DNA of 63,825 nucleotides. Origin: Myxococcota bacterium (GTDB lineage: Bacteria > Myxococcota_A > Polyangia > Polyangiales > Polyangiaceae). A program made the position numbers and the translations under genes. Location of the stretch: the NCBI GenBank assembly GCA_963169165.1, contig CAUJFL010000013.1:1-63825 (forward strand), in the 5' to 3' direction. This document shows, piece after piece, positions 1-63,825 of the stretch. The notes under the pieces were generated by a model. It had not been told where the DNA came from, made no database searches, and saw only the letters and a list, made by a program, of their open reading frames with translations. Every line of letters starts with the position of its first letter. Position 1 is the first letter of the stretch.

Positions 1-1
1 C

Positions 2-787
2 GCGAGGTTCCATGCGCGGTCGTGGACGCCCGATCGGGTCACGGTGGGCGTCGTCGGCGACGTCGATCGGGCGACGCTCCTGCCGCTGCTCGAGCGGGCG
101 CTCGGCGGCCTCGCAGGACGGAGCGGCGCGCCGAGGCCTCCCGCCGCGCCGCCGGCGTTCGGCGACAAGGACGCGCGCGTGGTCATCGTCGATCGCCCTG
201 GCGCCTCGCAGACGAACCTCCAGGTCGCCGGCCGGGGGATCGCGCGCGGGACGCCCGACTTCGAGGCGCTGCTCGTGATGAACACGATCCTCGGCGGCAG
301 CTTCTCCAGCCGCCTCAACATGAACCTCCGCGAGAAGCACGCGTACACCTACGGCGCGAGCTCTCGGTTCGACGCGCGGCGTGGCGTCGGGCCCTTCGTC
401 GCCGGCGGCGCCATCGTGCGCGACGCGACGGGCAAGGCGCTGAAGGAGATCTTCTCGGAGCTCGATCGCATCCGCGACGAGCCGGTGACCGCCGACGAGC
501 TCGAGCTCGCGAAGAGCGCGATCATCGAGCGGCTGCCGGCGCAGATCGAGACGAACGCCGCGACCGCGAGCTTCCTCGCGTCGCTGTCGGTGTACGGGCT
601 GCCGCTCGACGAGCTCGCGCGGCGCGTCGCCCGGGTGCGCGCGGTCACGCGCGAGGACGTCCAGCGCGTCGCGCGCCGCGCGCTCGATCCGAGCACGATG
701 CGCGTCGTGATGGTCGGCGATCACGACAAGATCGCGGCCGACGTCGCCGCGCTCGGCCTCGGGGTCACGCGGCGCGTCGGCAAGTAG
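2..787 (+). CDS. M16 (insulinase-like) peptidase, C-terminal part; truncated by the window start
   Basis: Frame is open from base 2 (ARFHARSWTPDRVTVGVVGDVDRATLL...); contains GGSFSSRLNMNLREKHAYTYGASS, typical of the M16 C-terminal domain. Confidence 0.85.
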   Translation, partial: ARFHARSWTPDRVTVGVVGDVDRATLLPLLERALGGLAGRSGAPRPPAAPPAFGDKDARVVIVDRPGASQTNLQVAGRGIARGTPDFEALLVMNTILGGSFSSRLNMNLREKHAYTYGASSRFDARRGVGPFVAGGAIVRDATGKALKEIFSELDRIRDEPVTADELELAKSAIIERLPAQIETNAATASFLASLSVYGLPLDELARRVARVRAVTREDVQRVARRALDPSTMRVVMVGDHDKIAADVAALGLGVTRRVGK

Positions 788-827
788 CGCGAGGTGGCAG
801 CGTCGCCACACCCGCGCGCGGTCGCCG

Positions 828-1556
828 TCACTGCTTCGTGAGGGTCGCGAGCGAGTGCTTCTGCGGGTCGAAGATCATCAGCGTGGTCGCCGTCGCGGTG
901 TAGGTGAGCTCGAGCGTCTTCGGCGCAGGGCACGACATCGCGAGCGTGAGGTTCGACCCGGCGTACGTGATCTTCCCCGCGACCCTGACCTCTGGATCCG
1001 CGTCGGTGCGGGACACCACCTGCACGACGTCGCCCGCGATCTTCATCGTCTGGCGCGTGTCGCAGTCGCACGAGCCCTTCCAGCTCTTGCGCTCGGTGAG
1101 CACATACGTGCCGTCGGCGATGGCGCCGCCGGTCATCGTGGGCGGCGTGCCCGTCTCGGCGACCTCCGGGATCGGCGCGCCCTCGTTGACGAGCGGGTTG
1201 CACGCGCCCGAGGCGCCGCCTGCGCCCGCGCTCGTCGATCCGCCTGCGCCCGCGCTCGTCGAACCGCCTGCGCCCGCGCTCGTCGATCCGCCTGCGCCCG
1301 CGCTCGTCGATCCGCCTGCGCCCGCGCTCGTCGATCCGCCTGCACCCGCGCTCGTCGACCCGCCTGCGCCTGCGGTCGTCGATCCGCCTGCGCCCGCGCT
1401 CGTTGATCCGCCTGTGCCCGCGCTCGTCGATCCGCCTGTGGCCGTCGAGCCGCCGGCCGCGGAGGAGCCGCTGGCGGGAGAGTCGCTGTCACCTCCGCAG
1501 GCGGCGGCGACGGAGAGGAGCGAGAGGGCGAGCAGCGTGTGGAGCTTTGGTATCAT
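828..1556 (-). CDS. Putative lipoprotein with (GGSTSAGA)n linker
   Basis: Start MIPKLHTLLALSLLSVAAACGGDSDS (signal plus lipobox), repeat linker, then a C-terminal domain. The ORF track extends further upstream but the signal peptide places the start at 1556. Confidence 0.75.
   Translation of the reverse strand: MIPKLHTLLALSLLSVAAACGGDSDSPASGSSAAGGSTATGGSTSAGTGGSTSAGAGGSTTAGAGGSTSAGAGGSTSAGAGGSTSAGAGGSTSAGAGGSTSAGAGGSTSAGAGGASGACNPLVNEGAPIPEVAETGTPPTMTGGAIADGTYVLTERKSWKGSCDCDTRQTMKIAGDVVQVVSRTDADPEVRVAGKITYAGSNLTLAMSCPAPKTLELTYTATATTLMIFDPQKHSLATLTKQ
1216..1440. repeat. 24-bp tandem repeat (minisatellite), about 9 units, in frame in the lipoprotein linker
   Basis: Repeated ccgcctgcgcccgcgctcgtcgat with point variants. 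Confidence 0.9.
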
Positions 1557-1621
1557 CGGGGGAGCGTCCCGCTCCGGAGCAGGTCGGTCGAAATAAGTTT
1601 TCTTCATCCGCGCTACGCGCG

Positions 1622-2218
1622 TCAGGCCTGCTCGAGCTCGAAGAGCAGGATGCCGCTCCGCTTCGCGGCGAACAGGCCCGCGCCCACCGTGACGAAATCG
1701 CGCGCGAGCGCGCGCCGGTAGAAGGTGCCAGGTCGCACGTGCACCGCGGTGTCGGTGCGGTCGGCGTCGATGACCTCCTCGACGTCGCGCTTCGTCAGCG
1801 CCTCGAGGTACAGGAGGCCGCCGCACATCGCGCCGAGGTTCGCGAGGGTGCGCGCCGCCTGCGCGTCGTCGAGGTACTGCAGCACGCCTTGGCAGATGAC
1901 GAGATCGTACGTCTCGTCGGTGACGAAGCGCGAGATGTCGGCCTGCTCGTGTCCGTAGGTCGCGCACGCGTAGGCCGAGACGTCGACGCCGCGGTACGCG
2001 ACCTTGGGCGCGTGCCTCGCGAGCGCGCGCTTCCAGTGCCCCACGCCGGCGCCGAGATCGAGCGCGGACTCGAGCGGTGCGTCCCAGTAACGAGCGAGCC
2101 CGACGACGGCGCGGACGAGCTCGGAGGTCTTGTCCGCCGTCGTCACGCGCGTCTTGTGGTCCTCGTAGTGGCGGCGGAAGTACCCCTCATCGAAGCGCTC
2201 GCTCGGCGTCGTCTTCAC
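1622..2218 (-). CDS. SAM-dependent methyltransferase (class I)
   Basis: ALDLGAGVGHWKRALARHAPKVAYRGVDVS motif I region. Confidence 0.8.
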   Translation of the reverse strand: MKTTPSERFDEGYFRRHYEDHKTRVTTADKTSELVRAVVGLARYWDAPLESALDLGAGVGHWKRALARHAPKVAYRGVDVSAYACATYGHEQADISRFVTDETYDLVICQGVLQYLDDAQAARTLANLGAMCGGLLYLEALTKRDVEEVIDADRTDTAVHVRPGTFYRRALARDFVTVGAGLFAAKRSGILLFELEQA

Positions 2219-2332
2219 CGCCGTCCGGTAGCAACGGCGCGCCGCGCGGTCGAGGGCTCGCCGGGCAGCGCCGAGATCAGGGCGCGCTCGTCTGGGAAGG
2301 CGTCCACCGCGGGCCCGTTTGGTCGCCCGCCG

Positions 2333-4102
2333 TCACGGGCCGAGCTCGGACCACCTGGGAGACGCCGAGAACGCCGCGTGAATCAGGCCCACGTGCGAGT
2401 ACGCCTGGGGGAAATTGCCCCACATCGCGCGGGACGCGGGATCGAGGTCCTCGGCCAGGAGCCCGAGCGGCGCGTCCACCTGGCGCGTCGCCTCGAGCAC
2501 CCGCCGGGCCTCGTCGGCGCGCCCGAGCTTGGCGAGCGCCTCGATCTGCCAGAACGTGCAGAGCATGAACGCGACAGAGGGGACCCCGAAGTCGTCCCGC
2601 GTCCTGTAGCGCCTGAGCCAGCCGTCGTGCGCGAGGTCCCGGCCGATCGCGTCCACCGTCGCGTGGAGGCGCGGATCTCCCTCTGGCAACAGCCGCAGCG
2701 ACACCGCCTGCAAGAGCGCCGCGTCGACCTCCGTCCCTCCGTAGTCGGCCACCAGGCAGCCCCTCGTGGGATCGATGGCGCGGGTCAGGATCTCTTGCCT
2801 GATCTTCTCGGCCGCCGCGGCGAACCGTGGCGCGTCGGCCGGTCGGTGCTGGTGGGCGATGCGCGCCATACGATCGGCGGCGGCCCAGCACATGAGCGAG
2901 CTGAAGGTCTGCGGCCGCCACCCCGCGCGATACTCCCAGATCCCCGCGTCGGGCTGCCCGGCCACCGAGATCGCCTTGTCGGCGAGGCGCGCGACGAGAT
3001 CGAGGACCGCGGGCGTCACCTGCTCGCGGAACCGCGCGTCGAGGAACAGCGGCGCCAGCGCGAGCACCATCTCGCCATACACGTCGTGTTGCTTGTGCGT
3101 CGCCGCGCCGTTGCCGATGCGCACGGGCCCCTCTCCCAGGTAGCCCGGCCAGTCAGGGAGCAGCTGCTCGGTGAGATCATCCTTGCCGTCTATCCGGTAC
3201 AGCGGCGCGAGCTCGAGCTCGGGCGCCGAGCTCGCGACGTTCAACAGATAGTGCAAGAACTGCTCGCGCTCCTCGAAGTGCCCGAGCAAGCGAAACGCCC
3301 CGAGCGCGTAGGAGGCGTCACGAAGCCAACAGTAGCGATAGTCCCACGTGCGGCCCGAGCCGGGCGCCTCGGGCAGCGAGGTCGTCAGCGCGGCGGCGAT
3401 CGCGCCCGTGTCCTCGAAGCAGTGCAGCTTCAGCGTCAGCGCGGAGCGGATGACCTCCTCCTGGAAGATCAGCGGGATCTCGCAGTGCTTCACCCACTGT
3501 CGCCAGTAGCGGATCGTCTCTCGCAAGAAGCGCTCGCACAGCGGCGCGAGCGACTCTTCGACGGGCGCGCCCCAGGCCAGCACGAAGTGTCGGCGCTCGG
3601 ACAGCCCGAACGGGTGCCCGTCGAGGTAGGACAGCGGCGCGTCGGTGGTGAGCCGCAGCTCGGAGTCGTAGCCATGAAACGCGACGTGGTGCGAGCCCAG
3701 CTCGCGCCGCGGCCGCTCGCGACCCCAGCCGAGCACCGGATCACAGTTTACGCGGACCCGCGGCGTCCCCCGCAGCGGCTCGACGATCCGCAGGAGCTTC
3801 GTCGGGCGGAAGCTCCGATCGTACTGAAAATAGCGGGGCGCGAGGTCGAGCACGCGGAACGCGCCGTCTGGCCCGTCGAAGGTCGTCTCGAGGACGTTGG
3901 TGTTGGGTAGATAGCGCTGAGTCCCCTGCCGCCCGTCGGCGGGACCCACGGTGAACGCGCCGCCGCCCTGGGCGTCGAGCAGGCTCGCGAACACGGGCGG
4001 CGAGTCGAAGCGCGGCATGCAAGCCCACACGATCGCGCCGTCTCGTCGCACGAGCGCGGAGAGCTGACAGTTGCCGATGAGGCCGAGGTCGGCGAGGGAC
4101 AT
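2333..4102 (-). CDS. Glycoside hydrolase family 15 (glucoamylase/trehalase-like)
   Basis: MSLADLGLIGNCQLSALVRRDGAIVWACMPRFDSPPVFASLLD; RTWDYRYCWLRDASYAL; typical GH15 segments. Confidence 0.88.
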   Translation of the reverse strand: MSLADLGLIGNCQLSALVRRDGAIVWACMPRFDSPPVFASLLDAQGGGAFTVGPADGRQGTQRYLPNTNVLETTFDGPDGAFRVLDLAPRYFQYDRSFRPTKLLRIVEPLRGTPRVRVNCDPVLGWGRERPRRELGSHHVAFHGYDSELRLTTDAPLSYLDGHPFGLSERRHFVLAWGAPVEESLAPLCERFLRETIRYWRQWVKHCEIPLIFQEEVIRSALTLKLHCFEDTGAIAAALTTSLPEAPGSGRTWDYRYCWLRDASYALGAFRLLGHFEEREQFLHYLLNVASSAPELELAPLYRIDGKDDLTEQLLPDWPGYLGEGPVRIGNGAATHKQHDVYGEMVLALAPLFLDARFREQVTPAVLDLVARLADKAISVAGQPDAGIWEYRAGWRPQTFSSLMCWAAADRMARIAHQHRPADAPRFAAAAEKIRQEILTRAIDPTRGCLVADYGGTEVDAALLQAVSLRLLPEGDPRLHATVDAIGRDLAHDGWLRRYRTRDDFGVPSVAFMLCTFWQIEALAKLGRADEARRVLEATRQVDAPLGLLAEDLDPASRAMWGNFPQAYSHVGLIHAAFSASPRWSELGP

Positions 4103-4125
4103 TCGCCTCGACTAGCACGATCTGG

Positions 4126-4137
4126 TTGGATATCCAA
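4126..4137. promoter_or_regulatory. 12-bp perfect palindrome TTGGATATCCAA in the GH15/otsA divergent intergenic region
   Basis: Sequence is self-complementary and lies in the 58-bp gap between divergent starts at 4102 and 4161. Confidence 0.45.
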
Positions 4138-4160
4138 GCAACCCATGGCAGAGTGCTGGC

Positions 4161-6386
4161 ATGCGACCCGCGGCACGGTTCTTCCTGGCGCTCGTGATCG
4201 GCCTGGCGGCGCTGGTCGGCGTCGGCTACTTCGTGCTGGCGCGCACGACGCAGCGCTGGTTCGACGCGGATCTGGCGCTGCGCGCGCAGCTCGCGGTCAC
4301 CTCGGCCCGCCAGAGCCTCTTGCGCAACTGGGAGGTCAACCGCCCCCGCCTCCGGGAGACGCTGACGGACATGACGCGCGACGAGCGCATCATGAGCGCT
4401 GCCGCCTGCTCGATGCACGGCGACCTGCTCGCCGCCACCGAGACCTACCCGACCGAGTTCTCCTGTCGCTCGGTGCTCGACAGGATGCACGGCGAGGCGC
4501 CCGGCCCGACCGCCGCGTGGTCGATGACGCCCGAGCTGCCCTCCGGTCGCGTACACCTGAGCGTGACCTTCGTGGGCGACGGGCCGCCGCAGGGCGCGGT
4601 GATCCTCGTGCACGATCTCAGCTACATCGATCGGCGCGAGGCCACGACGCGCAACCTGCTGATCTCGTCGTTCTTCGTGCTCGCGCTCGGCGCCTCGCTC
4701 ATCACCGCCGTGGCGGCGCGCCTCGCGTGGCGGGGCTGGACCTCGGACCTGCGCCGCGCGCTCACCGGCGACGCGTCGAGCGAGTTTCAGCCGCTGCTCC
4801 GTGACGTCCGCTCGCTCGCCGCGCGGCTCGCCAGCGAGCAGGAGCGCGAGGCCCGCGGCGGCCTCTGGAGCCCCGAGCGCCTGCGCGCGACGCTGACTCA
4901 GCACGTGCAGGGCGAGCGCGTGGTGCTGCTGGCGAACCGTGAGCCCTACATCCACCAGCGCACCGACCAGGGCGTGGAGGTGTGGCACCCTGCGAGCGGC
5001 CTCGTGACCGCGCTCGAGCCGGTGATGCGCGCCTGCTCGGGCGTCTGGGTCGCGCACGGGAGCGGCACCGCCGATCGCGAGGTGGTCGACGAGCACGATC
5101 GCGTCCTCGTCCCGCCGGGCGAGCGCTCGTACGCGCTGCGCCGCGTGTGGCTCGATGAGGCCGAGGAGAACGGCTACTATTACGGGTTCTCCAACGAGGG
5201 ACTGTGGCCGCTCTGCCACGTCGCGCACACCCGCCCGATCTTCCGCGCCGAAGACTACGATCACTATGTGAAGGTCAACCAGCGGTTCGCGGACGCGGTG
5301 TGCGCCGAGGTCGACTCGGACGATCCTATCGTGCTCGTGCAGGACTATCACTTCGCGCTCGCGCCCCGGATGCTCCGCGAGCGGCTGCCGCGCGCGACGA
5401 TCATCGCGTTCTGGCACATCCCCTGGCCCAACGCCGAGCGCATCGGCATCTGCCCCTGGCGAGACGAGCTCATCTCGGGGCTGCTCGGCGCGAGCATCGT
5501 CGGCTTTCACACCCAGCAACACTGCAACAATTTCATCGACTCGGTGGACGCGTTCATGGAGAGCCGCATCGATCGCGAGGCGAGCGCGGTGGTGCAGGGG
5601 GCGCGACGGACGCTGGTGCGCCCGTATCCAATCTCGGTCGAGTGGCCGGTCCGCTGGGTCGAAGAGGTGCCCAGCGTCGCCGACTGCCACGCCGAGGTGC
5701 GGCGAGAGCTCGACCTCGCGCCGGACGCGCGGCTGGGCGTCGGCGTCGATCGGCTCGACTACACGAAGGGCATCGAGGAGCGCCTCCTCGCGGTGGACCA
5801 GCTGCTCACGCGCCACCCGAAGCTCAGGGGTGTTTTCACTTTCATCCAGCTCGCGGCGCCGAGCCGCACCAAGATCGCGCACTACCGCGAGCTCGACGAG
5901 CGGGTCGAGGCGCTGGTCGAGAAGATCAACGCCAAGTGGTCCTCAGGGACCTACCGCCCCATCGCGCTCTTGCGCGGGCACCACGAGCCGACGACAGTGT
6001 ATCGCCTCTACCGCGCGGCCGATCTCTGCTACGTCAGCAGCCTGCACGACGGGATGAACCTCGTCGCCAAGGAATTCGTCGCGGCGCGCGACGACGAGCG
6101 AGGCGTGCTCGTGCTCAGCCAGTTCACTGGCGCCGCGCGCGATCTCACGGAGGCGCTCATCGTGAACCCCTATGATCTGCGGCAGGCCGCCGACGCGCTC
6201 GCGGCGGCGCTCGACATGCCAGTCATCGAGCAGCGCGAGCGAATGCGGTCGATGAGGCGCCTCGTGTCCGAGTTCAACGTCTACCGCTGGGCGGGCCGCA
6301 TGCTGGTCGACGCCGCCGAGGTGCGCAGGAAGGAGCGACTGTCAGGGAGGTTCGGGATGAGCCTCAACCAGCGGGAGGGCGCGTGA
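4161..6386 (+). CDS. otsA: Trehalose-6-phosphate synthase (GT20) with N-terminal two-TM extracytoplasmic/HAMP-like region
   Basis: GT20 motifs [72 protein letters not shown]-terminus [21 protein letters not shown] and [21 protein letters not shown]. Confidence 0.92.
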
Positions 6387-7153
6387 TCGGGCTCCTGACC
6401 CGACGCAACCGGGAGCTGGTCGCGCAGCTCGCGTGGTCGCCAGCGCTGCTCGCCTTCGATTTCGACGGGACGCTCGCGCCCATCGTGGCCGCGCGGGACG
6501 ACGCCGCGATGCGGCCGACGACGCTCGCCTCCTTCGAGCGAGTGTGCGAGCTGTACCCGGTCGCTGTCATCTCGGGGCGCGCGCGAGCCGACGTGCGGGC
6601 CCGGCTCGGGCGGGCGCGCCCCGGATATGTGATAGGGAACCATGGACTCGAACCAGGCGGCGATCTCCGCGCGTTCGAGGCGGAGATCCGCGAGGTGCGA
6701 CCGCTGCTGGCGTCGGCGCTCGGCGCGCTCCAGGGGGTCGATCTCGAGGACAAACGCTACTCGCTCGCGATCCACTTTCGCCAGTCTCGCCAGAAGCTCG
6801 AGGCGCGCGCCGCGATCGAGCGCGCGGTGACCTCTCTGCCGCGACCCATGCGGCTCGTCCCCGGCAAGCAGGTGCTCAACGTCGTGCCGTTGAGCGCGCC
6901 CGACAAGGGTGACGCGCTCCTGGCCCTTCGCGCGCGGGAGGGCGCGACCACCGCGCTCTACGTCGGCGACGACGTCACCGACGAGGACGTGTTCCGCATC
7001 GATCAGCCGGGGCGCCTGCTCGGGGTGCGGATCGGGCGCGCGCGTGGCTCGCTGGCGCGCTATTTCCTGCGCGATCAGGGCGAGATCGACACCCTGCTTG
7101 CCTGGCTGTGCGAGTTCCGCGAAGATCGCCCCGATGGCCGAGCGCGTCGATGA
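6383..7153 (+). CDS. otsB: Trehalose-6-phosphate phosphatase
   Basis: LLAFDFDGTLAPI, AVISGRARADV, YVGDDVTDEDVFR (HAD motifs); GTGA overlap with otsA. Confidence 0.92.
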   Translation: MIGLLTRRNRELVAQLAWSPALLAFDFDGTLAPIVAARDDAAMRPTTLASFERVCELYPVAVISGRARADVRARLGRARPGYVIGNHGLEPGGDLRAFEAEIREVRPLLASALGALQGVDLEDKRYSLAIHFRQSRQKLEARAAIERAVTSLPRPMRLVPGKQVLNVVPLSAPDKGDALLALRAREGATTALYVGDDVTDEDVFRIDQPGRLLGVRIGRARGSLARYFLRDQGEIDTLLAWLCEFREDRPDGRARR

Positions 7154-7601
7154 CGCTTCGTTTCCGCTGGGTCCCGCGCTCGACTTTCTTCGCCACCTCT
7201 GGCGGCTGAACCACGCGCTCGAGCGCGCGTCTCGGCGGATGGATCGGGACCTCGGGCTGACGGCGCAGCAGCGGTTCTTGCTCCGTTGCGTCGCGTCCTT
7301 CCCGAGGATCACGCCGGGCGAGGTGGCGCGCGCGCTTCACCTCGATCCCGGCACTGTCACCTCGACCGTGCGCCGCCTCGAGAAGAAGGGGCTCATCACG
7401 CGTCGGCGAGATCCTGCCGACAAGCGGCGGGTCACGCTCGGCCTCACCGCGGCGGGGCACGCGCTCGATCGCCCCGCGAGCGGCTCGGTCGAGGCCTCCG
7501 TCGACGCGCTGCTCTCGCGCGCCGCCTCGGCGGAGATCGTCGCGACGACCGCCACGCTGGCGAGGCTCGTGGAGCAGCTCGAGCGCGACGGAGAGGGCTA
7601 G
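7134..7601 (+). CDS. MarR-family transcriptional regulator
   Basis: LTAQQRFLLRCVASFPRITPGEVARALHLDPGTVTSTVRRLEKKGLITRRRDPADKRRVTLGLT wHTH; overlaps the otsB 3' end by 20 bp. Confidence 0.88.
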   Translation: MAERVDDASFPLGPALDFLRHLWRLNHALERASRRMDRDLGLTAQQRFLLRCVASFPRITPGEVARALHLDPGTVTSTVRRLEKKGLITRRRDPADKRRVTLGLTAAGHALDRPASGSVEASVDALLSRAASAEIVATTATLARLVEQLERDGEG

Positions 7602-7607
7602 GCCCGC

Positions 7608-8558
7608 TCAGCGCCCGACGACTTGCATTCCCTCCCGCGTCGCGTCCCAGGCGAGCGCGAGGTGCTCTCTCACGTCTCCGCGCTCGTGGCGCACGACGAG
7701 CTCCGCCGCGCCGTCGGCGTCGAGATCGATCGCCGCGATCGGCTGGTACGCGCGCGGGCCGCAGCGATCGGCGCCTGCCACCTCGACGTGCCGCACGCGC
7801 CATCCCCTGGCCTCGCGCGTGGCCACGACGAGGAGGTGGCCCCCGATCGCGACCGTCTCGAGCGGCTCGCCGTCGGCGCCCGACTGCTTGAACGCCAGCG
7901 TGCGACGCGAGAGCGAGAGCCTGTCGTCGGGCGAGGCACACCGCGCGGGGACGGTGAGCCGGACCGTCAGATCGTCGACGAGGTCGGAGAGCTCGGCGAG
8001 CGCCTCGCGGGGCGGCGTGAACGGCGCGGCCACCCAGCGACGCGACGGCTTCCCGAGCGCGTCTGGCGCGGGCGCGAGGTCCCCGAGCTCACCCTCCCAG
8101 CCCCGCGGGCGCTCCAGCCAGAGGCCGATGCCGGGCGCGCCGTCGGTCAGCTTCACGTCGAGCTCGAAGCACCCGTCCTCGTCTCGCGCGCCGCCGGTCA
8201 CCTGGCCCTCGCCCACGACCGCGCCGCGGCCGTCGACCGCGAGCCAGCGAGAGCCCCTCTTGGCGAACGACGCGCAGCAGCTCGTCGCCGCGCGCACGCC
8301 GTCTCTGGTCGCCAGCCACAGCGGGCGGTGCGGCGCGGCCGAGAGCCACCGTGTCGTCGACGTGGACGCGACCGGGCACCTCGGGTCGGGCGCGGGCGGA
8401 CGCGGCAGCTCGCGCGACGACGCGGCGCTCTTCGGCGGCTGGACGGACGCGGCTGGGTTCGGCTGTGTCGGCCGAGAGGCGCGGCGCCTCGGCGCGGCGT
8501 CGATCGGCGCGGCGATCACTGCGACCGACAGCGCGAGGAACCAGGTGCGTGCGTGCAT
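7608..8558 (-). CDS. Hypothetical secreted protein
   Basis: MHARTWFLALSVAVIAAPIDAAP signal peptide; C-terminal IDLDADGAAELVVRHERG resembles an FG-GAP-like calcium motif. Confidence 0.65.
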   Translation of the reverse strand: MHARTWFLALSVAVIAAPIDAAPRRRASRPTQPNPAASVQPPKSAASSRELPRPPAPDPRCPVASTSTTRWLSAAPHRPLWLATRDGVRAATSCCASFAKRGSRWLAVDGRGAVVGEGQVTGGARDEDGCFELDVKLTDGAPGIGLWLERPRGWEGELGDLAPAPDALGKPSRRWVAAPFTPPREALAELSDLVDDLTVRLTVPARCASPDDRLSLSRRTLAFKQSGADGEPLETVAIGGHLLVVATREARGWRVRHVEVAGADRCGPRAYQPIAAIDLDADGAAELVVRHERGDVREHLALAWDATREGMQVVGR

Positions 8559-8648
8559 CGCGCGCGATCGTCGCGGCGCTGGCGGCGGCGGGCCAAGTTG
8601 TTCGCTGGGGCTTTTCGCGCGGCGCCACACACCCTACGGCGCGTCTCG

Positions 8649-9539
8649 ATGCGCCCCTTCCCCCCTCGGCCCGACGTGCCTCCCGAGCAGCACGAGCGCG
8701 GCGAGGCCGTCCTTCGTTACGAGGACATCGCCCAGGATGGTCGGCTGACCCTGCTCGGGATGCCGCACGCTTACGGCGAGGTGCTGTTTCGACAGCTGCT
8801 CGCGCGGCACCCGATGTCGGGGACGATGCGGACCGCGGGGATCGTGCCGATCCTCACGCGCCTGGTGATCGACGGCACCGCCGAGAGCATCAGCGTGAAC
8901 CACCCGCTCCGCGCCGAGGGCGCGTTCGAGCTGGCCGAGGAGCGCGGGCACGACGCCGAGGTCTCGCGCGTCTACCTCAACCTCTGGGCCGAGCTGTCCG
9001 CGCCGCGCGGCCGCACCTTCGATCCCCAGCCCGCGGGCGCGGGTGAGCCGGTCGTCGCGGGCAGGGTGTTCGCCGAGCACGTGTTCACGCGGCTCTTCGC
9101 CCCGCCAGAGGCCCGACGCGTCACCGCGCTCGAGGTGCCGGGCGAGCGCCTGCCGCGCCGCACGTACTCACCTGGCCCACCCGACGCGCTGCTGGCGCTG
9201 CCGGAGGGCGCCGCGTTCGTCGATGAGTGGCACGACGATCCTTGCGACGCGTGCTTCACGCTCGGTCACACCGACTCGAACCAGCACGTCAATTCGCTCG
9301 TGTATCCGAGGCTGTTCGAGGACGCCTTCGCGCGGCGGCTCGCGGCGCTGTCACGATCGACGAATGTCCTCCCCCGTCGCGTCGAGGTCGCGTACCGCAA
9401 GCCGTCCTTCGCCGGCGAGCGGCTCCGCGCGCGGATGCGCTTGTTCGAGACGGCGCGGGGGCTCGGCGCGGTCGGGAGCTTCACGCCCCCCGGCGCCGCG
9501 CGCCCCAACGTGTGCCTCACGCTGTTCGCCGAGCCATGA
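8649..9539 (+). CDS. Hotdog-fold / acyl-ACP thioesterase-like protein
   Basis: FTLGHTDSNQHVNSLVYPRLFEDAFARR resembles the thioesterase D-x-N-x-H-VNN core; VEVAYRKPSFAGERL. Confidence 0.55.
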   Translation: MRPFPPRPDVPPEQHERGEAVLRYEDIAQDGRLTLLGMPHAYGEVLFRQLLARHPMSGTMRTAGIVPILTRLVIDGTAESISVNHPLRAEGAFELAEERGHDAEVSRVYLNLWAELSAPRGRTFDPQPAGAGEPVVAGRVFAEHVFTRLFAPPEARRVTALEVPGERLPRRTYSPGPPDALLALPEGAAFVDEWHDDPCDACFTLGHTDSNQHVNSLVYPRLFEDAFARRLAALSRSTNVLPRRVEVAYRKPSFAGERLRARMRLFETARGLGAVGSFTPPGAARPNVCLTLFAEP

Positions 9540-9976
9540 GCGACGCGAGGCGAAGCGAGGCCGCCCGCATCCTCGCGCTCACCGGCGGAGACGCGGGGCG
9601 CGCGTTCGAGGTGGTCGAGCGCCAGCTGAGCGTCACCGTGATGCGCACGCAGGTGTTGCTGTCATTGTCGGGGATAGTCATCACTGTGACAGGCTTCTCG
9701 GGCGAGGCGATCGCGCGGGTCGGCGTGCTCGCGAAGGCGTCGATCTCGCTCGGGATCCTGCTCGTGCTGGCCGCCGCGGTCACTGTCATCCTGGGCGTGC
9801 TGCGGGTGCGGTGGCTGACACAAGTGCTGGCCGACGAGCCCGAGGAGACGCTGCGGGCCGCGCTCTCCGTGCGCGACGCGAAGAGCGAGTCGCTCGCGCG
9901 CGCGTCCTGGCTGTTCGCGGCCGGGTTCGCGCTCTATTGTGTGGCGATCGCGCAGCTGCTCGTGAACGCCCGCTGA
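9536..9976 (+). CDS. Small membrane protein
   Basis: ATGA overlap with upstream stop; VLLSLSGIVITVTGFSGEA and SISLGILLVLAAAVTVILGVL hydrophobic helices. Confidence 0.65.
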   Translation: MSDARRSEAARILALTGGDAGRAFEVVERQLSVTVMRTQVLLSLSGIVITVTGFSGEAIARVGVLAKASISLGILLVLAAAVTVILGVLRVRWLTQVLADEPEETLRAALSVRDAKSESLARASWLFAAGFALYCVAIAQLLVNAR

Positions 9977-10007
9977 CCAAGGGGGGCCGAAGCGACGTCC
10001 GACCCAA

Positions 10008-10061
10008 GCGAGCAGAAGCGAGCCGCCTGCGCCTTCGGCGCCGCCCGCGCCTGGGCTGGGC
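10008..10061 (+). repeat. Dispersed leader repeat, copy 1 (54 bp; pairs with 11537-11590)
   Basis: gcgagcagaagcgagccgcctgcgccttcggcgc(c/g)gcccgcgcctgggctgggc; one mismatch between the copies. Confidence 0.9.
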
Positions 10062-10077
10062 TTGGGTCACCCACGGG

Positions 10078-10240
10078 AGGCGAGGTGCTCGGGGCGTGGG
10101 GTTGCGCGGGATCGCGGAGCTCTCGTGGCGGACCATCCCGCGCGTGGCCATCGCGTTGCGGACCGCGTGGCGAGGGCGAGGTCGGCGCGAGGCAACGCGG
10201 GACCAGGCTTCCGCGCGCGCGTAGGGCGAGCCGTGCGACG
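10078..10240 (+). pseudogene. Decayed 3' fragment of a duplicate of the 11714-13339 barrel-like gene
   Basis: gaggcgaggtgctcgggg-cgtggggttgcgcgggatcgcggagctctcgtggcg(g/c)accatcccgcgcgtg(g/c)ccatcg matches 13030-13115; gaggtcggcgcgagg and cgcgggaccaggcttc match 13199 and 13302, with the sequence between deleted. Confidence 0.75.
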
Positions 10241-10585
10241 TGCCCGAGCGCACCAGAGCCGCCGCCCGCCGTACCGGAAGAGCACCGTGCTGCGGCGAGG
10301 GGCCGGCGGCGGCGAGGATGCGTGGGCGTGAGCGGCCAGACGACACCGGCGACGTTCTCTCGGGGTGGGCGTGTGGTAGCCCCGCGGCGATGTCGCTGAA
10401 CGCCGCGATCGCGGCAGTCCTCGCCCCGACGTCCGGTCGCGGCGCGCGTCGTCGTGGCACCGGGCGGCCGACGTCGGCCGCGTGACGGCAGGCGCCTCTC
10501 GCACGCTCGGTCTCGAGTGGGCCGAGACGCCGGGGAGCCCGCTCGCGTGCGACGCCACCCGGGGGCCATGGTACAACGAGCAGAC

Positions 10586-10780
10586 ATGACAGACCCCTCC
10601 GCCGAGGAGCGGCGTCGCGCCCGAGCCGCCGCCACAGTCAAGATCATCCGCCCCGGCGAAGAGGCCGCCGCCGCGCTGGAGGATGCTCGCTATTGGGAGC
10701 GCATTTCGCTCGACGAACGCGCCGAGTTTGTGTGGAAGCTCAGCGTCGAGGTGTACTCGCTCGCCGCCGAGGCGAAGTGA
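10586..10780 (+). CDS. Small protein (64 aa), possible antitoxin-like partner of the downstream nucleotidyltransferase
   Basis: MTDPSAEERRRARAAATVKIIRPGEEAAAALEDARYWERISLDERAEFVWKLSVEVYSLAAEAK; GTGA overlap with the next gene. Confidence 0.6.
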   Translation: MTDPSAEERRRARAAATVKIIRPGEEAAAALEDARYWERISLDERAEFVWKLSVEVYSLAAEAK

Positions 10781-11229
10781 TCCCCGACTTTCTCGACCTG
10801 CTCGAGGCGCTCCTGGCGGAAGAGGCTCGCTTCCTGATCGTCGGCGGTTACGCCGTCGGCATCCACGGTCACCCCCGAGCCACGAAGGACCTCGATGTCT
10901 GGGTGGAGCCCGGCGAGGAGAACGCGCCTCGCGTCATCGCCGCGCTCCGTCGATTCGGCGCCCCTCTCCACGGACTGACCGAGGAGGACCTTCGAACGCC
11001 GGGCGTCGGCCTCCAGCTCGGTGTTCCTCCCGGCCGCATCGACATCCTCACGCGGATCTCCGGCGTCGATTTCGAGCAAGCCTGGCCGCACCGCATCGAG
11101 GCCTCCTTCTTCGGGCGCGTCGGCTGCCCCGTCATCGGTCGCCGAGAGCTGCTCCAGAACAAGCGGGCGTCAGCACGCACGCAAGACCTCGCCGACGTGG
11201 AGGCACTCGAGAAGCTCGCGTCGCCCTGA
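10777..11229 (+). CDS. Nucleotidyltransferase-fold protein (AbiEii/DUF6036-like)
   Basis: RFLIVGGYAVGIHGHPRATKDLDVWVEP motif; GTG start at 10777. Confidence 0.75.
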   Translation: MIPDFLDLLEALLAEEARFLIVGGYAVGIHGHPRATKDLDVWVEPGEENAPRVIAALRRFGAPLHGLTEEDLRTPGVGLQLGVPPGRIDILTRISGVDFEQAWPHRIEASFFGRVGCPVIGRRELLQNKRASARTQDLADVEALEKLASP

Positions 11230-11239
11230 CGATCTGCCC

Positions 11240-11465
11240 GGCCCCGAAGGGCCGCGTGACGCCCTTCGACACCATGGGCGTCGTGGAGACCGTCTGCGAG
11301 ACGCGAGCCCACCTCGCCGAACCCATCGGCGAGCTGCTCGGGAACGAGGCGCTGGCGGGTGCGGGCCCAGTACTTGGGCGCGAGCTCCAGGGAGCGGTCC
11401 TTCGGCCAGTGGGCGAGGACGGGGAGCACGTCGCGGGGGTACGCCTGGCGAAGGGTGGAGATCCA
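11240..11465 (-). pseudogene. IS66-family transposase C-terminal remnant
   Basis: Minus-strand LPVLAHWPKDRSLELAPKYWARTRQRLVPEQLADGFGEVG resembles the IS66 C-terminal 'RVLPHWPRDRYLELAPxxWAxTRARL' region; preceding TPWVDLH is in another frame. Confidence 0.5.
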
Positions 11466-11536
11466 CCCACGGCGTCACTCGATCGTGACAATGGAATACA
11501 GCATCAAGGGGGCTTGATCGTGAGAGCGGTCCCCAC

Positions 11537-11590
11537 GCGAGCAGAAGCGAGCCGCCTGCGCCTTCGGCGCGGCCCGCGCCTGGGCTGGGC
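11537..11590 (+). repeat. Dispersed leader repeat, copy 2
   Basis: See 10008-10061. Confidence 0.9.
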
Positions 11591-11713
11591 GCGGGTCGCC
11601 CACAGGCACACCACAGATCGGCGCGAACTGTGGTGACCGTGCGACACCTCGCGGATCTTCGGCCACACTTTGGGCCAAATCGAGCTGGTCCGTCCGTTGC
11701 AAACTCGCCGACC

Positions 11714-13339
11714 GTGCGTCGAGCTTCCACGTTGTTCACGCTCGCCGTCCTGGCGGCCGCGCGCGGCGCGACGGCCCAAGGCGTCGATCCTGCCGAGGGG
11801 ACGGTCGTGTCCCTCGACGGCCACGATCTCGTGCTCGATCTGGGCGCGGCGCGCGGCGCGACAGAGGGTGACCTCGTCGAGCTCTGGCGACCGCTGCGGA
11901 TCAAGCACCCGGTGACGGGGCGGCTCCTGGTCGACCGGTTTCGTATCGGGACGCTGCGGGTCGGCGCGGTGCAGCGGGTGCTGTCGCTCGCGCGGCTCGA
12001 TGGGGATCCGACGCGGTCCCCGGCGGTCGGCGACGTCGTGATCCTGCGGCGTCGCGCGGCGAGCCCGCCAACCCTGCCGCCGCCGTCGAGGTCCGCCGCC
12101 CCGGCGGCTCCGTCGAGCGCGGCGCCCGTCGCGACCCCGGCCACGCCCGCGGGAGACGCGGACGCGGTCGAGCTGTCCAGGCTGTTCGACGAGCTGCGCG
12201 GCAAGGAGCCACGGCAGCGCGCCCAGAGATACAATGAGTTCGCGGAGGCTCACCCGGACAGCCGCTTCGCGGTCGTCCTGCGCGAGGAGGCGGGGGCGTT
12301 GAGCGCCCTCGCCTCGCCGCCCTCCGCGACCAGGGAGCCCATCGCGCTGATGGCTCATGAGCGCCCCGCCGAGGCCCGCGCGAACGTCCCGCTGCAGCTC
12401 GCGTTCGTGGTGCGCGGCGCGCGCGCGGGCGTGCTGCACGTGAAGACCGCGACAGGACCATCCTATGTGTCGACCCCGCTCCGGGAGGCTGGGCGCGGCT
12501 ACCTCGTCGCCACGTTGCCAGGCGACCTCGTGACGGCGCCGGGCTTCTCGTACTTTGCAGAGGCCACCGACGAGGAGGGACGAGCGCTGGGGCTGTTCCG
12601 CACGGCCGAGGAGCCCGAGCGGATCGACGTCGAGGGTCCGTCGAGCGCGCTCGACGAGAGGGGCGCGCTGAGCGCGACACTGTTCAGTGAGTACGCGTTC
12701 TATGGACCCCCCAGCAAGGCCAATGACTATGTGTTTCAGACCGAGGGCACGTTCGGGGCGCGCTTCGGGGAGGGCCACGTCCGCGCGCTGCGCTCCGGGT
12801 TCGGCGTGCTCCGGGGCGCGAGCGGCTCGCTGCGGGAGCTCGACGTCGAGCACGCGACGCCACGCAAGGTGGGGCTCACCTACGGCCACGTCGAGCTCGA
12901 GCTGGCGCCGATGCCCTCGCTGGGGCTCATCGGCCGGGCGATCGTCGGCCTCCGGGACGACGGCGTCGGGGGCGGCGCGCAGGCCTTCATCCGGATCGGT
13001 CACGACAAGCGATCGAACCTGTTGCTCGGAGGCGAGGTGCTCGGGGGCGTGGGGTTGCGCGGGATCGCGGAGCTCTCGTGGCGCACCATCCCGCGCGTGC
13101 CCATCGTGTTGCGTACCGAGGTGACCAACCAGCCCGCCGGCGCGAGCCCGCCGCCCGTGCCCGACGGCGAGCCGAGCGGAGCGGCGCGCGGCAAGAGCGA
13201 GGTCGGCGCGAGGGCCGTCGCGCAGGTCGGCTATCAGTTTACACAGCAGCTCGAGGTCGCGGTCCGCGCCTCGTACCAGGGCCGCACGATCAACCACGCG
13301 GGACCAGGCTTCGGCGCAGGAGCGACTTACACATGGTGA
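11714..13339 (+). CDS. Secreted/outer-membrane beta-barrel-like protein
   Basis: Signal VRRASTLFTLAVLAAARGATAQG; C-terminal alternating aromatic/hydrophobic strands ending FGAGATYTW. Start could lie upstream at 11630. Confidence 0.7.
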   Translation: MRRASTLFTLAVLAAARGATAQGVDPAEGTVVSLDGHDLVLDLGAARGATEGDLVELWRPLRIKHPVTGRLLVDRFRIGTLRVGAVQRVLSLARLDGDPTRSPAVGDVVILRRRAASPPTLPPPSRSAAPAAPSSAAPVATPATPAGDADAVELSRLFDELRGKEPRQRAQRYNEFAEAHPDSRFAVVLREEAGALSALASPPSATREPIALMAHERPAEARANVPLQLAFVVRGARAGVLHVKTATGPSYVSTPLREAGRGYLVATLPGDLVTAPGFSYFAEATDEEGRALGLFRTAEEPERIDVEGPSSALDERGALSATLFSEYAFYGPPSKANDYVFQTEGTFGARFGEGHVRALRSGFGVLRGASGSLRELDVEHATPRKVGLTYGHVELELAPMPSLGLIGRAIVGLRDDGVGGGAQAFIRIGHDKRSNLLLGGEVLGGVGLRGIAELSWRTIPRVPIVLRTEVTNQPAGASPPPVPDGEPSGAARGKSEVGARAVAQVGYQFTQQLEVAVRASYQGRTINHAGPGFGAGATYTW

Positions 13340-14421
13340 CTCGAGCGCTCTCAGTGTCATTCGGGTGCCTGCTGGCGTCGCTGCTTCGGGTGGGCGCGGC
13401 CCGCGCGGAGGAGCCTGGCCCGCGCGTCCTGCACACGCCGTCGTCGACGCACGCCGAGTGCCAGGATCTCCGGGTACAGGCGACGGTCGAGCACGCGGAG
13501 CAAGTGAAGACGGCGTGGCTCGTGTACCTCCACGAGGGTGAGGCTCGTGAGGTACCGTTCCGGCGCGCGCCCGAGGGCCCGTACCTGGCGACAGCGCCGG
13601 GCCGAGAGGTGTGCGGATCATTTGCATACACCATCGAGATCGAGCTGCTGGACGGCGCGCGCGTCGCGGCCTTCGCCGCTCGCGACGCCCCGTACCAGGT
13701 GGCGCTGTACAAGCCCCGCGAGCAGGAGAGAGAGGCGGCGCTCGCGGCGAGGCTCTCGAACCGTCGCGCCGTCGTGTCGACCTCGTTCGAGTACGCCGAT
13801 TTCGGCGCGACCTCGGCCAAGCCGGCACCATCCGCTCCACCCGCCACGGCGTCGGCGCCCGCGTCGATCTCGGATCGCTACTACCGCGTCGAGGCCGGCT
13901 ACACCTACCGGATGCTCGGCGCGGTGGCCGAGTTCGGGCTGCGCGGCGGCGCCGTGCGGGGCACCTCGGTCGTGCCAGGCGAGACCGATCCCAGCAAGCG
14001 CGCGGTGGGGCTCAACTACGGCGCGCCCTGGGTGCTGCTGCGCGCCACGGATTGGTTGCATGTCGAGGCGACCACGCTCACCAGCGTCACCGAGGTCGGG
14101 TTCTCCGTCGGCGGCGGCGCCGCGGTGATGATCGGCGATCCCTGGGGCTCGAAGTTCACGCTGGGGCTCGAGTCGGTCCAGGTCTTCGGGACGCGCGCCT
14201 ATTCACGGATGGACTTGCCAGTGGGGCGCGGGGCGTACCTCGCGCCGATCGTCGAGGTGACCGACATGCCGCACGCGGACCGCACGGGAGTCCGGCTGCT
14301 CCTCGAGGGGCGCGCCGACCTCGGGCAGGGCTACGGCGTGAAGGCGCTCATCGGCTACCAGGCGCGTGACGCGTCGAGCGGCGGGATCGCGGGCGGCGTC
14401 GGGATGACCTACGCGTTCTGA
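13333..14421 (+). CDS. Secreted outer-membrane barrel-like protein
   Basis: MVTRALSVSFGCLLASLLRVGAARA signal; C-terminal ...GGVGMTYAF; overlaps the upstream stop. Confidence 0.7.
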   Translation: MVTRALSVSFGCLLASLLRVGAARAEEPGPRVLHTPSSTHAECQDLRVQATVEHAEQVKTAWLVYLHEGEAREVPFRRAPEGPYLATAPGREVCGSFAYTIEIELLDGARVAAFAARDAPYQVALYKPREQEREAALAARLSNRRAVVSTSFEYADFGATSAKPAPSAPPATASAPASISDRYYRVEAGYTYRMLGAVAEFGLRGGAVRGTSVVPGETDPSKRAVGLNYGAPWVLLRATDWLHVEATTLTSVTEVGFSVGGGAAVMIGDPWGSKFTLGLESVQVFGTRAYSRMDLPVGRGAYLAPIVEVTDMPHADRTGVRLLLEGRADLGQGYGVKALIGYQARDASSGGIAGGVGMTYAF

Positions 14422-14474
14422 CGCGCCCCACTATTCGCTTGTCGAGCGGCGCGGGCGCGGTTTCACTGTCATCC

Positions 14475-15824
14475 ATGAACACGACGCCGCGCTTCACGCT
14501 CGTCGCGATCCTCGGGCTGGCGTGCGGCGGGTGCGGCGGCGCTCCGGGCGCTGGCGATCCCGGCGCGGACGCGGCGAAGGGGGGCGCAGCGGGCGCCGGC
14601 GAGGGCGGTTCGGGAGCCACGTCGAGCGCGGGCGAGGCGGGTGGTCCCGCGCGAGGGGCGCGGCGGCCCGGGGCGACGAGTCCAGGGTTCACGCCCGCGC
14701 GCCCCACGGTCCCGGTCGACGCGCCGCCCGCGCCCACCTGCACGGGGTGCTTCGTCGAGGCCGAGGCTGGCGCCTTCCACACCTGCGCGCGGGCCGACGA
14801 CGGGCGGGTCGCGTGCTGGGGCTCGAACGTGGCAGGCCAGGTGGGCGCGGAGAGCCCGCACGAAGAGACGCTGTCGCCCCGCGAGCCCTCTCCTCTCTGG
14901 GTTCCGGGGCTCGACGACGCGGTCGACCTCGGGCTGGGCTACGCCTTCAGCTGCGCCGTGCGGGCCGGCGGGAGGATCGCTTGCTGGGGTGACGGGCGTG
15001 ACCTGTTGCTCGGCTCCGCGCAGACCTGCGCAGAGCCGGCGGCGCCGTGCCGCGTGCTCACCCCCGTTCAGGTGCCCCTCGTCGTCGACGCGGTCGAGGT
15101 GGTCGCCGGAGATCGCCACGCCTGCGCGCGCACGGCGGCCGGTGAGGTGTGGTGCTGGGGGCGCAACGACCACGGCGAGACGGGGCTGACGCCGTCGCCG
15201 TCGTCGCCGCTCCAGGCGCCCACCCGCGTGCCCGAGGTGGTGGCGGCGCGGCTGTTCGCGCGGGGCGCGGTGACGTGTGCGCTCGGCGAGGGGGGCGCGC
15301 TCAGCTGCTGGGGCGACGGCGTCGTCGACTGTAAACCAACCAAACCAACGTTGCTCGCGACGGGCGCGGTCGACGTGGCCCTCGGCGCGGGCGATCTCTG
15401 CGTGCTCGACGCCGGCGGGGCCGTGCGCTGTCGCGGCGCCAACCTGGGCGGCGAGCTCGGCGAGGTCCACGCGCCGCACTCTTGCGGCAAGAATGACGCG
15501 TGGACCGACGAGCTCGTCCAGCTCGCGGCTGGCGCCTCCCGCGTGGTCGGCGTCGGAGGCTCGCTGTGCGTCCTCGATTTCGACGGCTCGCTGCGCTGCC
15601 TCGGCGACGCGCTCCCGCCCGCTGCCAAGTCGCTCGTCGAGACGGCGGCGCTGCCCGCCGTCACCTCGCTGGCGGGAGGCGCCGGCCACCTGGTGATGCT
15701 CGGCGCGGACGGTCGGGTCGGCGCGCTCGGTGCCAACTGGTACGGCCAGCTCGGCGACGGCAGCGCGTACCAGGCGCAGCCGTCGATGACCGTCGTGTGG
15801 ACGTCGACGACGGCGCTGCCCTGA
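14475..15824 (+). CDS. RCC1-repeat lipoprotein
   Basis: MNTTPRFTLVAILGLACGGCGG lipobox; repeated HTCARADDGRVACWGSNVAGQVG / HACARTAAGEVWCWGRNDHGETG. Confidence 0.85.
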   Translation: MNTTPRFTLVAILGLACGGCGGAPGAGDPGADAAKGGAAGAGEGGSGATSSAGEAGGPARGARRPGATSPGFTPARPTVPVDAPPAPTCTGCFVEAEAGAFHTCARADDGRVACWGSNVAGQVGAESPHEETLSPREPSPLWVPGLDDAVDLGLGYAFSCAVRAGGRIACWGDGRDLLLGSAQTCAEPAAPCRVLTPVQVPLVVDAVEVVAGDRHACARTAAGEVWCWGRNDHGETGLTPSPSSPLQAPTRVPEVVAARLFARGAVTCALGEGGALSCWGDGVVDCKPTKPTLLATGAVDVALGAGDLCVLDAGGAVRCRGANLGGELGEVHAPHSCGKNDAWTDELVQLAAGASRVVGVGGSLCVLDFDGSLRCLGDALPPAAKSLVETAALPAVTSLAGGAGHLVMLGADGRVGALGANWYGQLGDGSAYQAQPSMTVVWTSTTALP

Positions 15825-15831
15825 CCGAGCA

Positions 15832-17052
15832 TCAGTACGATTCCATCGCGGCGCACTCGAGCGCCGGCCCCGCGTCGACGCCCAGGGTCGCGCAGAACTT
15901 CTGATAGAAGGCGACGCGATCCTTCACCTGCGGCGGGCTGGGGTACCCGCACTCGACGCCGCCGTTGATGATGTCGATCGTCAGCCCGAAGCCCTCGACG
16001 CGCCCCGCCTTCGCGTCCTCCGGGCTCGGCTGGTAGCCACCGGTCATCACGTCGTGCGCCGAGGGCTTGGGGGCCTGCGGGGTCATCCAGAACCACAGCG
16101 CGGTGCGGAAGGTCACCTCGGGGCTCGAGGTCACGAGATCGGGGTCGTGCAGCAGATCGACGCCGAGCGCGTCGCCGCACGCGCCATAGTTGTAGTTGTA
16201 TGACAGCTGGATGGGCCCGCGACCGTGGTACGTCTTGCCGGGCGCGCACGGATACTTGGCGTTGGTGGGTTCACAGTACCCTTTGCAAGCGCCTCCCTCG
16301 CAGCCGACCTCCTGCTTGAAGTACAGACCCCACGCCTGCGCGCCGCCGGGCGCCGTGGGCCAGCCGCCGGTCGTCTCGTGGCCGATGTTGGCGAAGAACG
16401 CGGCGAGCTCGCGCTTCTTCTGAGCCTCCGTGCCAGTGTTGGCGAACTCGGGGAACGTCGCGGCGGCCTTCACGAGGCCCTGATAGGTGAACAGCGCGTT
16501 TCGGTTGGGAAAGAGCGCCTCGTACTCGGCCTCGCTGATCAGCGCCGCGACGCCGCCGCTCGTCGGCTCGGCGCCGCCCCCCTGGGCGCCGCCCTCGCCG
16601 TCGCCCGCGCTCGCGCTCGTCGCGCCGGCCTTGCCCGCGCTCGCGCTCGTCGCACCGGCCTTGCCCGCGCTCGCGCTCGTCGCGCCGCCCTTGCCCGCGC
16701 TGCTCTGGGGGCTCCCGCCCGAGGCCGCGCCTCCCTTGCCCGCTGCGGCGACGCCCGCCTTTCCAGCGGCGCCGCCGCTCGCGACCGCGCCTCCCTCGCC
16801 AGCGGCGCCGCCCGGCCCGCCCGCGGGGCCCTTCGCGGACGAGCCGCCCCCGCCCGGCGCCGCGTGCCCGGCCGTCGCGGTGGATGAGTTGTTGGCAGTT
16901 TTGTTGGCGGCACCGCCCGCGGCGCCCGCCGGAGCGCCCGCGGTCGCGCCGCTGAAATCATCCGCGTCGGCGTCGAGCGGTCCGGCCGAGGCACAGGCCA
17001 CGAGCGAGGAGAAGACGACAGCGGCGGCGCACAGCGAGAGGGTCCTGGTCAT
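15832..17052 (-). CDS. GH19 chitinase-like lipoprotein with Gly/Ala/Ser repeat linker
   Basis: LAAFFANIGHETTGGW, YHGRGPIQLSYNYNYGACGDALGVDLLHDPDLV, FRTALWFWMTPQ; signal MTRTLSLCAAAVVFSSLVACASA. Confidence 0.88.
   Translation of the reverse strand: MTRTLSLCAAAVVFSSLVACASAGPLDADADDFSGATAGAPAGAAGGAANKTANNSSTATAGHAAPGGGGSSAKGPAGGPGGAAGEGGAVASGGAAGKAGVAAAGKGGAASGGSPQSSAGKGGATSASAGKAGATSASAGKAGATSASAGDGEGGAQGGGAEPTSGGVAALISEAEYEALFPNRNALFTYQGLVKAAATFPEFANTGTEAQKKRELAAFFANIGHETTGGWPTAPGGAQAWGLYFKQEVGCEGGACKGYCEPTNAKYPCAPGKTYHGRGPIQLSYNYNYGACGDALGVDLLHDPDLVTSSPEVTFRTALWFWMTPQAPKPSAHDVMTGGYQPSPEDAKAGRVEGFGLTIDIINGGVECGYPSPPQVKDRVAFYQKFCATLGVDAGPALECAAMESY
16603..16700. repeat. Roughly 30-bp tandem repeats encoding GKAGATSASA
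   Basis: Three near-identical copies of cttgcccgcgctcgcgctcgtcgc(g/a)ccg. Confidence 0.85.
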
Positions 17053-17053
17053 G

Positions 17054-17084
17054 TGACCGGACTGAGCAACGGGCGTGCCGGTCA
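17054..17084. promoter_or_regulatory. Inverted repeat TGACCGG-N17-CCGGTCA next to the chitinase start
   Basis: 7-bp perfect arms at 17054-17060 and 17078-17084. Confidence 0.35.
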
Positions 17085-17122
17085 AAATGCCGCGAAAATG
17101 GGCCGATCTGGCTCCATCCCAG

Positions 17123-17139
17123 GTGATCGGATCGATCAC
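17123..17139. promoter_or_regulatory. Inverted repeat GTGATCG-GAT-CGATCAC in the chitinase/P5CDH divergent region
   Basis: 7-bp perfect arms, 3-bp spacer. Confidence 0.4.
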
Positions 17140-17240
17140 GGCGTGTGATCGACGAGTTCGGGCGCGGGCCACCGCGCCGAAGCGTCTCCGGCCGCTCGAA
17201 CGCTGTCGCGCGTCTGTCGTCGCGGTAGAGTGCGCCAGCC

Positions 17241-18869
17241 ATGCTGGATCTCCCCGCGCCGCGCGCGCTCCCCTCGAACGAGCCGACCCTCTCCTACGCG
17301 CCTGGATCCCCCGAGCGCGCCGCGCTGAAGGAGGCGCTCGTGGCGGTGGGCGCCGAGGTACCTGATATTCCTCACATCGTGGGCGGCCTGCACCTGCGCG
17401 AGGGCGCGCCGCGCGAGGTCCGCTCGCCGCAGCGTCACCAGCGCGTGCTCGGGGTCTTTCACGAAGGCGGCGGCGCGATGGCCGAGCGCGCGATCGGGGC
17501 CGCGCTCGCGGCGGCCCCCGCGTGGGCCGAGACGCCGTTCGACGAGCGGGCGCGCATCTTCCTGCGGGCGGCCGAGCTCGCCGCGGGCCCGTTTCGTCAG
17601 GTGCTCAACGCCGCGACGATGCTCGGCCAGGGCAAGACCGCGCACCAGGCCGAGATCGACAGCGCCTGCGAGCTGGTGGATTTCTTGAGGTTCAACGTGG
17701 CGTTCGCGACGCAGCTGATCTCGCAGCCGCTGTCGGCGCCGGGCGCGTTCAACGCGGTCGAGCTGCGGCCGCTCGAGGGGTTCGTGCTGGCCGTCACGCC
17801 GTTCAATTTCACGGCGATCGCCGGCAACCTCCCGTCGGCGCCGGCGCTGATGGGCAACGTCGTCGTCTGGAAGCCCGCCGAGACCCAGAGCCTCGCGGCG
17901 TACCACCTCGCGCGCCTCTTCGAGGCGGCCGGGGTGCCGCCGGGGGTGATCAACGTCGTCCACGGCGACGGCCCGAGCGTCGGCGACGCGTGCACGAGAC
18001 ACCCGGAGTTCGCCGGGCTCCACTTCACGGGCTCGACGCGCGTGTTTCAGTCGTTCTACCGCGCGGTCGGCGACAACATCGCGCGCTACCGCACGTACCC
18101 GCGGCTCGTCGGCGAGACGGGCGGCAAGGACTTCGTGCTCGCGCACCCCTCCGCCGACGTCGACGAGCTCGCCGTCGCGCTCGTGCGCGGCGCGTTCGAG
18201 TTCCAGGGCCAGAAGTGCTCGGCCGCGTCGCGCGCCTACGTGCCCCGCTCGCTGTGGGCGCGGCTGCGGGCGCGGCTCGTCGAGCTGGTCGCCGAGCTCG
18301 TGGTCGGCGACGTCGAGGATTTTCGCGTGCTGATGGGCGCGGTCATCGACGAGCGGGCCTACGCGCGGCTCATCACTTGGCAAGCGCGGATGAACTCCGA
18401 CGCGGGGGCCGAGCGCGTCACCGGCGGCGGCGCGTCGCGCGAGACGGGCTGGTTCGTCGAGCCGACCATCTACAGGGTCGACGATCCGGGCCACTCCATC
18501 TTTCACGAGGAGCTCTTCGGCCCGGTGCTCGCGGTGTTCGTCTACGAGGACGCGAGCCTCGACGAGACGCTCGACCTCATCGACCGCACGAGCCCGTACG
18601 CGCTGACGGGCGCGGTCCTGTCTCGAGACCGAGCGTTCGTCGCGGAGGCCGCGCGACGCCTGCGCAACGCGGCCGGCAACTTCTACGTCAATGACAAGCC
18701 CACCGGCGCGGTCGTCGGCCAGCAGCCGTTCGGCGGAGCGCGCGCGTCAGGCACCAACGACAAGGCTGGCAGCGCGTTGAACCTGCTGCGGTGGGTCAGC
18801 CCCCGCACCGTGAAGGAGACGTGGGTCCCGCCGCGCGAGGTGGGCTACCCGTCGATGAGGGAGGCCTGA
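17241..18869 (+). CDS. pruA: 1-pyrroline-5-carboxylate dehydrogenase (L-glutamate gamma-semialdehyde dehydrogenase)
   Basis: AVTPFNFTAIAGNLPSAPALMGNVVVWKPAETQ, VGETGGKDFVLAHPSADV, FEFQGQKCSAASRAYVP. Confidence 0.9.
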   Translation: MLDLPAPRALPSNEPTLSYAPGSPERAALKEALVAVGAEVPDIPHIVGGLHLREGAPREVRSPQRHQRVLGVFHEGGGAMAERAIGAALAAAPAWAETPFDERARIFLRAAELAAGPFRQVLNAATMLGQGKTAHQAEIDSACELVDFLRFNVAFATQLISQPLSAPGAFNAVELRPLEGFVLAVTPFNFTAIAGNLPSAPALMGNVVVWKPAETQSLAAYHLARLFEAAGVPPGVINVVHGDGPSVGDACTRHPEFAGLHFTGSTRVFQSFYRAVGDNIARYRTYPRLVGETGGKDFVLAHPSADVDELAVALVRGAFEFQGQKCSAASRAYVPRSLWARLRARLVELVAELVVGDVEDFRVLMGAVIDERAYARLITWQARMNSDAGAERVTGGGASRETGWFVEPTIYRVDDPGHSIFHEELFGPVLAVFVYEDASLDETLDLIDRTSPYALTGAVLSRDRAFVAEAARRLRNAAGNFYVNDKPTGAVVGQQPFGGARASGTNDKAGSALNLLRWVSPRTVKETWVPPREVGYPSMREA

Positions 18870-18870
18870 G

Positions 18871-20085
18871 GTGCGCGCGCTCGTGTGGGACGTCTCGGTC
18901 CCGCGGTACGTGGCGACGCTCGCGACCGGACGGCGCGTGCCGAGCCTGATGTATGGCGCGCTGTCGTCGCTCGTGCTCCGCGACGACGTGCCGCTGCCCG
19001 CGCTGCCTGGCGACGACTGGGCCGAGCTCGCGCCGATCCAGACGGGGCTCTGCGGCACCGATCTCAGCTTTCTGCAGTTCAAGGCGAGCCCGCTGCTGAG
19101 CGTGTTCGAGTCGAGCCCGTCGGTGCTCGGACACGAGATCGTGGCGCGCGTCGTCGCGGCCGGGCGCGGCGTGACCTCGGTGAGAGAGGGCGATCGCGTC
19201 GTCGTCGATCCGGTGTTGACCTGCGAGACGCGCGGGCTGCCCGCGTGCCAGGAGTGCGCGCGCGGGCGCTATGGAACCTGTGAGCGCCACTCCGACGGAC
19301 AGGGCGCGATCCTCGGCTACTCGCGCGCGTATCCGGGCGGCTTCTCCGAGCGGATGGTCGCCCACCGCTCGCAGCTGTTCCGCGTGCCCGACTCGGTCGA
19401 CGACGATCGCGCGGTGCTCGCCGAGCCGGTCGCGGTCGCGGTGCACGCGGTCATGCAGAACGCGCCGCGCGACGGCGAGGCCGCGCTGGTCATAGGCTCG
19501 GGGATCATCGCGCAGGCGACGGTGTGGGCGCTCCGCGCGCTGCACCCTTCGGTCCGCGTCGCGGCGTCGTGCCGCGAGCCGTACCAGCGCGCGCTCGCGC
19601 GAGCGCTGGGCGCGAAGGTCACGCTCGGCGACGACGGTGAGCGCGACGTGCGGCGCGCGGCGGCGGCCGATCTCGGCGCGCGCGAGCTCGTGCCAAAGCT
19701 CGGGCGGGGCTTCCTCACGCGGGGCTACGACCGCGTCTACGACTGCGCGGGCAACGCCGAGAGCCTCTCGACCGCGCTCTCTGTCGTCGGCGCCGGCGGG
19801 AGCGTGGTGCTCGTCGGCGCGGCGGGCAAGGTGCCCGACCTCGACCTCACGACCGTGTGGAGCCGCGAGCAGCGCGTGCTCGGCAGCGTGTACTACGGCT
19901 TCGAGCAGCACCGCGGCGAGCGGCGCCGCACGTTCGAGGTCGCGCTGGAGCTGCTGTCGGACCCTGCCACCCCGATCGAGAGCCTCGTCACCCACAAGCT
20001 GCCGCTCGAGCGGTACCGCGAGGCCATCCGCGTCAGCCTCGAGCGACGTGTCAGCCGCTGCGTGAAGGCCACGCTGCGAGCGTGA
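18871..20085 (+). CDS. Zinc-binding (MDR) alcohol dehydrogenase
   Basis: TGLCGTDLSFLQ, VLGHEIVARVVAAGRGVTSVREGDRVVVDPVLTCETRGLPACQECARGRYGTCE. Confidence 0.88.
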   Translation: MRALVWDVSVPRYVATLATGRRVPSLMYGALSSLVLRDDVPLPALPGDDWAELAPIQTGLCGTDLSFLQFKASPLLSVFESSPSVLGHEIVARVVAAGRGVTSVREGDRVVVDPVLTCETRGLPACQECARGRYGTCERHSDGQGAILGYSRAYPGGFSERMVAHRSQLFRVPDSVDDDRAVLAEPVAVAVHAVMQNAPRDGEAALVIGSGIIAQATVWALRALHPSVRVAASCREPYQRALARALGAKVTLGDDGERDVRRAAAADLGARELVPKLGRGFLTRGYDRVYDCAGNAESLSTALSVVGAGGSVVLVGAAGKVPDLDLTTVWSREQRVLGSVYYGFEQHRGERRRTFEVALELLSDPATPIESLVTHKLPLERYREAIRVSLERRVSRCVKATLRA

Positions 20086-20095
20086 ACCGGAGGCG

Positions 20096-21562
20096 CTACG
20101 CGGTCTCGCCGCGCCGCGCCGCCAGCAGCTTGCTCACGTGCTCCCGCCTCACGACACCCAGCGCCCACAGCGCGGAGGGGAAGCCCACGACCACCAGCGC
20201 CGCCCGGACGCCCGCCGCGCCGAGCGGCGGCAGCGCGCGCGACACCGCGAAGCACGCCGCGTACACGCCCGCCACGACGGCGAGGCAGAGGAGCCAGTCG
20301 CGGTACCGCCAGGCGATCTTGTACGACCGGGTCGCGATGAAGCCGTGCAACAGCGCGAGCTCGAGATACGTTATGAATGTTAGTATGGCCGCTGCCATCG
20401 CGCCGTATCGCGGCACGAACACGAAGTTCAGCGCGAGGTTGGTCGCGGCCGCGATCGTCGTCGCCGCGGCGATGCCGCGGGTGTTCATCCGGTACCAGGA
20501 GCCCTGCGACCAGACGTGGTAGACGCCCTGCATCGCGGTCCCGGCGACGACCCACGCGATGAGCGGCACCGCGCCCGCGTAAGAGGCCGGAAAGAAGAGC
20601 CGGACGACGTCCTCGCCGAGCACGGCCGCGCCGAGGCACGCGAAGCAGTCGAGCCCGAGGGTCAGCGATCCGAGCACGGGCACGGTCGGCGTCGCCGGAT
20701 CGTCCTTCATCAGGCGGAGCACGATCGGCCCGAACGCGTCGCCGATCGAGTTGAGCGCGAGCAGCGCCGCCAGCGCGAACAGGTACGCCAGCGTGTACAG
20801 GCCGACGTCGCTCGCGGGGGCGTACCGCTCGAGGATCATGCGGTCGGCCAGGTTCAAGATCCAGTTGGAGCTGACGTGCAGGACCATTGGCAGCCCGAGC
20901 AGCAGCGCCCGCTTCAGCAGCGACGCGTCGAACGCCGCGGTCATGTGCGGCCAGTACAGCGCGACGCCGACGACGGCGGCCAGCGCCGCCGCGAAGAACT
21001 GCGCGCGCACCGCGCCGAGCGCGCCCTGCCGCTGCCACACGACCAGCGCGATCGTGAGGCCGATCTGGGTGAGCGCGAAGAACACGTTGAACGCGGCGAC
21101 CTTGCCCGCCTCCTCGCGCGCGGACAGCAGCACGCCCGGCACCGTGATCAGCAACGTGAAGTAGCCCGTCCACAGCGCGAGCGCGACGTAGGGCGCGAAC
21201 GGCACCTGCCGCACCACCTTGAAGACCTCGAGCGCGCCGAGCAGGTGCACGACGCCGACCAAGAGCGGCACCCCCGCGAGCAGGAAGATCAGGATGGTCC
21301 CATAGAACCGCTTGCGCTGCTCCTCGGACGGCATGTCGAAGTGCAGCCGCGCGATCACGCTCGGGAGCGCGAAGCCCACCAGCAGCGCCGTCAGCGTGCT
21401 CACGGTCGTGCAGATGCCGAGCACGCCGAAATCGGACGGCGACATGAACCGCGCGTAGACCGGCGTCAGCAAGAACGAGAGCCCCCGCACCAGGATGTTG
21501 GGGAGCAGGTAGATCGCGCCGTTCTTCGCGAGCTTCTTCGTCTCTTCTGCGGCGTCCGACAC
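20096..21562 (-). CDS. Polysaccharide/oligosaccharide flippase (MATE/Wzx-like)
   Basis: KNGAIYLLPNILVRGLSFLLTPVYARFMSPSDFGVLGI; multiple TM helices. Confidence 0.88.
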   Translation of the reverse strand: MSDAAEETKKLAKNGAIYLLPNILVRGLSFLLTPVYARFMSPSDFGVLGICTTVSTLTALLVGFALPSVIARLHFDMPSEEQRKRFYGTILIFLLAGVPLLVGVVHLLGALEVFKVVRQVPFAPYVALALWTGYFTLLITVPGVLLSAREEAGKVAAFNVFFALTQIGLTIALVVWQRQGALGAVRAQFFAAALAAVVGVALYWPHMTAAFDASLLKRALLLGLPMVLHVSSNWILNLADRMILERYAPASDVGLYTLAYLFALAALLALNSIGDAFGPIVLRLMKDDPATPTVPVLGSLTLGLDCFACLGAAVLGEDVVRLFFPASYAGAVPLIAWVVAGTAMQGVYHVWSQGSWYRMNTRGIAAATTIAAATNLALNFVFVPRYGAMAAAILTFITYLELALLHGFIATRSYKIAWRYRDWLLCLAVVAGVYAACFAVSRALPPLGAAGVRAALVVVGFPSALWALGVVRREHVSKLLAARRGETA

Positions 21563-21608
21563 GCGTCGCCGCGCTGTAGCCCAGTTGGCGCGGCGACGCC
21601 TCTCCGCG

Positions 21609-23201
21609 TCAGCCGGGCGCGCGCTCGGCGCTCGCCGGCAGCGGGCCGCGCCACAGCGGCAGGGTGATCGTGAACCGCGCGCCGCGCCCGGGCTCGCTGT
21701 CGACCCGGACCGCGCCGCCGTGCGCCTCGGCGATGTGCTTGACGAGCGACAGCCCGATGCCCGTGCCGCGGATCCGCGCGTCGCGCGCGTCGCGCCCGCG
21801 GAAGAAGCGATCGAAGATGCGGCGCTGATCCTCGGCCGAGATGCCGCCGCCGTGATCCTCGACCGACAGCGCCGCGAGCTCTCCCTCGCGCGCGACGCGG
21901 ACCGTGACGAGCCCGCCCCCTCTCGCGTACTTGATCGCGTTGTCGAGCAGGTTGATGAGGCAGAGCTCGATCGCGCGCGGATCGAGGCGCACCTGGGGCA
22001 GCTCGGCGCCGACGACCTCGATCTCGAGCCCCTCGCGCTCGGCGCGGTAGCGATACACGTCGACCGCGCGCTGCACGACCTCGGAGAGCTCGGCCGGGAC
22101 GAAATCGAACGTCGCCTTGCCGCGGTCCACGCGCGCGAAATCGAGCACGTTCTCGATCAGCGCCGTGAGCCGCTCGCTCTCGACGAGCATGATCTCCAGG
22201 TACTGTCGGCGCTTCTCCTCGGAGGCGACCCGCCCCGACAGCAAGAGCTCGGCGAACATGCGCACGAGCGACAGCGGCGTCTTCAGCTCGTGAGAGACGT
22301 TGGCCACGAACTCGCTCTTCTGCGCGGAGAGGCGCCGCTCCTGCTCGACCGCGATCAGCACGAACCCGACCCCCACGATGAGCACGACGCACGCGATGGC
22401 GACCAGCACGAGCTCGAGCGTGCGGCGCCGCTCTATGCGCTCGCCCAGCTCGTCGGCCGACGTCAGCGTCACCGAGATGCGCCAGCCGTACAGCGTCGTC
22501 GGGAACGGGCGCCCGACGGTGAGCTCGCCCGCGCGGACCGAGCTGCCGAACACCGGTCGGCCCTCCTCGTCGGCCACCGCCACGCGCGCCTTGCCGCTCT
22601 GGTCGGCGAACAAGCGCGGGAACACGTCGTGCACGAGCCGCGCCACGTCGTGCCACGCGACGATCAAGAACCTCCGCCCCGCGAGCGAGCGCTGCCAGTA
22701 GCTGACGAGGTAGCTCTGTGCTCCGTAAGTTTTGTGAAGATGCCTCAGCTCGTCGGCGGGCGCGCGGTTCAGCTGGAGATCGGCGCGGAGTTTGTGCACC
22801 ACGAGCCGTCGAAACGCCTCGTCCTCGGGGCCGGGCGACCGGCTCGCGAAGCCGAGCACCTGGCCGTCGCGCGACGACAGATCGACGACGAGCACGGCGC
22901 GCACGGTCGGGGTCTCGCGCGTGGCGGTCGGCAGCCATTTCTGCGCGACCTCGTGCGGCACCGAGACGTCGACGAGCGACGCTATCGCGTTGTCCTGCTC
23001 GATGATCATGCGGTCGAGGCGGTCGGCCTTCTCGTTGGCGAGGCTGAGCGTCGCCTCGATGACCGACAGCTTTCGCACCTGCTCGATCTGGCGCGACGCT
23101 CGGTACAGGAACGCGCCGAGCACGAGGACCGCCGCGACGATCGCGGGCAGGAGCAGGTAGGTGACCCTGCGCTTGCGGGTGGTCGGATCGGCCATCGGCA
23201 C
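21609..23201 (-). CDS. Sensor histidine kinase (orphan)
   Basis: [50 protein letters not shown]; two TM segments. Confidence 0.92.
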
Positions 23202-23295
23202 CGGCCGAGGCTACCGCGGAGGCCGGGCGGGGGCAGGCTCGCGTTGCAACTCGCGCGCGCTGACCCTAGGATCCGGGGCTCACCGGGCCTCTCTC

Positions 23296-25161
23296 GTGAG
23301 TCAGCGCTTCGTCAGGTGTACGCATTGCGGCTATCCGCATGGCGTGAACGAGATCCGCTGTCCGATCACAGGACAGCCGATCCGCCGGACGAAGTTTTCG
23401 CCGGGCGGCACGCTGGCGCCGTCCAAGCCGGAGCCGCAGGAGGCGCAGCGCCCGTCGGCGTCGCAGAAGGCGACGAGCACGAAGCTGCCCGCGGCGGCGC
23501 CGATCGCGCCCCCCGCGCCGCCCGCGGGGCACGACGAGTCGCTCGTCGGGCGCGTGCTCGGCGACAAATACGGGGTGACTGCGCTGATCGGCGAGGGCGG
23601 GATGGGCGCGGTCTACGAGGCCGAGCACCTGTCCCTCGGGCGGCTCGTCGCGCTGCAGGTGCAGCAGCCGACGAACGCCCGGAGCGCGGACGCCGAGCAG
23701 CGCTATCACCACGAGGCGCGCGTCGCCGGCTCGATCGGCCACCCAAATATCTGCGAGATCTACGACGTCGGTCGCCTGCCCGACGGCACGCCGTTCCTCG
23801 TGATGGAGCGCCTCTTCGGCGAGGGGCTCAGCGATCGCATCGCGCGCGAGGGCGCGCTGCCGTTCGTCGACGTCATCGAGATCGTCGTGCAGGTGCTGTC
23901 GGCGCTGGTCGCCGCGCACGCCAAGGGCGTCATCCACCGCGACATCAAGCCGGAGAACATCTTCCTGTCGGCGCGCACCGGGATGCCGCCGATGGTCAAG
24001 CTGCTCGACTTCGGGATCTCGAAGGTCGAAAAGGAGGAGGAGCTCCACCTCACGCGGACCGGGATGGTGATGGGCACGCCGTTCTACATGGCGCCCGAAC
24101 AGGCGCGTGGAGATCGCACGATCGATCACCGCATCGATCTCTACGCGACCGGCGCCTTGCTCTACGAGAGCCTGACCGGGCGGCGACCGTTCACGGCGCC
24201 AAACTACAACGCGCTGCTCGTGCAGATCCTCTCGGGGACGGCGCGCCCCCTGCGCGAGCTGCGGCCCGCGCTGCCCGCGGGCTTCGAGGCGATCACCGAG
24301 CGGGCGCTCGCGAAGAACCGCGACGGTCGCTACTCGACCGCCGAGGAGTTCCTGCGCGAGCTCGCCGCGCTGCGCGAGAAGCTGACCGTCCCCACCACGA
24401 CGACGAAGCCCGAGCCGCCGCCGTCCCCGCGGCTCGCGACGTCACGTCCGCCGCCGGCGAGCGTCGAGATCCCGGTGCATTTCACCGCGAGCGGGCCGTA
24501 CCTCTCGGTGTCGAGCGGCGAGCTGCTCGTCGACTCCGACGCGGGGATCGACGTGGATTTCACGGCGGTCGAGGACAGGCGGACGCTCCTCGAACCCCCG
24601 CGTGAACCAAACATTTCCGACACCTTCGTCGACGCTGACTCGAGCGATTGGCCCGAGGCCGAGCGCACCGAGGTGATGTCGGCGAGCGACTCGTACCCCG
24701 ACGGCCACACGCCAGTCCACGGCATGGAGCTGCGCGAGGTGCGCCGCAAGCTGCTCGGAGACAAGGACGAGACGCAGGTCTCACGGCCGCTGTCGCCCGA
24801 GGAGGCCGACGAGATCCTGCGCGGCGCGCCACGCCCCGCTGGCGCCCGCGCCTTGCGGCTGAACCCGCTGAAGCCCGCCGAGGCAGGGGCGAACGCCGTC
24901 CGGGGGGTCCCGCGCGAGGAGCCCGACGCGGCGCCGCCGCCGCGTCCGCCGCTGGCGACGCCGATGAACGAGGACGACGCGCCGACGACGTTCTTTCAGG
25001 CGCGCCCGAGGCCGCTGCAGAGCGCGCCGCCGCCGACCTCGTCGGAGACGCTCGGCGACGCCGACGAGATCTCGGAGCAGGACGCGCCGTCGACCATGCC
25101 CGCGCCCCCGCCCGAGCTGCCGCGCCCGCCGTTCGCCGTGCCTCGACCCGGCAAGCGCTGA
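23296..25161 (+). CDS. Hanks-type Ser/Thr kinase-like protein with N-terminal Cys cluster; beta-3 Lys replaced by Gln
   Basis: VIHRDIKPENIFL, KLLDFGISK, GTPFYMAPEQARG present; LVALQVQQP at the usual VALKV position; N-term CTHCGYPHGVNEIRC. Confidence 0.85.
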   Translation: MSQRFVRCTHCGYPHGVNEIRCPITGQPIRRTKFSPGGTLAPSKPEPQEAQRPSASQKATSTKLPAAAPIAPPAPPAGHDESLVGRVLGDKYGVTALIGEGGMGAVYEAEHLSLGRLVALQVQQPTNARSADAEQRYHHEARVAGSIGHPNICEIYDVGRLPDGTPFLVMERLFGEGLSDRIAREGALPFVDVIEIVVQVLSALVAAHAKGVIHRDIKPENIFLSARTGMPPMVKLLDFGISKVEKEEELHLTRTGMVMGTPFYMAPEQARGDRTIDHRIDLYATGALLYESLTGRRPFTAPNYNALLVQILSGTARPLRELRPALPAGFEAITERALAKNRDGRYSTAEEFLRELAALREKLTVPTTTTKPEPPPSPRLATSRPPPASVEIPVHFTASGPYLSVSSGELLVDSDAGIDVDFTAVEDRRTLLEPPREPNISDTFVDADSSDWPEAERTEVMSASDSYPDGHTPVHGMELREVRRKLLGDKDETQVSRPLSPEEADEILRGAPRPAGARALRLNPLKPAEAGANAVRGVPREEPDAAPPPRPPLATPMNEDDAPTTFFQARPRPLQSAPPPTSSETLGDADEISEQDAPSTMPAPPPELPRPPFAVPRPGKR

Positions 25162-25165
25162 GCGC

Positions 25166-26182
25166 TCAGAAGCCGCCGCCCAGCGTCGCGCCGCCTACGG
25201 AGGGCGCGAGCCACACGCGCGCCGCCGTCTTCTTCGCGCCCGGCGCGGTGACGAGCAGCACGACGCCGCCCGCGACCAGCACACCGCCGGCGATGCCCGC
25301 GACGAGCGAGCCCGTGTAGGCCGCGCGCGCGTCACGGTAGAGCGCCTTGCCCGTCTCGTCGCACCCGTCTGGGCAGTGCGGCGCCGCGTCGTCGATCTTG
25401 CCGTTCTGCTTCGCGTGGAACAGGTAGGAGACGCCCAGCGACACGGCGCCGAGCCCGATCGCGCCATAGCCGAGGTAACGCGACGTCTCGCTCGGGGTCG
25501 CCTCTTGACGAGGGGGCGGCGCGGGCACGGGCGCGGCGCTCGAGGTCGGCGCGGCGCTCGACGCGACCTTCGGGGGCGCGACCGCCGTGGGCTCGTCGAG
25601 CAGCGCCGGCACCGACACGGGCGTGACGCCGGCGCCCGCGGGCACGTCGAGCTTGATGGACCAGGGCCGCTTGCCGCGGGCCGAAGCCTCGATCGTGTGC
25701 GGGCCAGGATCGACCGGCAGCGCGACCCCGAACGTCGCCTGGCCGACGACGTGACCGTCGCGGTGCACCTCGAGACCCGGCAAGTCGCGCAGCTCGGGTC
25801 CGACCGTGATAGTCAGTCTTGGTAGTTTCTTCTCGAGGTCGGCCTTGCGCTTCGCGCTCTCTGCTTCCTTGGCGGCGTTGCCCTTGCGACGCGCGACCTC
25901 GACCGCCTCGCCGAAGCGAGCCCAGGCCGAGGCGACGCGCCCCTGGGCCTCGAGGCAGTCGGCGAGCGCGAAGAGCGTGCCTCCCGCGGCGTCGAGTCGG
26001 TAGCTCTCCTCGAGCTTGGGGCAAGCGTCCGCGAGCTTGCCCGCCCTCCTCAGCGCGAGGCCCTGGCGAAAGAGGGCCTCGGCGGCCGCGGGATCACGGT
26101 CCTCCGCGTGCGCGGCCAGCGTCAGCGCGAAGAGCGACGCGCAGAGCAACAGCGCTCGCCTACCAGTTGCGGTCATCGACAT
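25166..26182 (-). CDS. TPR-type secreted protein with C-terminal TM
   Basis: MSMTATGRRALLLCASLFALTLAAHA signal; AEALFRQGLALRRAGKLADACPKLEESYRLD. Confidence 0.75.
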   Translation of the reverse strand: MSMTATGRRALLLCASLFALTLAAHAEDRDPAAAEALFRQGLALRRAGKLADACPKLEESYRLDAAGGTLFALADCLEAQGRVASAWARFGEAVEVARRKGNAAKEAESAKRKADLEKKLPRLTITVGPELRDLPGLEVHRDGHVVGQATFGVALPVDPGPHTIEASARGKRPWSIKLDVPAGAGVTPVSVPALLDEPTAVAPPKVASSAAPTSSAAPVPAPPPRQEATPSETSRYLGYGAIGLGAVSLGVSYLFHAKQNGKIDDAAPHCPDGCDETGKALYRDARAAYTGSLVAGIAGGVLVAGGVVLLVTAPGAKKTAARVWLAPSVGGATLGGGF

Positions 26183-27431
26183 GGGGGCTCGACGGGATCG
26201 GGGCCTTCTTGGGGGATACGAGGCGGGGCGGGGCAACCGGCGCTGACGACACCGCGGGCGCGGGTGACGCCGCGGGCGCGGGTGACGCCACGGGCGCGGG
26301 CGGCTCGGTCGACGGCAGGTGGTCGACCGGAGCCTGAGATCGTCTGGTCAGCATCGCCCCACCGAGCAGCGCGGCGACGAGGACCGCTGCGCCGACCAGG
26401 AGCGACGCGCGCCTGGGTGCTTGCGCGGCGACCGGCGCGTGCCACTCGGCGACGGTGCCGACACCCGAGCCCGTCGACGCGGCGGTCGACGGCGCCGCGA
26501 GCGTGCGGTCGAGCGCCGCGGGCCCGCCCGCGAGGCGACAGATGCGGTCGATCGACAGCAGCGCGGACGGCGGCGCGATCGGTCGCAGCGCGTCGGCGAG
26601 CGCCGCGACCGACTCGAACCTGTTCGACGCGTCCTTCTCGAGGCAGCGCGCGATGACGGCGTCCAGCACCTCGCTCGCGCCTGGATCGAGCTCGCGCAAG
26701 CGACGCGGAGGATCAGCCACGATCGCGGCCATCATCGCGGACAGGGTCTCGGCCGAGAACGGGTGACGCCCCGCGACGAGCTCCATCAAGATGACGCCGA
26801 GCGACCAGATGTCGGTGCGCTGATCGACGCGCTTGGCCGAGCGCACCTGCTCGGGCGACATGTACGCGGGGGAGCCGAGCGTCGTCTGCGTCGACGTCAG
26901 CTCGATCTGCCCCTCGGACGGCGCCTGCTTCGAGATGCCGAAGTCGAGGACCTTCACCAGCGCCGACCCGTCGGCGCGTCGCGTGAGGAAGAGGTTCGCC
27001 GGCTTGAGATCGCGGTGAACGATGCCCATCGCGTGCGCCTCGGCGATCGCCTCGCAGGCCTGCAACACGTACTCTATCGCGGTCGCCTGCGGCAGCGGCC
27101 CGCCGACCTCGACGAGCTGCGCGAGATCGCGGCCGACCAGGTGTTCCATCACCATGTACGGCGCGCCGGACTCGAGCGTCCCGACGTCGAGCACGCGCGC
27201 GACGTGCTCGCTCTTCACCTTCACCGCGGCCTGCGCCTCGCGGAGGAAGCGCGCCACGATGTCGGGGCGGAGCGACGAGTCGAGCAAGAACTTGATCGCG
27301 ACGCGATCTCCGAGCTGCGCGTGCAACGCCGCGACGACCACGCCCATGCCGCCCTGCCCGAGCACCCGCTCGACCTCGTATTTTCCGGCGAGTACGTCGC
27401 CGGGCCGGACGGGCGCCTGAGCCTCCACCAC
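26160..27431 (-). CDS. Ser/Thr protein kinase (canonical)
   Basis: GQGGMGVVVAALH, RVAIKFLLD, IVHRDLKPANLFL, LDFGISK, GSPAYMSPEQ. Confidence 0.92.
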   Translation of the reverse strand: MVEAQAPVRPGDVLAGKYEVERVLGQGGMGVVVAALHAQLGDRVAIKFLLDSSLRPDIVARFLREAQAAVKVKSEHVARVLDVGTLESGAPYMVMEHLVGRDLAQLVEVGGPLPQATAIEYVLQACEAIAEAHAMGIVHRDLKPANLFLTRRADGSALVKVLDFGISKQAPSEGQIELTSTQTTLGSPAYMSPEQVRSAKRVDQRTDIWSLGVILMELVAGRHPFSAETLSAMMAAIVADPPRRLRELDPGASEVLDAVIARCLEKDASNRFESVAALADALRPIAPPSALLSIDRICRLAGGPAALDRTLAAPSTAASTGSGVGTVAEWHAPVAAQAPRRASLLVGAAVLVAALLGGAMLTRRSQAPVDHLPSTEPPAPVASPAPAASPAPAVSSAPVAPPRLVSPKKAPIPSSPHVDDRNW

Positions 27432-27479
27432 GAGCTCACGCTATGAGAGTCGCCGCACGCGGGCAACCCTGGGCTCACC

Positions 27480-30104
27480 TCAGACCACGAAGTCGCGCAC
27501 GCGGGCCTCGATCGCCGTCACCGTCTCGGCGCTCGCGAAGGTCGGCGCGAGCGCGAGCTTGCCGTCCTCGCGCGCGAGGTACTGGAGATCGACGAGCGCC
27601 TCGAACGCAGTCTCGAACATCGGGCGGGCGATCGCCTCGCGACGCCCGATCTCGCCCGAGAGGAACATGCGATCGCCGGTGACGAGCGCGCGCTTCACGA
27701 GCTCCTTCGCGGGGGCCGGGCCCTTCAACAGGGTCGCGGCGGTGCGCGCGGCGACGCGGTAACCCTCGACGAACGGCCGCAGCACCTCGGCGTAGAGGCG
27801 CACCCAGCCCTGACCCGACTCGCCGTCGTGGCCGACCCCGAAGCCGAAGGTGTCGTCCGCGTCGCGCACGAGCTCGCCGTCGCGCTCCATCTCCGAGATC
27901 GTCTCGAGGAAGATCGCGTCGAAGCTCGCGTCGGCGCGGAACATCAGCTCGTACTTGAACAATCTTGACAAGAGGCGCACGCGCTCGCGCACGACGTCGA
28001 CCGTCGGCGCGGCCTCGGCCTGCATCGAGAGCGCGGTCGACACGAGCGCGCGGCTCGCGAACAGGTGCAGGATGATGTTCTTGGCGAGGCTGAGCGTCAG
28101 GCGCTTCTCGTCGGGGACCGCGTAGACGACGTCGTCGCCGGTGTAGATGGCCGCGCGCCGCTTCGCGTCGCCCGCGAGCGCCTGGCCGGGGACGTGCGCG
28201 ACGACGAGCTCGCCCTTGACGAAGAGCTGCGCGGCGTCGCGGATCGCGTCGGGCCTCAGCGCGCCCGACGACGTGACCAGCGATCGCGCCATCCGCGCGC
28301 CGCGCGCCGACAGCGACGCGACGAGCCGGCGCGACGCCTCGACGAGCTCGAGGTGCGGCACGCCGCGACGCCGCCCGTCGAGCAGCACCGTCGCGACGAC
28401 CGCGCCGGGCGTCACCGAGGTCACGCGGTTGATCTCGTTCATCGCCTGGTGCGCGAGGCGCGACACGACGCCCCGGCGCTGCGCGGGCGACAGCGCCTTG
28501 TCGGCCGGGTAGCCGAGCTCGGCGCGCAGACGCGGGAGCGACAGCTCGCGCCCGAACTGCACGTTGACCCGCCCGTAGAAGCCCGAGAGCACGCTCGCGC
28601 CGCGGAGCATCGCGCCCGCGTCCTCCTTGCGCTTCTCGCCGCCCTGCATCTCGCGGACGTAGGATTTCTCTTCGACGATGCGGTCGTAGCCGATCGAGAC
28701 CGGGATGAACGTGACCTCGCGCTCGGACAGCGACAGCGCGGCGTCGACCACCATGCTGAGCAGCCCGAGCTTGGGCGGCAGGAGCTTGCCGGTGCGCGAG
28801 CGCCCGCCCTCGAGGAAGAACTCGATCGCGTAGCCGTCCTTCACGATGCGCCGCAGGTACGCGTCGACGACCGCGATGTAGAGCCTGTCGCCCTTGAACG
28901 ATCTCCGTATGAAGAACGCGCCGCCGCGACGGAAGATCGGCCCCATCGGGAAGAACCCGAGGTTGTCCCCGGCCGCGATGAGCGGCAGCTGCAGGTGCGC
29001 CGCGTTGAGCACGTAGGAGAGCAGCAGGTAGTCGACGTGGCTCTTGTGGCTCGGCAGGAACACGATCGTGCCGCGCTTGCCTGCCTTGCGGACGCGCTCG
29101 AGCCCCTCGTCGTCGACCTCGACCCCGGCGTAGATGCGGCTGACGACCTGGTGCAGCGCGAGCTCGAACGCCTTGTGCACCTCGAGCGTCGGGCGCGCCT
29201 CGAGCTCGCGCAGCATGCCGTACGCCTTCAGCGTCAGCAGCCGCCGCTCGTTGCGGCCCTCGCCGGCGAGGTCCTTGATGAGCGCCTGGAGCTTGGGGCT
29301 GCGCAGGATCTCGTCGCGCATGCGATCGGGGTTCTTCTTCGCGGGGCCGAGGATCGCGCGCCGCTCGCGCTCGAGGCGCATCAGCACGGTGTAGGTGACC
29401 CGGCGCACGAGCGCCTTCTCGCCCGCGGCGTCGCCGTCGCGCACGATCTCGGCCAGGTCGACGATCTCGCCCGCGCGCAGATCGGCGCCGCGGTAGTTGG
29501 AGAGGAACTGCAGGATCGTGCGCACCGTGCCGGGCCACTCGCGCGCGCCGAACACCGGGTCGAACAGCTCGCCGCCCTGGGTGTCGGGGCGCTTCGACCA
29601 CACGAACACCTGCGGCACGAGCAGGATGGGCCGGCCGCGTCGGCGCTGCAGCTCGAACAGCGCGGAGAGCGCCTCGTCGCCCTCGGCGAGGCCACGCGCG
29701 CGCCCCTTCGGTTGATCGAGCAGCCCAGGAGGTCGCTTCAGGAAGAGCAGCGCGCTCTGCCCCGACGACAGCGCCTCGTCGAGCCGGGCCTCGATCGGCA
29801 GCCGACGCTTGGCCCCGAACAGCCCGCGAAACGCCTTGCCGGTGGGCTGCACGAGGAGATCGGCGAGATCGTCGGTGAAGCCGACGGCGGGCAGCGCGTA
29901 GCGCTTCGTGAGGTGATCGAGCGCGAGATAGTCGACGACGGACTGGTGGCGCAGGACGTAGACGACGTCGCCGCGCGCCGCCGCGGCGCGCACCGTCGAG
30001 GCCCACGTCTCGTCGACCTTGAGGTGGTGAAAGAACCGGCGTGAGAGCCACGCGACCAGCGCGTTGTCGCCCCCGGGCGGGGGCGCGGACGACGTGGTTG
30101 GCAT
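27480..30104 (-). CDS. plsB: Glycerol-3-phosphate acyltransferase PlsB-like
   Basis: FLPSHKSHVDYLLLSYVL, GGAFFIRRSFKGDRLY, IEFFLEGGRSRTGKLLPPK acyltransferase blocks. Confidence 0.88.
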   Translation of the reverse strand: MPTTSSAPPPGGDNALVAWLSRRFFHHLKVDETWASTVRAAAARGDVVYVLRHQSVVDYLALDHLTKRYALPAVGFTDDLADLLVQPTGKAFRGLFGAKRRLPIEARLDEALSSGQSALLFLKRPPGLLDQPKGRARGLAEGDEALSALFELQRRRGRPILLVPQVFVWSKRPDTQGGELFDPVFGAREWPGTVRTILQFLSNYRGADLRAGEIVDLAEIVRDGDAAGEKALVRRVTYTVLMRLERERRAILGPAKKNPDRMRDEILRSPKLQALIKDLAGEGRNERRLLTLKAYGMLRELEARPTLEVHKAFELALHQVVSRIYAGVEVDDEGLERVRKAGKRGTIVFLPSHKSHVDYLLLSYVLNAAHLQLPLIAAGDNLGFFPMGPIFRRGGAFFIRRSFKGDRLYIAVVDAYLRRIVKDGYAIEFFLEGGRSRTGKLLPPKLGLLSMVVDAALSLSEREVTFIPVSIGYDRIVEEKSYVREMQGGEKRKEDAGAMLRGASVLSGFYGRVNVQFGRELSLPRLRAELGYPADKALSPAQRRGVVSRLAHQAMNEINRVTSVTPGAVVATVLLDGRRRGVPHLELVEASRRLVASLSARGARMARSLVTSSGALRPDAIRDAAQLFVKGELVVAHVPGQALAGDAKRRAAIYTGDDVVYAVPDEKRLTLSLAKNIILHLFASRALVSTALSMQAEAAPTVDVVRERVRLLSRLFKYELMFRADASFDAIFLETISEMERDGELVRDADDTFGFGVGHDGESGQGWVRLYAEVLRPFVEGYRVAARTAATLLKGPAPAKELVKRALVTGDRMFLSGEIGRREAIARPMFETAFEALVDLQYLAREDGKLALAPTFASAETVTAIEARVRDFVV

Positions 30105-30106
30105 CG

Positions 30107-31720
30107 TCAGCTCTCGCGCAGATCGCGCACCTTGTGGAGCATGTCGGAGAGCTTCGCGACGCTGGCGAGCTCCTCGCGGACGGCGCTCTCGATGCGCGTC
30201 GTGGCGCCGAGGATCTGCTCGTTGCCGCGCGCCTGCACGCGCTGCGCCTGGGACAGCTGGTTGACCATGCTCGCGATGCTCTCGATCGACTGGGAGATCT
30301 GCTTGCCGCCTCGCGCCTGCTCGTGGCTCGAGCGCTCGACGTGCTGGGTGATCCCGCGCATCTTCTCGGCGCTCTTCATGATGAGCTCCGAGCCGCGGGC
30401 CTGCTGGCTGGTCGCCGCGGCGATCTGCTGGACGGTCTCCGCGATGCGGCCGATGGCGTCGGTGACCTGCTTCGAGCCCTTGGCCTGCTCGACGGTGGCG
30501 CGGGCGATCGCGCGGACCATGTTGGTGCTCTTCTGAGACGACTCGAGGATCTTCTTCAGCGCGCGCTCGGCGTCGTTGGACACCTCGACGCCGCGGTCGA
30601 CGTTGTGGCTCGAGCGCTCGACCGCGACGATCGCGTTCTTCGACTCGCTCTGGATGGTCTTGACGAGATCGGCGATCTCCTTGGTCGACCCGCCGGCGCG
30701 CTCGGCGAGATCCTTGATCTCGTCGGCGACGACCGCGAAGCCCTTGCCGTGCTCGCCCGACTGCGCGGCGAGGATGGCGGCGTTGAGCGCGAGCAGGTTG
30801 GTCTGCTCGGCGACCTCGTCGATGACGCCGACGATCTGGCCGATCGCCTCGATGCGCGAGCCGAGGCTCGCGATGACCATGACGGCCTCCTGGCTCGACT
30901 CCTTGATGCGGTAGATTTCGCCGATCGTCTTCAGGATCGCCTCGGCGCCCTTCTCGGCGTCGCTCGCGACCTCCTCGGAGAGGCGCGCGGTCTCGTTGGC
31001 GTTGGACTGGACCTGATCGATCGAGACGTCCATCTCGTTCATCGACGAGCTGGTCTCCTCGGCCGTCAGCGACAGGGCCTCGACGTTCTTCGCGACCTCC
31101 TTGATCGAGTAGGCCATCTCCTCGATCGACGCGACGGTCTCGCGGACGCTCTCGGCGAGCTCGGCGGTGTTCTCGCTGACCTCGTCGTTGGTCGCGGTGA
31201 TCTCGAGGATGCTCGACGACGACTCCTCGGCGCTCGCGGCGAGCGAGTCGACGTGCTTCGAGACGTCGACGACACCAGAGGACACCTCATGCACGGCGCG
31301 CATGGCCTGGTCGGCGGCGTTCGCCTGCGCGCGCGCGAGCTCTCCGAGGTGCGCGAGCTCGGCGTCGAGGCCCCGCGCGACCTGCTCGATGCCGGCGTCG
31401 AGTGACTTTCCCTCGGTGAGCAGGCGCTTCTGCTGGTCGGCGACGTCGCCGAGCGCGGCGAACAGGGCGACGACTTCGGGGCTCGGCGCGGGCGGCAGCG
31501 GCGGGCGCTCGCCCCTCCCCGCCGCGCGCACCGCCTCGACGACGGGGGTGAGATCGGCGCCGCCGGTGCCAGAGAGACCGTACAGCAGCGCGACGAGCGC
31601 GCCCGCGGCGACGCCGAGCACGGCCTTCGTGGCGTCTGCGGGCCCGAACACCACGCCGACCGCGGCGAGCGCGAGCACGAGTCCGAACGCGACGAGCTGC
31701 CGCTGCGAGAGGCGGATCAT
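30107..31720 (-). CDS. Methyl-accepting chemotaxis-like protein
   Basis: [53 protein letters not shown] signalling tip. Confidence 0.92.
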
Positions 31721-31763
31721 GGGCGCCGAAGGCTATCACCGAGTCGCGCTGCGCGGCGCAACC

Positions 31764-32918
31764 TCAGAGCGGGCAGGCCACGTCCTCGTTGACCCAGAGC
31801 CCCGCGCCGCCGCACACCTTCCTCGCGCCGGTGCTCGAGCACGACACGCCGTAGCTGCACGCCAGGCCCTCGGGCTGGCACGGCTGCCCGGCGTTGGGCG
31901 CCGCGGGAGGGCACGGCGCGACGGGCGGCGACGCGCAGCCCCAGCGCGCGTTCGCCGAGCAGGGCCCGCCCAGGCACGAACCACACAAGCACGACGCGCC
32001 GCCGCCCATGTCACAAACCTGACCTTCGAGCTTGGGGTCGCACAGGCTGCCGCTGGCCGCGACGCTCGACGGGCAGCCGTCCTGTCCCGCGGGGTGCGTC
32101 GGCTGGCACTTGGGCGTCAGGACCTGCCACCCGCCGGGGCTGCACGTCGCGCGCGTGCGGCACGAGGCTACGACCGAGTCGCCGTACTCGCACGAGAGGC
32201 CCGGCTTGGGGCACGGCGCGCCGCCGCTCGGCGCGCTCGTGGGGCACGGGCCGCCGCCCAGCAGGGCCACGACCTCGCAGTGCTTGCTGGCGCCGCACAC
32301 CGCGGCGAACTTCGGCGCGGGCTCGGGGCAGGCGCAGTCCTCGCCGCCGCCCGCGCAAGCGTTGGCAGAGTACTCGGCGAGCCCCGCCTTCGACACGGCG
32401 GTGTAGGCCGATTTCTGATCGGAGGCCTGACAGCCGCAGCAGCCGCTGCGCACCACGCAATCGCCGTCGACGTCGCACGCGCTCATCGAGTCCTTGGAGA
32501 CCTCGATGGCCCGGCAGGCGTCGCCGCGGCAGACAGCGAGGAGATCCTTGCTGGTCTCGGCGAAGCACGCGGGACACCCGACGCCGCCGGGGCACACCTC
32601 GGCCGAGTGCTCAGTGAACTTTGTTATATTGACACCGTCCATGTCGCCCGGGGTCGGCGCGCCGCACGAGCCGCAGCACGACGCGGGGGCGACGGCGCAC
32701 TGACCGGGCGCCGTGCAGGCCGCCCACGACGCGGGCGCACCAGCTTGCGCGCTTCCTGCCTGGCCGCCTCCCGCTTGGCCGTTGCCCGCCTGACCCTGCC
32801 CGGCCTGTCCGGCGCGTCCGCCTTGCCCGGTGGAGCCGACATCGGAGGTGGTGGCGCCGCCGCACGCGGCGAGCGCGGCGGCGGCGAGGCAAGCGGAGAG
32901 CGCGCGGGCGAAGACCAT
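31764..32918 (-). CDS. Cys-rich lipoprotein with Gly/Gln/Ala linker
   Basis: MVFARALSACLAAAALAACGGATTSD lipobox; AGQGQAGNGQAGGGQAG linker; many Cys. Confidence 0.75.
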   Translation of the reverse strand: MVFARALSACLAAAALAACGGATTSDVGSTGQGGRAGQAGQGQAGNGQAGGGQAGSAQAGAPASWAACTAPGQCAVAPASCCGSCGAPTPGDMDGVNITKFTEHSAEVCPGGVGCPACFAETSKDLLAVCRGDACRAIEVSKDSMSACDVDGDCVVRSGCCGCQASDQKSAYTAVSKAGLAEYSANACAGGGEDCACPEPAPKFAAVCGASKHCEVVALLGGGPCPTSAPSGGAPCPKPGLSCEYGDSVVASCRTRATCSPGGWQVLTPKCQPTHPAGQDGCPSSVAASGSLCDPKLEGQVCDMGGGASCLCGSCLGGPCSANARWGCASPPVAPCPPAAPNAGQPCQPEGLACSYGVSCSSTGARKVCGGAGLWVNEDVACPL

Positions 32919-32974
32919 GGTGGCCGGAGCGTAGCGCGACGGCGCCGCGCGCGCGTGACCGAGATCAGGCGGCG

Positions 32975-34120
32975 TCACTCTCCCCGGAGCGTCACCGTCG
33001 TCAGCGGCCCGGACGCCGCGAGGGCCTCCCTTGCGGCCGCGTCGTCGCGCAGGAACGCCTCGAAGAACGCGACGACCCACCGCGCGCCCTCGCTCCTGCC
33101 CGCGTCGGCGGGCAAGTAGTCGAACGGCGCGAACGGGGACACCTGCCGCTTGGCGCTGCCGCACCCGGGCGCGAACGCGGGCACGAGGCCGGGCACGTCG
33201 GAGAACGACCAGTGACCGGCGTCGGCGACCTCTCCGAGCCACGACGGGATCGGCGCGCGGGCGGCCTGGTCGCGCATCTGCTGGTTGCCAAATTCGTTGA
33301 TCGAGTGATCCTCGCGCGCGACCAGGAAGCCTGTTGGCACCTTCAGCTGATCGACCTTGGCGGGGCCGATGAGTTCCATCGGCGCGGCGAGGGCGAGCGC
33401 CGCCTTGACACGAGGATCCTCGAAGGCGACGAGGCCGGTCGTCAGGGCTCCGTAGCTGTGCCCGAGGATGCCAACTCGGGCGGCGTCGAGCGACGCCGGC
33501 GCGACGCCGGGGATGCCGGGCCCGCCGAGCGCGACGTCGAGCGCCTTCTCGATGTCGCCCGCGCGGAGCTTCAGGAACGCCTCGTCGATCGGCGCGTTGG
33601 TCTTGGCCTCGGCCTCGACCAGCGTGTTTCCCTGGTGATCGGGCGCGACCACGACGAAGCCTCTCGCGGCGAGCGCCTCGAGCAGCGCCGACGACGAGGT
33701 CGCGAAGCAGCCCGTGCAGTGCGAGAACGCGACGACCGGGTAGGCGCCGCCCTGCGCGAGCGGGGCGCCCTCGGCGACGGCGGCGCGGGCCCGCACGCAC
33801 CTGGCGTCGGCCGCGGGCCATTTGGCAACGAGCAAGTCATGGAGCGCGCCGGGCGGCTGTAGGTCGGCGGGCGCGACGCCGGCGTCGGCCTGGGGCTTGG
33901 CGGAGGGCGCGGCGGGGTAGTAGGCGTGGACGGTGAGCGTCCGCCCGCGCGCGGCGTCGTCGATCGAGAAGGATGCGTGGCCGACGGGGAAGCGCGGGGC
34001 CGGGTCGAAGGCCGCCGGTGGAGCGGCCCCGGGCGGCGGCGTGGTCGCGTCGTCGCCGCCGCAGCCGGTGAGCGGGAGCGTCGCGAGAGAGAGCGTCAAG
34101 GCGAGGGGGAGGGCGCGCAT
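32975..34120 (-). CDS. Alpha/beta hydrolase lipoprotein (dienelactone hydrolase/PAF-acetylhydrolase-like)
   Basis: MRALPLALTLSLATLPLTGCGGDD; YPVVAFSHCTGCFATSSSALLEALAARGFVVVAPDHQG; VGILGHSYGALT. Confidence 0.8.
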   Translation of the reverse strand: MRALPLALTLSLATLPLTGCGGDDATTPPPGAAPPAAFDPAPRFPVGHASFSIDDAARGRTLTVHAYYPAAPSAKPQADAGVAPADLQPPGALHDLLVAKWPAADARCVRARAAVAEGAPLAQGGAYPVVAFSHCTGCFATSSSALLEALAARGFVVVAPDHQGNTLVEAEAKTNAPIDEAFLKLRAGDIEKALDVALGGPGIPGVAPASLDAARVGILGHSYGALTTGLVAFEDPRVKAALALAAPMELIGPAKVDQLKVPTGFLVAREDHSINEFGNQQMRDQAARAPIPSWLGEVADAGHWSFSDVPGLVPAFAPGCGSAKRQVSPFAPFDYLPADAGRSEGARWVVAFFEAFLRDDAAAREALAASGPLTTVTLRGE

Positions 34121-34131
34121 CGTCGAGGACG

Positions 34132-34161
34132 CTAGTACTGGGCGCGGCAAGTTCGTAGGGG
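34132..34161 (+). repeat. Solo copy of a CTAG-initiated terminal-repeat-like sequence
   Basis: CTAGTACTGGGCGCGGCAAGTTCGTAGGGG resembles the island ends at 45943 and 49354. Confidence 0.6.
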
Positions 34162-34268
34162 TTCGTGGCGAGCGCCGAGCTCGCGCGTTGGCGACCGTTG
34201 GTCGGACGGGGTGCGCCGTGAACAGTGTTCGTCCGAGCTCGGGCTCCTCTCACGTGTCCGCGAGGGGC

Positions 34269-34745
34269 CTACCCGCCGTGGCGCCGGTGCGCGCGCTGCA
34301 GCGCGGTCGTGTCGACGCGCAGCGCGAACACCAGCGTGAACAGCCTCCGCCAGACGGCGTGGTCGAGCTCCACTGGCTCGCACAGCGCGCGGAGCGTCCG
34401 CGCGGCGTCGTCGTGCGCGAGCTTCTTCGCCATGTCGAGCGCCTCGAGGCGCTGTCCGCCCGAGTCCTCGTCGAGCGACGCGAGGCGCTGACAGATCGAG
34501 CCGTACTCCTCGAGGTGGCGCGCGAGATCGTGGTCGGGCGTCGACGTCCGCGCGATCGCCGCGCCGGCGCGGAGCCAGACGAGCAGCAGCCCCCCCGGGT
34601 CGACGTCGACGAACAGCGACAGCGCCGCCTCGTCGGCGGGCTCGGCGTCCTCGACGAGCGCGTGTACGGCGAGCCGCCAGTCCTCGATGCGCGGCGGGCT
34701 CGCCGCGGCCAGCAGCGAGGGGTGGAGATCGATCCTGGCTATCAC
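34269..34745 (-). CDS. UPF0262-like protein
   Basis: EEYGSICQRLASLDEDSGGQRLEALDMAKKLAHDDAARTLRALCEPVELDHAVWRRLFTLVFALR; GTGA overlap with the P450 stop. Confidence 0.6.
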   Translation of the reverse strand: MIARIDLHPSLLAAASPPRIEDWRLAVHALVEDAEPADEAALSLFVDVDPGGLLLVWLRAGAAIARTSTPDHDLARHLEEYGSICQRLASLDEDSGGQRLEALDMAKKLAHDDAARTLRALCEPVELDHAVWRRLFTLVFALRVDTTALQRAHRRHGG

Positions 34746-36196
34746 GCGGCCTCCTCTCGCCGCGTCACGCGCGCCCACACCTCGCCCTTGGGCCTCAGCG
34801 TCGCGAAGCGATCCGGCTCGATCACGCGCGACGTCTCGACCTCGACGGTCGCGCGCTTCATCCACGCGGCGAGCACGATCGGGCCCTCGAGCAGCGCGAA
34901 GTGGTTTCCGATGCAGACGCGCGGCCCGACCCCGAACGGGATCCACGCCGATTTGTGGCGAGCGGCCTCGGCCTCGGGCGTGAAGCGATCGGGCTCGAAC
35001 CTGTCTGGCTCAGGGAACAGCTCCTCGCGAAAGTGTAGCGCGTACGGACACGCGAACACGATCGCGCGCGCGGGCAGCGCGACCCCGCCCAGCTCGATCG
35101 GCTCGACGGCGCGCCGGGCGATCATCACGAGCGGCGGGTAGAGGCGCAGGGCCTCCTTGAACACGCGGGTCGTGTAGGCGAGCGAGGACGGCTCGTGCTG
35201 CGCGTCGGGTCGCGCGTCGAACGCGTCGGCCTCGGCCTGCACGCGCGCGCGCGCCGCCGGGTGCCTCGCGAGCAGATAGAAGGCCCACGTCAGCGCGGTG
35301 GCGGTCGTCTCGTGTCCGGCGACGAACAGCGTCTTGGCCTCGTCGCGCGTCTGCCGATCGCTCATGCCGGCGCCCGAGCCGTCTGGATCCTTCGCGCCGA
35401 GCAGCTTGGTCAGCAGATCGCCGCGCACGAGCCCCTGGGCGCGGCGCGTGTCGATGAAGCGCTGCACGGTGCGGTCGATCGCGGCGATGGCGGCGCGGAA
35501 CCGCGGCGAGCGCGCGCCTGGCAGCAACACCGGCGCGCGCAGGACCTCGTCGCCCCACGCGCCCAGCCTCCGCAGCCGGGGCGAGGCGCCGTCGCGCGCC
35601 GCCTCGGCGAGCTCGACCAGCATGATCTGGAGCGACAGCCACGGCGACGCGAGCGCGTCTCCGGTGAAGCCGAGCGCGGCCGTCAGCGCCTCGCCGAGCG
35701 CGTCGGCCTCGACCGCGGTGTCGGTGCCAAACAGCGTCGAGGCGACCACGCCCATCGTGATGCGGGTCATCTCGCGCGACAGGTCGACGCGCGCACCGTG
35801 CCCCACGCGGTCGAGCGCGCGGTGCGCCTCGAAGCGCATCGCGCGCGTGTACTCGCCGAGCCGCTCGGCGTGAAACAGCGGCGCCATCAGCCGACGCTGA
35901 CGCCGCCACAGCTCGCCCTCGCTGGTGAAGAGCCCCTCGCCGGCGAGATCGCGCAAGAGGATGCGGATCCCCGGCGACTTCTCGAACGATCTGGCGCGCT
36001 CCACCAGGAGCTCGTGGGTCGTCTCGGCGCTGTTGACCACGTAGACCTCGCGGTGAAGGAACCGCGCGCGAACGACCGGCGCGCTCATCCGTGACAGGCC
36101 GCGCAGCGTGCCGAGCCTGTCTTCGTCGAACGCGCGCAGGTGACCGAAGAGGTTGGCGCCGGGCGCGATGGGGAGTTCTTGGGGGAGCGTGGGCAT
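34742..36196 (-). CDS. Cytochrome P450
   Basis: LFVAGHETTATALTW (I-helix), EALRLYPP (ExxR), FGVGPRVCIGNHFA (heme loop). Confidence 0.93.
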   Translation of the reverse strand: MPTLPQELPIAPGANLFGHLRAFDEDRLGTLRGLSRMSAPVVRARFLHREVYVVNSAETTHELLVERARSFEKSPGIRILLRDLAGEGLFTSEGELWRRQRRLMAPLFHAERLGEYTRAMRFEAHRALDRVGHGARVDLSREMTRITMGVVASTLFGTDTAVEADALGEALTAALGFTGDALASPWLSLQIMLVELAEAARDGASPRLRRLGAWGDEVLRAPVLLPGARSPRFRAAIAAIDRTVQRFIDTRRAQGLVRGDLLTKLLGAKDPDGSGAGMSDRQTRDEAKTLFVAGHETTATALTWAFYLLARHPAARARVQAEADAFDARPDAQHEPSSLAYTTRVFKEALRLYPPLVMIARRAVEPIELGGVALPARAIVFACPYALHFREELFPEPDRFEPDRFTPEAEAARHKSAWIPFGVGPRVCIGNHFALLEGPIVLAAWMKRATVEVETSRVIEPDRFATLRPKGEVWARVTRREEAA

Positions 36197-36333
36197 CGGC
36201 GGAGTTGGTGGGCACCCCGCGGCGGGCGCTCGCGCTTCGCGACTACCAGATGTGTCGCCTGTCTTCATCCACGCAATCTCTTCGCTTGCGCCCGTGTCGA
36301 GAGGACACACACTTGGCGCCGGAGGCCTTCGTC

Positions 36334-36441
36334 ATGCAAATGCAAGCCCCTCGCAAGCAGAGCGACGCCGCGTTGCTGTTCGGTGTGGTCATCTTCCTCG
36401 CGATGGTGGGCGCGTTGACGGCGCTCCGTCAGCTGTTTTGA
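36334..36441 (+). CDS. Small single-TM protein (35 aa), tentative
   Basis: MQMQAPRKQSDAALLFGVVIFLAMVGALTALRQLF; hydrophobic helix. Confidence 0.35.
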   Translation: MQMQAPRKQSDAALLFGVVIFLAMVGALTALRQLF

Positions 36442-36474
36442 CAGCGGCGCGCGACGGCGCTCTCGTGGAGGCCG

Positions 36475-37947
36475 ATGCCCTGTGCGCCGCTGCTGCTCGA
36501 GGTCTACGTACGACAGTGGCTGCGCGCGCTGCAGCAGCGAGAGGGGCGGCCGATCGAGCTCGGCTCGGTGCCCGACGACGAGCTCGACGCGTGGGCGCGC
36601 TGGGGCTTCACGCACGTCTGGCTGATGGGGGCGTGGACGACCGGCGCGGCCTCGCGGGCCGAGTCGCTGGCGCTGCCAGAGCTCCGGCCCGCCTACGACG
36701 ACGCGCTGCCCGGCTGGACGGAGGCAGACGTGTGCGGCTCGCCGTACGCCATCTCGGCGTACGAGGTGCCCGTCGAGCACGGCGGAGACGCCGGCCTGGC
36801 GTCGCTGCGTCGGCGCCTCGCGGCGCGCGGGATCCGCGTCGTGCTCGACTTCGTCCCCAACCACACCGCGCTCGATCACCCGCTCGCCACCGCCCGCCCC
36901 GAGCTGTTCGTCGGCGCGCCCGGGCCGCGCGAAGGCGCGATCGAGGTCGGAGGGCGCTGGCTCTGCCACGGCAAGGATCCCAACTATCCCGGGTGGACCG
37001 ACACGCTGCAGCTCGACTACCGCCGCGCCGCCACGCGCCGCGCGATGACCGAGACCCTGCTCTGGATCGCCGAACGCTGCGACGGGGTGCGCTGCGACAT
37101 GGCGATGCTCGTGCTGTCCGACGTGTTCGCGCGGACGTGGGGCCACACGGCGCCCACCGAGCGGGAGCCCGGCCCCGAGTTCTGGAGCGCCGCGATCGAC
37201 GCGGTCCGCGCGCGACACCCGGGGTTCCTCTTCATGGCCGAGGCGTACTGGGGGCTCGAGGGGCGCCTCTGCGAGCTCGGCTTCGACGCGGCGTACGACA
37301 AGCACCTGACCGATCTCTTGCACCGCCGAGACCGGGGCGTCGCGGCGCACCTGCGCGGGCTGGGCGCGGCCAACGGACAGCGCGCGCACTTCCTCGAGAA
37401 CCACGACGAGCCCCGGTTCGCGGCGACCGCTCCGATCGCCCAGCACCGGGCGGCGGCGCTGCTGACGCTCTCGTTGCCGGGTGTGAGGTTCGTGCACGAC
37501 GGGCAGCGAGAGGGCCGCCGCGTCTTCGCGCGGATCCAGCTGGCGCGGCGCGCGGCCGAGGTGGTCGACGAGGCGATCGCGGCGACCTACGAGGCGCTCG
37601 CGCGCGCGCTCTCGGACGGAGAGATCGGGCGCGGCGACTGGGCGCTCGTCGAGGCCGCGCCCGCCTGGCACGACGATCCGACGCACGACGCGCTCGTGCT
37701 CGTCACGTGGCAGGGCGGCGACGCCTCACGCTTCTCGCTGGTCGTCGTCAACGCCTCGGGCGCTCGCGCGCGCGGGTGGGCTCGCCTCTCGATCGCGGGG
37801 CTCTCGGGCCGCGCGTGGGACCTCGAGGACCTGCTCTCGGACGAGCGGTACGTGCGCGACGGTGACGAGCTGTCGACGCGCGGGCTGTACCTCGACGTGG
37901 GCCCTGACGCGGCGCAGGTGTTCGTGTTCCGCGCGAGAGAGGGCTGA
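36475..37947 (+). CDS. GH13 alpha-amylase family protein
   Basis: RVVLDFVPNHTALDHP, CDGVRCDMAMLVL, FMAEAYWG, FLENHDEPR. Confidence 0.9.
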   Translation: MPCAPLLLEVYVRQWLRALQQREGRPIELGSVPDDELDAWARWGFTHVWLMGAWTTGAASRAESLALPELRPAYDDALPGWTEADVCGSPYAISAYEVPVEHGGDAGLASLRRRLAARGIRVVLDFVPNHTALDHPLATARPELFVGAPGPREGAIEVGGRWLCHGKDPNYPGWTDTLQLDYRRAATRRAMTETLLWIAERCDGVRCDMAMLVLSDVFARTWGHTAPTEREPGPEFWSAAIDAVRARHPGFLFMAEAYWGLEGRLCELGFDAAYDKHLTDLLHRRDRGVAAHLRGLGAANGQRAHFLENHDEPRFAATAPIAQHRAAALLTLSLPGVRFVHDGQREGRRVFARIQLARRAAEVVDEAIAATYEALARALSDGEIGRGDWALVEAAPAWHDDPTHDALVLVTWQGGDASRFSLVVVNASGARARGWARLSIAGLSGRAWDLEDLLSDERYVRDGDELSTRGLYLDVGPDAAQVFVFRAREG

Positions 37948-38017
37948 GCTGGCACGCCGACAGCGCACTTTTCCAGGCGCTTGACCGCACCCGCCCGAAA
38001 TTGGCATCCTCCAAAGG

Positions 38018-39742
38018 ATGAAATCCGTCGCTTGGGTGTCGTGGTCGCTGCTGTTCTGCGCCGCGGCGTGCGCGGAGGGGATGGCTTCTCAGTCAGAGGA
38101 CGACGACGCGGCAAGCGCCGGCCGCGCCGGTGCGTCGGCGGGCAGCGCGGGCGAGCCTGGCGGGAGCGCCGGAGCGAGCAGCGGCGGCGCGGGCGCCAGC
38201 GGCGGCGGCACCCCCAGCACCGGCGGAACGAGCAACGGCGGCACCAGCAACGCCGGCGGCGCGGGAACCAGCAGCGGCGGAACGAGCAGCGGCGGGACGA
38301 GCAGCGCCGGGACGAGCAGCGCAGGAGCCAGCAGCGGCGGGACCAGCGGCGCCGGAGCAAGCGGCGGGACGAGCAGCGGCGGGGCGGGTTCGAGCGGCGC
38401 CGGCGGCGCGGTCGCGCCGTGCAACTGTGACTCACCGCCCTCGCCGGTCTGCCTGCCCGACGGCGTCACCCGCCGGGCCTTCACGAGCCCCGGCGCTTGC
38501 TCTGGCGGCTCGAGCTGCACCTACCCAAACATGGACACCACCTGTCCGTTCGGTTGCGCTGGCGGCGCGTGCACGGTCGATCCGTGCAACTCGGTGTCGT
38601 GCAGCGCGCCTCCCCCGTCGGTGTGCAACGGCGCCGCGGTGCGCACGTACAGCGGACCTGGCACGTGCGGAGGCTCGGGCGCGTGCACGTATCCGTTCAC
38701 CGACGGCGCGGCGTGCCCGTTTGGCTGCGAGGCGGGCGCGTGCAAGGCCGATCCCTGCGCCGGCGTCTCGTGCAACGCCCCGCCCCTGCCTGTGTGCAGC
38801 GGCGCCGCCGTGCGCACCTACACCGGACCTGGCACCTGCGCCGCGGGTGCTTGCACCTACCCGTCGAGCGACGGCGCCGCTTGCCCGTTCGGGTGCGAGG
38901 CGGGCGCGTGCAAGGCCGACCCCTGCGCCGGCGTCAGCTGCACGACCCCCCCGCCCCCCACCTGCTTCGACGCGAACACGCTCCGCACGCCGACCGGCGT
39001 GGGGACGTGCCAGCCGTCGACCGGCGCTTGTCAGTTCTCCACCACGGACCAGGGCTGCCCTGGCGGCTGCGCGGCGGGAGTTTGCAAGCAGTGCGCGACC
39101 GCCGCGCAGTGCATGAGCAACGAGTGGTGCAACGCCGGGACCTGCGCCTCGTGCGGCGCCGGGGCGTGCGGCAACGGCGCCTGCGACTGTGGCGAGACCG
39201 CCGCGACGTGCGCGGCCGACTGCAAGACCTGCCCGACGGCGCTCGTGATCGGCGACTGGGGCGCGGGCGACGACGGGTGGACCTACGACGGCCTGTGGAG
39301 GCGACAGGGCGCGATGCTCGCGGGGTCTACCAATAGCTATTGCAAGAGCTACACACAGAACCTCACCTCGGGCGCCAACCTCGATCTCTCGGGCTGTGGT
39401 TCGGCCACGCTGTCCTTCCAGGTCAAGCTCGACGACGATCAGAGCTGGACGCCGCGCGCTGACAAATCCGAGCGGCTCTACGTGCAGTGCTCCGGTGACG
39501 CAGGGGGCAACTGGACGAACCTGACGCCCGCGCCGTTCCCGCCCAACCAGAGCGAGTGCGGGGACAGCTACTGCAACAGCGGCACCGGCAAGGACCGGAG
39601 CTTCTCGCTGACCGCCCAGAGCATCGCGCTGCCGCCCGAGTGCCGAACCACGCAGGCGCGCTTCCGCTTCCAAGCGAAGGGCTCCTGCGCCTGGCGAATG
39701 AAGAACCCGGGCTGGACGGTCGACGGCGTGACGATCAACTGA
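38018..39742 (+). CDS. Lipoprotein with Ser/Gly linker and repeated Cys-rich modules
   Basis: MKSVAWVSWSLLFCAAACAEG; (SSGGTS)n linker; repeated GAACPFGCEAGACKADPCAGVSC. Confidence 0.8.
   Translation: MKSVAWVSWSLLFCAAACAEGMASQSEDDDAASAGRAGASAGSAGEPGGSAGASSGGAGASGGGTPSTGGTSNGGTSNAGGAGTSSGGTSSGGTSSAGTSSAGASSGGTSGAGASGGTSSGGAGSSGAGGAVAPCNCDSPPSPVCLPDGVTRRAFTSPGACSGGSSCTYPNMDTTCPFGCAGGACTVDPCNSVSCSAPPPSVCNGAAVRTYSGPGTCGGSGACTYPFTDGAACPFGCEAGACKADPCAGVSCNAPPLPVCSGAAVRTYTGPGTCAAGACTYPSSDGAACPFGCEAGACKADPCAGVSCTTPPPPTCFDANTLRTPTGVGTCQPSTGACQFSTTDQGCPGGCAAGVCKQCATAAQCMSNEWCNAGTCASCGAGACGNGACDCGETAATCAADCKTCPTALVIGDWGAGDDGWTYDGLWRRQGAMLAGSTNSYCKSYTQNLTSGANLDLSGCGSATLSFQVKLDDDQSWTPRADKSERLYVQCSGDAGGNWTNLTPAPFPPNQSECGDSYCNSGTGKDRSFSLTAQSIALPPECRTTQARFRFQAKGSCAWRMKNPGWTVDGVTIN
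38702..38940. repeat. Duplicated Cys-rich module encoding DGAACPFGCEAGACKADPCAGVSC
   Basis: Near-identical segments starting at about 38702 and 38871. Confidence 0.8.
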
Positions 39743-39782
39743 CGCCTTTCGCTCCGGCGGCGTCGGCGACTATGGTTCGAGC

Positions 39783-40943
39783 GTGACCCGTTCGTCCGAG
39801 GAGGTCGAGGCCGAGCGCCCTCGCGTGTGGGGGCTGGGCCTCGGCGGGAGCGCCAGCGTCGCCTTGCTCGCGCTGCTGGTGGCGATCGATCTGTGGGCGA
39901 TGTCGTCGACGGAGCCCGACTACTATCTGCCCGATCCGTTCCGTCCCCTGGCGCTCGCGCTGATCGCGCTGTTCGTCGCGACCGGCGTGCTCCGCGCCCG
40001 CCCGCGCCGCGTCCTGCGCCGGCTGGCGATCGTGGTGACGGTCGTGATCCTGATCCTCGAGGCGCGGCTCCGCTGGAAGGATGACGGCACGGCGAGCTGG
40101 GTCGAACCCACCGCGGACGTGCTGCTCCGTTATCGCTACAAGCCAGGCGCCGGGTACACGGAGCCCGGCGGCGACCACCGCAAGATCAACCACGTCGGCC
40201 TGATGGATGGTGAGCACGAGGTCCCGAAGCCCGCCGACGTGTTCCGGGTCGCGGTGCTCAGCGGCTCGATCGCCAACGACGGCGCGGTCCCGTTCGACTC
40301 GCGGTTCTGGCGCCTCCTCGAGGGCGAGCTCGCCGGCATGCCGCGCGACGGCAAGCGCGTCGACGTCGTCAACCTCTCGGTGCACGGGTACAGCGCGGTC
40401 CAGCAGGTGCGCCTGCTCGAGAAGGTGGGCCTCGAGTATCAGCCCGATCTCGTCGTCTCCGCCTTCATGCTCACGGCGGCCACCATCCAGAACGGCGGGT
40501 ACCGCCGCGTCGGCGATAGCTTCTTTCTGTTTCACTTCCTGCCGCCCGTGAAGAGCGCGATGTCAGGCTCGATCTGCTCGATGTTCGCGCCCTTCTACGA
40601 GCGGTACTCGTTCGATCTGGTGGTGCGCAACTCGTTCGAGCGGCTGGCGCTGCTCGAGCGGGTGCACGGGTTTCGCACGCTGGTGGCGGTCCTGCCGGTC
40701 GTCGAAGAGTTCGACGATCCGGTGTGCGCTCGCGTCTACGATCAGATCGTGGCGACGGCGCGCGGCGCGGGGCTGCCGACGGTGCGCGTGCCCGACGCGT
40801 TCATCGGCACCAAGGCGTCGACCTACGCGAAGCCCGACGGACGCTGGGACGTCTGCCACCCCAACGCCGAGGGCCACGCCAAGATCGCGAAGGCCATCGC
40901 CGCCGCGGTGCGCAAGCTCTACGACGAGGGCGCGGCGCGCTGA
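39783..40943 (+). CDS. SGNH/GDSL-hydrolase-like membrane-anchored protein
   Basis: FRVAVLSGSIANDGAVPFDSRFWRLLEGELAG, VNLSVHGYSAVQQVRLLEKVG, DVCHPNAEGHAKIAKAI. Confidence 0.7.
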   Translation: MTRSSEEVEAERPRVWGLGLGGSASVALLALLVAIDLWAMSSTEPDYYLPDPFRPLALALIALFVATGVLRARPRRVLRRLAIVVTVVILILEARLRWKDDGTASWVEPTADVLLRYRYKPGAGYTEPGGDHRKINHVGLMDGEHEVPKPADVFRVAVLSGSIANDGAVPFDSRFWRLLEGELAGMPRDGKRVDVVNLSVHGYSAVQQVRLLEKVGLEYQPDLVVSAFMLTAATIQNGGYRRVGDSFFLFHFLPPVKSAMSGSICSMFAPFYERYSFDLVVRNSFERLALLERVHGFRTLVAVLPVVEEFDDPVCARVYDQIVATARGAGLPTVRVPDAFIGTKASTYAKPDGRWDVCHPNAEGHAKIAKAIAAAVRKLYDEGAAR

Positions 40944-40946
40944 CGC

Positions 40947-41138
40947 TCAGAACAACGAATACACGAACGGGGCGAGCGGCGCGACGGTGCTGATCACCCA
41001 GAGCAGCGCCGAACCTATCAGGAGATACATCACGAACGGCACGAACGCGCCGAGGCGGTGGTCACGAAAGGCCCCGAGCGTCCGCGCCGACGTCTTCGAG
41101 ATCACGACCAGACCCGAGTACCAGCGACGGCGGCTCAC
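40947..41138 (-). CDS. DUF5989-like small membrane protein
   Basis: SALLWVISTVAPLAPFVYSLF; sits next to the carbamoyltransferase. Confidence 0.6.
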   Translation of the reverse strand: MSRRRWYSGLVVISKTSARTLGAFRDHRLGAFVPFVMYLLIGSALLWVISTVAPLAPFVYSLF

Positions 41139-41139
41139 C

Positions 41140-43008
41140 TCATGGCTCCTTCCAGACGAGTGTACCGTTGAGCACCAGACAGTCCATGTCAGTCCGCGCG
41201 AACATCCCGAGCGCCTCGGCGGGCGTCTGCACGATGGGGTAGCCGCTCGCGTAGAACGAGGTGTTGAGCACCGCGGCGAGCCCGAGCCGCTCGCCGAGCG
41301 CTGTCAACAGCGCGTGGTAGCCGGGGTTCTCGTCGACGTGGCAGATCTGCACCCGGGTCGACCCGTCGACGTGGACGGCGGACACGAGGCGCTCGCGCGC
41401 GTCGGCGCGCACCGGCACGGCGACCTGCATCCAGCGGTTCATCCGCGCCTGATCGGGCGTCAGCTCGACGGCGCGCGGCGCGTCCTCGGCGGTGATCGAG
41501 AACGCGTAGGGGCGAAACGCCGCGCGATCCTTCACGTGGCGGCTCAGGCGCGTCGCGAGGGCCGTGTCGTCGGGGCGGATCAAGATCGATCGGTTGCCGA
41601 GCGCGCGCGGGCCGAGCTCGGCGCGCCCGCGGTACCACCCCACGATCTGCCCCGACGCGAGCCTGTCCGCGACCGCGTCGGCGAGGCTCGCCTCGTCGTC
41701 GAACCGGCGGTGCTTCAACCGAGCTCCCGAGGTCGGTCGCTCGAGCCCGCGCTTCAAGTATTGCAGGACGTGCTTCGGATCGAGGTGGTCGAGCATCGCG
41801 ACGTCGTCGGTCTCGTCGAACTCGGCCCCGACGTACGGTCCGTAGGGCATCTCGGAGGGCGCGCCGTGGCCCGCGAGCGCCGACGCGTAGAGCGCGACGC
41901 CGACCGAGGTGCCGCCGTCGCCGGGATCGGGCGGGATGAAGAGGCGCTCGAACGGCGAGCGGGTCATCAGCTCGTAGTTGGCCACGCAGTTGAGGCTGAC
42001 GCCGCCCGCGAAGCAGAGGTTCTTCGAGGGGACCTTGGCGTGGAGCTGGCGCGCGAGGCCGAGGACGCGCTCCTCGAGGACCAGCTGCACGCTCGCGGCG
42101 ACGTCGGCGAAGCGCTGCATGTCGTCGCTGATCTCGCCTGGCTCTCCGAAGCACGCGAACGGGAGCTTGTCGCGAAAGTGCCTCGGCGGACCGAACACGT
42201 CGACGAAGCGCTGGGTGAAGGCGCCCTTGTAGAAGTTGGCAAAGTTGAAATAGCGCTGGTCGACCTCGTACGAGTCGTCCTCGAGCGCGCGCACGATCTC
42301 TCGGACCTTGTCCGCGTGGATGGGGCGTCCGAAGCCGCCGAGCGCCATCGTGCTGCACTCGCTGTCGTTGGGCGTGAACCCGAGGTACGCGGTGAACGCC
42401 GAGTACACGAGCCCGAGCGAGTTGGGAAACGCCACCTCGACGACGCGCTCGACCACCGGCTTGCCGTCGCGCCACGCGCCCGAGTACATCGCCGAGCACG
42501 CCCAGTCGCCCACCGCGTCGACGATCAGGATGGCTGACTCGTCGAACCCCGAGCCCATGAACGCCTGCACGGCGTGCGAGAAATGATGGCTGAGGTAGCC
42601 GATCTTGGAGGGATCGACGTCGAGCCGTGACGAGAGCTGGTTGAGGGACCAGAGCTTGCGGCCGAGCCAGGCCTTCAGCGAATTGACGAACTCGAGGCGC
42701 GACGCGGGGAACGGCGCGAGCACCGTGGTCAGCACGCGCGCGAACTTCACGTGCGGATCCTCGTGGAACACGACCTGGTCGAGCTCGTCGGGGCGGAGCT
42801 TGGCGACGCCGAGCGCGTACTCGATCGCGTACGTGGGGAAGTTCGCGTCGTGCTTCTGCCGCGTGAAGCGCTCCTCGGCGGCCGCGGCCACGACCTTACC
42901 GTCGATCACGAGGCACGCCGACGAGTCGTGGTACCCGTACGAGACGCCGAGCACGCGGTGAGGTCTTCGCGCGGGCGCCGAGCCGTCACCGGCGACGAGC
43001 TGGGCCAT
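41140..43008 (-). CDS. Carbamoyltransferase (NodU/CmcH family)
   Basis: VLGVSYGYHDSSACLVIDGKVVAAAAEERFTRQKHDANFP, FAGGVSLNCVANYELM, GRAELGPRALGNRSIL. Confidence 0.93.
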   Translation of the reverse strand: MAQLVAGDGSAPARRPHRVLGVSYGYHDSSACLVIDGKVVAAAAEERFTRQKHDANFPTYAIEYALGVAKLRPDELDQVVFHEDPHVKFARVLTTVLAPFPASRLEFVNSLKAWLGRKLWSLNQLSSRLDVDPSKIGYLSHHFSHAVQAFMGSGFDESAILIVDAVGDWACSAMYSGAWRDGKPVVERVVEVAFPNSLGLVYSAFTAYLGFTPNDSECSTMALGGFGRPIHADKVREIVRALEDDSYEVDQRYFNFANFYKGAFTQRFVDVFGPPRHFRDKLPFACFGEPGEISDDMQRFADVAASVQLVLEERVLGLARQLHAKVPSKNLCFAGGVSLNCVANYELMTRSPFERLFIPPDPGDGGTSVGVALYASALAGHGAPSEMPYGPYVGAEFDETDDVAMLDHLDPKHVLQYLKRGLERPTSGARLKHRRFDDEASLADAVADRLASGQIVGWYRGRAELGPRALGNRSILIRPDDTALATRLSRHVKDRAAFRPYAFSITAEDAPRAVELTPDQARMNRWMQVAVPVRADARERLVSAVHVDGSTRVQICHVDENPGYHALLTALGERLGLAAVLNTSFYASGYPIVQTPAEALGMFARTDMDCLVLNGTLVWKEP

Positions 43009-43011
43009 GGA

Positions 43012-43698
43012 TCAGAGCCTCTTCATGCGGCAGTTGTCGAACTCGACGAACCGGCTCTCGAGCTTGCGCCGCGCGAAGAGGAACAGGAACGGCCCGATCA
43101 CAAAATACGACAAACTCAACAGCACCGTGCTCAGGCGGTCGACCACCCGCTTGCCTACCCGGAGCCACGCCTCCCACAGACGCGAGAGGCGCACGCGCCG
43201 GACCTCGCGGCGGATCTGGCGATCGGTCGCGCCCATCTCGACGAGCATCCGGTGCGTGAGATCGACGTGGCCCTCTTCGTCGGTGACGATCCGCGAGAGC
43301 GCGCGCTTCAGCAGCCCCGCGTCGAGCGTCTGCTCGATCAGGCGGAAGCGATCGGTCGCGTCGCGCTCGCCGACGTGGACGTAGGCGAAGAGCTTCCACG
43401 TGGGCTCGTCGGGGGCGTAGAGATCGGAGCGCTCGTAGGTCGCCGGGGTCATCGCGCGATCGCCGAGCTGGTTGTACGTGTGGGCGAACTCCTCGGCGTG
43501 GGCCTCTTCCTCGAGCGAGTGAGCGAAGAGGATCGCGCGGTGGCGAGGGTCGCGCACGCGCGCGAGGCCGCGGTGCAGGTGCCAGACGCCGTCCGCCTCG
43601 GTCGCCTGGAAGCCGCGCACGGCCTCGGCGAGCCGGCCGCGGTCGGACCACGCGAGCTTCACGGCGAACCAGACCTTCAGCTTGTCGAGCAGCGCCAT
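43012..43698 (-). CDS. Ferritin-like diiron-domain protein
   Basis: SLEEEAHAEEF and VTDEEGHVDLTHRML (two E-x-x-H motifs) plus C-terminal hydrophobic helix. Confidence 0.65.
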   Translation of the reverse strand: MALLDKLKVWFAVKLAWSDRGRLAEAVRGFQATEADGVWHLHRGLARVRDPRHRAILFAHSLEEEAHAEEFAHTYNQLGDRAMTPATYERSDLYAPDEPTWKLFAYVHVGERDATDRFRLIEQTLDAGLLKRALSRIVTDEEGHVDLTHRMLVEMGATDRQIRREVRRVRLSRLWEAWLRVGKRVVDRLSTVLLSLSYFVIGPFLFLFARRKLESRFVEFDNCRMKRL

Positions 43699-43775
43699 CC
43701 GAGAGGTGGGCAGCGTAGCTCACGCGCCCGGGACGGTCCATCCCGGGGCCACGCGCGATGGACTATAGGCGGGCG

Positions 43776-44420
43776 ATGCGCCGCACCCCGCTCGCTCTCG
43801 CGCTCGCCCTCTCCGCCGGGTGCGCCCACCCGTCCGCGCCCGGCGCTGCGCCGCCGCCTGCTGCGACCGAGGCGCCGCAGACCGAGTTCCCCCCGCTGCT
43901 CGACATCGACGATCCGGCGCGCGAGCCCGACGTCGTGTTCTGGCCGACGCCGCCGTCCGTCGTCGACAAGCTGCTCGCCGAGCTCCGGGTGACGAAGGAC
44001 GATCTCGTCTACGATCTCGGCAGCGGCGACGGGCGCATCGTGATCGCGGCCGCGAAGCAGTACGGCGCGCGCGGCGTCGGCTTCGAGATCGACGCGAAGC
44101 TCGTCGAGGAGTCGCGCCAGAAGGCCAGGGAGGCCGGCGTCGAGCACCTCGTGACCTTCGAGCGCAAGGACATCTTCACGCTCGATCTGACCCCGGCGAC
44201 CGTGATCACGCTCTACATCCTCCCCGGGATGATCGAGCGGATGCTCCCGCAGCTCGAGCGGGTGCGGCCCGGCACGCGGATCGTGTCGCACAACTTTCCG
44301 ATGCGGGGCGTCGAGCCGGACCGCGTCGTCAACGCCGACGAGCCCGGGCGCGCGCACTCGCTGCTCTTCTGGACCGCGCCGCTGAAGGTGCCCGCCCGCC
44401 GAGGCGCGCCGCCGCGCTGA
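43776..44420 (+). CDS. Secreted SAM-dependent methyltransferase-like protein
   Basis: MRRTPLALALALSAGCAHPS lipobox; VYDLGSGDGRIVIAAAKQYGARGVGFEID. Confidence 0.85.
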   Translation: MRRTPLALALALSAGCAHPSAPGAAPPPAATEAPQTEFPPLLDIDDPAREPDVVFWPTPPSVVDKLLAELRVTKDDLVYDLGSGDGRIVIAAAKQYGARGVGFEIDAKLVEESRQKAREAGVEHLVTFERKDIFTLDLTPATVITLYILPGMIERMLPQLERVRPGTRIVSHNFPMRGVEPDRVVNADEPGRAHSLLFWTAPLKVPARRGAPPR

Positions 44421-44484
44421 GCCCGGTCGGCGCGCGTCGGTGGTGCTGACGGCGGCACGCGGGCGACTGTCGCTGCGAGCCGAG

Positions 44485-45048
44485 TCAGCGCGCGCGCCGG
44501 TAGTGCATCGCGACCGCGCCGCAGCGGAGCGGGGTCGCCGCGATGAGCTCCAGTCGCCGGGTGCCGGGGAGGCCGGTCTCGTGCAAGGTCGGGCCGTGGC
44601 CGACGATCCGTGGGTGAACGAGGAACCTGTACTCGTCGATCGACTCGAGCCGATCCAGCGCGGTCGCGAGCTTGCCGCTACCCAGGAGCACCCCCGCCGG
44701 GGTCGCGTCCTTGAGCCGCTGCACGCCCGCGCGCAGCTCGCCGTCGAGGTGATGACTGTTGGTCCACGTGAACGTCGTTCGCGTGCTCGACACCACATAC
44801 TTGGGCTTGGCGTCGAGCTTCGCGGCCCACTCGCGCATCGCGGGCGGCGCGTCGACGTCGCCCCGGGCGACCGCCGGCCAGTAGCTCTCCATCAGCTCGT
44901 AGGTGACGCGGCCCCACAGCATCGCTCCGCTCTCGTCCATCAGGCGGGTGAAGAAGGCGTGCGTCTCGTCGTCGGCGATCCCCTCCTGGTGATCGACGCA
45001 GCCATCGAGGGTGACGTTGAGGACGAAGGTCAGGAGTCCCACGCGCAC
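44485..45048 (-). CDS. Dihydrofolate-reductase-fold (RibD C-terminal-like) protein
   Basis: VLNVTLDGCVDHQEG, MLWGRVTYELMESYWPAV, GSGKLATALDRLESIDEYRFLVHPRIVGHGP. The ORF-track N-terminus (to 45165) is fused transposase sequence. Confidence 0.75.
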   Translation of the reverse strand: MRVGLLTFVLNVTLDGCVDHQEGIADDETHAFFTRLMDESGAMLWGRVTYELMESYWPAVARGDVDAPPAMREWAAKLDAKPKYVVSSTRTTFTWTNSHHLDGELRAGVQRLKDATPAGVLLGSGKLATALDRLESIDEYRFLVHPRIVGHGPTLHETGLPGTRRLELIAATPLRCGAVAMHYRRAR

Positions 45049-45450
45049 AGGACTATCACGGCCCGGCGTGAGGTTGTCCCAGACGATGTACACCTCCCCG
45101 GTGGGGTGCCGCTCCGCCAGCGCCTCCAGGAAGCGCACCACCCCTCGCCTGTTCGCCTCTAGCACCGCCCGAACACCTCGCCGGTCTGGGTGTTGAACGC
45201 GGCGATCAGTGTTTGCGTCCCGTTGCGTCGGTGCTCGTACTCCCGCCGAAGCTGCCCGCGCCGCGTGACGTGCGTGGGGTGAAGGTCCGAGCGGGCCTGC
45301 GTGCCCGCCTTCTCGTCGACCGACAACACCACCGCTCCCTTGGGTGGATTCAGATACAGGCTCATGCGCGTGCCAGTCTGCCGAGCGAGCTCTGCTTGCA
45401 GCGCCGGGAGCGTCCAGCCTGCCGAAAATGACGCCCGAAAGACCTCAGCT
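45049..45450 (-). pseudogene. IS630-family transposase DDE-domain remnant (frame-disrupted)
   Basis: AVVLSVDEKAGTQARSDLHPTHVTRRGQLRREYEHRRNGTQTLIAAFNTQTGEVFGRC then, in another frame, LEANRRGVVRFLEALAERHPTGEVYIVWDNL; matches the IS630 pattern 'vDEK..iQa...YxRHGTxxLfAAlnv.tGxVigrc'. Confidence 0.8.
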
Positions 45451-45942
45451 GCGCGCGCCTCGTCGTGGCACGCCGCCGCCAGCGCAACCTCGGCCACCGC
45501 CACCTGTGCGGTGGCCTGCTTCACCGCACGCGCGGCAACGCTACCACCACGCTCGTCGCACACACCGCGCGCCTGCGCGTCTTGCGCACCGTGTCCGGGT
45601 GGCACCCGTTGCGCCGCCCGTTCTCTTCCCGCAACACCACGCGGTACTCGCACGCTCGCGCCCCCGCCACCGACATCGGGGGGGGGCGGCCGGCGCCTTC
45701 GCGGGTGCTTCGAGAGTGGCTTCTTCCCGTTCAAAGGATGGACCGACCACGGCGCCGACTTCCTCGGCCTTGCGGATGGCGACGGCCTCGACGGCTTCCC
45801 AAGTTCAAACACCCCCACGAACGTCGCCGACGCGTCCTCCGGGGCAGACGACGGCGGATCACGCGCGTCGCCCCCCGCTTCGCTCCCGCGACGACGCGCG
45901 TCGCGACCCGACGACCGGTCGAGGACTGCCGAATCGGGACGT

Positions 45943-46075
45943 CTAGTGCCCCGCGCGCCCGAAGTTCGTAGGGGGTCGCGGCCGCCTAGCGGCCGCTCGA
46001 TCGCGCCACCGTGAGGACGCAGAGCCTGACACCCTCGCGCGCGAGGAGGCGGCGCCCACGGCTCCACGACGACGC
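45943..46075 (+). repeat. Left inverted repeat of the island
   Basis: ctagtgccccgcgcgcccgaagttcgtaggggg...ccctcgcgcgcgaggaggcggcgcccacggctccacgacgacg. Confidence 0.8.
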
Positions 46076-46287
46076 CGGGTGAGGAGGTCTTGCAGCGAGA
46101 CGGCCTGGAGCGCGTCGGCGATGCGCTTGGGCATGGTCAGGCCGCCCAGGGTACTCGAGGTACTCGAGGTACGAAGTCTCCGCGGAAGCGCCCGCGCCGT
46201 CGCGCGACGCTCTTCGGCCTCGGCGCGCTCGAGCGCACGCTTCACCTCCGCCCGCGCGCGCCTCGCGTCCTTCTTGCGCGCCGCCAC

Positions 46288-46377
46288 ACGCTCTCTCGCG
46301 AGCCCCGGCGTCGGACGCGAGCACGCGATCTTCACCAACTCCGTCCGCGTCTCCAGCGCAATCCGCGGCGGCCTGCC
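46288..46377 (-). pseudogene. IS630-like N-terminal (HTH) fragment
   Basis: GRPPRIALETRTELVKIACSRPTPGLARER on the minus strand. Confidence 0.4.
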
Positions 46378-46538
46378 AGACCGCGGGCGGCTTGCTGGTT
46401 GCTTCTGCCGGGGAGGGTACGCCGCTTCTTCAGCTCGGGCCGATCCACAACTTCTGGTCACGTATCGCGCGACGTTAGGTTTGACGAGGTCAGAAATCAG
46501 TTGGTAGGCTGCGGTTCCCAAGCCAGAGGAGGACCAGG

Positions 46539-48172
46539 ATGCGCTCACCGCTCACTGCTCACCGCTCACCGCTCACCGCTCACCGCTCACCGCTCACTGC
46601 TCGTCGTGCTGTCGCTTTTCGCGGCGTCCCAGGTCGGGGCAGACGGGTGTAGCTGCAACCCGCTCCCGCCTGGCGCCGACGCCGAGATCCGCTACTACGA
46701 GGGAGGCACGGGGGAGCCGGTGAACCTCATGAGCATCCCCGCGGGAGAGGTGGCCACGCAGGAGGTGCAGACACCACATGGTGTTCGACGAAGGCGGCCA
46801 CCTCGCAGCGAGGCGAGACCGGGGACGGATGGAGATTCAGGCGATGTCGCAGGTCGGCGGGGTCCCCTACGGGGCGTCCAAGCCGTGGCAGGCCACGAAC
46901 TACCTGTCGTACTTCCTGGAGGGCACCGAGCTCGACGAAGTGCAGATGGCGGCGCTGGTGCAGGGGGTTCAAGGCGCCAAGGCTTCGCACAGCGGCTTCA
47001 TGTCGTACTCGTATCTGCTCGGGGCGCTCGACTATCACTTCCCCCAGCGCGACGTCGGCTACCCGGTCGAGGCCGTGAGGACGCAGCTGCGAGGGCGTTG
47101 CTCCAGCTTCCAGCCATGGGCATCGACGTTCCAGAGCTTGATGGACGAGCTCTCCGCGGGGTTCGGGTGCGGCGTGGCGACCTCGGAGTTCGAGCTCTGG
47201 GGCGTCACGCTCGAGCCGGGGTTCGGCGGCTGGAGGCACCAGATGGGTTTCTTCCCTCACCTGACCGGCCCGACCGAGCCAGGCCGCCACGTCGCCGGCG
47301 GAGGGTTCACGATGTTCGGCAACCTCGAGGCCGACCTGACCGACTACGTCCAGAACGCGGACGGTTTCTTCAACGTCGCGTACGAGTTTCAGGTCGAGAA
47401 CCACCGCCCCCGCCTGGTGGTGGCGCACGGGAAGGTTCGCGCGACCGGCAGCTACGCCAACGAGAACATCCAGGAGAGCCTGAGTGAGGCGATTGGGACG
47501 AAGCTCCCGGCCGCCTTCACCGCGACGATGCAGAGTCGGCTCTCGCAGCTCTTGCCCGGCAAGATCGTCTTCCCGTCGAAGGCTGTTTGCCCGGCCGCCT
47601 GCTCGCTCGGCGCGCCCGACCTCGAGGACTGCAGGACGCGGACGACAGACACGCTGAAGACGATCCTGATCACGCACTTGACGAAGCAGGGTCTCTCCGA
47701 CACCGAAGCGAAGACGCGAGCAGCCCGGATGGTGGAAGACTTCAAGCCGTCGGACTTCAGCTGCGAGAGCGCCTTCGAGAAGACGGGCGGCGGCGTCACG
47801 CCCGACGAGGCCGAGGAGTACAACTTCCAGATGTGCAGCCAGGCGCCGTGCGCGGGCGGCAGCGCGTGCGGGGTCTGCACGTTCCACGTCCCCGTCCAGG
47901 CGGTCAACGTGTACAATGACGGCTTCGAGCTGGTGATGCGGGAGGCGGAGAACGACACGCTGGCGGCGCTGCAGAGGGCGCTCCTGGAGTCGAACGACGC
48001 CGCCTCGGCCGCCGCCCGCGCCGAGCTCGACGCGCTCTGCAACCCCAGCGACGGCGAACGCGACGCGTTCACGCGGGACTATACTTTCACTCACGTACAC
48101 GACCACGCCTGCTTCGACCACTGCCCTGGCCCGGGCGCGCCCCCTCCCCCCGCGCTCTTCTGCAAGCCATGA
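46539..48172 (+). CDS. Secreted protein of unknown function, with frame discontinuities near its 5' end (phase-variable or pseudogenised)
   Basis: ATG at 46539 preceded by aggagg; signal-like LLVVLSLFAASQVGADGCSC in frame +1; main body MVFDEGGHLAARRDRGRMEIQAMSQ... open from 46778 to 48172. Confidence 0.6.
46543..46598. repeat. Heptamer tandem repeat (GCTCAC[C/T]) x8
   Basis: 8 consecutive 7-bp units (units 2 and 8 end in T), followed by gctcgtc. Confidence 0.95.
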
Positions 48173-49071
48173 CCACCATGACGACCACAAGGACACTCGT
48201 CGCGCTCGTCGCGGTGGCCCTCGTCGTCGCGTGCGGCGGGCAGATCGAGCACGACGTCGACTCCACGGGGCCCGGCTCGGCCGGGACCGGGCAGGGCGCG
48301 AGCGGACGCGGCGGCGCCGCTGGCGCGAGCGCGCCTGGGGGCGCCGCAGGGTCCGTCGCGGGGGGAGCAGCGTCGGGCGCGGCGGGGTCGGCCGGAGGCG
48401 GGCCCGTCTGCGAGGCGTTCACCGTCTCGATTTGCAACGGGCCCTGCCCCGACACGTGTGATGGCACATGCCTCGACAGCGACGTCTGGCCAGAACTCAA
48501 GACGGGCCTCGGCTTCTGCGCGTCCGGCCCAGCGTGGACGCAGAAAGGCTACCTCTGTCCCCTGTGCGAGGACGGGATGGTGTGCATCGGCGGCTGGAGG
48601 TGCGGCCCCCGCGAGCAGTGTGAGTTGTTCGAACTGAACGGCCAGTTCAACTCGTGCACCTATTCGGACTTCACCCCGTACGACGGAGCTGCCGTGCCCG
48701 ACCTGGAGGAGTGCCCTTCCATCCCCGACGCCGCGGTCACGCTTTGCGGCGGGGCCTGCGGGGGTTGCGGCCCGGACGAAGGGTGTGTCCAGCGCTCGCC
48801 TACCCACCCCGTAGGACTTTGCCTACCTCTCGAGTCGTACCCGGGCAAGCCAGAGCGGCCCGATAGCTGCGGTACGAAGAACTCCTGCGATCTGGGGAAC
48901 GGCTGCTATATTCCAGCGGCGCCGCTCGCGTACATGACGGCCCTGACCCTCACGGGCGGGATCTGCTTCCCGTTCGACACGTGCATCGCGCTCGCCAACC
49001 AGCTGCCGGGGGGGGGCGTGTGCCTGGGAGGGAAGGGCGACGTGCTCGGGGGCAAGTGGCCCACGGAGTGA
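48169..49071 (+). CDS. Cys-rich lipoprotein with Gly/Ala linker
   Basis: TRTLVALVAVALVVACGGQIEHD lipobox; GRGGAAGASAPGGAAGSVAGG linker; ATGA overlap upstream. Confidence 0.75.
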   Translation: MTTMTTTRTLVALVAVALVVACGGQIEHDVDSTGPGSAGTGQGASGRGGAAGASAPGGAAGSVAGGAASGAAGSAGGGPVCEAFTVSICNGPCPDTCDGTCLDSDVWPELKTGLGFCASGPAWTQKGYLCPLCEDGMVCIGGWRCGPREQCELFELNGQFNSCTYSDFTPYDGAAVPDLEECPSIPDAAVTLCGGACGGCGPDEGCVQRSPTHPVGLCLPLESYPGKPERPDSCGTKNSCDLGNGCYIPAAPLAYMTALTLTGGICFPFDTCIALANQLPGGGVCLGGKGDVLGGKWPTE

Positions 49072-49211
49072 CGACAGGGGCATCTCGCTGTGTCGGGGTG
49101 TCCACCAAAGCGGATCAACCTCGTGTGGGAGCTGACCCCCTGCGTGGACGGATCGAGCACCTCGTCGAGGCCGTCGTGACCGAGCTCCCCTGGGTGCTCG
49201 AGCCGATCGTG

Positions 49212-49354
49212 TAGCCGCCGCCTCGCGTCGTCGTGGTGCCGTGGGCGTCGCCTCCTCGCCCGCGAGGGTGCGCGGGCTCCGCGCCCTCACGGCGCGCGAT
49301 CGCGCAGCCGCCCAGCGGTAGCGACCCCTACGAGCTTCGGGCGTGCAGTGCTAG
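49212..49354 (-). repeat. Right inverted repeat of the island
   Basis: Reverse complement ctagcactgcacgcccgaagctcgtaggggtcgc...ccctcgcgggcgaggaggcgacgcccacggcaccacgacgacg. Confidence 0.8.
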
Positions 49355-49983
49355 GGGCAGAGCCTCGACAGGGTCCACCCAGCGCCCTCGCGCGTGTAGA
49401 CGAGCCTGTCGTGCATGCGGTTGGTGCGGCCCTGCCAGAGCTCGACGCGCAGGGGTGCCAGCACGAAACCTCCCCAGTGAGGGGGCCGCGGGACGTCGCC
49501 AGGGAAGCGCGCCTCGACGGCGGCGAGCCGCGCGTCGAGGGCGGCGCGATCGGCGACCGCGCGGCTCTGCTCCGAGGCCCACGCGCCCTGCTGGCTGCCG
49601 CGCGGGCGCGACGCGAAATACTCGTCTGACTCGGCCCCGGGGAGCCGCGTCACGTCGCCGCGCACACAGACCTGCCGCTGCATCGACAGCCAGGCGAACG
49701 TCAGCGAAGCGCGCGGGCAGGCGGCGAGCTCGCGGCCCTTTTGACTGTCATAATTGGTGAAGAAGCTGAAGCCGCGCGCGTCGACCCCCTTCAGCAGCAC
49801 GACGCGGGACGACGGATAGCCATCGGCGCCGAGCGTCGCGAGCGTCATCGCGTTGGGCTCCAGCGTGCCCGCGGCGACCGCGTCGTCGAACCAGCGTCGA
49901 AACTGGGCGATGGGATCGGCGTCGACCTCTGCCTCGAGCAGCGCGCCGAGGCGATAGTCCTCGCGGAGCTCCTGCAAGCTCAC
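49351..49983 (-). CDS. pdxH: Pyridoxamine 5'-phosphate oxidase
   Basis: PNAMTLATLGADGYPSSRVVLLKGVDARGFSFFTNYDSQKGREL; SRPRGSQQGAWASEQS; C-terminal WTLSRLCP. Confidence 0.93.
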   Translation of the reverse strand: MSLQELREDYRLGALLEAEVDADPIAQFRRWFDDAVAAGTLEPNAMTLATLGADGYPSSRVVLLKGVDARGFSFFTNYDSQKGRELAACPRASLTFAWLSMQRQVCVRGDVTRLPGAESDEYFASRPRGSQQGAWASEQSRAVADRAALDARLAAVEARFPGDVPRPPHWGGFVLAPLRVELWQGRTNRMHDRLVYTREGAGWTLSRLCP

Positions 49984-52772
49984 AGCTCCTCCACCAGCGC
50001 CAGGGCCTCGTCGAGATCCGACTTGCGACGCCGGAGCGCCGCGAGATCCGCCTTCGCTTGCTCGACGACCTCGGGCGGGGCCTTCTCGAGGAAGCTGGGC
50101 AGCGAGAGCCGCTTTTCCATCAGTTGCACGTCCTTCTCCACCTTCTTCAGCTGCCTCGAGACGCGCTCTCGCTCCTTGGCGGGCTCGACGTGACCGCGCA
50201 GGCCGACCAGCACCTCGACGCCACCCGTGACGCCCATCACGAAGCCCTTGGGGCGAGCGCCGCCGGCGGGCTCGATGGCGAGAGCTCCCTCGACGCGCGT
50301 TAGCTTGCTGATCACGGCGCGCTCGCGTGACAACAGGGCGCGGACGGCGTCGTCGGCCGCGCGCAGCACGAGGGGCACCTCGACCGCGGGGCTGAGCTCG
50401 TGCTCGGTGCGCGCCGAGCGCGCGGCGCCGATCACCTCCTGCAGCAGCGCCATCTCGCGCTCTGCTTCGGCGTCGACCCTGCCCTCGTCGGCGCGCGGGT
50501 ACGGCGCCTTCGCGATCGTCGACGGGCGCCCGGCGGGCTTGGGCAGCCGCTGCCAGAGCTCCTCGGTGACGAACGGCGCGAACGGGTGCAGCGCGCGCAG
50601 CGACGCCTCGAGCACGTACGAAGCGACGGCCTTCGTCTCCTGCTTCTCGGCGCCGTCGTCGCCGTACAGCACCGGCTTCGACAGCTCGAGGAACCAGTCA
50701 CACAGCTCGTTCCAGAAGAAGCGATACAGCGCGCTCGTCGCGTCGTCGAGGCGGTACGCGTCGAGCCCCGCGCGCGCCTCCGCGAGCACGGCGGCGAGGC
50801 GCGACAGGATCCAGCGGTTGGTGAGCGAGGTGGCCGGGGGCACGCCGCCGTCGAGCGTGACGCCGTCGAGGTAGCTCGACACGAAGCGCGTCGCGTTCCA
50901 CATCTTGTTGCAGAAGTGTCGGTAGCCCTCGACGCGCTTCGGCGCGAGCGCGATGCGCTTCGCACCCGGCGAGTAGCTCGTCAGCGTCAGCCGCAGCGCG
51001 TCGGTGCCGAACGCCGGAAACCCGCTGCCCATCTCGGCCGCCGACGGGTACGCCTTCTTGAACTTGGCGAGGCTCTCGGCGAGCGGAGCGCCGGGCATCG
51101 CGCGCTGCACCATCTCCTCGAAGGTCGCGCCGTGGATGAGATCGAGCGGATCGATCACGTTGCCCTTCACCTTGCTCATCTTGTCGCCGTTCTCGTCGAC
51201 GATGAGCCCTGACAACAACACTCTCTTGAATGGCACCTCGCCCATGAAATACAGCCCCATCATCATCATCCGGGCCACCCAGAAGAACAGGATGTCGTAG
51301 CCTGTCTCGAGATCGCTGCCGGGATAATACTTGGCGAGCGCGGGCGTCGAGGCGGGCCAGCCGAGCGTCGCGAAGGGCCACAGCCCGCTCGAGAACCACG
51401 TGTCGAGCACGTCTTCGTCTTGCTTCAGGTGCTCGCCAGAACAGTTGGCACAAACCTCGACGCTGGCCTCTCTCGTGACGTGTACGTGGCCGCAGCCCTG
51501 GCAATAGAAGGCTGGGATCTGGTGGCCCCACCACAGCTGCCGCGAGATGCACCAGTCCTGGATGTTGCCGAGGAAGTGCTCGTAGGTCTTCACCCACTCT
51601 TCGGGCAGGATACGCGTGCGCCCGTCGCGCACCGCGGCGAGCGCGGGCTCGGCGAGCGGGGCCATCTTCACGAACCACTGGGTGCTGATCATCGGCTCGA
51701 CGATGGTGCCGCTGCGCTCGGAGCGCGGCAGCGTGAGGGTGTGCGGCTTGCTGCCGCGCGCGAGGCCGAGCTCCGCGAGCGCGCGCTTGACCTCCTTGCG
51801 CGCGACGAACCGGTCCATCCCGGCGAACCTCCCGCCGTTGGCGTTGATCTTCCCCTCCTGGTCGAGGACGCTGATCTCCTCGAGGCCGTGGCGCTTGCCG
51901 GTCGCGAAATCGTTGAAATCGTGCGCGGGCGTGACCTTGACGGCGCCGGTGCCGAACTTCGGATCGACCAGCACGGCGTCGGCGATGATCGGCACGAGCC
52001 GGTCGACGAACGGGTGCCGCAGGCGCTTGCCGAGCAGGTGCTGGTACCGAGGATCGTCGGGGTGCACCGCGACGGCCGTGTCGCCCAGCATCGTCTCGGG
52101 GCGCGTGGTCGCGACGACGATCTCTCCGCCGCCGTCCGCCTCGTCGAGCTGGTAGGCGAACTCGTACAGCTCGCCGTTCTGGCCCTCCTGGTTCTCGACC
52201 TCGAGATCGCTGAGCACTGTCCGCGCCTCGCAGTCCCAGTTCACGAGGCGCGTCGCGCGGTAGATGAGGCCCGCCTCGTGGAGCCGACAGAACGCCTCGC
52301 GGACGGCGACGGCGTAGGCCGGGTCCATCGTGAAGACGCTGCGCTTCCAGTCGGGGCTCGCGCCGAGCTCTCGCTGCTGCAGCGCGATGCGCCCGCCGCT
52401 CTCGTGGCGCCACCTCCACACGCGCGCGGTGAACTCCTCGCGGCCTAGATCGTGCCTGGTCAGGCCCTCGCGCTTCAGCTGGCGCTCGACGACGGTCTGC
52501 GTCGCGATGCCGGCGTGGTCCATCCCGGGTTGAAACAGCGCGTCGAAGCCGCTCATCCGGTGGTAGCGCACGAGCGTGTCCTCGAACGTGCAGCGCATCG
52601 CGTGGCCCATGTGAAGGCTGCCCGTGACGTTGGGAGGAGGCATCTGCAGGCAGTAGGCGGGCGCGCCCGTCGCCGCGTCGCTCGCGTCGAACACGCCCTC
52701 ACGCTCCCAGTGCGCGTACCAGCGGGCCTCGACCTCGCCGGGGTCGAACGCCTTGCTCATCTCGGTCGTCAT
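49980..52772 (-). CDS. valS: Valyl-tRNA synthetase
   Basis: PPPNVTGSLHMGHAMRCTFED (HIGH), NGDKMSKVKGNVIDPLD (KMSKS), TTRPETMLGDTAVAVHPDDPRY. Confidence 0.97.
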   Translation of the reverse strand: MTTEMSKAFDPGEVEARWYAHWEREGVFDASDAATGAPAYCLQMPPPNVTGSLHMGHAMRCTFEDTLVRYHRMSGFDALFQPGMDHAGIATQTVVERQLKREGLTRHDLGREEFTARVWRWRHESGGRIALQQRELGASPDWKRSVFTMDPAYAVAVREAFCRLHEAGLIYRATRLVNWDCEARTVLSDLEVENQEGQNGELYEFAYQLDEADGGGEIVVATTRPETMLGDTAVAVHPDDPRYQHLLGKRLRHPFVDRLVPIIADAVLVDPKFGTGAVKVTPAHDFNDFATGKRHGLEEISVLDQEGKINANGGRFAGMDRFVARKEVKRALAELGLARGSKPHTLTLPRSERSGTIVEPMISTQWFVKMAPLAEPALAAVRDGRTRILPEEWVKTYEHFLGNIQDWCISRQLWWGHQIPAFYCQGCGHVHVTREASVEVCANCSGEHLKQDEDVLDTWFSSGLWPFATLGWPASTPALAKYYPGSDLETGYDILFFWVARMMMMGLYFMGEVPFKRVLLSGLIVDENGDKMSKVKGNVIDPLDLIHGATFEEMVQRAMPGAPLAESLAKFKKAYPSAAEMGSGFPAFGTDALRLTLTSYSPGAKRIALAPKRVEGYRHFCNKMWNATRFVSSYLDGVTLDGGVPPATSLTNRWILSRLAAVLAEARAGLDAYRLDDATSALYRFFWNELCDWFLELSKPVLYGDDGAEKQETKAVASYVLEASLRALHPFAPFVTEELWQRLPKPAGRPSTIAKAPYPRADEGRVDAEAEREMALLQEVIGAARSARTEHELSPAVEVPLVLRAADDAVRALLSRERAVISKLTRVEGALAIEPAGGARPKGFVMGVTGGVEVLVGLRGHVEPAKERERVSRQLKKVEKDVQLMEKRLSLPSFLEKAPPEVVEQAKADLAALRRRKSDLDEALALVEEL

Positions 52773-52848
52773 CGCGGCCCTCTACCACCGGGCTCGCGGG
52801 GCGCGCACCAGCGCGCCGCCCGCGCCGAGGAAGGCTCCGGGTGCTCGC

Positions 52849-52877
52849 TTGACAAGGAGCACATGGTAGGTTACTCG
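52849..52877 (+). promoter_or_regulatory. Candidate promoter TTGACA-N17-TACTCG
   Basis: Perfect -35 hexamer, weak -10, upstream of the sigma-like gene. Confidence 0.35.
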
Positions 52878-52894
52878 CTTACATGTAGGACTTG

Positions 52895-52910
52895 CGTCAC
52901 CAAGGTGACG
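52895..52910. promoter_or_regulatory. Inverted repeat CGTCACC-AA-GGTGACG
   Basis: 7-bp perfect arms between the candidate promoter and the start codon at 52965. Confidence 0.45.
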
Positions 52911-52964
52911 GATGGCGAGTCCAAGCCCATCTGGCAGCGTGGAGCCATCAATGCAGGAGGAGAC

Positions 52965-53501
52965 ATGCCCAACGCAACGCGGCCTGCTTCGTCGCTCGAG
53001 CCCGCCCCCGCGCTCTCTCCGCGGGTCATCGAGCGAGCGCTCCCGGTCATCGCTCGCGCCGTGCGTGATCCCGACGCGCGCCAGTTCGTCATCCTCAGGT
53101 TGCTCGAGCAGCGCGGGTTCTGGCTGGACGAGCACACCCCTCCAGGCCGCGTCGGCGCCTGGGCCAGGATGGTGGCCCGCAACCACCGCCTCTCGCTGGC
53201 GCGCGACCGGCTGGCGTTCGAACACACCGGGCCCAGCGTCGAGGGATCGCTCGAGCGAGCCTCCGCGCCGGGGCTGGCGGCCGACGCCAAGGTCTATCTG
53301 ACAGAGTTCGCGCGCCGAGCCCGCGCCGCGATCGAGGCCTGGCATCGCCGGGGGCTCGCGCTGTTCGACCTGCAGTGTGAGGGCGCGATGGCGACCAGCG
53401 CGCAGCTCGCGGCGGCGCTCGGCACGACGGTCGCGCACGTCGACAAGCTGAGGCAGCGCAACCGGGCCGCGCTCCGGCGCGCGGCGCTCACCTGTCCGTG
53501 A
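52965..53501 (+). CDS. Sigma-factor-like/HTH protein
   Basis: VGAWARMVARNHRLSLARDRLAFEH resembles sigma region 2; TSAQLAAALGTTVAHVDKLRQRNRAALRR resembles region 4 HTH; RBS aggagg before ATG. Confidence 0.5.
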   Translation: MPNATRPASSLEPAPALSPRVIERALPVIARAVRDPDARQFVILRLLEQRGFWLDEHTPPGRVGAWARMVARNHRLSLARDRLAFEHTGPSVEGSLERASAPGLAADAKVYLTEFARRARAAIEAWHRRGLALFDLQCEGAMATSAQLAAALGTTVAHVDKLRQRNRAALRRAALTCP

Positions 53502-53588
53502 GCGTCCGTGCGCTGGCCGATCGAGGCGCCCGAAGCCCCCTCGATGAAATGACTGTCAGGTCCAGAGGCGCCTGCGCGTCCCAGCTGC

Positions 53589-54509
53589 ATGCCCCACGCT
53601 CACCACGCCCCGCCCACCCCTCGAGGGTCTCCCACCTGCCTCCGCGACCTCGGGCTGCGGATGGACCTGCTTCACAAGATCGGGTTCGCCGGAGGGGCGC
53701 TCCGATGGCTCACGGTGGCGCCGTGCGACAGCGACCTGCTCGTGCATGGACACGGCCGCGGTGTCGACCTGCTCACCGTCGAGGAGACGAACAGCGTCCC
53801 CGTGCTCGACGTCACCAACCCCGGCGCGCGCCCGGTGCTGTTGCCGAGCGAGACGGTGCTGCGCGGCGGGCTGCAGACGCGCATGGTCGAGCGCTCGGTC
53901 GTGGTGCCGGCCCGCGCGAGCGCCAGCGTGCCCGTGCGCTGCGTCGAGCGCTCGCGGTGGCATGACGACGGGCGAGGCGCGCAGTTCTCCACGGCGCCGC
54001 AGATGTCCTCGACCACGCGCGGGAGGCTCAAGCGCTCGCCGACCGGCAGCGATCAGCGCACGGTGTGGCGCGAGGTCGACGAGGACCTGGAGCGCACCCA
54101 GACGATGTCGGCCACCGCGTCGTACGAGGCGGTGCAGGAGCGCGTCCACCGCGCCACGAGCGAGGTCCGCGCGCGCCTGGGCGAGCCGCCCGAGCACGCG
54201 AACGGCGCGCTGCTGCTGTTCCCGCGCGGGTTCGGCTGGCTCGAGGTGTTCCCGCAGCGTGACGGGCTGGTCGGCGCGCTCGACGGGCTGATCTCCGGGT
54301 TCGTCGACGGCGGCGCGAGCGGCGGAGAGGCGACGTCACGGCGCGCGTCGGCGCGCATCGTCGACGATCTGCTCGACGCGCCGCTGTCGAAGCAGCCCGT
54401 CGCCGCGGGGACGGGCCAAGCGTTCACCCTCGACGGGCAGCTCGATCGCGGACACGCGCTCTTCGTGGGCGACAGGCTCGCGCACCTCGCCGCCTGTGTT
54501 GGCTACTGA
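53589..54509 (+). CDS. ARPP-1-domain-like protein
   Basis: VEETNSVPVLDVTNPGARPVLLPSETVLRGGLQTRMVERSVVVPARASASVPVRCVERSRW matches the ARPP-1 pattern. Confidence 0.65.
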   Translation: MPHAHHAPPTPRGSPTCLRDLGLRMDLLHKIGFAGGALRWLTVAPCDSDLLVHGHGRGVDLLTVEETNSVPVLDVTNPGARPVLLPSETVLRGGLQTRMVERSVVVPARASASVPVRCVERSRWHDDGRGAQFSTAPQMSSTTRGRLKRSPTGSDQRTVWREVDEDLERTQTMSATASYEAVQERVHRATSEVRARLGEPPEHANGALLLFPRGFGWLEVFPQRDGLVGALDGLISGFVDGGASGGEATSRRASARIVDDLLDAPLSKQPVAAGTGQAFTLDGQLDRGHALFVGDRLAHLAACVGY

Positions 54510-55474
54510 TGAGGCTCGCCGAAGACGTCGGACACGGCTGACGCCTCTCGCCCGCGCCCCGCCACTCCCAGCGCCTCGGCGGGATCGTCGGTGCGCGGGA
54601 CGAACTCATCCCAACCGTAGCCGTCCGGGTACTCACGCCAGGGGCCCTCGCACACGGCGTCGAACGAGCAGCCGGCGCAGCGTGGACCCTTGGCCTTGCC
54701 TTGCTCGAGCCGGTACGCGGTGTAGTCCGCGATGATCATCGGCTTGTCGAGGATCCGTGTGTCAGGAATGATCGATTCGACCACCTGCGCCTCGTGCCCG
54801 TGCATGAAGCAGTAGGGCACCGCCTCGGCGAAGGCGGTGATCCCCGCCGCCTGCACGATGTCGAGCGCCTCGTGCAGGAAGGGCGCGGCGACGCTGAACC
54901 TCGGGACCACGGCGTCGAACTCGCGCAGCGCCGTGCCCTCGGGGTGGACATAGGCGAACTGGATCTGTTGCACGTCGAGGCTCACGAGCAGCCTCGCCAG
55001 CGCGGGGAGATCTTCGAGGTTCTGTCGTGTGACGACGCTGTTGGTGATCACCAGCATCCCGCGCGCGCGGGCCGCCTCGATGCCCCGCCGCGTCTGCCCG
55101 AACGAGCCCGGCGCGCGCGTCAGCGCGTCGTGGATCTCGGCGGACGAGCCGTGCAGAGACGGGGAGATCTGGTTGACGCCGGCGCGGACGGCCGCGTCGA
55201 GGTAGGGCCCGTGGCTGAGCCTCCGGCCGTTGGTCTGCAGCTGGATGACGCGGTAGCCGAGCGCCCTCGCGTACGCGACCGCCTGCAAGAGATCCTTGTG
55301 GACGGTGGGCTCGCCGCCGGTGAAGACCACCTCGCTGGTGCGCGCGCGCTCGTCGCGGAGGATCTGCTTCATCTCTTCGAGCGCGCGAGGCTCGATCCGC
55401 TCGCGCTTGTCCCCCTGCACACAGAAGGTGCAGAGGTTGTTGCAGGTGAAGCCGACCTTGAGATCGAGACGCAT
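54503..55474 (-). CDS. Radical SAM protein
   Basis: TCNNLCTFCVQG (CxxxCxxC), VVFTGGEPTVHKDLLQ, C-terminal CAGCSFDAVCEGPW. Confidence 0.9.
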   Translation of the reverse strand: MRLDLKVGFTCNNLCTFCVQGDKRERIEPRALEEMKQILRDERARTSEVVFTGGEPTVHKDLLQAVAYARALGYRVIQLQTNGRRLSHGPYLDAAVRAGVNQISPSLHGSSAEIHDALTRAPGSFGQTRRGIEAARARGMLVITNSVVTRQNLEDLPALARLLVSLDVQQIQFAYVHPEGTALREFDAVVPRFSVAAPFLHEALDIVQAAGITAFAEAVPYCFMHGHEAQVVESIIPDTRILDKPMIIADYTAYRLEQGKAKGPRCAGCSFDAVCEGPWREYPDGYGWDEFVPRTDDPAEALGVAGRGREASAVSDVFGEPHQ

Positions 55475-55642
55475 CGCGCGCGCCGTGTCGATGCCGCCCG
55501 CCGCTCCGAGCGTCAAGCGCGCGCGCGCGAGCGGATGACGTCGATCAGGCGCGCCTTGCCTGTCCTCGGGCTCGCGTGCACGCCGCCAGCGGCGCTTGCC
55601 AGCGTCGCCGCGATCGATAACGTGGCGCCCGGAGGCTCCAAC

Positions 55643-56719
55643 ATGAACGTCTTGTGGATCGGCACGCGCAAGGGCGCGTTTCGGCTGTCGTCGGCGAACC
55701 GCGCGAGCTGGCGGCTGGAGGGCCCGTGGTACCTGGGCAACATCGTCTACCACGTCGTGCGCGGCCCGACCGGCACGCGGCTCATGTCGACCAGCGCGGG
55801 GCACCTCGGGCCAGCGCTGCGCCGCTCGACCGACGACGGCGCGACGTGGGAAGAGGTCGCCAGCCCGCCGAGGTTCGCCGAGGGCGAGCCTCGCAAGCGC
55901 GCGGTCGACCACATCTTCTGGCTCGAGCCGGCGCCGTCGCGCGGCGTGAGCTCGTGGTACGCGGGCACGTCTCCGAAGGCGCTCTTCGTCAGCGACGACG
56001 ACGGGCTGTCGTGGACGCCGGTGTCCGGGTTCAACGATCACCCGAAGCAGCTCGAGTGGATAGGCGGCGACCAGGACCAGACGCCGGACGGCGGCAAGCT
56101 GCACTCGATCAACGTCGATCCGCGCGATCCCAGCAAACTACTGTTTGGCCTCTCGGGCGGCGGCGTGTTCGTGAGCGACGACGGAGGCGCTGACTGGCGC
56201 CCGATGAACGACGGGTGCCGGGCCGACTACGGCCACGATCCTCACTGTGTAGTGCAGCACCCCGCCAACCCGGATCGCCTCTGGATGCAGAGTCACTACG
56301 GGATCTACCGCCTGGATCGCGACCGCTCCGAGACCTGGACCCACGTCGGCGCCCAGATGCCAGCAGACGTGGGCGACATCGGCTTCCCGATGGTGGTGCA
56401 CCCCCGCGAGCCCGACAGCGCGTATGTGTTTCCGATGGATGGCACGTCGGTGTGGCCGCGCACCAGCCCCGGCGGCAAGCCCGCGGTCTTCGCGACGCGC
56501 GACGCCGGCGCCACCTGGCGGCGGCTCGACCGCGGGCTCCCCGCCGAGCAGGCCTGGTGGACGGTCAAGCGCCAGGCGATGTGCGCCGACGGGGGCGAGC
56601 CGCTCGGTCTGTACCTCGGCACGACCTCGGGCGAGGTGTGGGCGAGCGCCGACGAGGGCGAGACGTTCACTTGCATCGCGCGGCACCTGCCACACATCTA
56701 CAGCGTCACGGCGGGTTGA
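55643..56719 (+). CDS. BNR/sialidase-like beta-propeller protein
   Basis: Repeated Asp-box-like RSTDDGATWEEV, VSDDDGLSWTPV, VSDDGGADWRPM, ATRDAGATWRRL. Confidence 0.85.
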   Translation: MNVLWIGTRKGAFRLSSANRASWRLEGPWYLGNIVYHVVRGPTGTRLMSTSAGHLGPALRRSTDDGATWEEVASPPRFAEGEPRKRAVDHIFWLEPAPSRGVSSWYAGTSPKALFVSDDDGLSWTPVSGFNDHPKQLEWIGGDQDQTPDGGKLHSINVDPRDPSKLLFGLSGGGVFVSDDGGADWRPMNDGCRADYGHDPHCVVQHPANPDRLWMQSHYGIYRLDRDRSETWTHVGAQMPADVGDIGFPMVVHPREPDSAYVFPMDGTSVWPRTSPGGKPAVFATRDAGATWRRLDRGLPAEQAWWTVKRQAMCADGGEPLGLYLGTTSGEVWASADEGETFTCIARHLPHIYSVTAG

Positions 56720-56722
56720 GCC

Positions 56723-56983
56723 GTGCGGGTTCATATCCCTTCCCCGCTGCGATCGTACACCGGCGGCGAGAGCGAGGTGTCCGCCGACGGCGCGACCGTC
56801 GACGAGGTGCTGTGGGATCTCGACCGACAGTTTCGCGGCTTGCGCTACCGGATGGTCGACGAGCAGCGCCGCGTCCGCAGGCACATGCGGGTGTTCATCA
56901 ACGGCGCGCAGACGTTCGAGCTGGACGACGCGGTCGCGCCCACCGATCGCGTCGAGATTCATCAGGCGCTCAGCGGAGGGTGA
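56723..56983 (+). CDS. MoaD/ThiS-family ubiquitin-like sulfur carrier protein
   Basis: IPSPLRSYTGGESEVSADGATVDEVLWDLDRQFRGLR...VEIHQALSGG; C-terminal GG; 3 bp after the propeller gene. Confidence 0.8.
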   Translation: MRVHIPSPLRSYTGGESEVSADGATVDEVLWDLDRQFRGLRYRMVDEQRRVRRHMRVFINGAQTFELDDAVAPTDRVEIHQALSGG

Positions 56984-57048
56984 GCGACACCGTGAGCGTC
57001 GGTGCGTTCCGAGGCGCCGCCTCCTCGTGCTCGGCGGTGCCGATTGAC

Positions 57049-58269
57049 CTACTTGCCGAGCAGCACCTTCGCCATCGCCGCGGCGACGCGCTCGATCTGC
57101 GCCGTCGGCACCGAGCAGAGCGCGACGCGCAGCGACACCGCCAGCGGCACCACGTAGACGCCCACCTCTCGCAGCTTGGCCGCGTCCCCCGGCGGATCCT
57201 TGCTCTCGACCGTCACGAAGAACCCGCCGTCGTAGCGGGGAAACTGCAGCCCGAGCGGGCGCGCGGCCTTGTTCCACGCGTCGACGCGGGCCGCGAGCAG
57301 ATCGGTGAACACCTTGCGCTCGCGCGCGACGCGGGTGCCCTCGTCGAGCAGCTTGCCGACCGCGACCATCCCGGCGTGGTTGCAGTTGGACCACGTGCCG
57401 CGGCACGCGTACGTGAGCCCGGCGTCGAGATCGGCGACGTCGTCGGCGCTCGGCGGGATCGCGACCAGCGCGCCCACGCGCTGTCCGTACGCGAGGAAGC
57501 TCTTCGACGCGCTCCACGCGAACGCGATCATCACCTTGTCGGCGATCCTGGCCAGCGCCGCCACCGGGCGCGACAGCGAGCCCTCGGCGAACGCCGCGTA
57601 CGCGATGTCGAGCAGCACGGTCAGCGGCCCCTTCGCGCCGTGCCTGGCGAGCACCTCGGTGGTGCGCGCCCAGTCGTCATCGCTCATCGAGTAGCCCGTC
57701 GGGTTGTGACAGGGATCGTTGAGCACGAGGAGCGCGCGGCCCTGCTTCTCCATCAGCTCGCCGAGCGCGCGGTCGAGCGCCGCGGTGTCGAGCGAGCCGT
57801 CGGACGCGAACATCGAGAACGTCACCACCTTGCGCCCGTGCTCGGCCGCGATGGTCCCGTATGGGCTCCAGAAGAACGAGGTCGTCAGCAGCGCGTGCCC
57901 CTCTTCGACGAACGACGCGAACGCGTGGCGCAGCGCGCCCGTGCCGCCGGGCGTCGCGACCGCGACCGCGCGCGCCGCGAGCTCGGGCGCCGACGACGTG
58001 ACGTCGCGCTTCACCGCCGCGAGGAACGCCGGCGGCCCCGCGATCGGCGCGTAGCTCGCGAGCTGCTCAGGCGCCGAGGCGAGCAACGCCTCGGTCAGCG
58101 CCGGGAGCGTGCAGAGCTTGCCAGCGTCGTCGAACAGCGCCCCCAGCGTGCCGTTGACCACGTCCTCGCCGCGCGCCTTCGCGTCGGAGGCCATCTTCGA
58201 GAGGGTGAAGATGGGATCGTTGCCGGGGCGCCCGCGGCGCGCGGGGACGAGGTGAGCGGAAGGGGCCAT
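57049..58269 (-). CDS. Aminotransferase class I/II (aromatic/aspartate type)
   Basis: LLVLNDPCHNPTGYSMSDDDW; FAWSASKSFLAYGQRVGALVAI PLP region. Confidence 0.88.
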   Translation of the reverse strand: MAPSAHLVPARRGRPGNDPIFTLSKMASDAKARGEDVVNGTLGALFDDAGKLCTLPALTEALLASAPEQLASYAPIAGPPAFLAAVKRDVTSSAPELAARAVAVATPGGTGALRHAFASFVEEGHALLTTSFFWSPYGTIAAEHGRKVVTFSMFASDGSLDTAALDRALGELMEKQGRALLVLNDPCHNPTGYSMSDDDWARTTEVLARHGAKGPLTVLLDIAYAAFAEGSLSRPVAALARIADKVMIAFAWSASKSFLAYGQRVGALVAIPPSADDVADLDAGLTYACRGTWSNCNHAGMVAVGKLLDEGTRVARERKVFTDLLAARVDAWNKAARPLGLQFPRYDGGFFVTVESKDPPGDAAKLREVGVYVVPLAVSLRVALCSVPTAQIERVAAAMAKVLLGK

Positions 58270-58904
58270 GGCGGCCCCATACCACGCTTGCTCGCGGTCG
58301 CGTCGTCAGACGGGGAAGCCGACGCGGGCCGACGAGCCGAGCGCGAGCTCGAACCCCGCGTGGTGCGCGGCGAGCCGAGCGACGCCCGCGCTGGGCGCGA
58401 CGAGGCGCGGCGCGGCGACCAGCACGTGATCGCCGTCGCGACCCGAGCCGTCGACCGTCACGGCGTGACCTCCGCCCTCGAGCCTCACGTGTGGGGTGTC
58501 GATGCCGGTGACCCGCACCGACGCTATCGCCAGCAAGACCAGGCCGATGCCCACCGTCGGCCTCGCGAGCACGGACGCGGCGGGGCGACGCGCGAGGTCG
58601 ACCGTGACCGCGGCGCGGTGCTGTCCGCCGCGGGACGACGAGGGGGACAGCGCCTCTTCGAGCACGCCGGGGAGATCGATCTCTTGCGCGGCCTCGCCCA
58701 CCGAGCCGAGCAACAAATCATACAGGCCGCGCGCGGCGTCGAGATCGGGCGTCCGCGCGTCGATCACGCGCTCGAGCGCGAGCCTGGAGCGCGCGTCGAG
58801 CCGCGCTTGCTCGGCGACGACGATCGCGTCGTGCACCTCGCGCGAGCGCCCGGTGACGAAGTCGGACAGCTCGACCAGCGCAGGATCGTGGTCGTACTCG
58901 TCGG

Positions 58905-59528
<624 letters not shown>

Positions 59529-59567
59529 TGCGCGCGCGGCCTTACCAAACGCCGTCGAGAAAATCCA

Positions 59568-61313
59568 TCAGGTCGAGAGGCGCTGCGCGAGCGCGGCGTG
59601 CTCGTCCCACAGGGCCTTCGGCAGCCGATCGCCGAACTTGGTCAAGAACGCCTTCTGGATCTCGAGCTCGGCCTTCCACGTGGTGGGATCGACGTCGAGC
59701 AGGTACGGGAGCTTCTCGCCGGAGAGGCCGAGCCCCGACAGCTCGAGGCTCTCGGGCGTTGGCACCATGCCCACGACCGAGCGCTTCGCGTCGGCCTTGC
59801 CCGCGATGCGCTCGAGCATCCATTTCAGCACGCGGACGTTGTCGCCGAAGCCCGGCCACAGGAACTTGCCGTCGGGCCCGGTGCGGAACCAGTTGACGTG
59901 GAAGATCTTGGGCGGGTTCGAGGCCTTCTTGCCCATCGACAGCCAGTGCCCGAAGTAATCGCCCATGTTGTAGCCACAGAACGGCAGCATCGCCATCGGA
60001 TCGTTGCGCGGCACGCCGACCGCCCCGGTCGCCGCGGCCGTCGTCTCGCTCACCATCGTCGCGCCGACGAACACGCCGTGCTGCCAGTCGAACGCCTCGA
60101 ACACGAGCGGCGCGGCCTTCGCGCGGCGCCCGCCGAAGACGATCGCCGAGATCGGCACGCCCTTGGGATCGTCGATCTCTGGCGTCACGCTGGGGCAGTT
60201 CTTGGCGGGGACGGTGAAGCGGCTGTTGGGGTGCGCGGCCTTGTCGGTCGAGCCGCGCTTCCACGGCTTGCCCTGCCAGTCGGTCGCGGTCTCGGGCGGG
60301 TCGCCGTCCATGCCCTCCCACCACGGCTCGTTGGTGGGCGTGAGCGCGACGTTGGTGAAGATCGCGTCGTGCTTCACGCTGGCCATCGCGTTGGGGTTCG
60401 TCTTGGAGCTGGTGCCGGGCGCGACGCCGAACATCCCCGCCTCGGGGTTGACGGCCCACAGCCGCCCGTCGTCGCCGATGCGCAGCCACGCGATGTCGTC
60501 GCCGATGGTGGTCACCTTCCAGCCGGGGAGGGACGGCACCATCATCGCGAGGTTGGTCTTGCCGCACGCGCTCGGGAACGCTGCGGCGATGTAGTGAGTC
60601 TCGCCCGCGGGGCTCGTGAGGCCGAGGATCAGCATGTGCTCGGCCATCCAGCCCTCGGCGCGTCCCTGCGCGCTCGCGATGCGCAGGGCGTGGCACTTCT
60701 TGCCGAGCAGCGCGTTGCCGCCGTAGCCCGAGCCGATCGACCAGATCGTGCGTGTGTCGGGGAAATGGCAGATGAAGCGCCGGTCGGGCGACAGATCGCC
60801 GGTCGAGTGCAGCCCGCGCACGAAATCGGCGCGGTCGCCGAGCGCGTCGAGCGCGACCTTGCCCATGCGGGTCATCACGCGCATGTTGAGCACGACGTAC
60901 GCGCTGTCGGTGATCTCGACGCCGACGCGGCTCGACGGGCTGCCGACCGGGCCCATCAGGTAGGGGATGACGTACATCGTGCGGCCCTTCATCGCGCCCG
61001 CGAACAGCGGCGTGAGCTTGGCGCGCGCGTCGGCGGGGCTCATCCAGTTGTTGGTCGGGCCGACGTCGTCCTTGTGCTCGCTGCAGATGAAGGTGAGGTG
61101 CTCGGTGCGCGCGACGTCGGTCGGGTTCGAGCGGTGAAAATAGCTGTTGGGGTACGCGGCCTCGTTCAGCTTCAGCAGCGTCCCGTCGGCCAGCGACAGC
61201 TCGATGAGCCGGTCACGCTCGGTCTCGGTGCCGTCGCAGACGACCACCTGGTCGGGTTGGCAGAGGGCTTTGACTTCTTCGACCCACTTGGCGAGCGCTT
61301 CGTTCGTGATCAT
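59568..61313 (-). CDS. pckG: Phosphoenolpyruvate carboxykinase (GTP)
   Basis: [13 protein letters not shown] kinase loop, [39 protein letters not shown]. Confidence 0.95.
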
Positions 61314-61434
61314 GGCGTGCGGGGTTCCTTGCGGTGACTGCTGCCGAGCCTGGTTGACGAGGATCTCGCGCCGTCGCGCGCGAGGCGGCCTCCTTACCAC
61401 ACCGACGCCGGGCTGTGGCCGGTGCGCGCGCGGT

Positions 61435-62184
61435 TCACGCGCGGGTGGCGGCCGCCGAGAGCGCGGTCTTCACCTCGAACGGGTGCAGCCCTCGGCGCGC
61501 CGCCTTGAGGCGGGCGGCGAACGCGGCGACGTGCGGGCACGCGAAGCTCGAGCCCGACACGCGCGCGCGACCGCCGCCCCTCGCCCACACCTCGACGTCG
61601 ACCCCCCGCGCGAGGAACGAGACGCGGTGACCGCCGCGAAAGCCCAGATAGAATGGGTCATCGGCGCTCGCGCGGTCGACGCCGAGCAGCGCCGCGCACG
61701 CCGCGGGATAGTCGGGCGTGCCGGCGTTGTCGGTCGCGGCCACCAGCACCACGCCGTCGACCGCGGCTCGATCGACGAGGTCGTAGACGTCGAGCAAGAG
61801 CTCGCGGCGACGCGTGCCCAGGCTGAGGTTCACGACGTCGTAGCCCTCACGCACGCAGAACTCGAGCGCGGTACGCAACGCCGCCGCCGAGCCGCGCCCG
61901 AGCGCGTCGACGAGCCGGACGCTGTGAAGCTCGGCCTCGGGCGCGAGCGCGCGCACGATCGACGCGACCGACGAGCCGTGGTGGCCCACGTCGCCCGGCG
62001 CCACGCGCTCGACGGTCGACAACAGCCCCGTCGCCGCGACCGCGAAGCTCCGCGCAGCCGCGCCCTCGCCGAGCACCTCCTCGTCGACGCCGGTGTCGAC
62101 GATCGCGACGCGCGCGCCGGTCCCGGGCGGGCAGGCCTTGAGATCGGCTACCGTGAACCCGCGGAGATCGTCGAGCGCCGACAC
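61435..62184 (-). CDS. Compact S8 (subtilisin-like) serine protease without obvious signal peptide
   Basis: [44 protein letters not shown] catalytic blocks. Confidence 0.88.
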
Positions 62185-62196
62185 GCGCGCGGCAGG

Positions 62197-63297
62197 TTAT
62201 GCCTGCGCGCCGTCGTCGGCGACCGCGGGATCGAGCTCGCGCTCGAGCGGCCGCAGGAACGAAGGATCGATCGGGCCCGCGGCGTCGTCGAAGCACATCG
62301 ACGCGGCGAGCAGCTTCGGCACGCTGCCGGGCTTGCCGGCGCGCGCAGGCGGTGGAGGCAGCAGCGACGGGTGCGCGACCGACACGGCGGGGGGCGACTC
62401 GCCGGAGAACAGCTCGATGTCGACCACCGGCGGCGGCAGGCGGCGCCAGCCACGCTCGTCTGCTTGCTCGTTGAACTTGCGCGTCAACCAGCCGGGGATC
62501 AGCAGCGTGAACGTCTTGGCGATGCGGTCGGGGTTGTCGAGCGTCTGCAGCATCTTCTCGTAGGTGACCTTGCCGTAGGCCGCGACGAACGCCTCGGCCT
62601 GCTCACGCTTCGCGAGCCACGCGACCACGCCGGATTTGTCGGCCTCGGGGTGAAATTGCGTGCCCTCGATGCCGGGCGCGAAATCGAGCCCGAGCAGCGC
62701 CTGGCCCTTCGACACGCCGTCGCGGCTCTCTCTCGCGAGCACCTTGCCGCCGAGCTGGTCGAGCTTGCGCTCCTCGAGGTCGACGGCCTCCCAGTTGCGG
62801 TGCTCGAACGCGAACAGCCGATCGTGGAAGCGCGCTGTCAGCGCGTGCTGCATGCCCGCCTGGGTCATGTAGACGGGCATCACGCCGAACTTTCGGGTCG
62901 CGCGCAGCTGCATCTGCGCGACCTCGAAATGCCTGATCAGCAGCTCGAACGTGTAGCAGACGCCGAACATCGACGGGGCGAGCGCGCGACCCTGGAGGTG
63001 GCCTTCGACGATCGAGTCGAGCAGCTTGCGGTACTCGACGAGCCAGGCCTCGCCGTCGTGATCGGCCGGGCCGCCGGGGCCGCCGCTCGACAGGAAGAGA
63101 TCGCAGCCGGAGGGCGGCAGCTCGTGCTTGTTGCGCGGCTCGACCGTGACCAGCTCGCACTCGAGCTCGGGGTTGAAGGCCGCCACGCGCTCGAAGAACG
63201 CCTCGATCATCACGGCGAAGCAGCGCATCGCCTGGTTCGCGTGCCCGTTGTTCATGTCGATCAGGCACAGGCGGAGGCGCCGAGATGGAGACGTCAT
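62197..63297 (-). CDS. Class-I glutamine amidotransferase-like protein with about 100-aa C-terminal extension
   Basis: SSGGPGGPADHDG, MFGVCYTFELLIRHF (Cys nucleophile), GTQFHPEADKSGVVAWL (His/Glu). Confidence 0.8.
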   Translation of the reverse strand: MTSPSRRLRLCLIDMNNGHANQAMRCFAVMIEAFFERVAAFNPELECELVTVEPRNKHELPPSGCDLFLSSGGPGGPADHDGEAWLVEYRKLLDSIVEGHLQGRALAPSMFGVCYTFELLIRHFEVAQMQLRATRKFGVMPVYMTQAGMQHALTARFHDRLFAFEHRNWEAVDLEERKLDQLGGKVLARESRDGVSKGQALLGLDFAPGIEGTQFHPEADKSGVVAWLAKREQAEAFVAAYGKVTYEKMLQTLDNPDRIAKTFTLLIPGWLTRKFNEQADERGWRRLPPPVVDIELFSGESPPAVSVAHPSLLPPPPARAGKPGSVPKLLAASMCFDDAAGPIDPSFLRPLERELDPAVADDGAQA

Positions 63298-63426
63298 GGT
63301 GGTGCGGGTCGCGCGCCGAGCGCCGACGACCCCGCTCGCTTACGGCACAAGGGCCTCAGAGTCCAATATTTCACGGTGTTTGAGCGCTGTTTCGTAGGTT
63401 GATGTCGCACCTGAACGCGGGCGCGC

Positions 63427-63825
63427 TCAGCGGTGTACGTACACCAGCGTTCCCTGCCCGTTGGCCTCGATGCCGTGCCACGCCGAGGGCACGCTCGGCT
63501 CGGTCCACTCGAAGATCCACGCCGCGTCCGTCGGCGGGAGGTTGACGCAGCCGTGGCTGCGCGGTCGGCCGAAGCCCTCGTGCCAGAACGCCGCGTGGAG
63601 CGCGTAGCCCCCGTGGAAGTACTGCACGTACGGCACGTCGAGCAGCTCGTACTCGGTCGAGTCGGCGCGGTTGCCGAGCATCGTCGTCGTCACGTGCTTC
63701 GCCTGGATGCGAAAATATCCCTGGATCGTCGCGCTCGTCGCCTCGGGGTCTCCGTCGCCGCCCGCGCCGGTCGACACGATGGTCGCGTACACCGCGCGTC
63801 GGCCCTCGTACGCGACGAGCGTCTG
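63427..63825 (-). CDS. L,D-transpeptidase (YkuD), 5' truncated by the window end
   Basis: HAAFWHEGFGRPRSHGCVNLPPTDAAWIF; frame open to the window edge (QTLVAYEGRRAVYATIV). Confidence 0.88.
   Translation of the reverse strand, partial: QTLVAYEGRRAVYATIVSTGAGGDGDPEATSATIQGYFRIQAKHVTTTMLGNRADSTEYELLDVPYVQYFHGGYALHAAFWHEGFGRPRSHGCVNLPPTDAAWIFEWTEPSVPSAWHGIEANGQGTLVYVHR

Follow-up and report, generated by a model that had tools for sequence, protein, structure and literature searches.

A heptamer tandem repeat located between the start codon and the signal-peptide code of a secreted-protein gene in a Myxococcota bacterium is probably a translational contingency (phase-variation) switch, one of a genus-wide set on secreted-protein and lipoprotein genes. 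We put the probability of this reading at about 0.78. It is based on the anatomy of the tract, the repertoire of comparable tracts in the genus, their frame states, the differing tracts of paralogs, and purifying selection on the gene bodies of the window family. The window is the whole stretch of DNA that was analyzed, 63,825 nucleotides of contig CAUJFL010000013.1; its own genome is a 5.8-Mb draft (G000), and the sole congener genome compared is designated G001. The features of the gene and its surroundings are as follows.

46481-46510, + strand: promoter-like elements TTGACG (46481-46486) and TAGGCT (46505-46510) with an 18-nt spacer, recognized by eye and weak
46525-46532, + strand: ribosome-binding site AGAGGAGG, kept in the G001 copies C55 and C133
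46539-46652, + strand: present frame of the ATG, a 37-codon dead-end peptide with its stop at 46650-46652
46543-46598, + strand: heptamer tract of 8 x GCTCAC(C/T), the proposed slippage switch, ON if the unit number is 3k+1 (sequence, TRF)
46597-46650, + strand: signal-peptide core LLVVLSLFAASQVGADGC, in the +1 frame (sequence, comparison with G001)
46771-46775, + strand: one extra base relative to the relatives, putting signal peptide and body into different frames (alignment with G001 C55, G001 C133, and G000 C31)
46778-48172, + strand: putative secreted-protein body of 464 codons, without a Pfam match, 77% identical to the intact G001 C55
48169-49071, + strand: Cys-rich lipoprotein gene, its start overlapping the upstream stop as ATGA (sequence overlap; homologs beside window-family copies)

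Re-reading of the sequence bears out the initial annotation, which described eight GCTCAC(C/T) units beginning 1 bp after the ATG at 46539 with a ribosome-binding site upstream. The ATG occupies 46539-46541, a single C stands at 46542, and the tract follows; its second and eighth units are GCTCACT, the other six are GCTCACC, and a degenerate GCTCGTC comes next. TRF assigns the tract a period of 7, 8.7 copies, and a score of 108; under a first-order Markov model, the 56-mer would be expected about 1e-26 times in the window. As expected of a contingency locus, the gene thus carries a non-triplet tandem tract (8 x 7 bp) inside its 5' coding region. The frame opened by the ATG does end at 46650-46652, as had been described, and the hydrophobic signal does lie in the +1 frame relative to this ATG. 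Both G001 copies of the gene retain TTGAC and a TAG.CT-like hexamer in the promoter-like region, and a strict consensus promoter scan gave no match. The window has two other tandem repeats, at 1216-1438 (24 bp, 9.3 copies) and 38546-38935 (171 bp, 2.3 copies); in each case the unit length is divisible by 3.

In the proposed mechanism, slipped-strand mispairing during replication would add or remove 7-bp units between the start codon and the signal peptide. A unit number of the form 3k+1 would place ATG 46539 in the signal-peptide frame (ON), and any other number, the present eight included, would yield the short dead-end peptide (OFF). The overlapping Cys-rich lipoprotein gene, homologs of which adjoin the window-family copies C55, C133, C31, C261, and C219, is a probable operon or co-expressed partner and would probably be expressed less in OFF cells too. 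The genus-wide set would employ several unit types, the window family being accompanied by this lipoprotein gene. Slippage presumably occurs in living cells, where it would change the amount of protein made and may serve as bet-hedging of surface or secreted proteins.

The further proposal that loss of one unit would join the ATG to the signal-peptide frame holds for the signal peptide, but the gene body would stay in the third frame, a point that the initial annotation had missed. The body lies in that frame because of one extra base near 46772, within approximately 46771-46775, where the codon-position GC pattern changes as well; losing one repeat would therefore restore the signal peptide and not the full protein. 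Both sides of the extra base resemble selected coding sequence, as judged from the codon-position pattern and from a dN/dS of 0.41 between the window body and the intact G001 copy (0.33-0.41 for the window family overall), and so the damage is either recent or an assembly error. The window copy is thus an OFF copy with a one-base body frameshift, either a recently damaged member of its family or the product of an assembly error. Selection has been kept in the window family despite the OFF state, as shown by its dN/dS, and OFF copies in the genus retain long open frames, as expected of contingency loci. A Pfam search with the protein family of the window gene matched no family. For the window body taken by itself, structure prediction gave a mean pLDDT of 42 and was left unused.

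This frameshift, on top of an out-of-frame tract, would also fit a window copy that is a decaying pseudogene, its tract a passenger without switching and the real switches located elsewhere in the genus. Turnover in the family is real: G001 holds a broken copy (C133, L017) and, at G001:C5 (L019), a 3' remnant. Decay sits poorly, however, with 464 open body codons of strong codon-position bias under the constraint given above, and with a nearly perfect heptamer; the single disabling change seen could itself be an assembly error. We consider such decay unlikely, but by no means negligible.

With regard to the switch reading, the relatives of the gene allow unit numbers to be compared. In G001, both the intact copy C55 and the broken C133 keep the ribosome-binding site and the ATG; two GCTCACC units and a GCTCTCT come next, or about three units against eight in the window. 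The unit number therefore varies between species and among related copies, as it does at contingency loci, and the DNA after the tract is 92-94% identical between the window and the G001 copies. In neither G001 copy does the ATG share a frame with the signal peptide, and no ON copy was seen among the three copies of the heptamer gene compared (window, C55, and C133). A paralog in the window's own genome (G000:C31, 64% identical to G001 C55) is without the heptamer and has (AAGC)4 directly after the ATG instead; this ATG does not lie in the frame of the signal peptide that follows it, a mismatch that 5 or 2 AAGC units would correct. A different repeat at the same place is hard to account for unless a tract is useful there.

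The out-of-frame ATG in 3/3 heptamer copies would also be expected if the protein started downstream, at GTG 46606 or ATG 46778, with the repeat affecting only the leader or its spacing, and an AGGAGG does lie 12 nt before ATG 46778. However, GTG 46606 yields MLSLFAASQ, without a charged N-terminus, ATG 46778 is without any signal, and in-frame tracts elsewhere in the genus (C79, C193, and C299) join the ATG to complete signal peptides. A downstream start is thus improbable.

Evidence for a genus-wide set of switches comes from searches run on the two genomes with every repeat unit that was encountered. Together, G000 and G001 contain 27 genes with a slippage-prone tract (unit of 1, 2, 4, 5, or 7 bp) at the gene start, and a secretion signal follows the tract wherever the gene is readable. 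For every unit type, start-anchoring was what brought the initial locus to notice, and only later loci are therefore independent; all of these are anchored too. The units include GCTCACC, AAGC, ACGAG, CTCGT, GGCTC, CCGT, poly-C, and poly-G. AAGC in four or more copies occurs at four loci, in each of which it immediately follows a sense-strand ATG, and ACGAG/CTCGT (coding strand) in four or more copies at 13 loci, 13/13 of them within 18 nt after such an ATG; wherever no contig end interrupts the locus, the tract runs into a lipobox or Sec signal. Paralogs of the pentamer-tract proteins carry at the same place GGCTC x18 (in frame, 804 codons), CTCGG x5, poly-C of 14, poly-G of 8, or an AG tract. 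Pfam matches among the tract proteins of the genus include a lipoprotein with an endonuclease/exonuclease/phosphatase domain, a reprolysin-like metalloprotease that also has FG-GAP repeats, and proteins bearing thrombospondin type 3 and kelch-like repeats. Two loci, L126 (G001:C113) and L131 (G001:C226), share an identical 6-unit CTCGT tract and signal-peptide code and diverge about 70 nt past the tract, a pattern reminiscent of the copying of a 5' cassette onto other DNA.

In a 1.33-Mb sample, chosen by contig number and independent of repeat content, just two tracts combined a unit of at least 4 bp with at least four copies, namely that of the window and a (CCGT)8 that has an ATG upstream and a signal peptide with an 812-codon frame downstream. 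A blind search for CCGT returned one more locus, with an ATG 20 nt upstream, before a secreted trypsin-like protease (TAAHC motif). A GTGC tract after an ATG in G000:C3 has 3.5 copies and was too short to count.

Neutral repeat growth or an assembly artefact, without any switching role, would be in keeping with draft, fragmented genomes in which several tracts lie at contig ends, and with the intergenic arrays of identical units found within the family. Other genera were also compared. The ACGAG repeat is present in seven other genomes of the family, but only 2/13 of the loci read in other genera have an ATG within 20 nt and 1/13 precedes a secretion-type ORF (13/13 in the genus against 1/13 elsewhere, Fisher p = 3e-6); at random positions in G000 and G001, an ATG occurs within 20 nt upstream in 10% of cases per strand. 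The exception is L228 (G076:C132, 2516-2555), in which eight ACGAG units lie directly upstream of a prepilin-like ORF of another genus. In G090 and G089, ACGAG arrays (L223-L226 and L230) stand beside GGGCAC hexamer arrays, in several apparently intergenic places. GCTCACC arrays in other genera are likewise mostly intergenic. The window tract was considered as one of many such arrays, which occur in G026 and G117, and this was rejected, as three consecutive GCTCACY units are found at only one place in the 5.8-Mb draft, the window tract itself. The single AAGC tract found in another genus (G021) lies outside any comparable gene. Because the loci of other genera are not so placed, start-anchored placement is a property of the genus and not of the repeat itself. 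Neutral growth or artefact is made quite improbable by the position after the start and before the signal, which both genomes share although the unit types differ, and by the near absence of other non-triplet tracts in the 1.33 Mb.

The frame could be read at 24 of the 27 loci, 4 being in frame (C79, C193, C299, and the CTCGT locus of G000:C83, the gene of which has an early stop further downstream) and 20 out of frame. About 8 would be in frame by chance, and the deficit, computed for 4/23, is not significant (p 0.08); 4 ON loci of 24 are compatible with chance and also with selection against expression. Several OFF genes have long open frames of 492, 527, 915, 935, 1388, and 1389 codons, and at other loci of the genus a change in unit number would restore the whole gene. 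Pentamer paralogs that are 93-98% identical past the tract have 5, 8, and 13 units, and a further one has 8 followed by an interrupted remainder; across the pentamer paralogs in general, numbers of 5, 8, 10, and 13 occur. The C95/C76 pair has a dN/dS of 0.75, which indicates constraint only weakly. Long open frames at mostly out-of-frame loci might suggest programmed ribosomal frameshifting in the repeat, linking each ATG to its signal frame so that the out-of-frame genes are all expressed, but this is very improbable given that the unit sequences are unrelated, the required shift varies by locus, and in-frame copies exist. Phase variation, as first proposed for the window gene, is supported by its contingency-locus anatomy, by the different non-triplet repeats that occupy the equivalent position in a paralog and in numerous other secreted-protein genes, and by the presence of both in-frame and out-of-frame copies among the loci of the genus.

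Comparable switches have been described elsewhere. In Neisseria meningitidis, autB (and autA) carries AAGC repeats directly after the start codon, in the signal-sequence code, and autB is OFF in most strains with the gene otherwise intact, some copies being further disrupted (PMC5118866). The genus studied here shares the translational on/off arrangement with the repeat directly after the start, and the AAGC unit itself occurs in four of its other genes. Unlike autB, which encodes an autotransporter of host-adapted bacteria, the window gene has a heptamer and belongs to an unclassified family of a probably free-living bacterium; the autB/autA beta-barrel autotransporter family does not include it, the window family having no Pfam match and other tract proteins being of protease, nuclease, or TSP3 type. 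In E. coli K1, neuO of the CUS-3 prophage has an AAGACTC heptamer in its 5' coding region (PMC13001214). Both genes have a 5' heptanucleotide repeat, which in neuO, and by proposal here, allows the full product only at one unit-number class modulo 3, whereas neuO is a phage-borne capsule O-acetyltransferase with its repeat translated into the enzyme and the window repeat precedes a signal peptide; with its GCTCACC unit and no Pfam match, the window gene falls outside the sialic acid O-acetyltransferases with AAGACTC. Gonococcal pilC, as cited in PMC13190605, has poly-G in the signal-peptide code. Slippage at that position, as described there, resembles the poly-G locus G000:C397 and the poly-C locus G001:C215; unlike the window tract, pilC has a homopolymer and encodes a pilus protein, with no sequence relation as far as tested. 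The mechanism is therefore already known from Neisseria autB and E. coli neuO, and the genes described here lie outside those protein families.

To our knowledge, phase variation in Myxococcus xanthus has not been traced to repeat slippage in structural genes. Phase variation is named for this species by Furusawa et al. 2011, as cited in PMC8538405. Haemophilus, Neisseria, Campylobacter, and Helicobacter have many independent repeat switches per genome in surface-related genes; these are repertoires of host-associated bacteria, whereas the present genus is probably free-living, and the 2025 phase-variation review that covers them does not mention myxobacteria (PMC11868660). A literature search on myxobacteria, Myxococcota, Sorangium, and Deltaproteobacteria found no such repeat repertoire, which is weak evidence of novelty as few subscription papers were covered.

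Repeat-slippage switches in large numbers are known chiefly from bacteria adapted to a host, in which they are explained by immune evasion. On balance, the present data favor a repertoire of about 20 slippage switches in each genome of this large-genome genus, with many types of repeat unit, 1 to 7 bp long, on secreted-protein and lipoprotein genes, which would vary the surface or secretome combinatorially. The switch-bearing genes would, with similar plausibility, encode proteases that are secreted, proteins with thrombospondin repeats, and lipoproteins, one of them nuclease-like. If a lineage that is GC-rich and probably free-living has a comparable set, this would point to other drivers, such as phages, prey, or kin recognition. 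Unrelated units occupying one position, immediately behind the start codon of secretion signals, would make the genus a good comparative system for the origins of such switches. If the reading is true, an environmental, probably myxobacterial bacterium randomly varies the proteins that it displays or secretes, a strategy known mainly from host-adapted bacteria.
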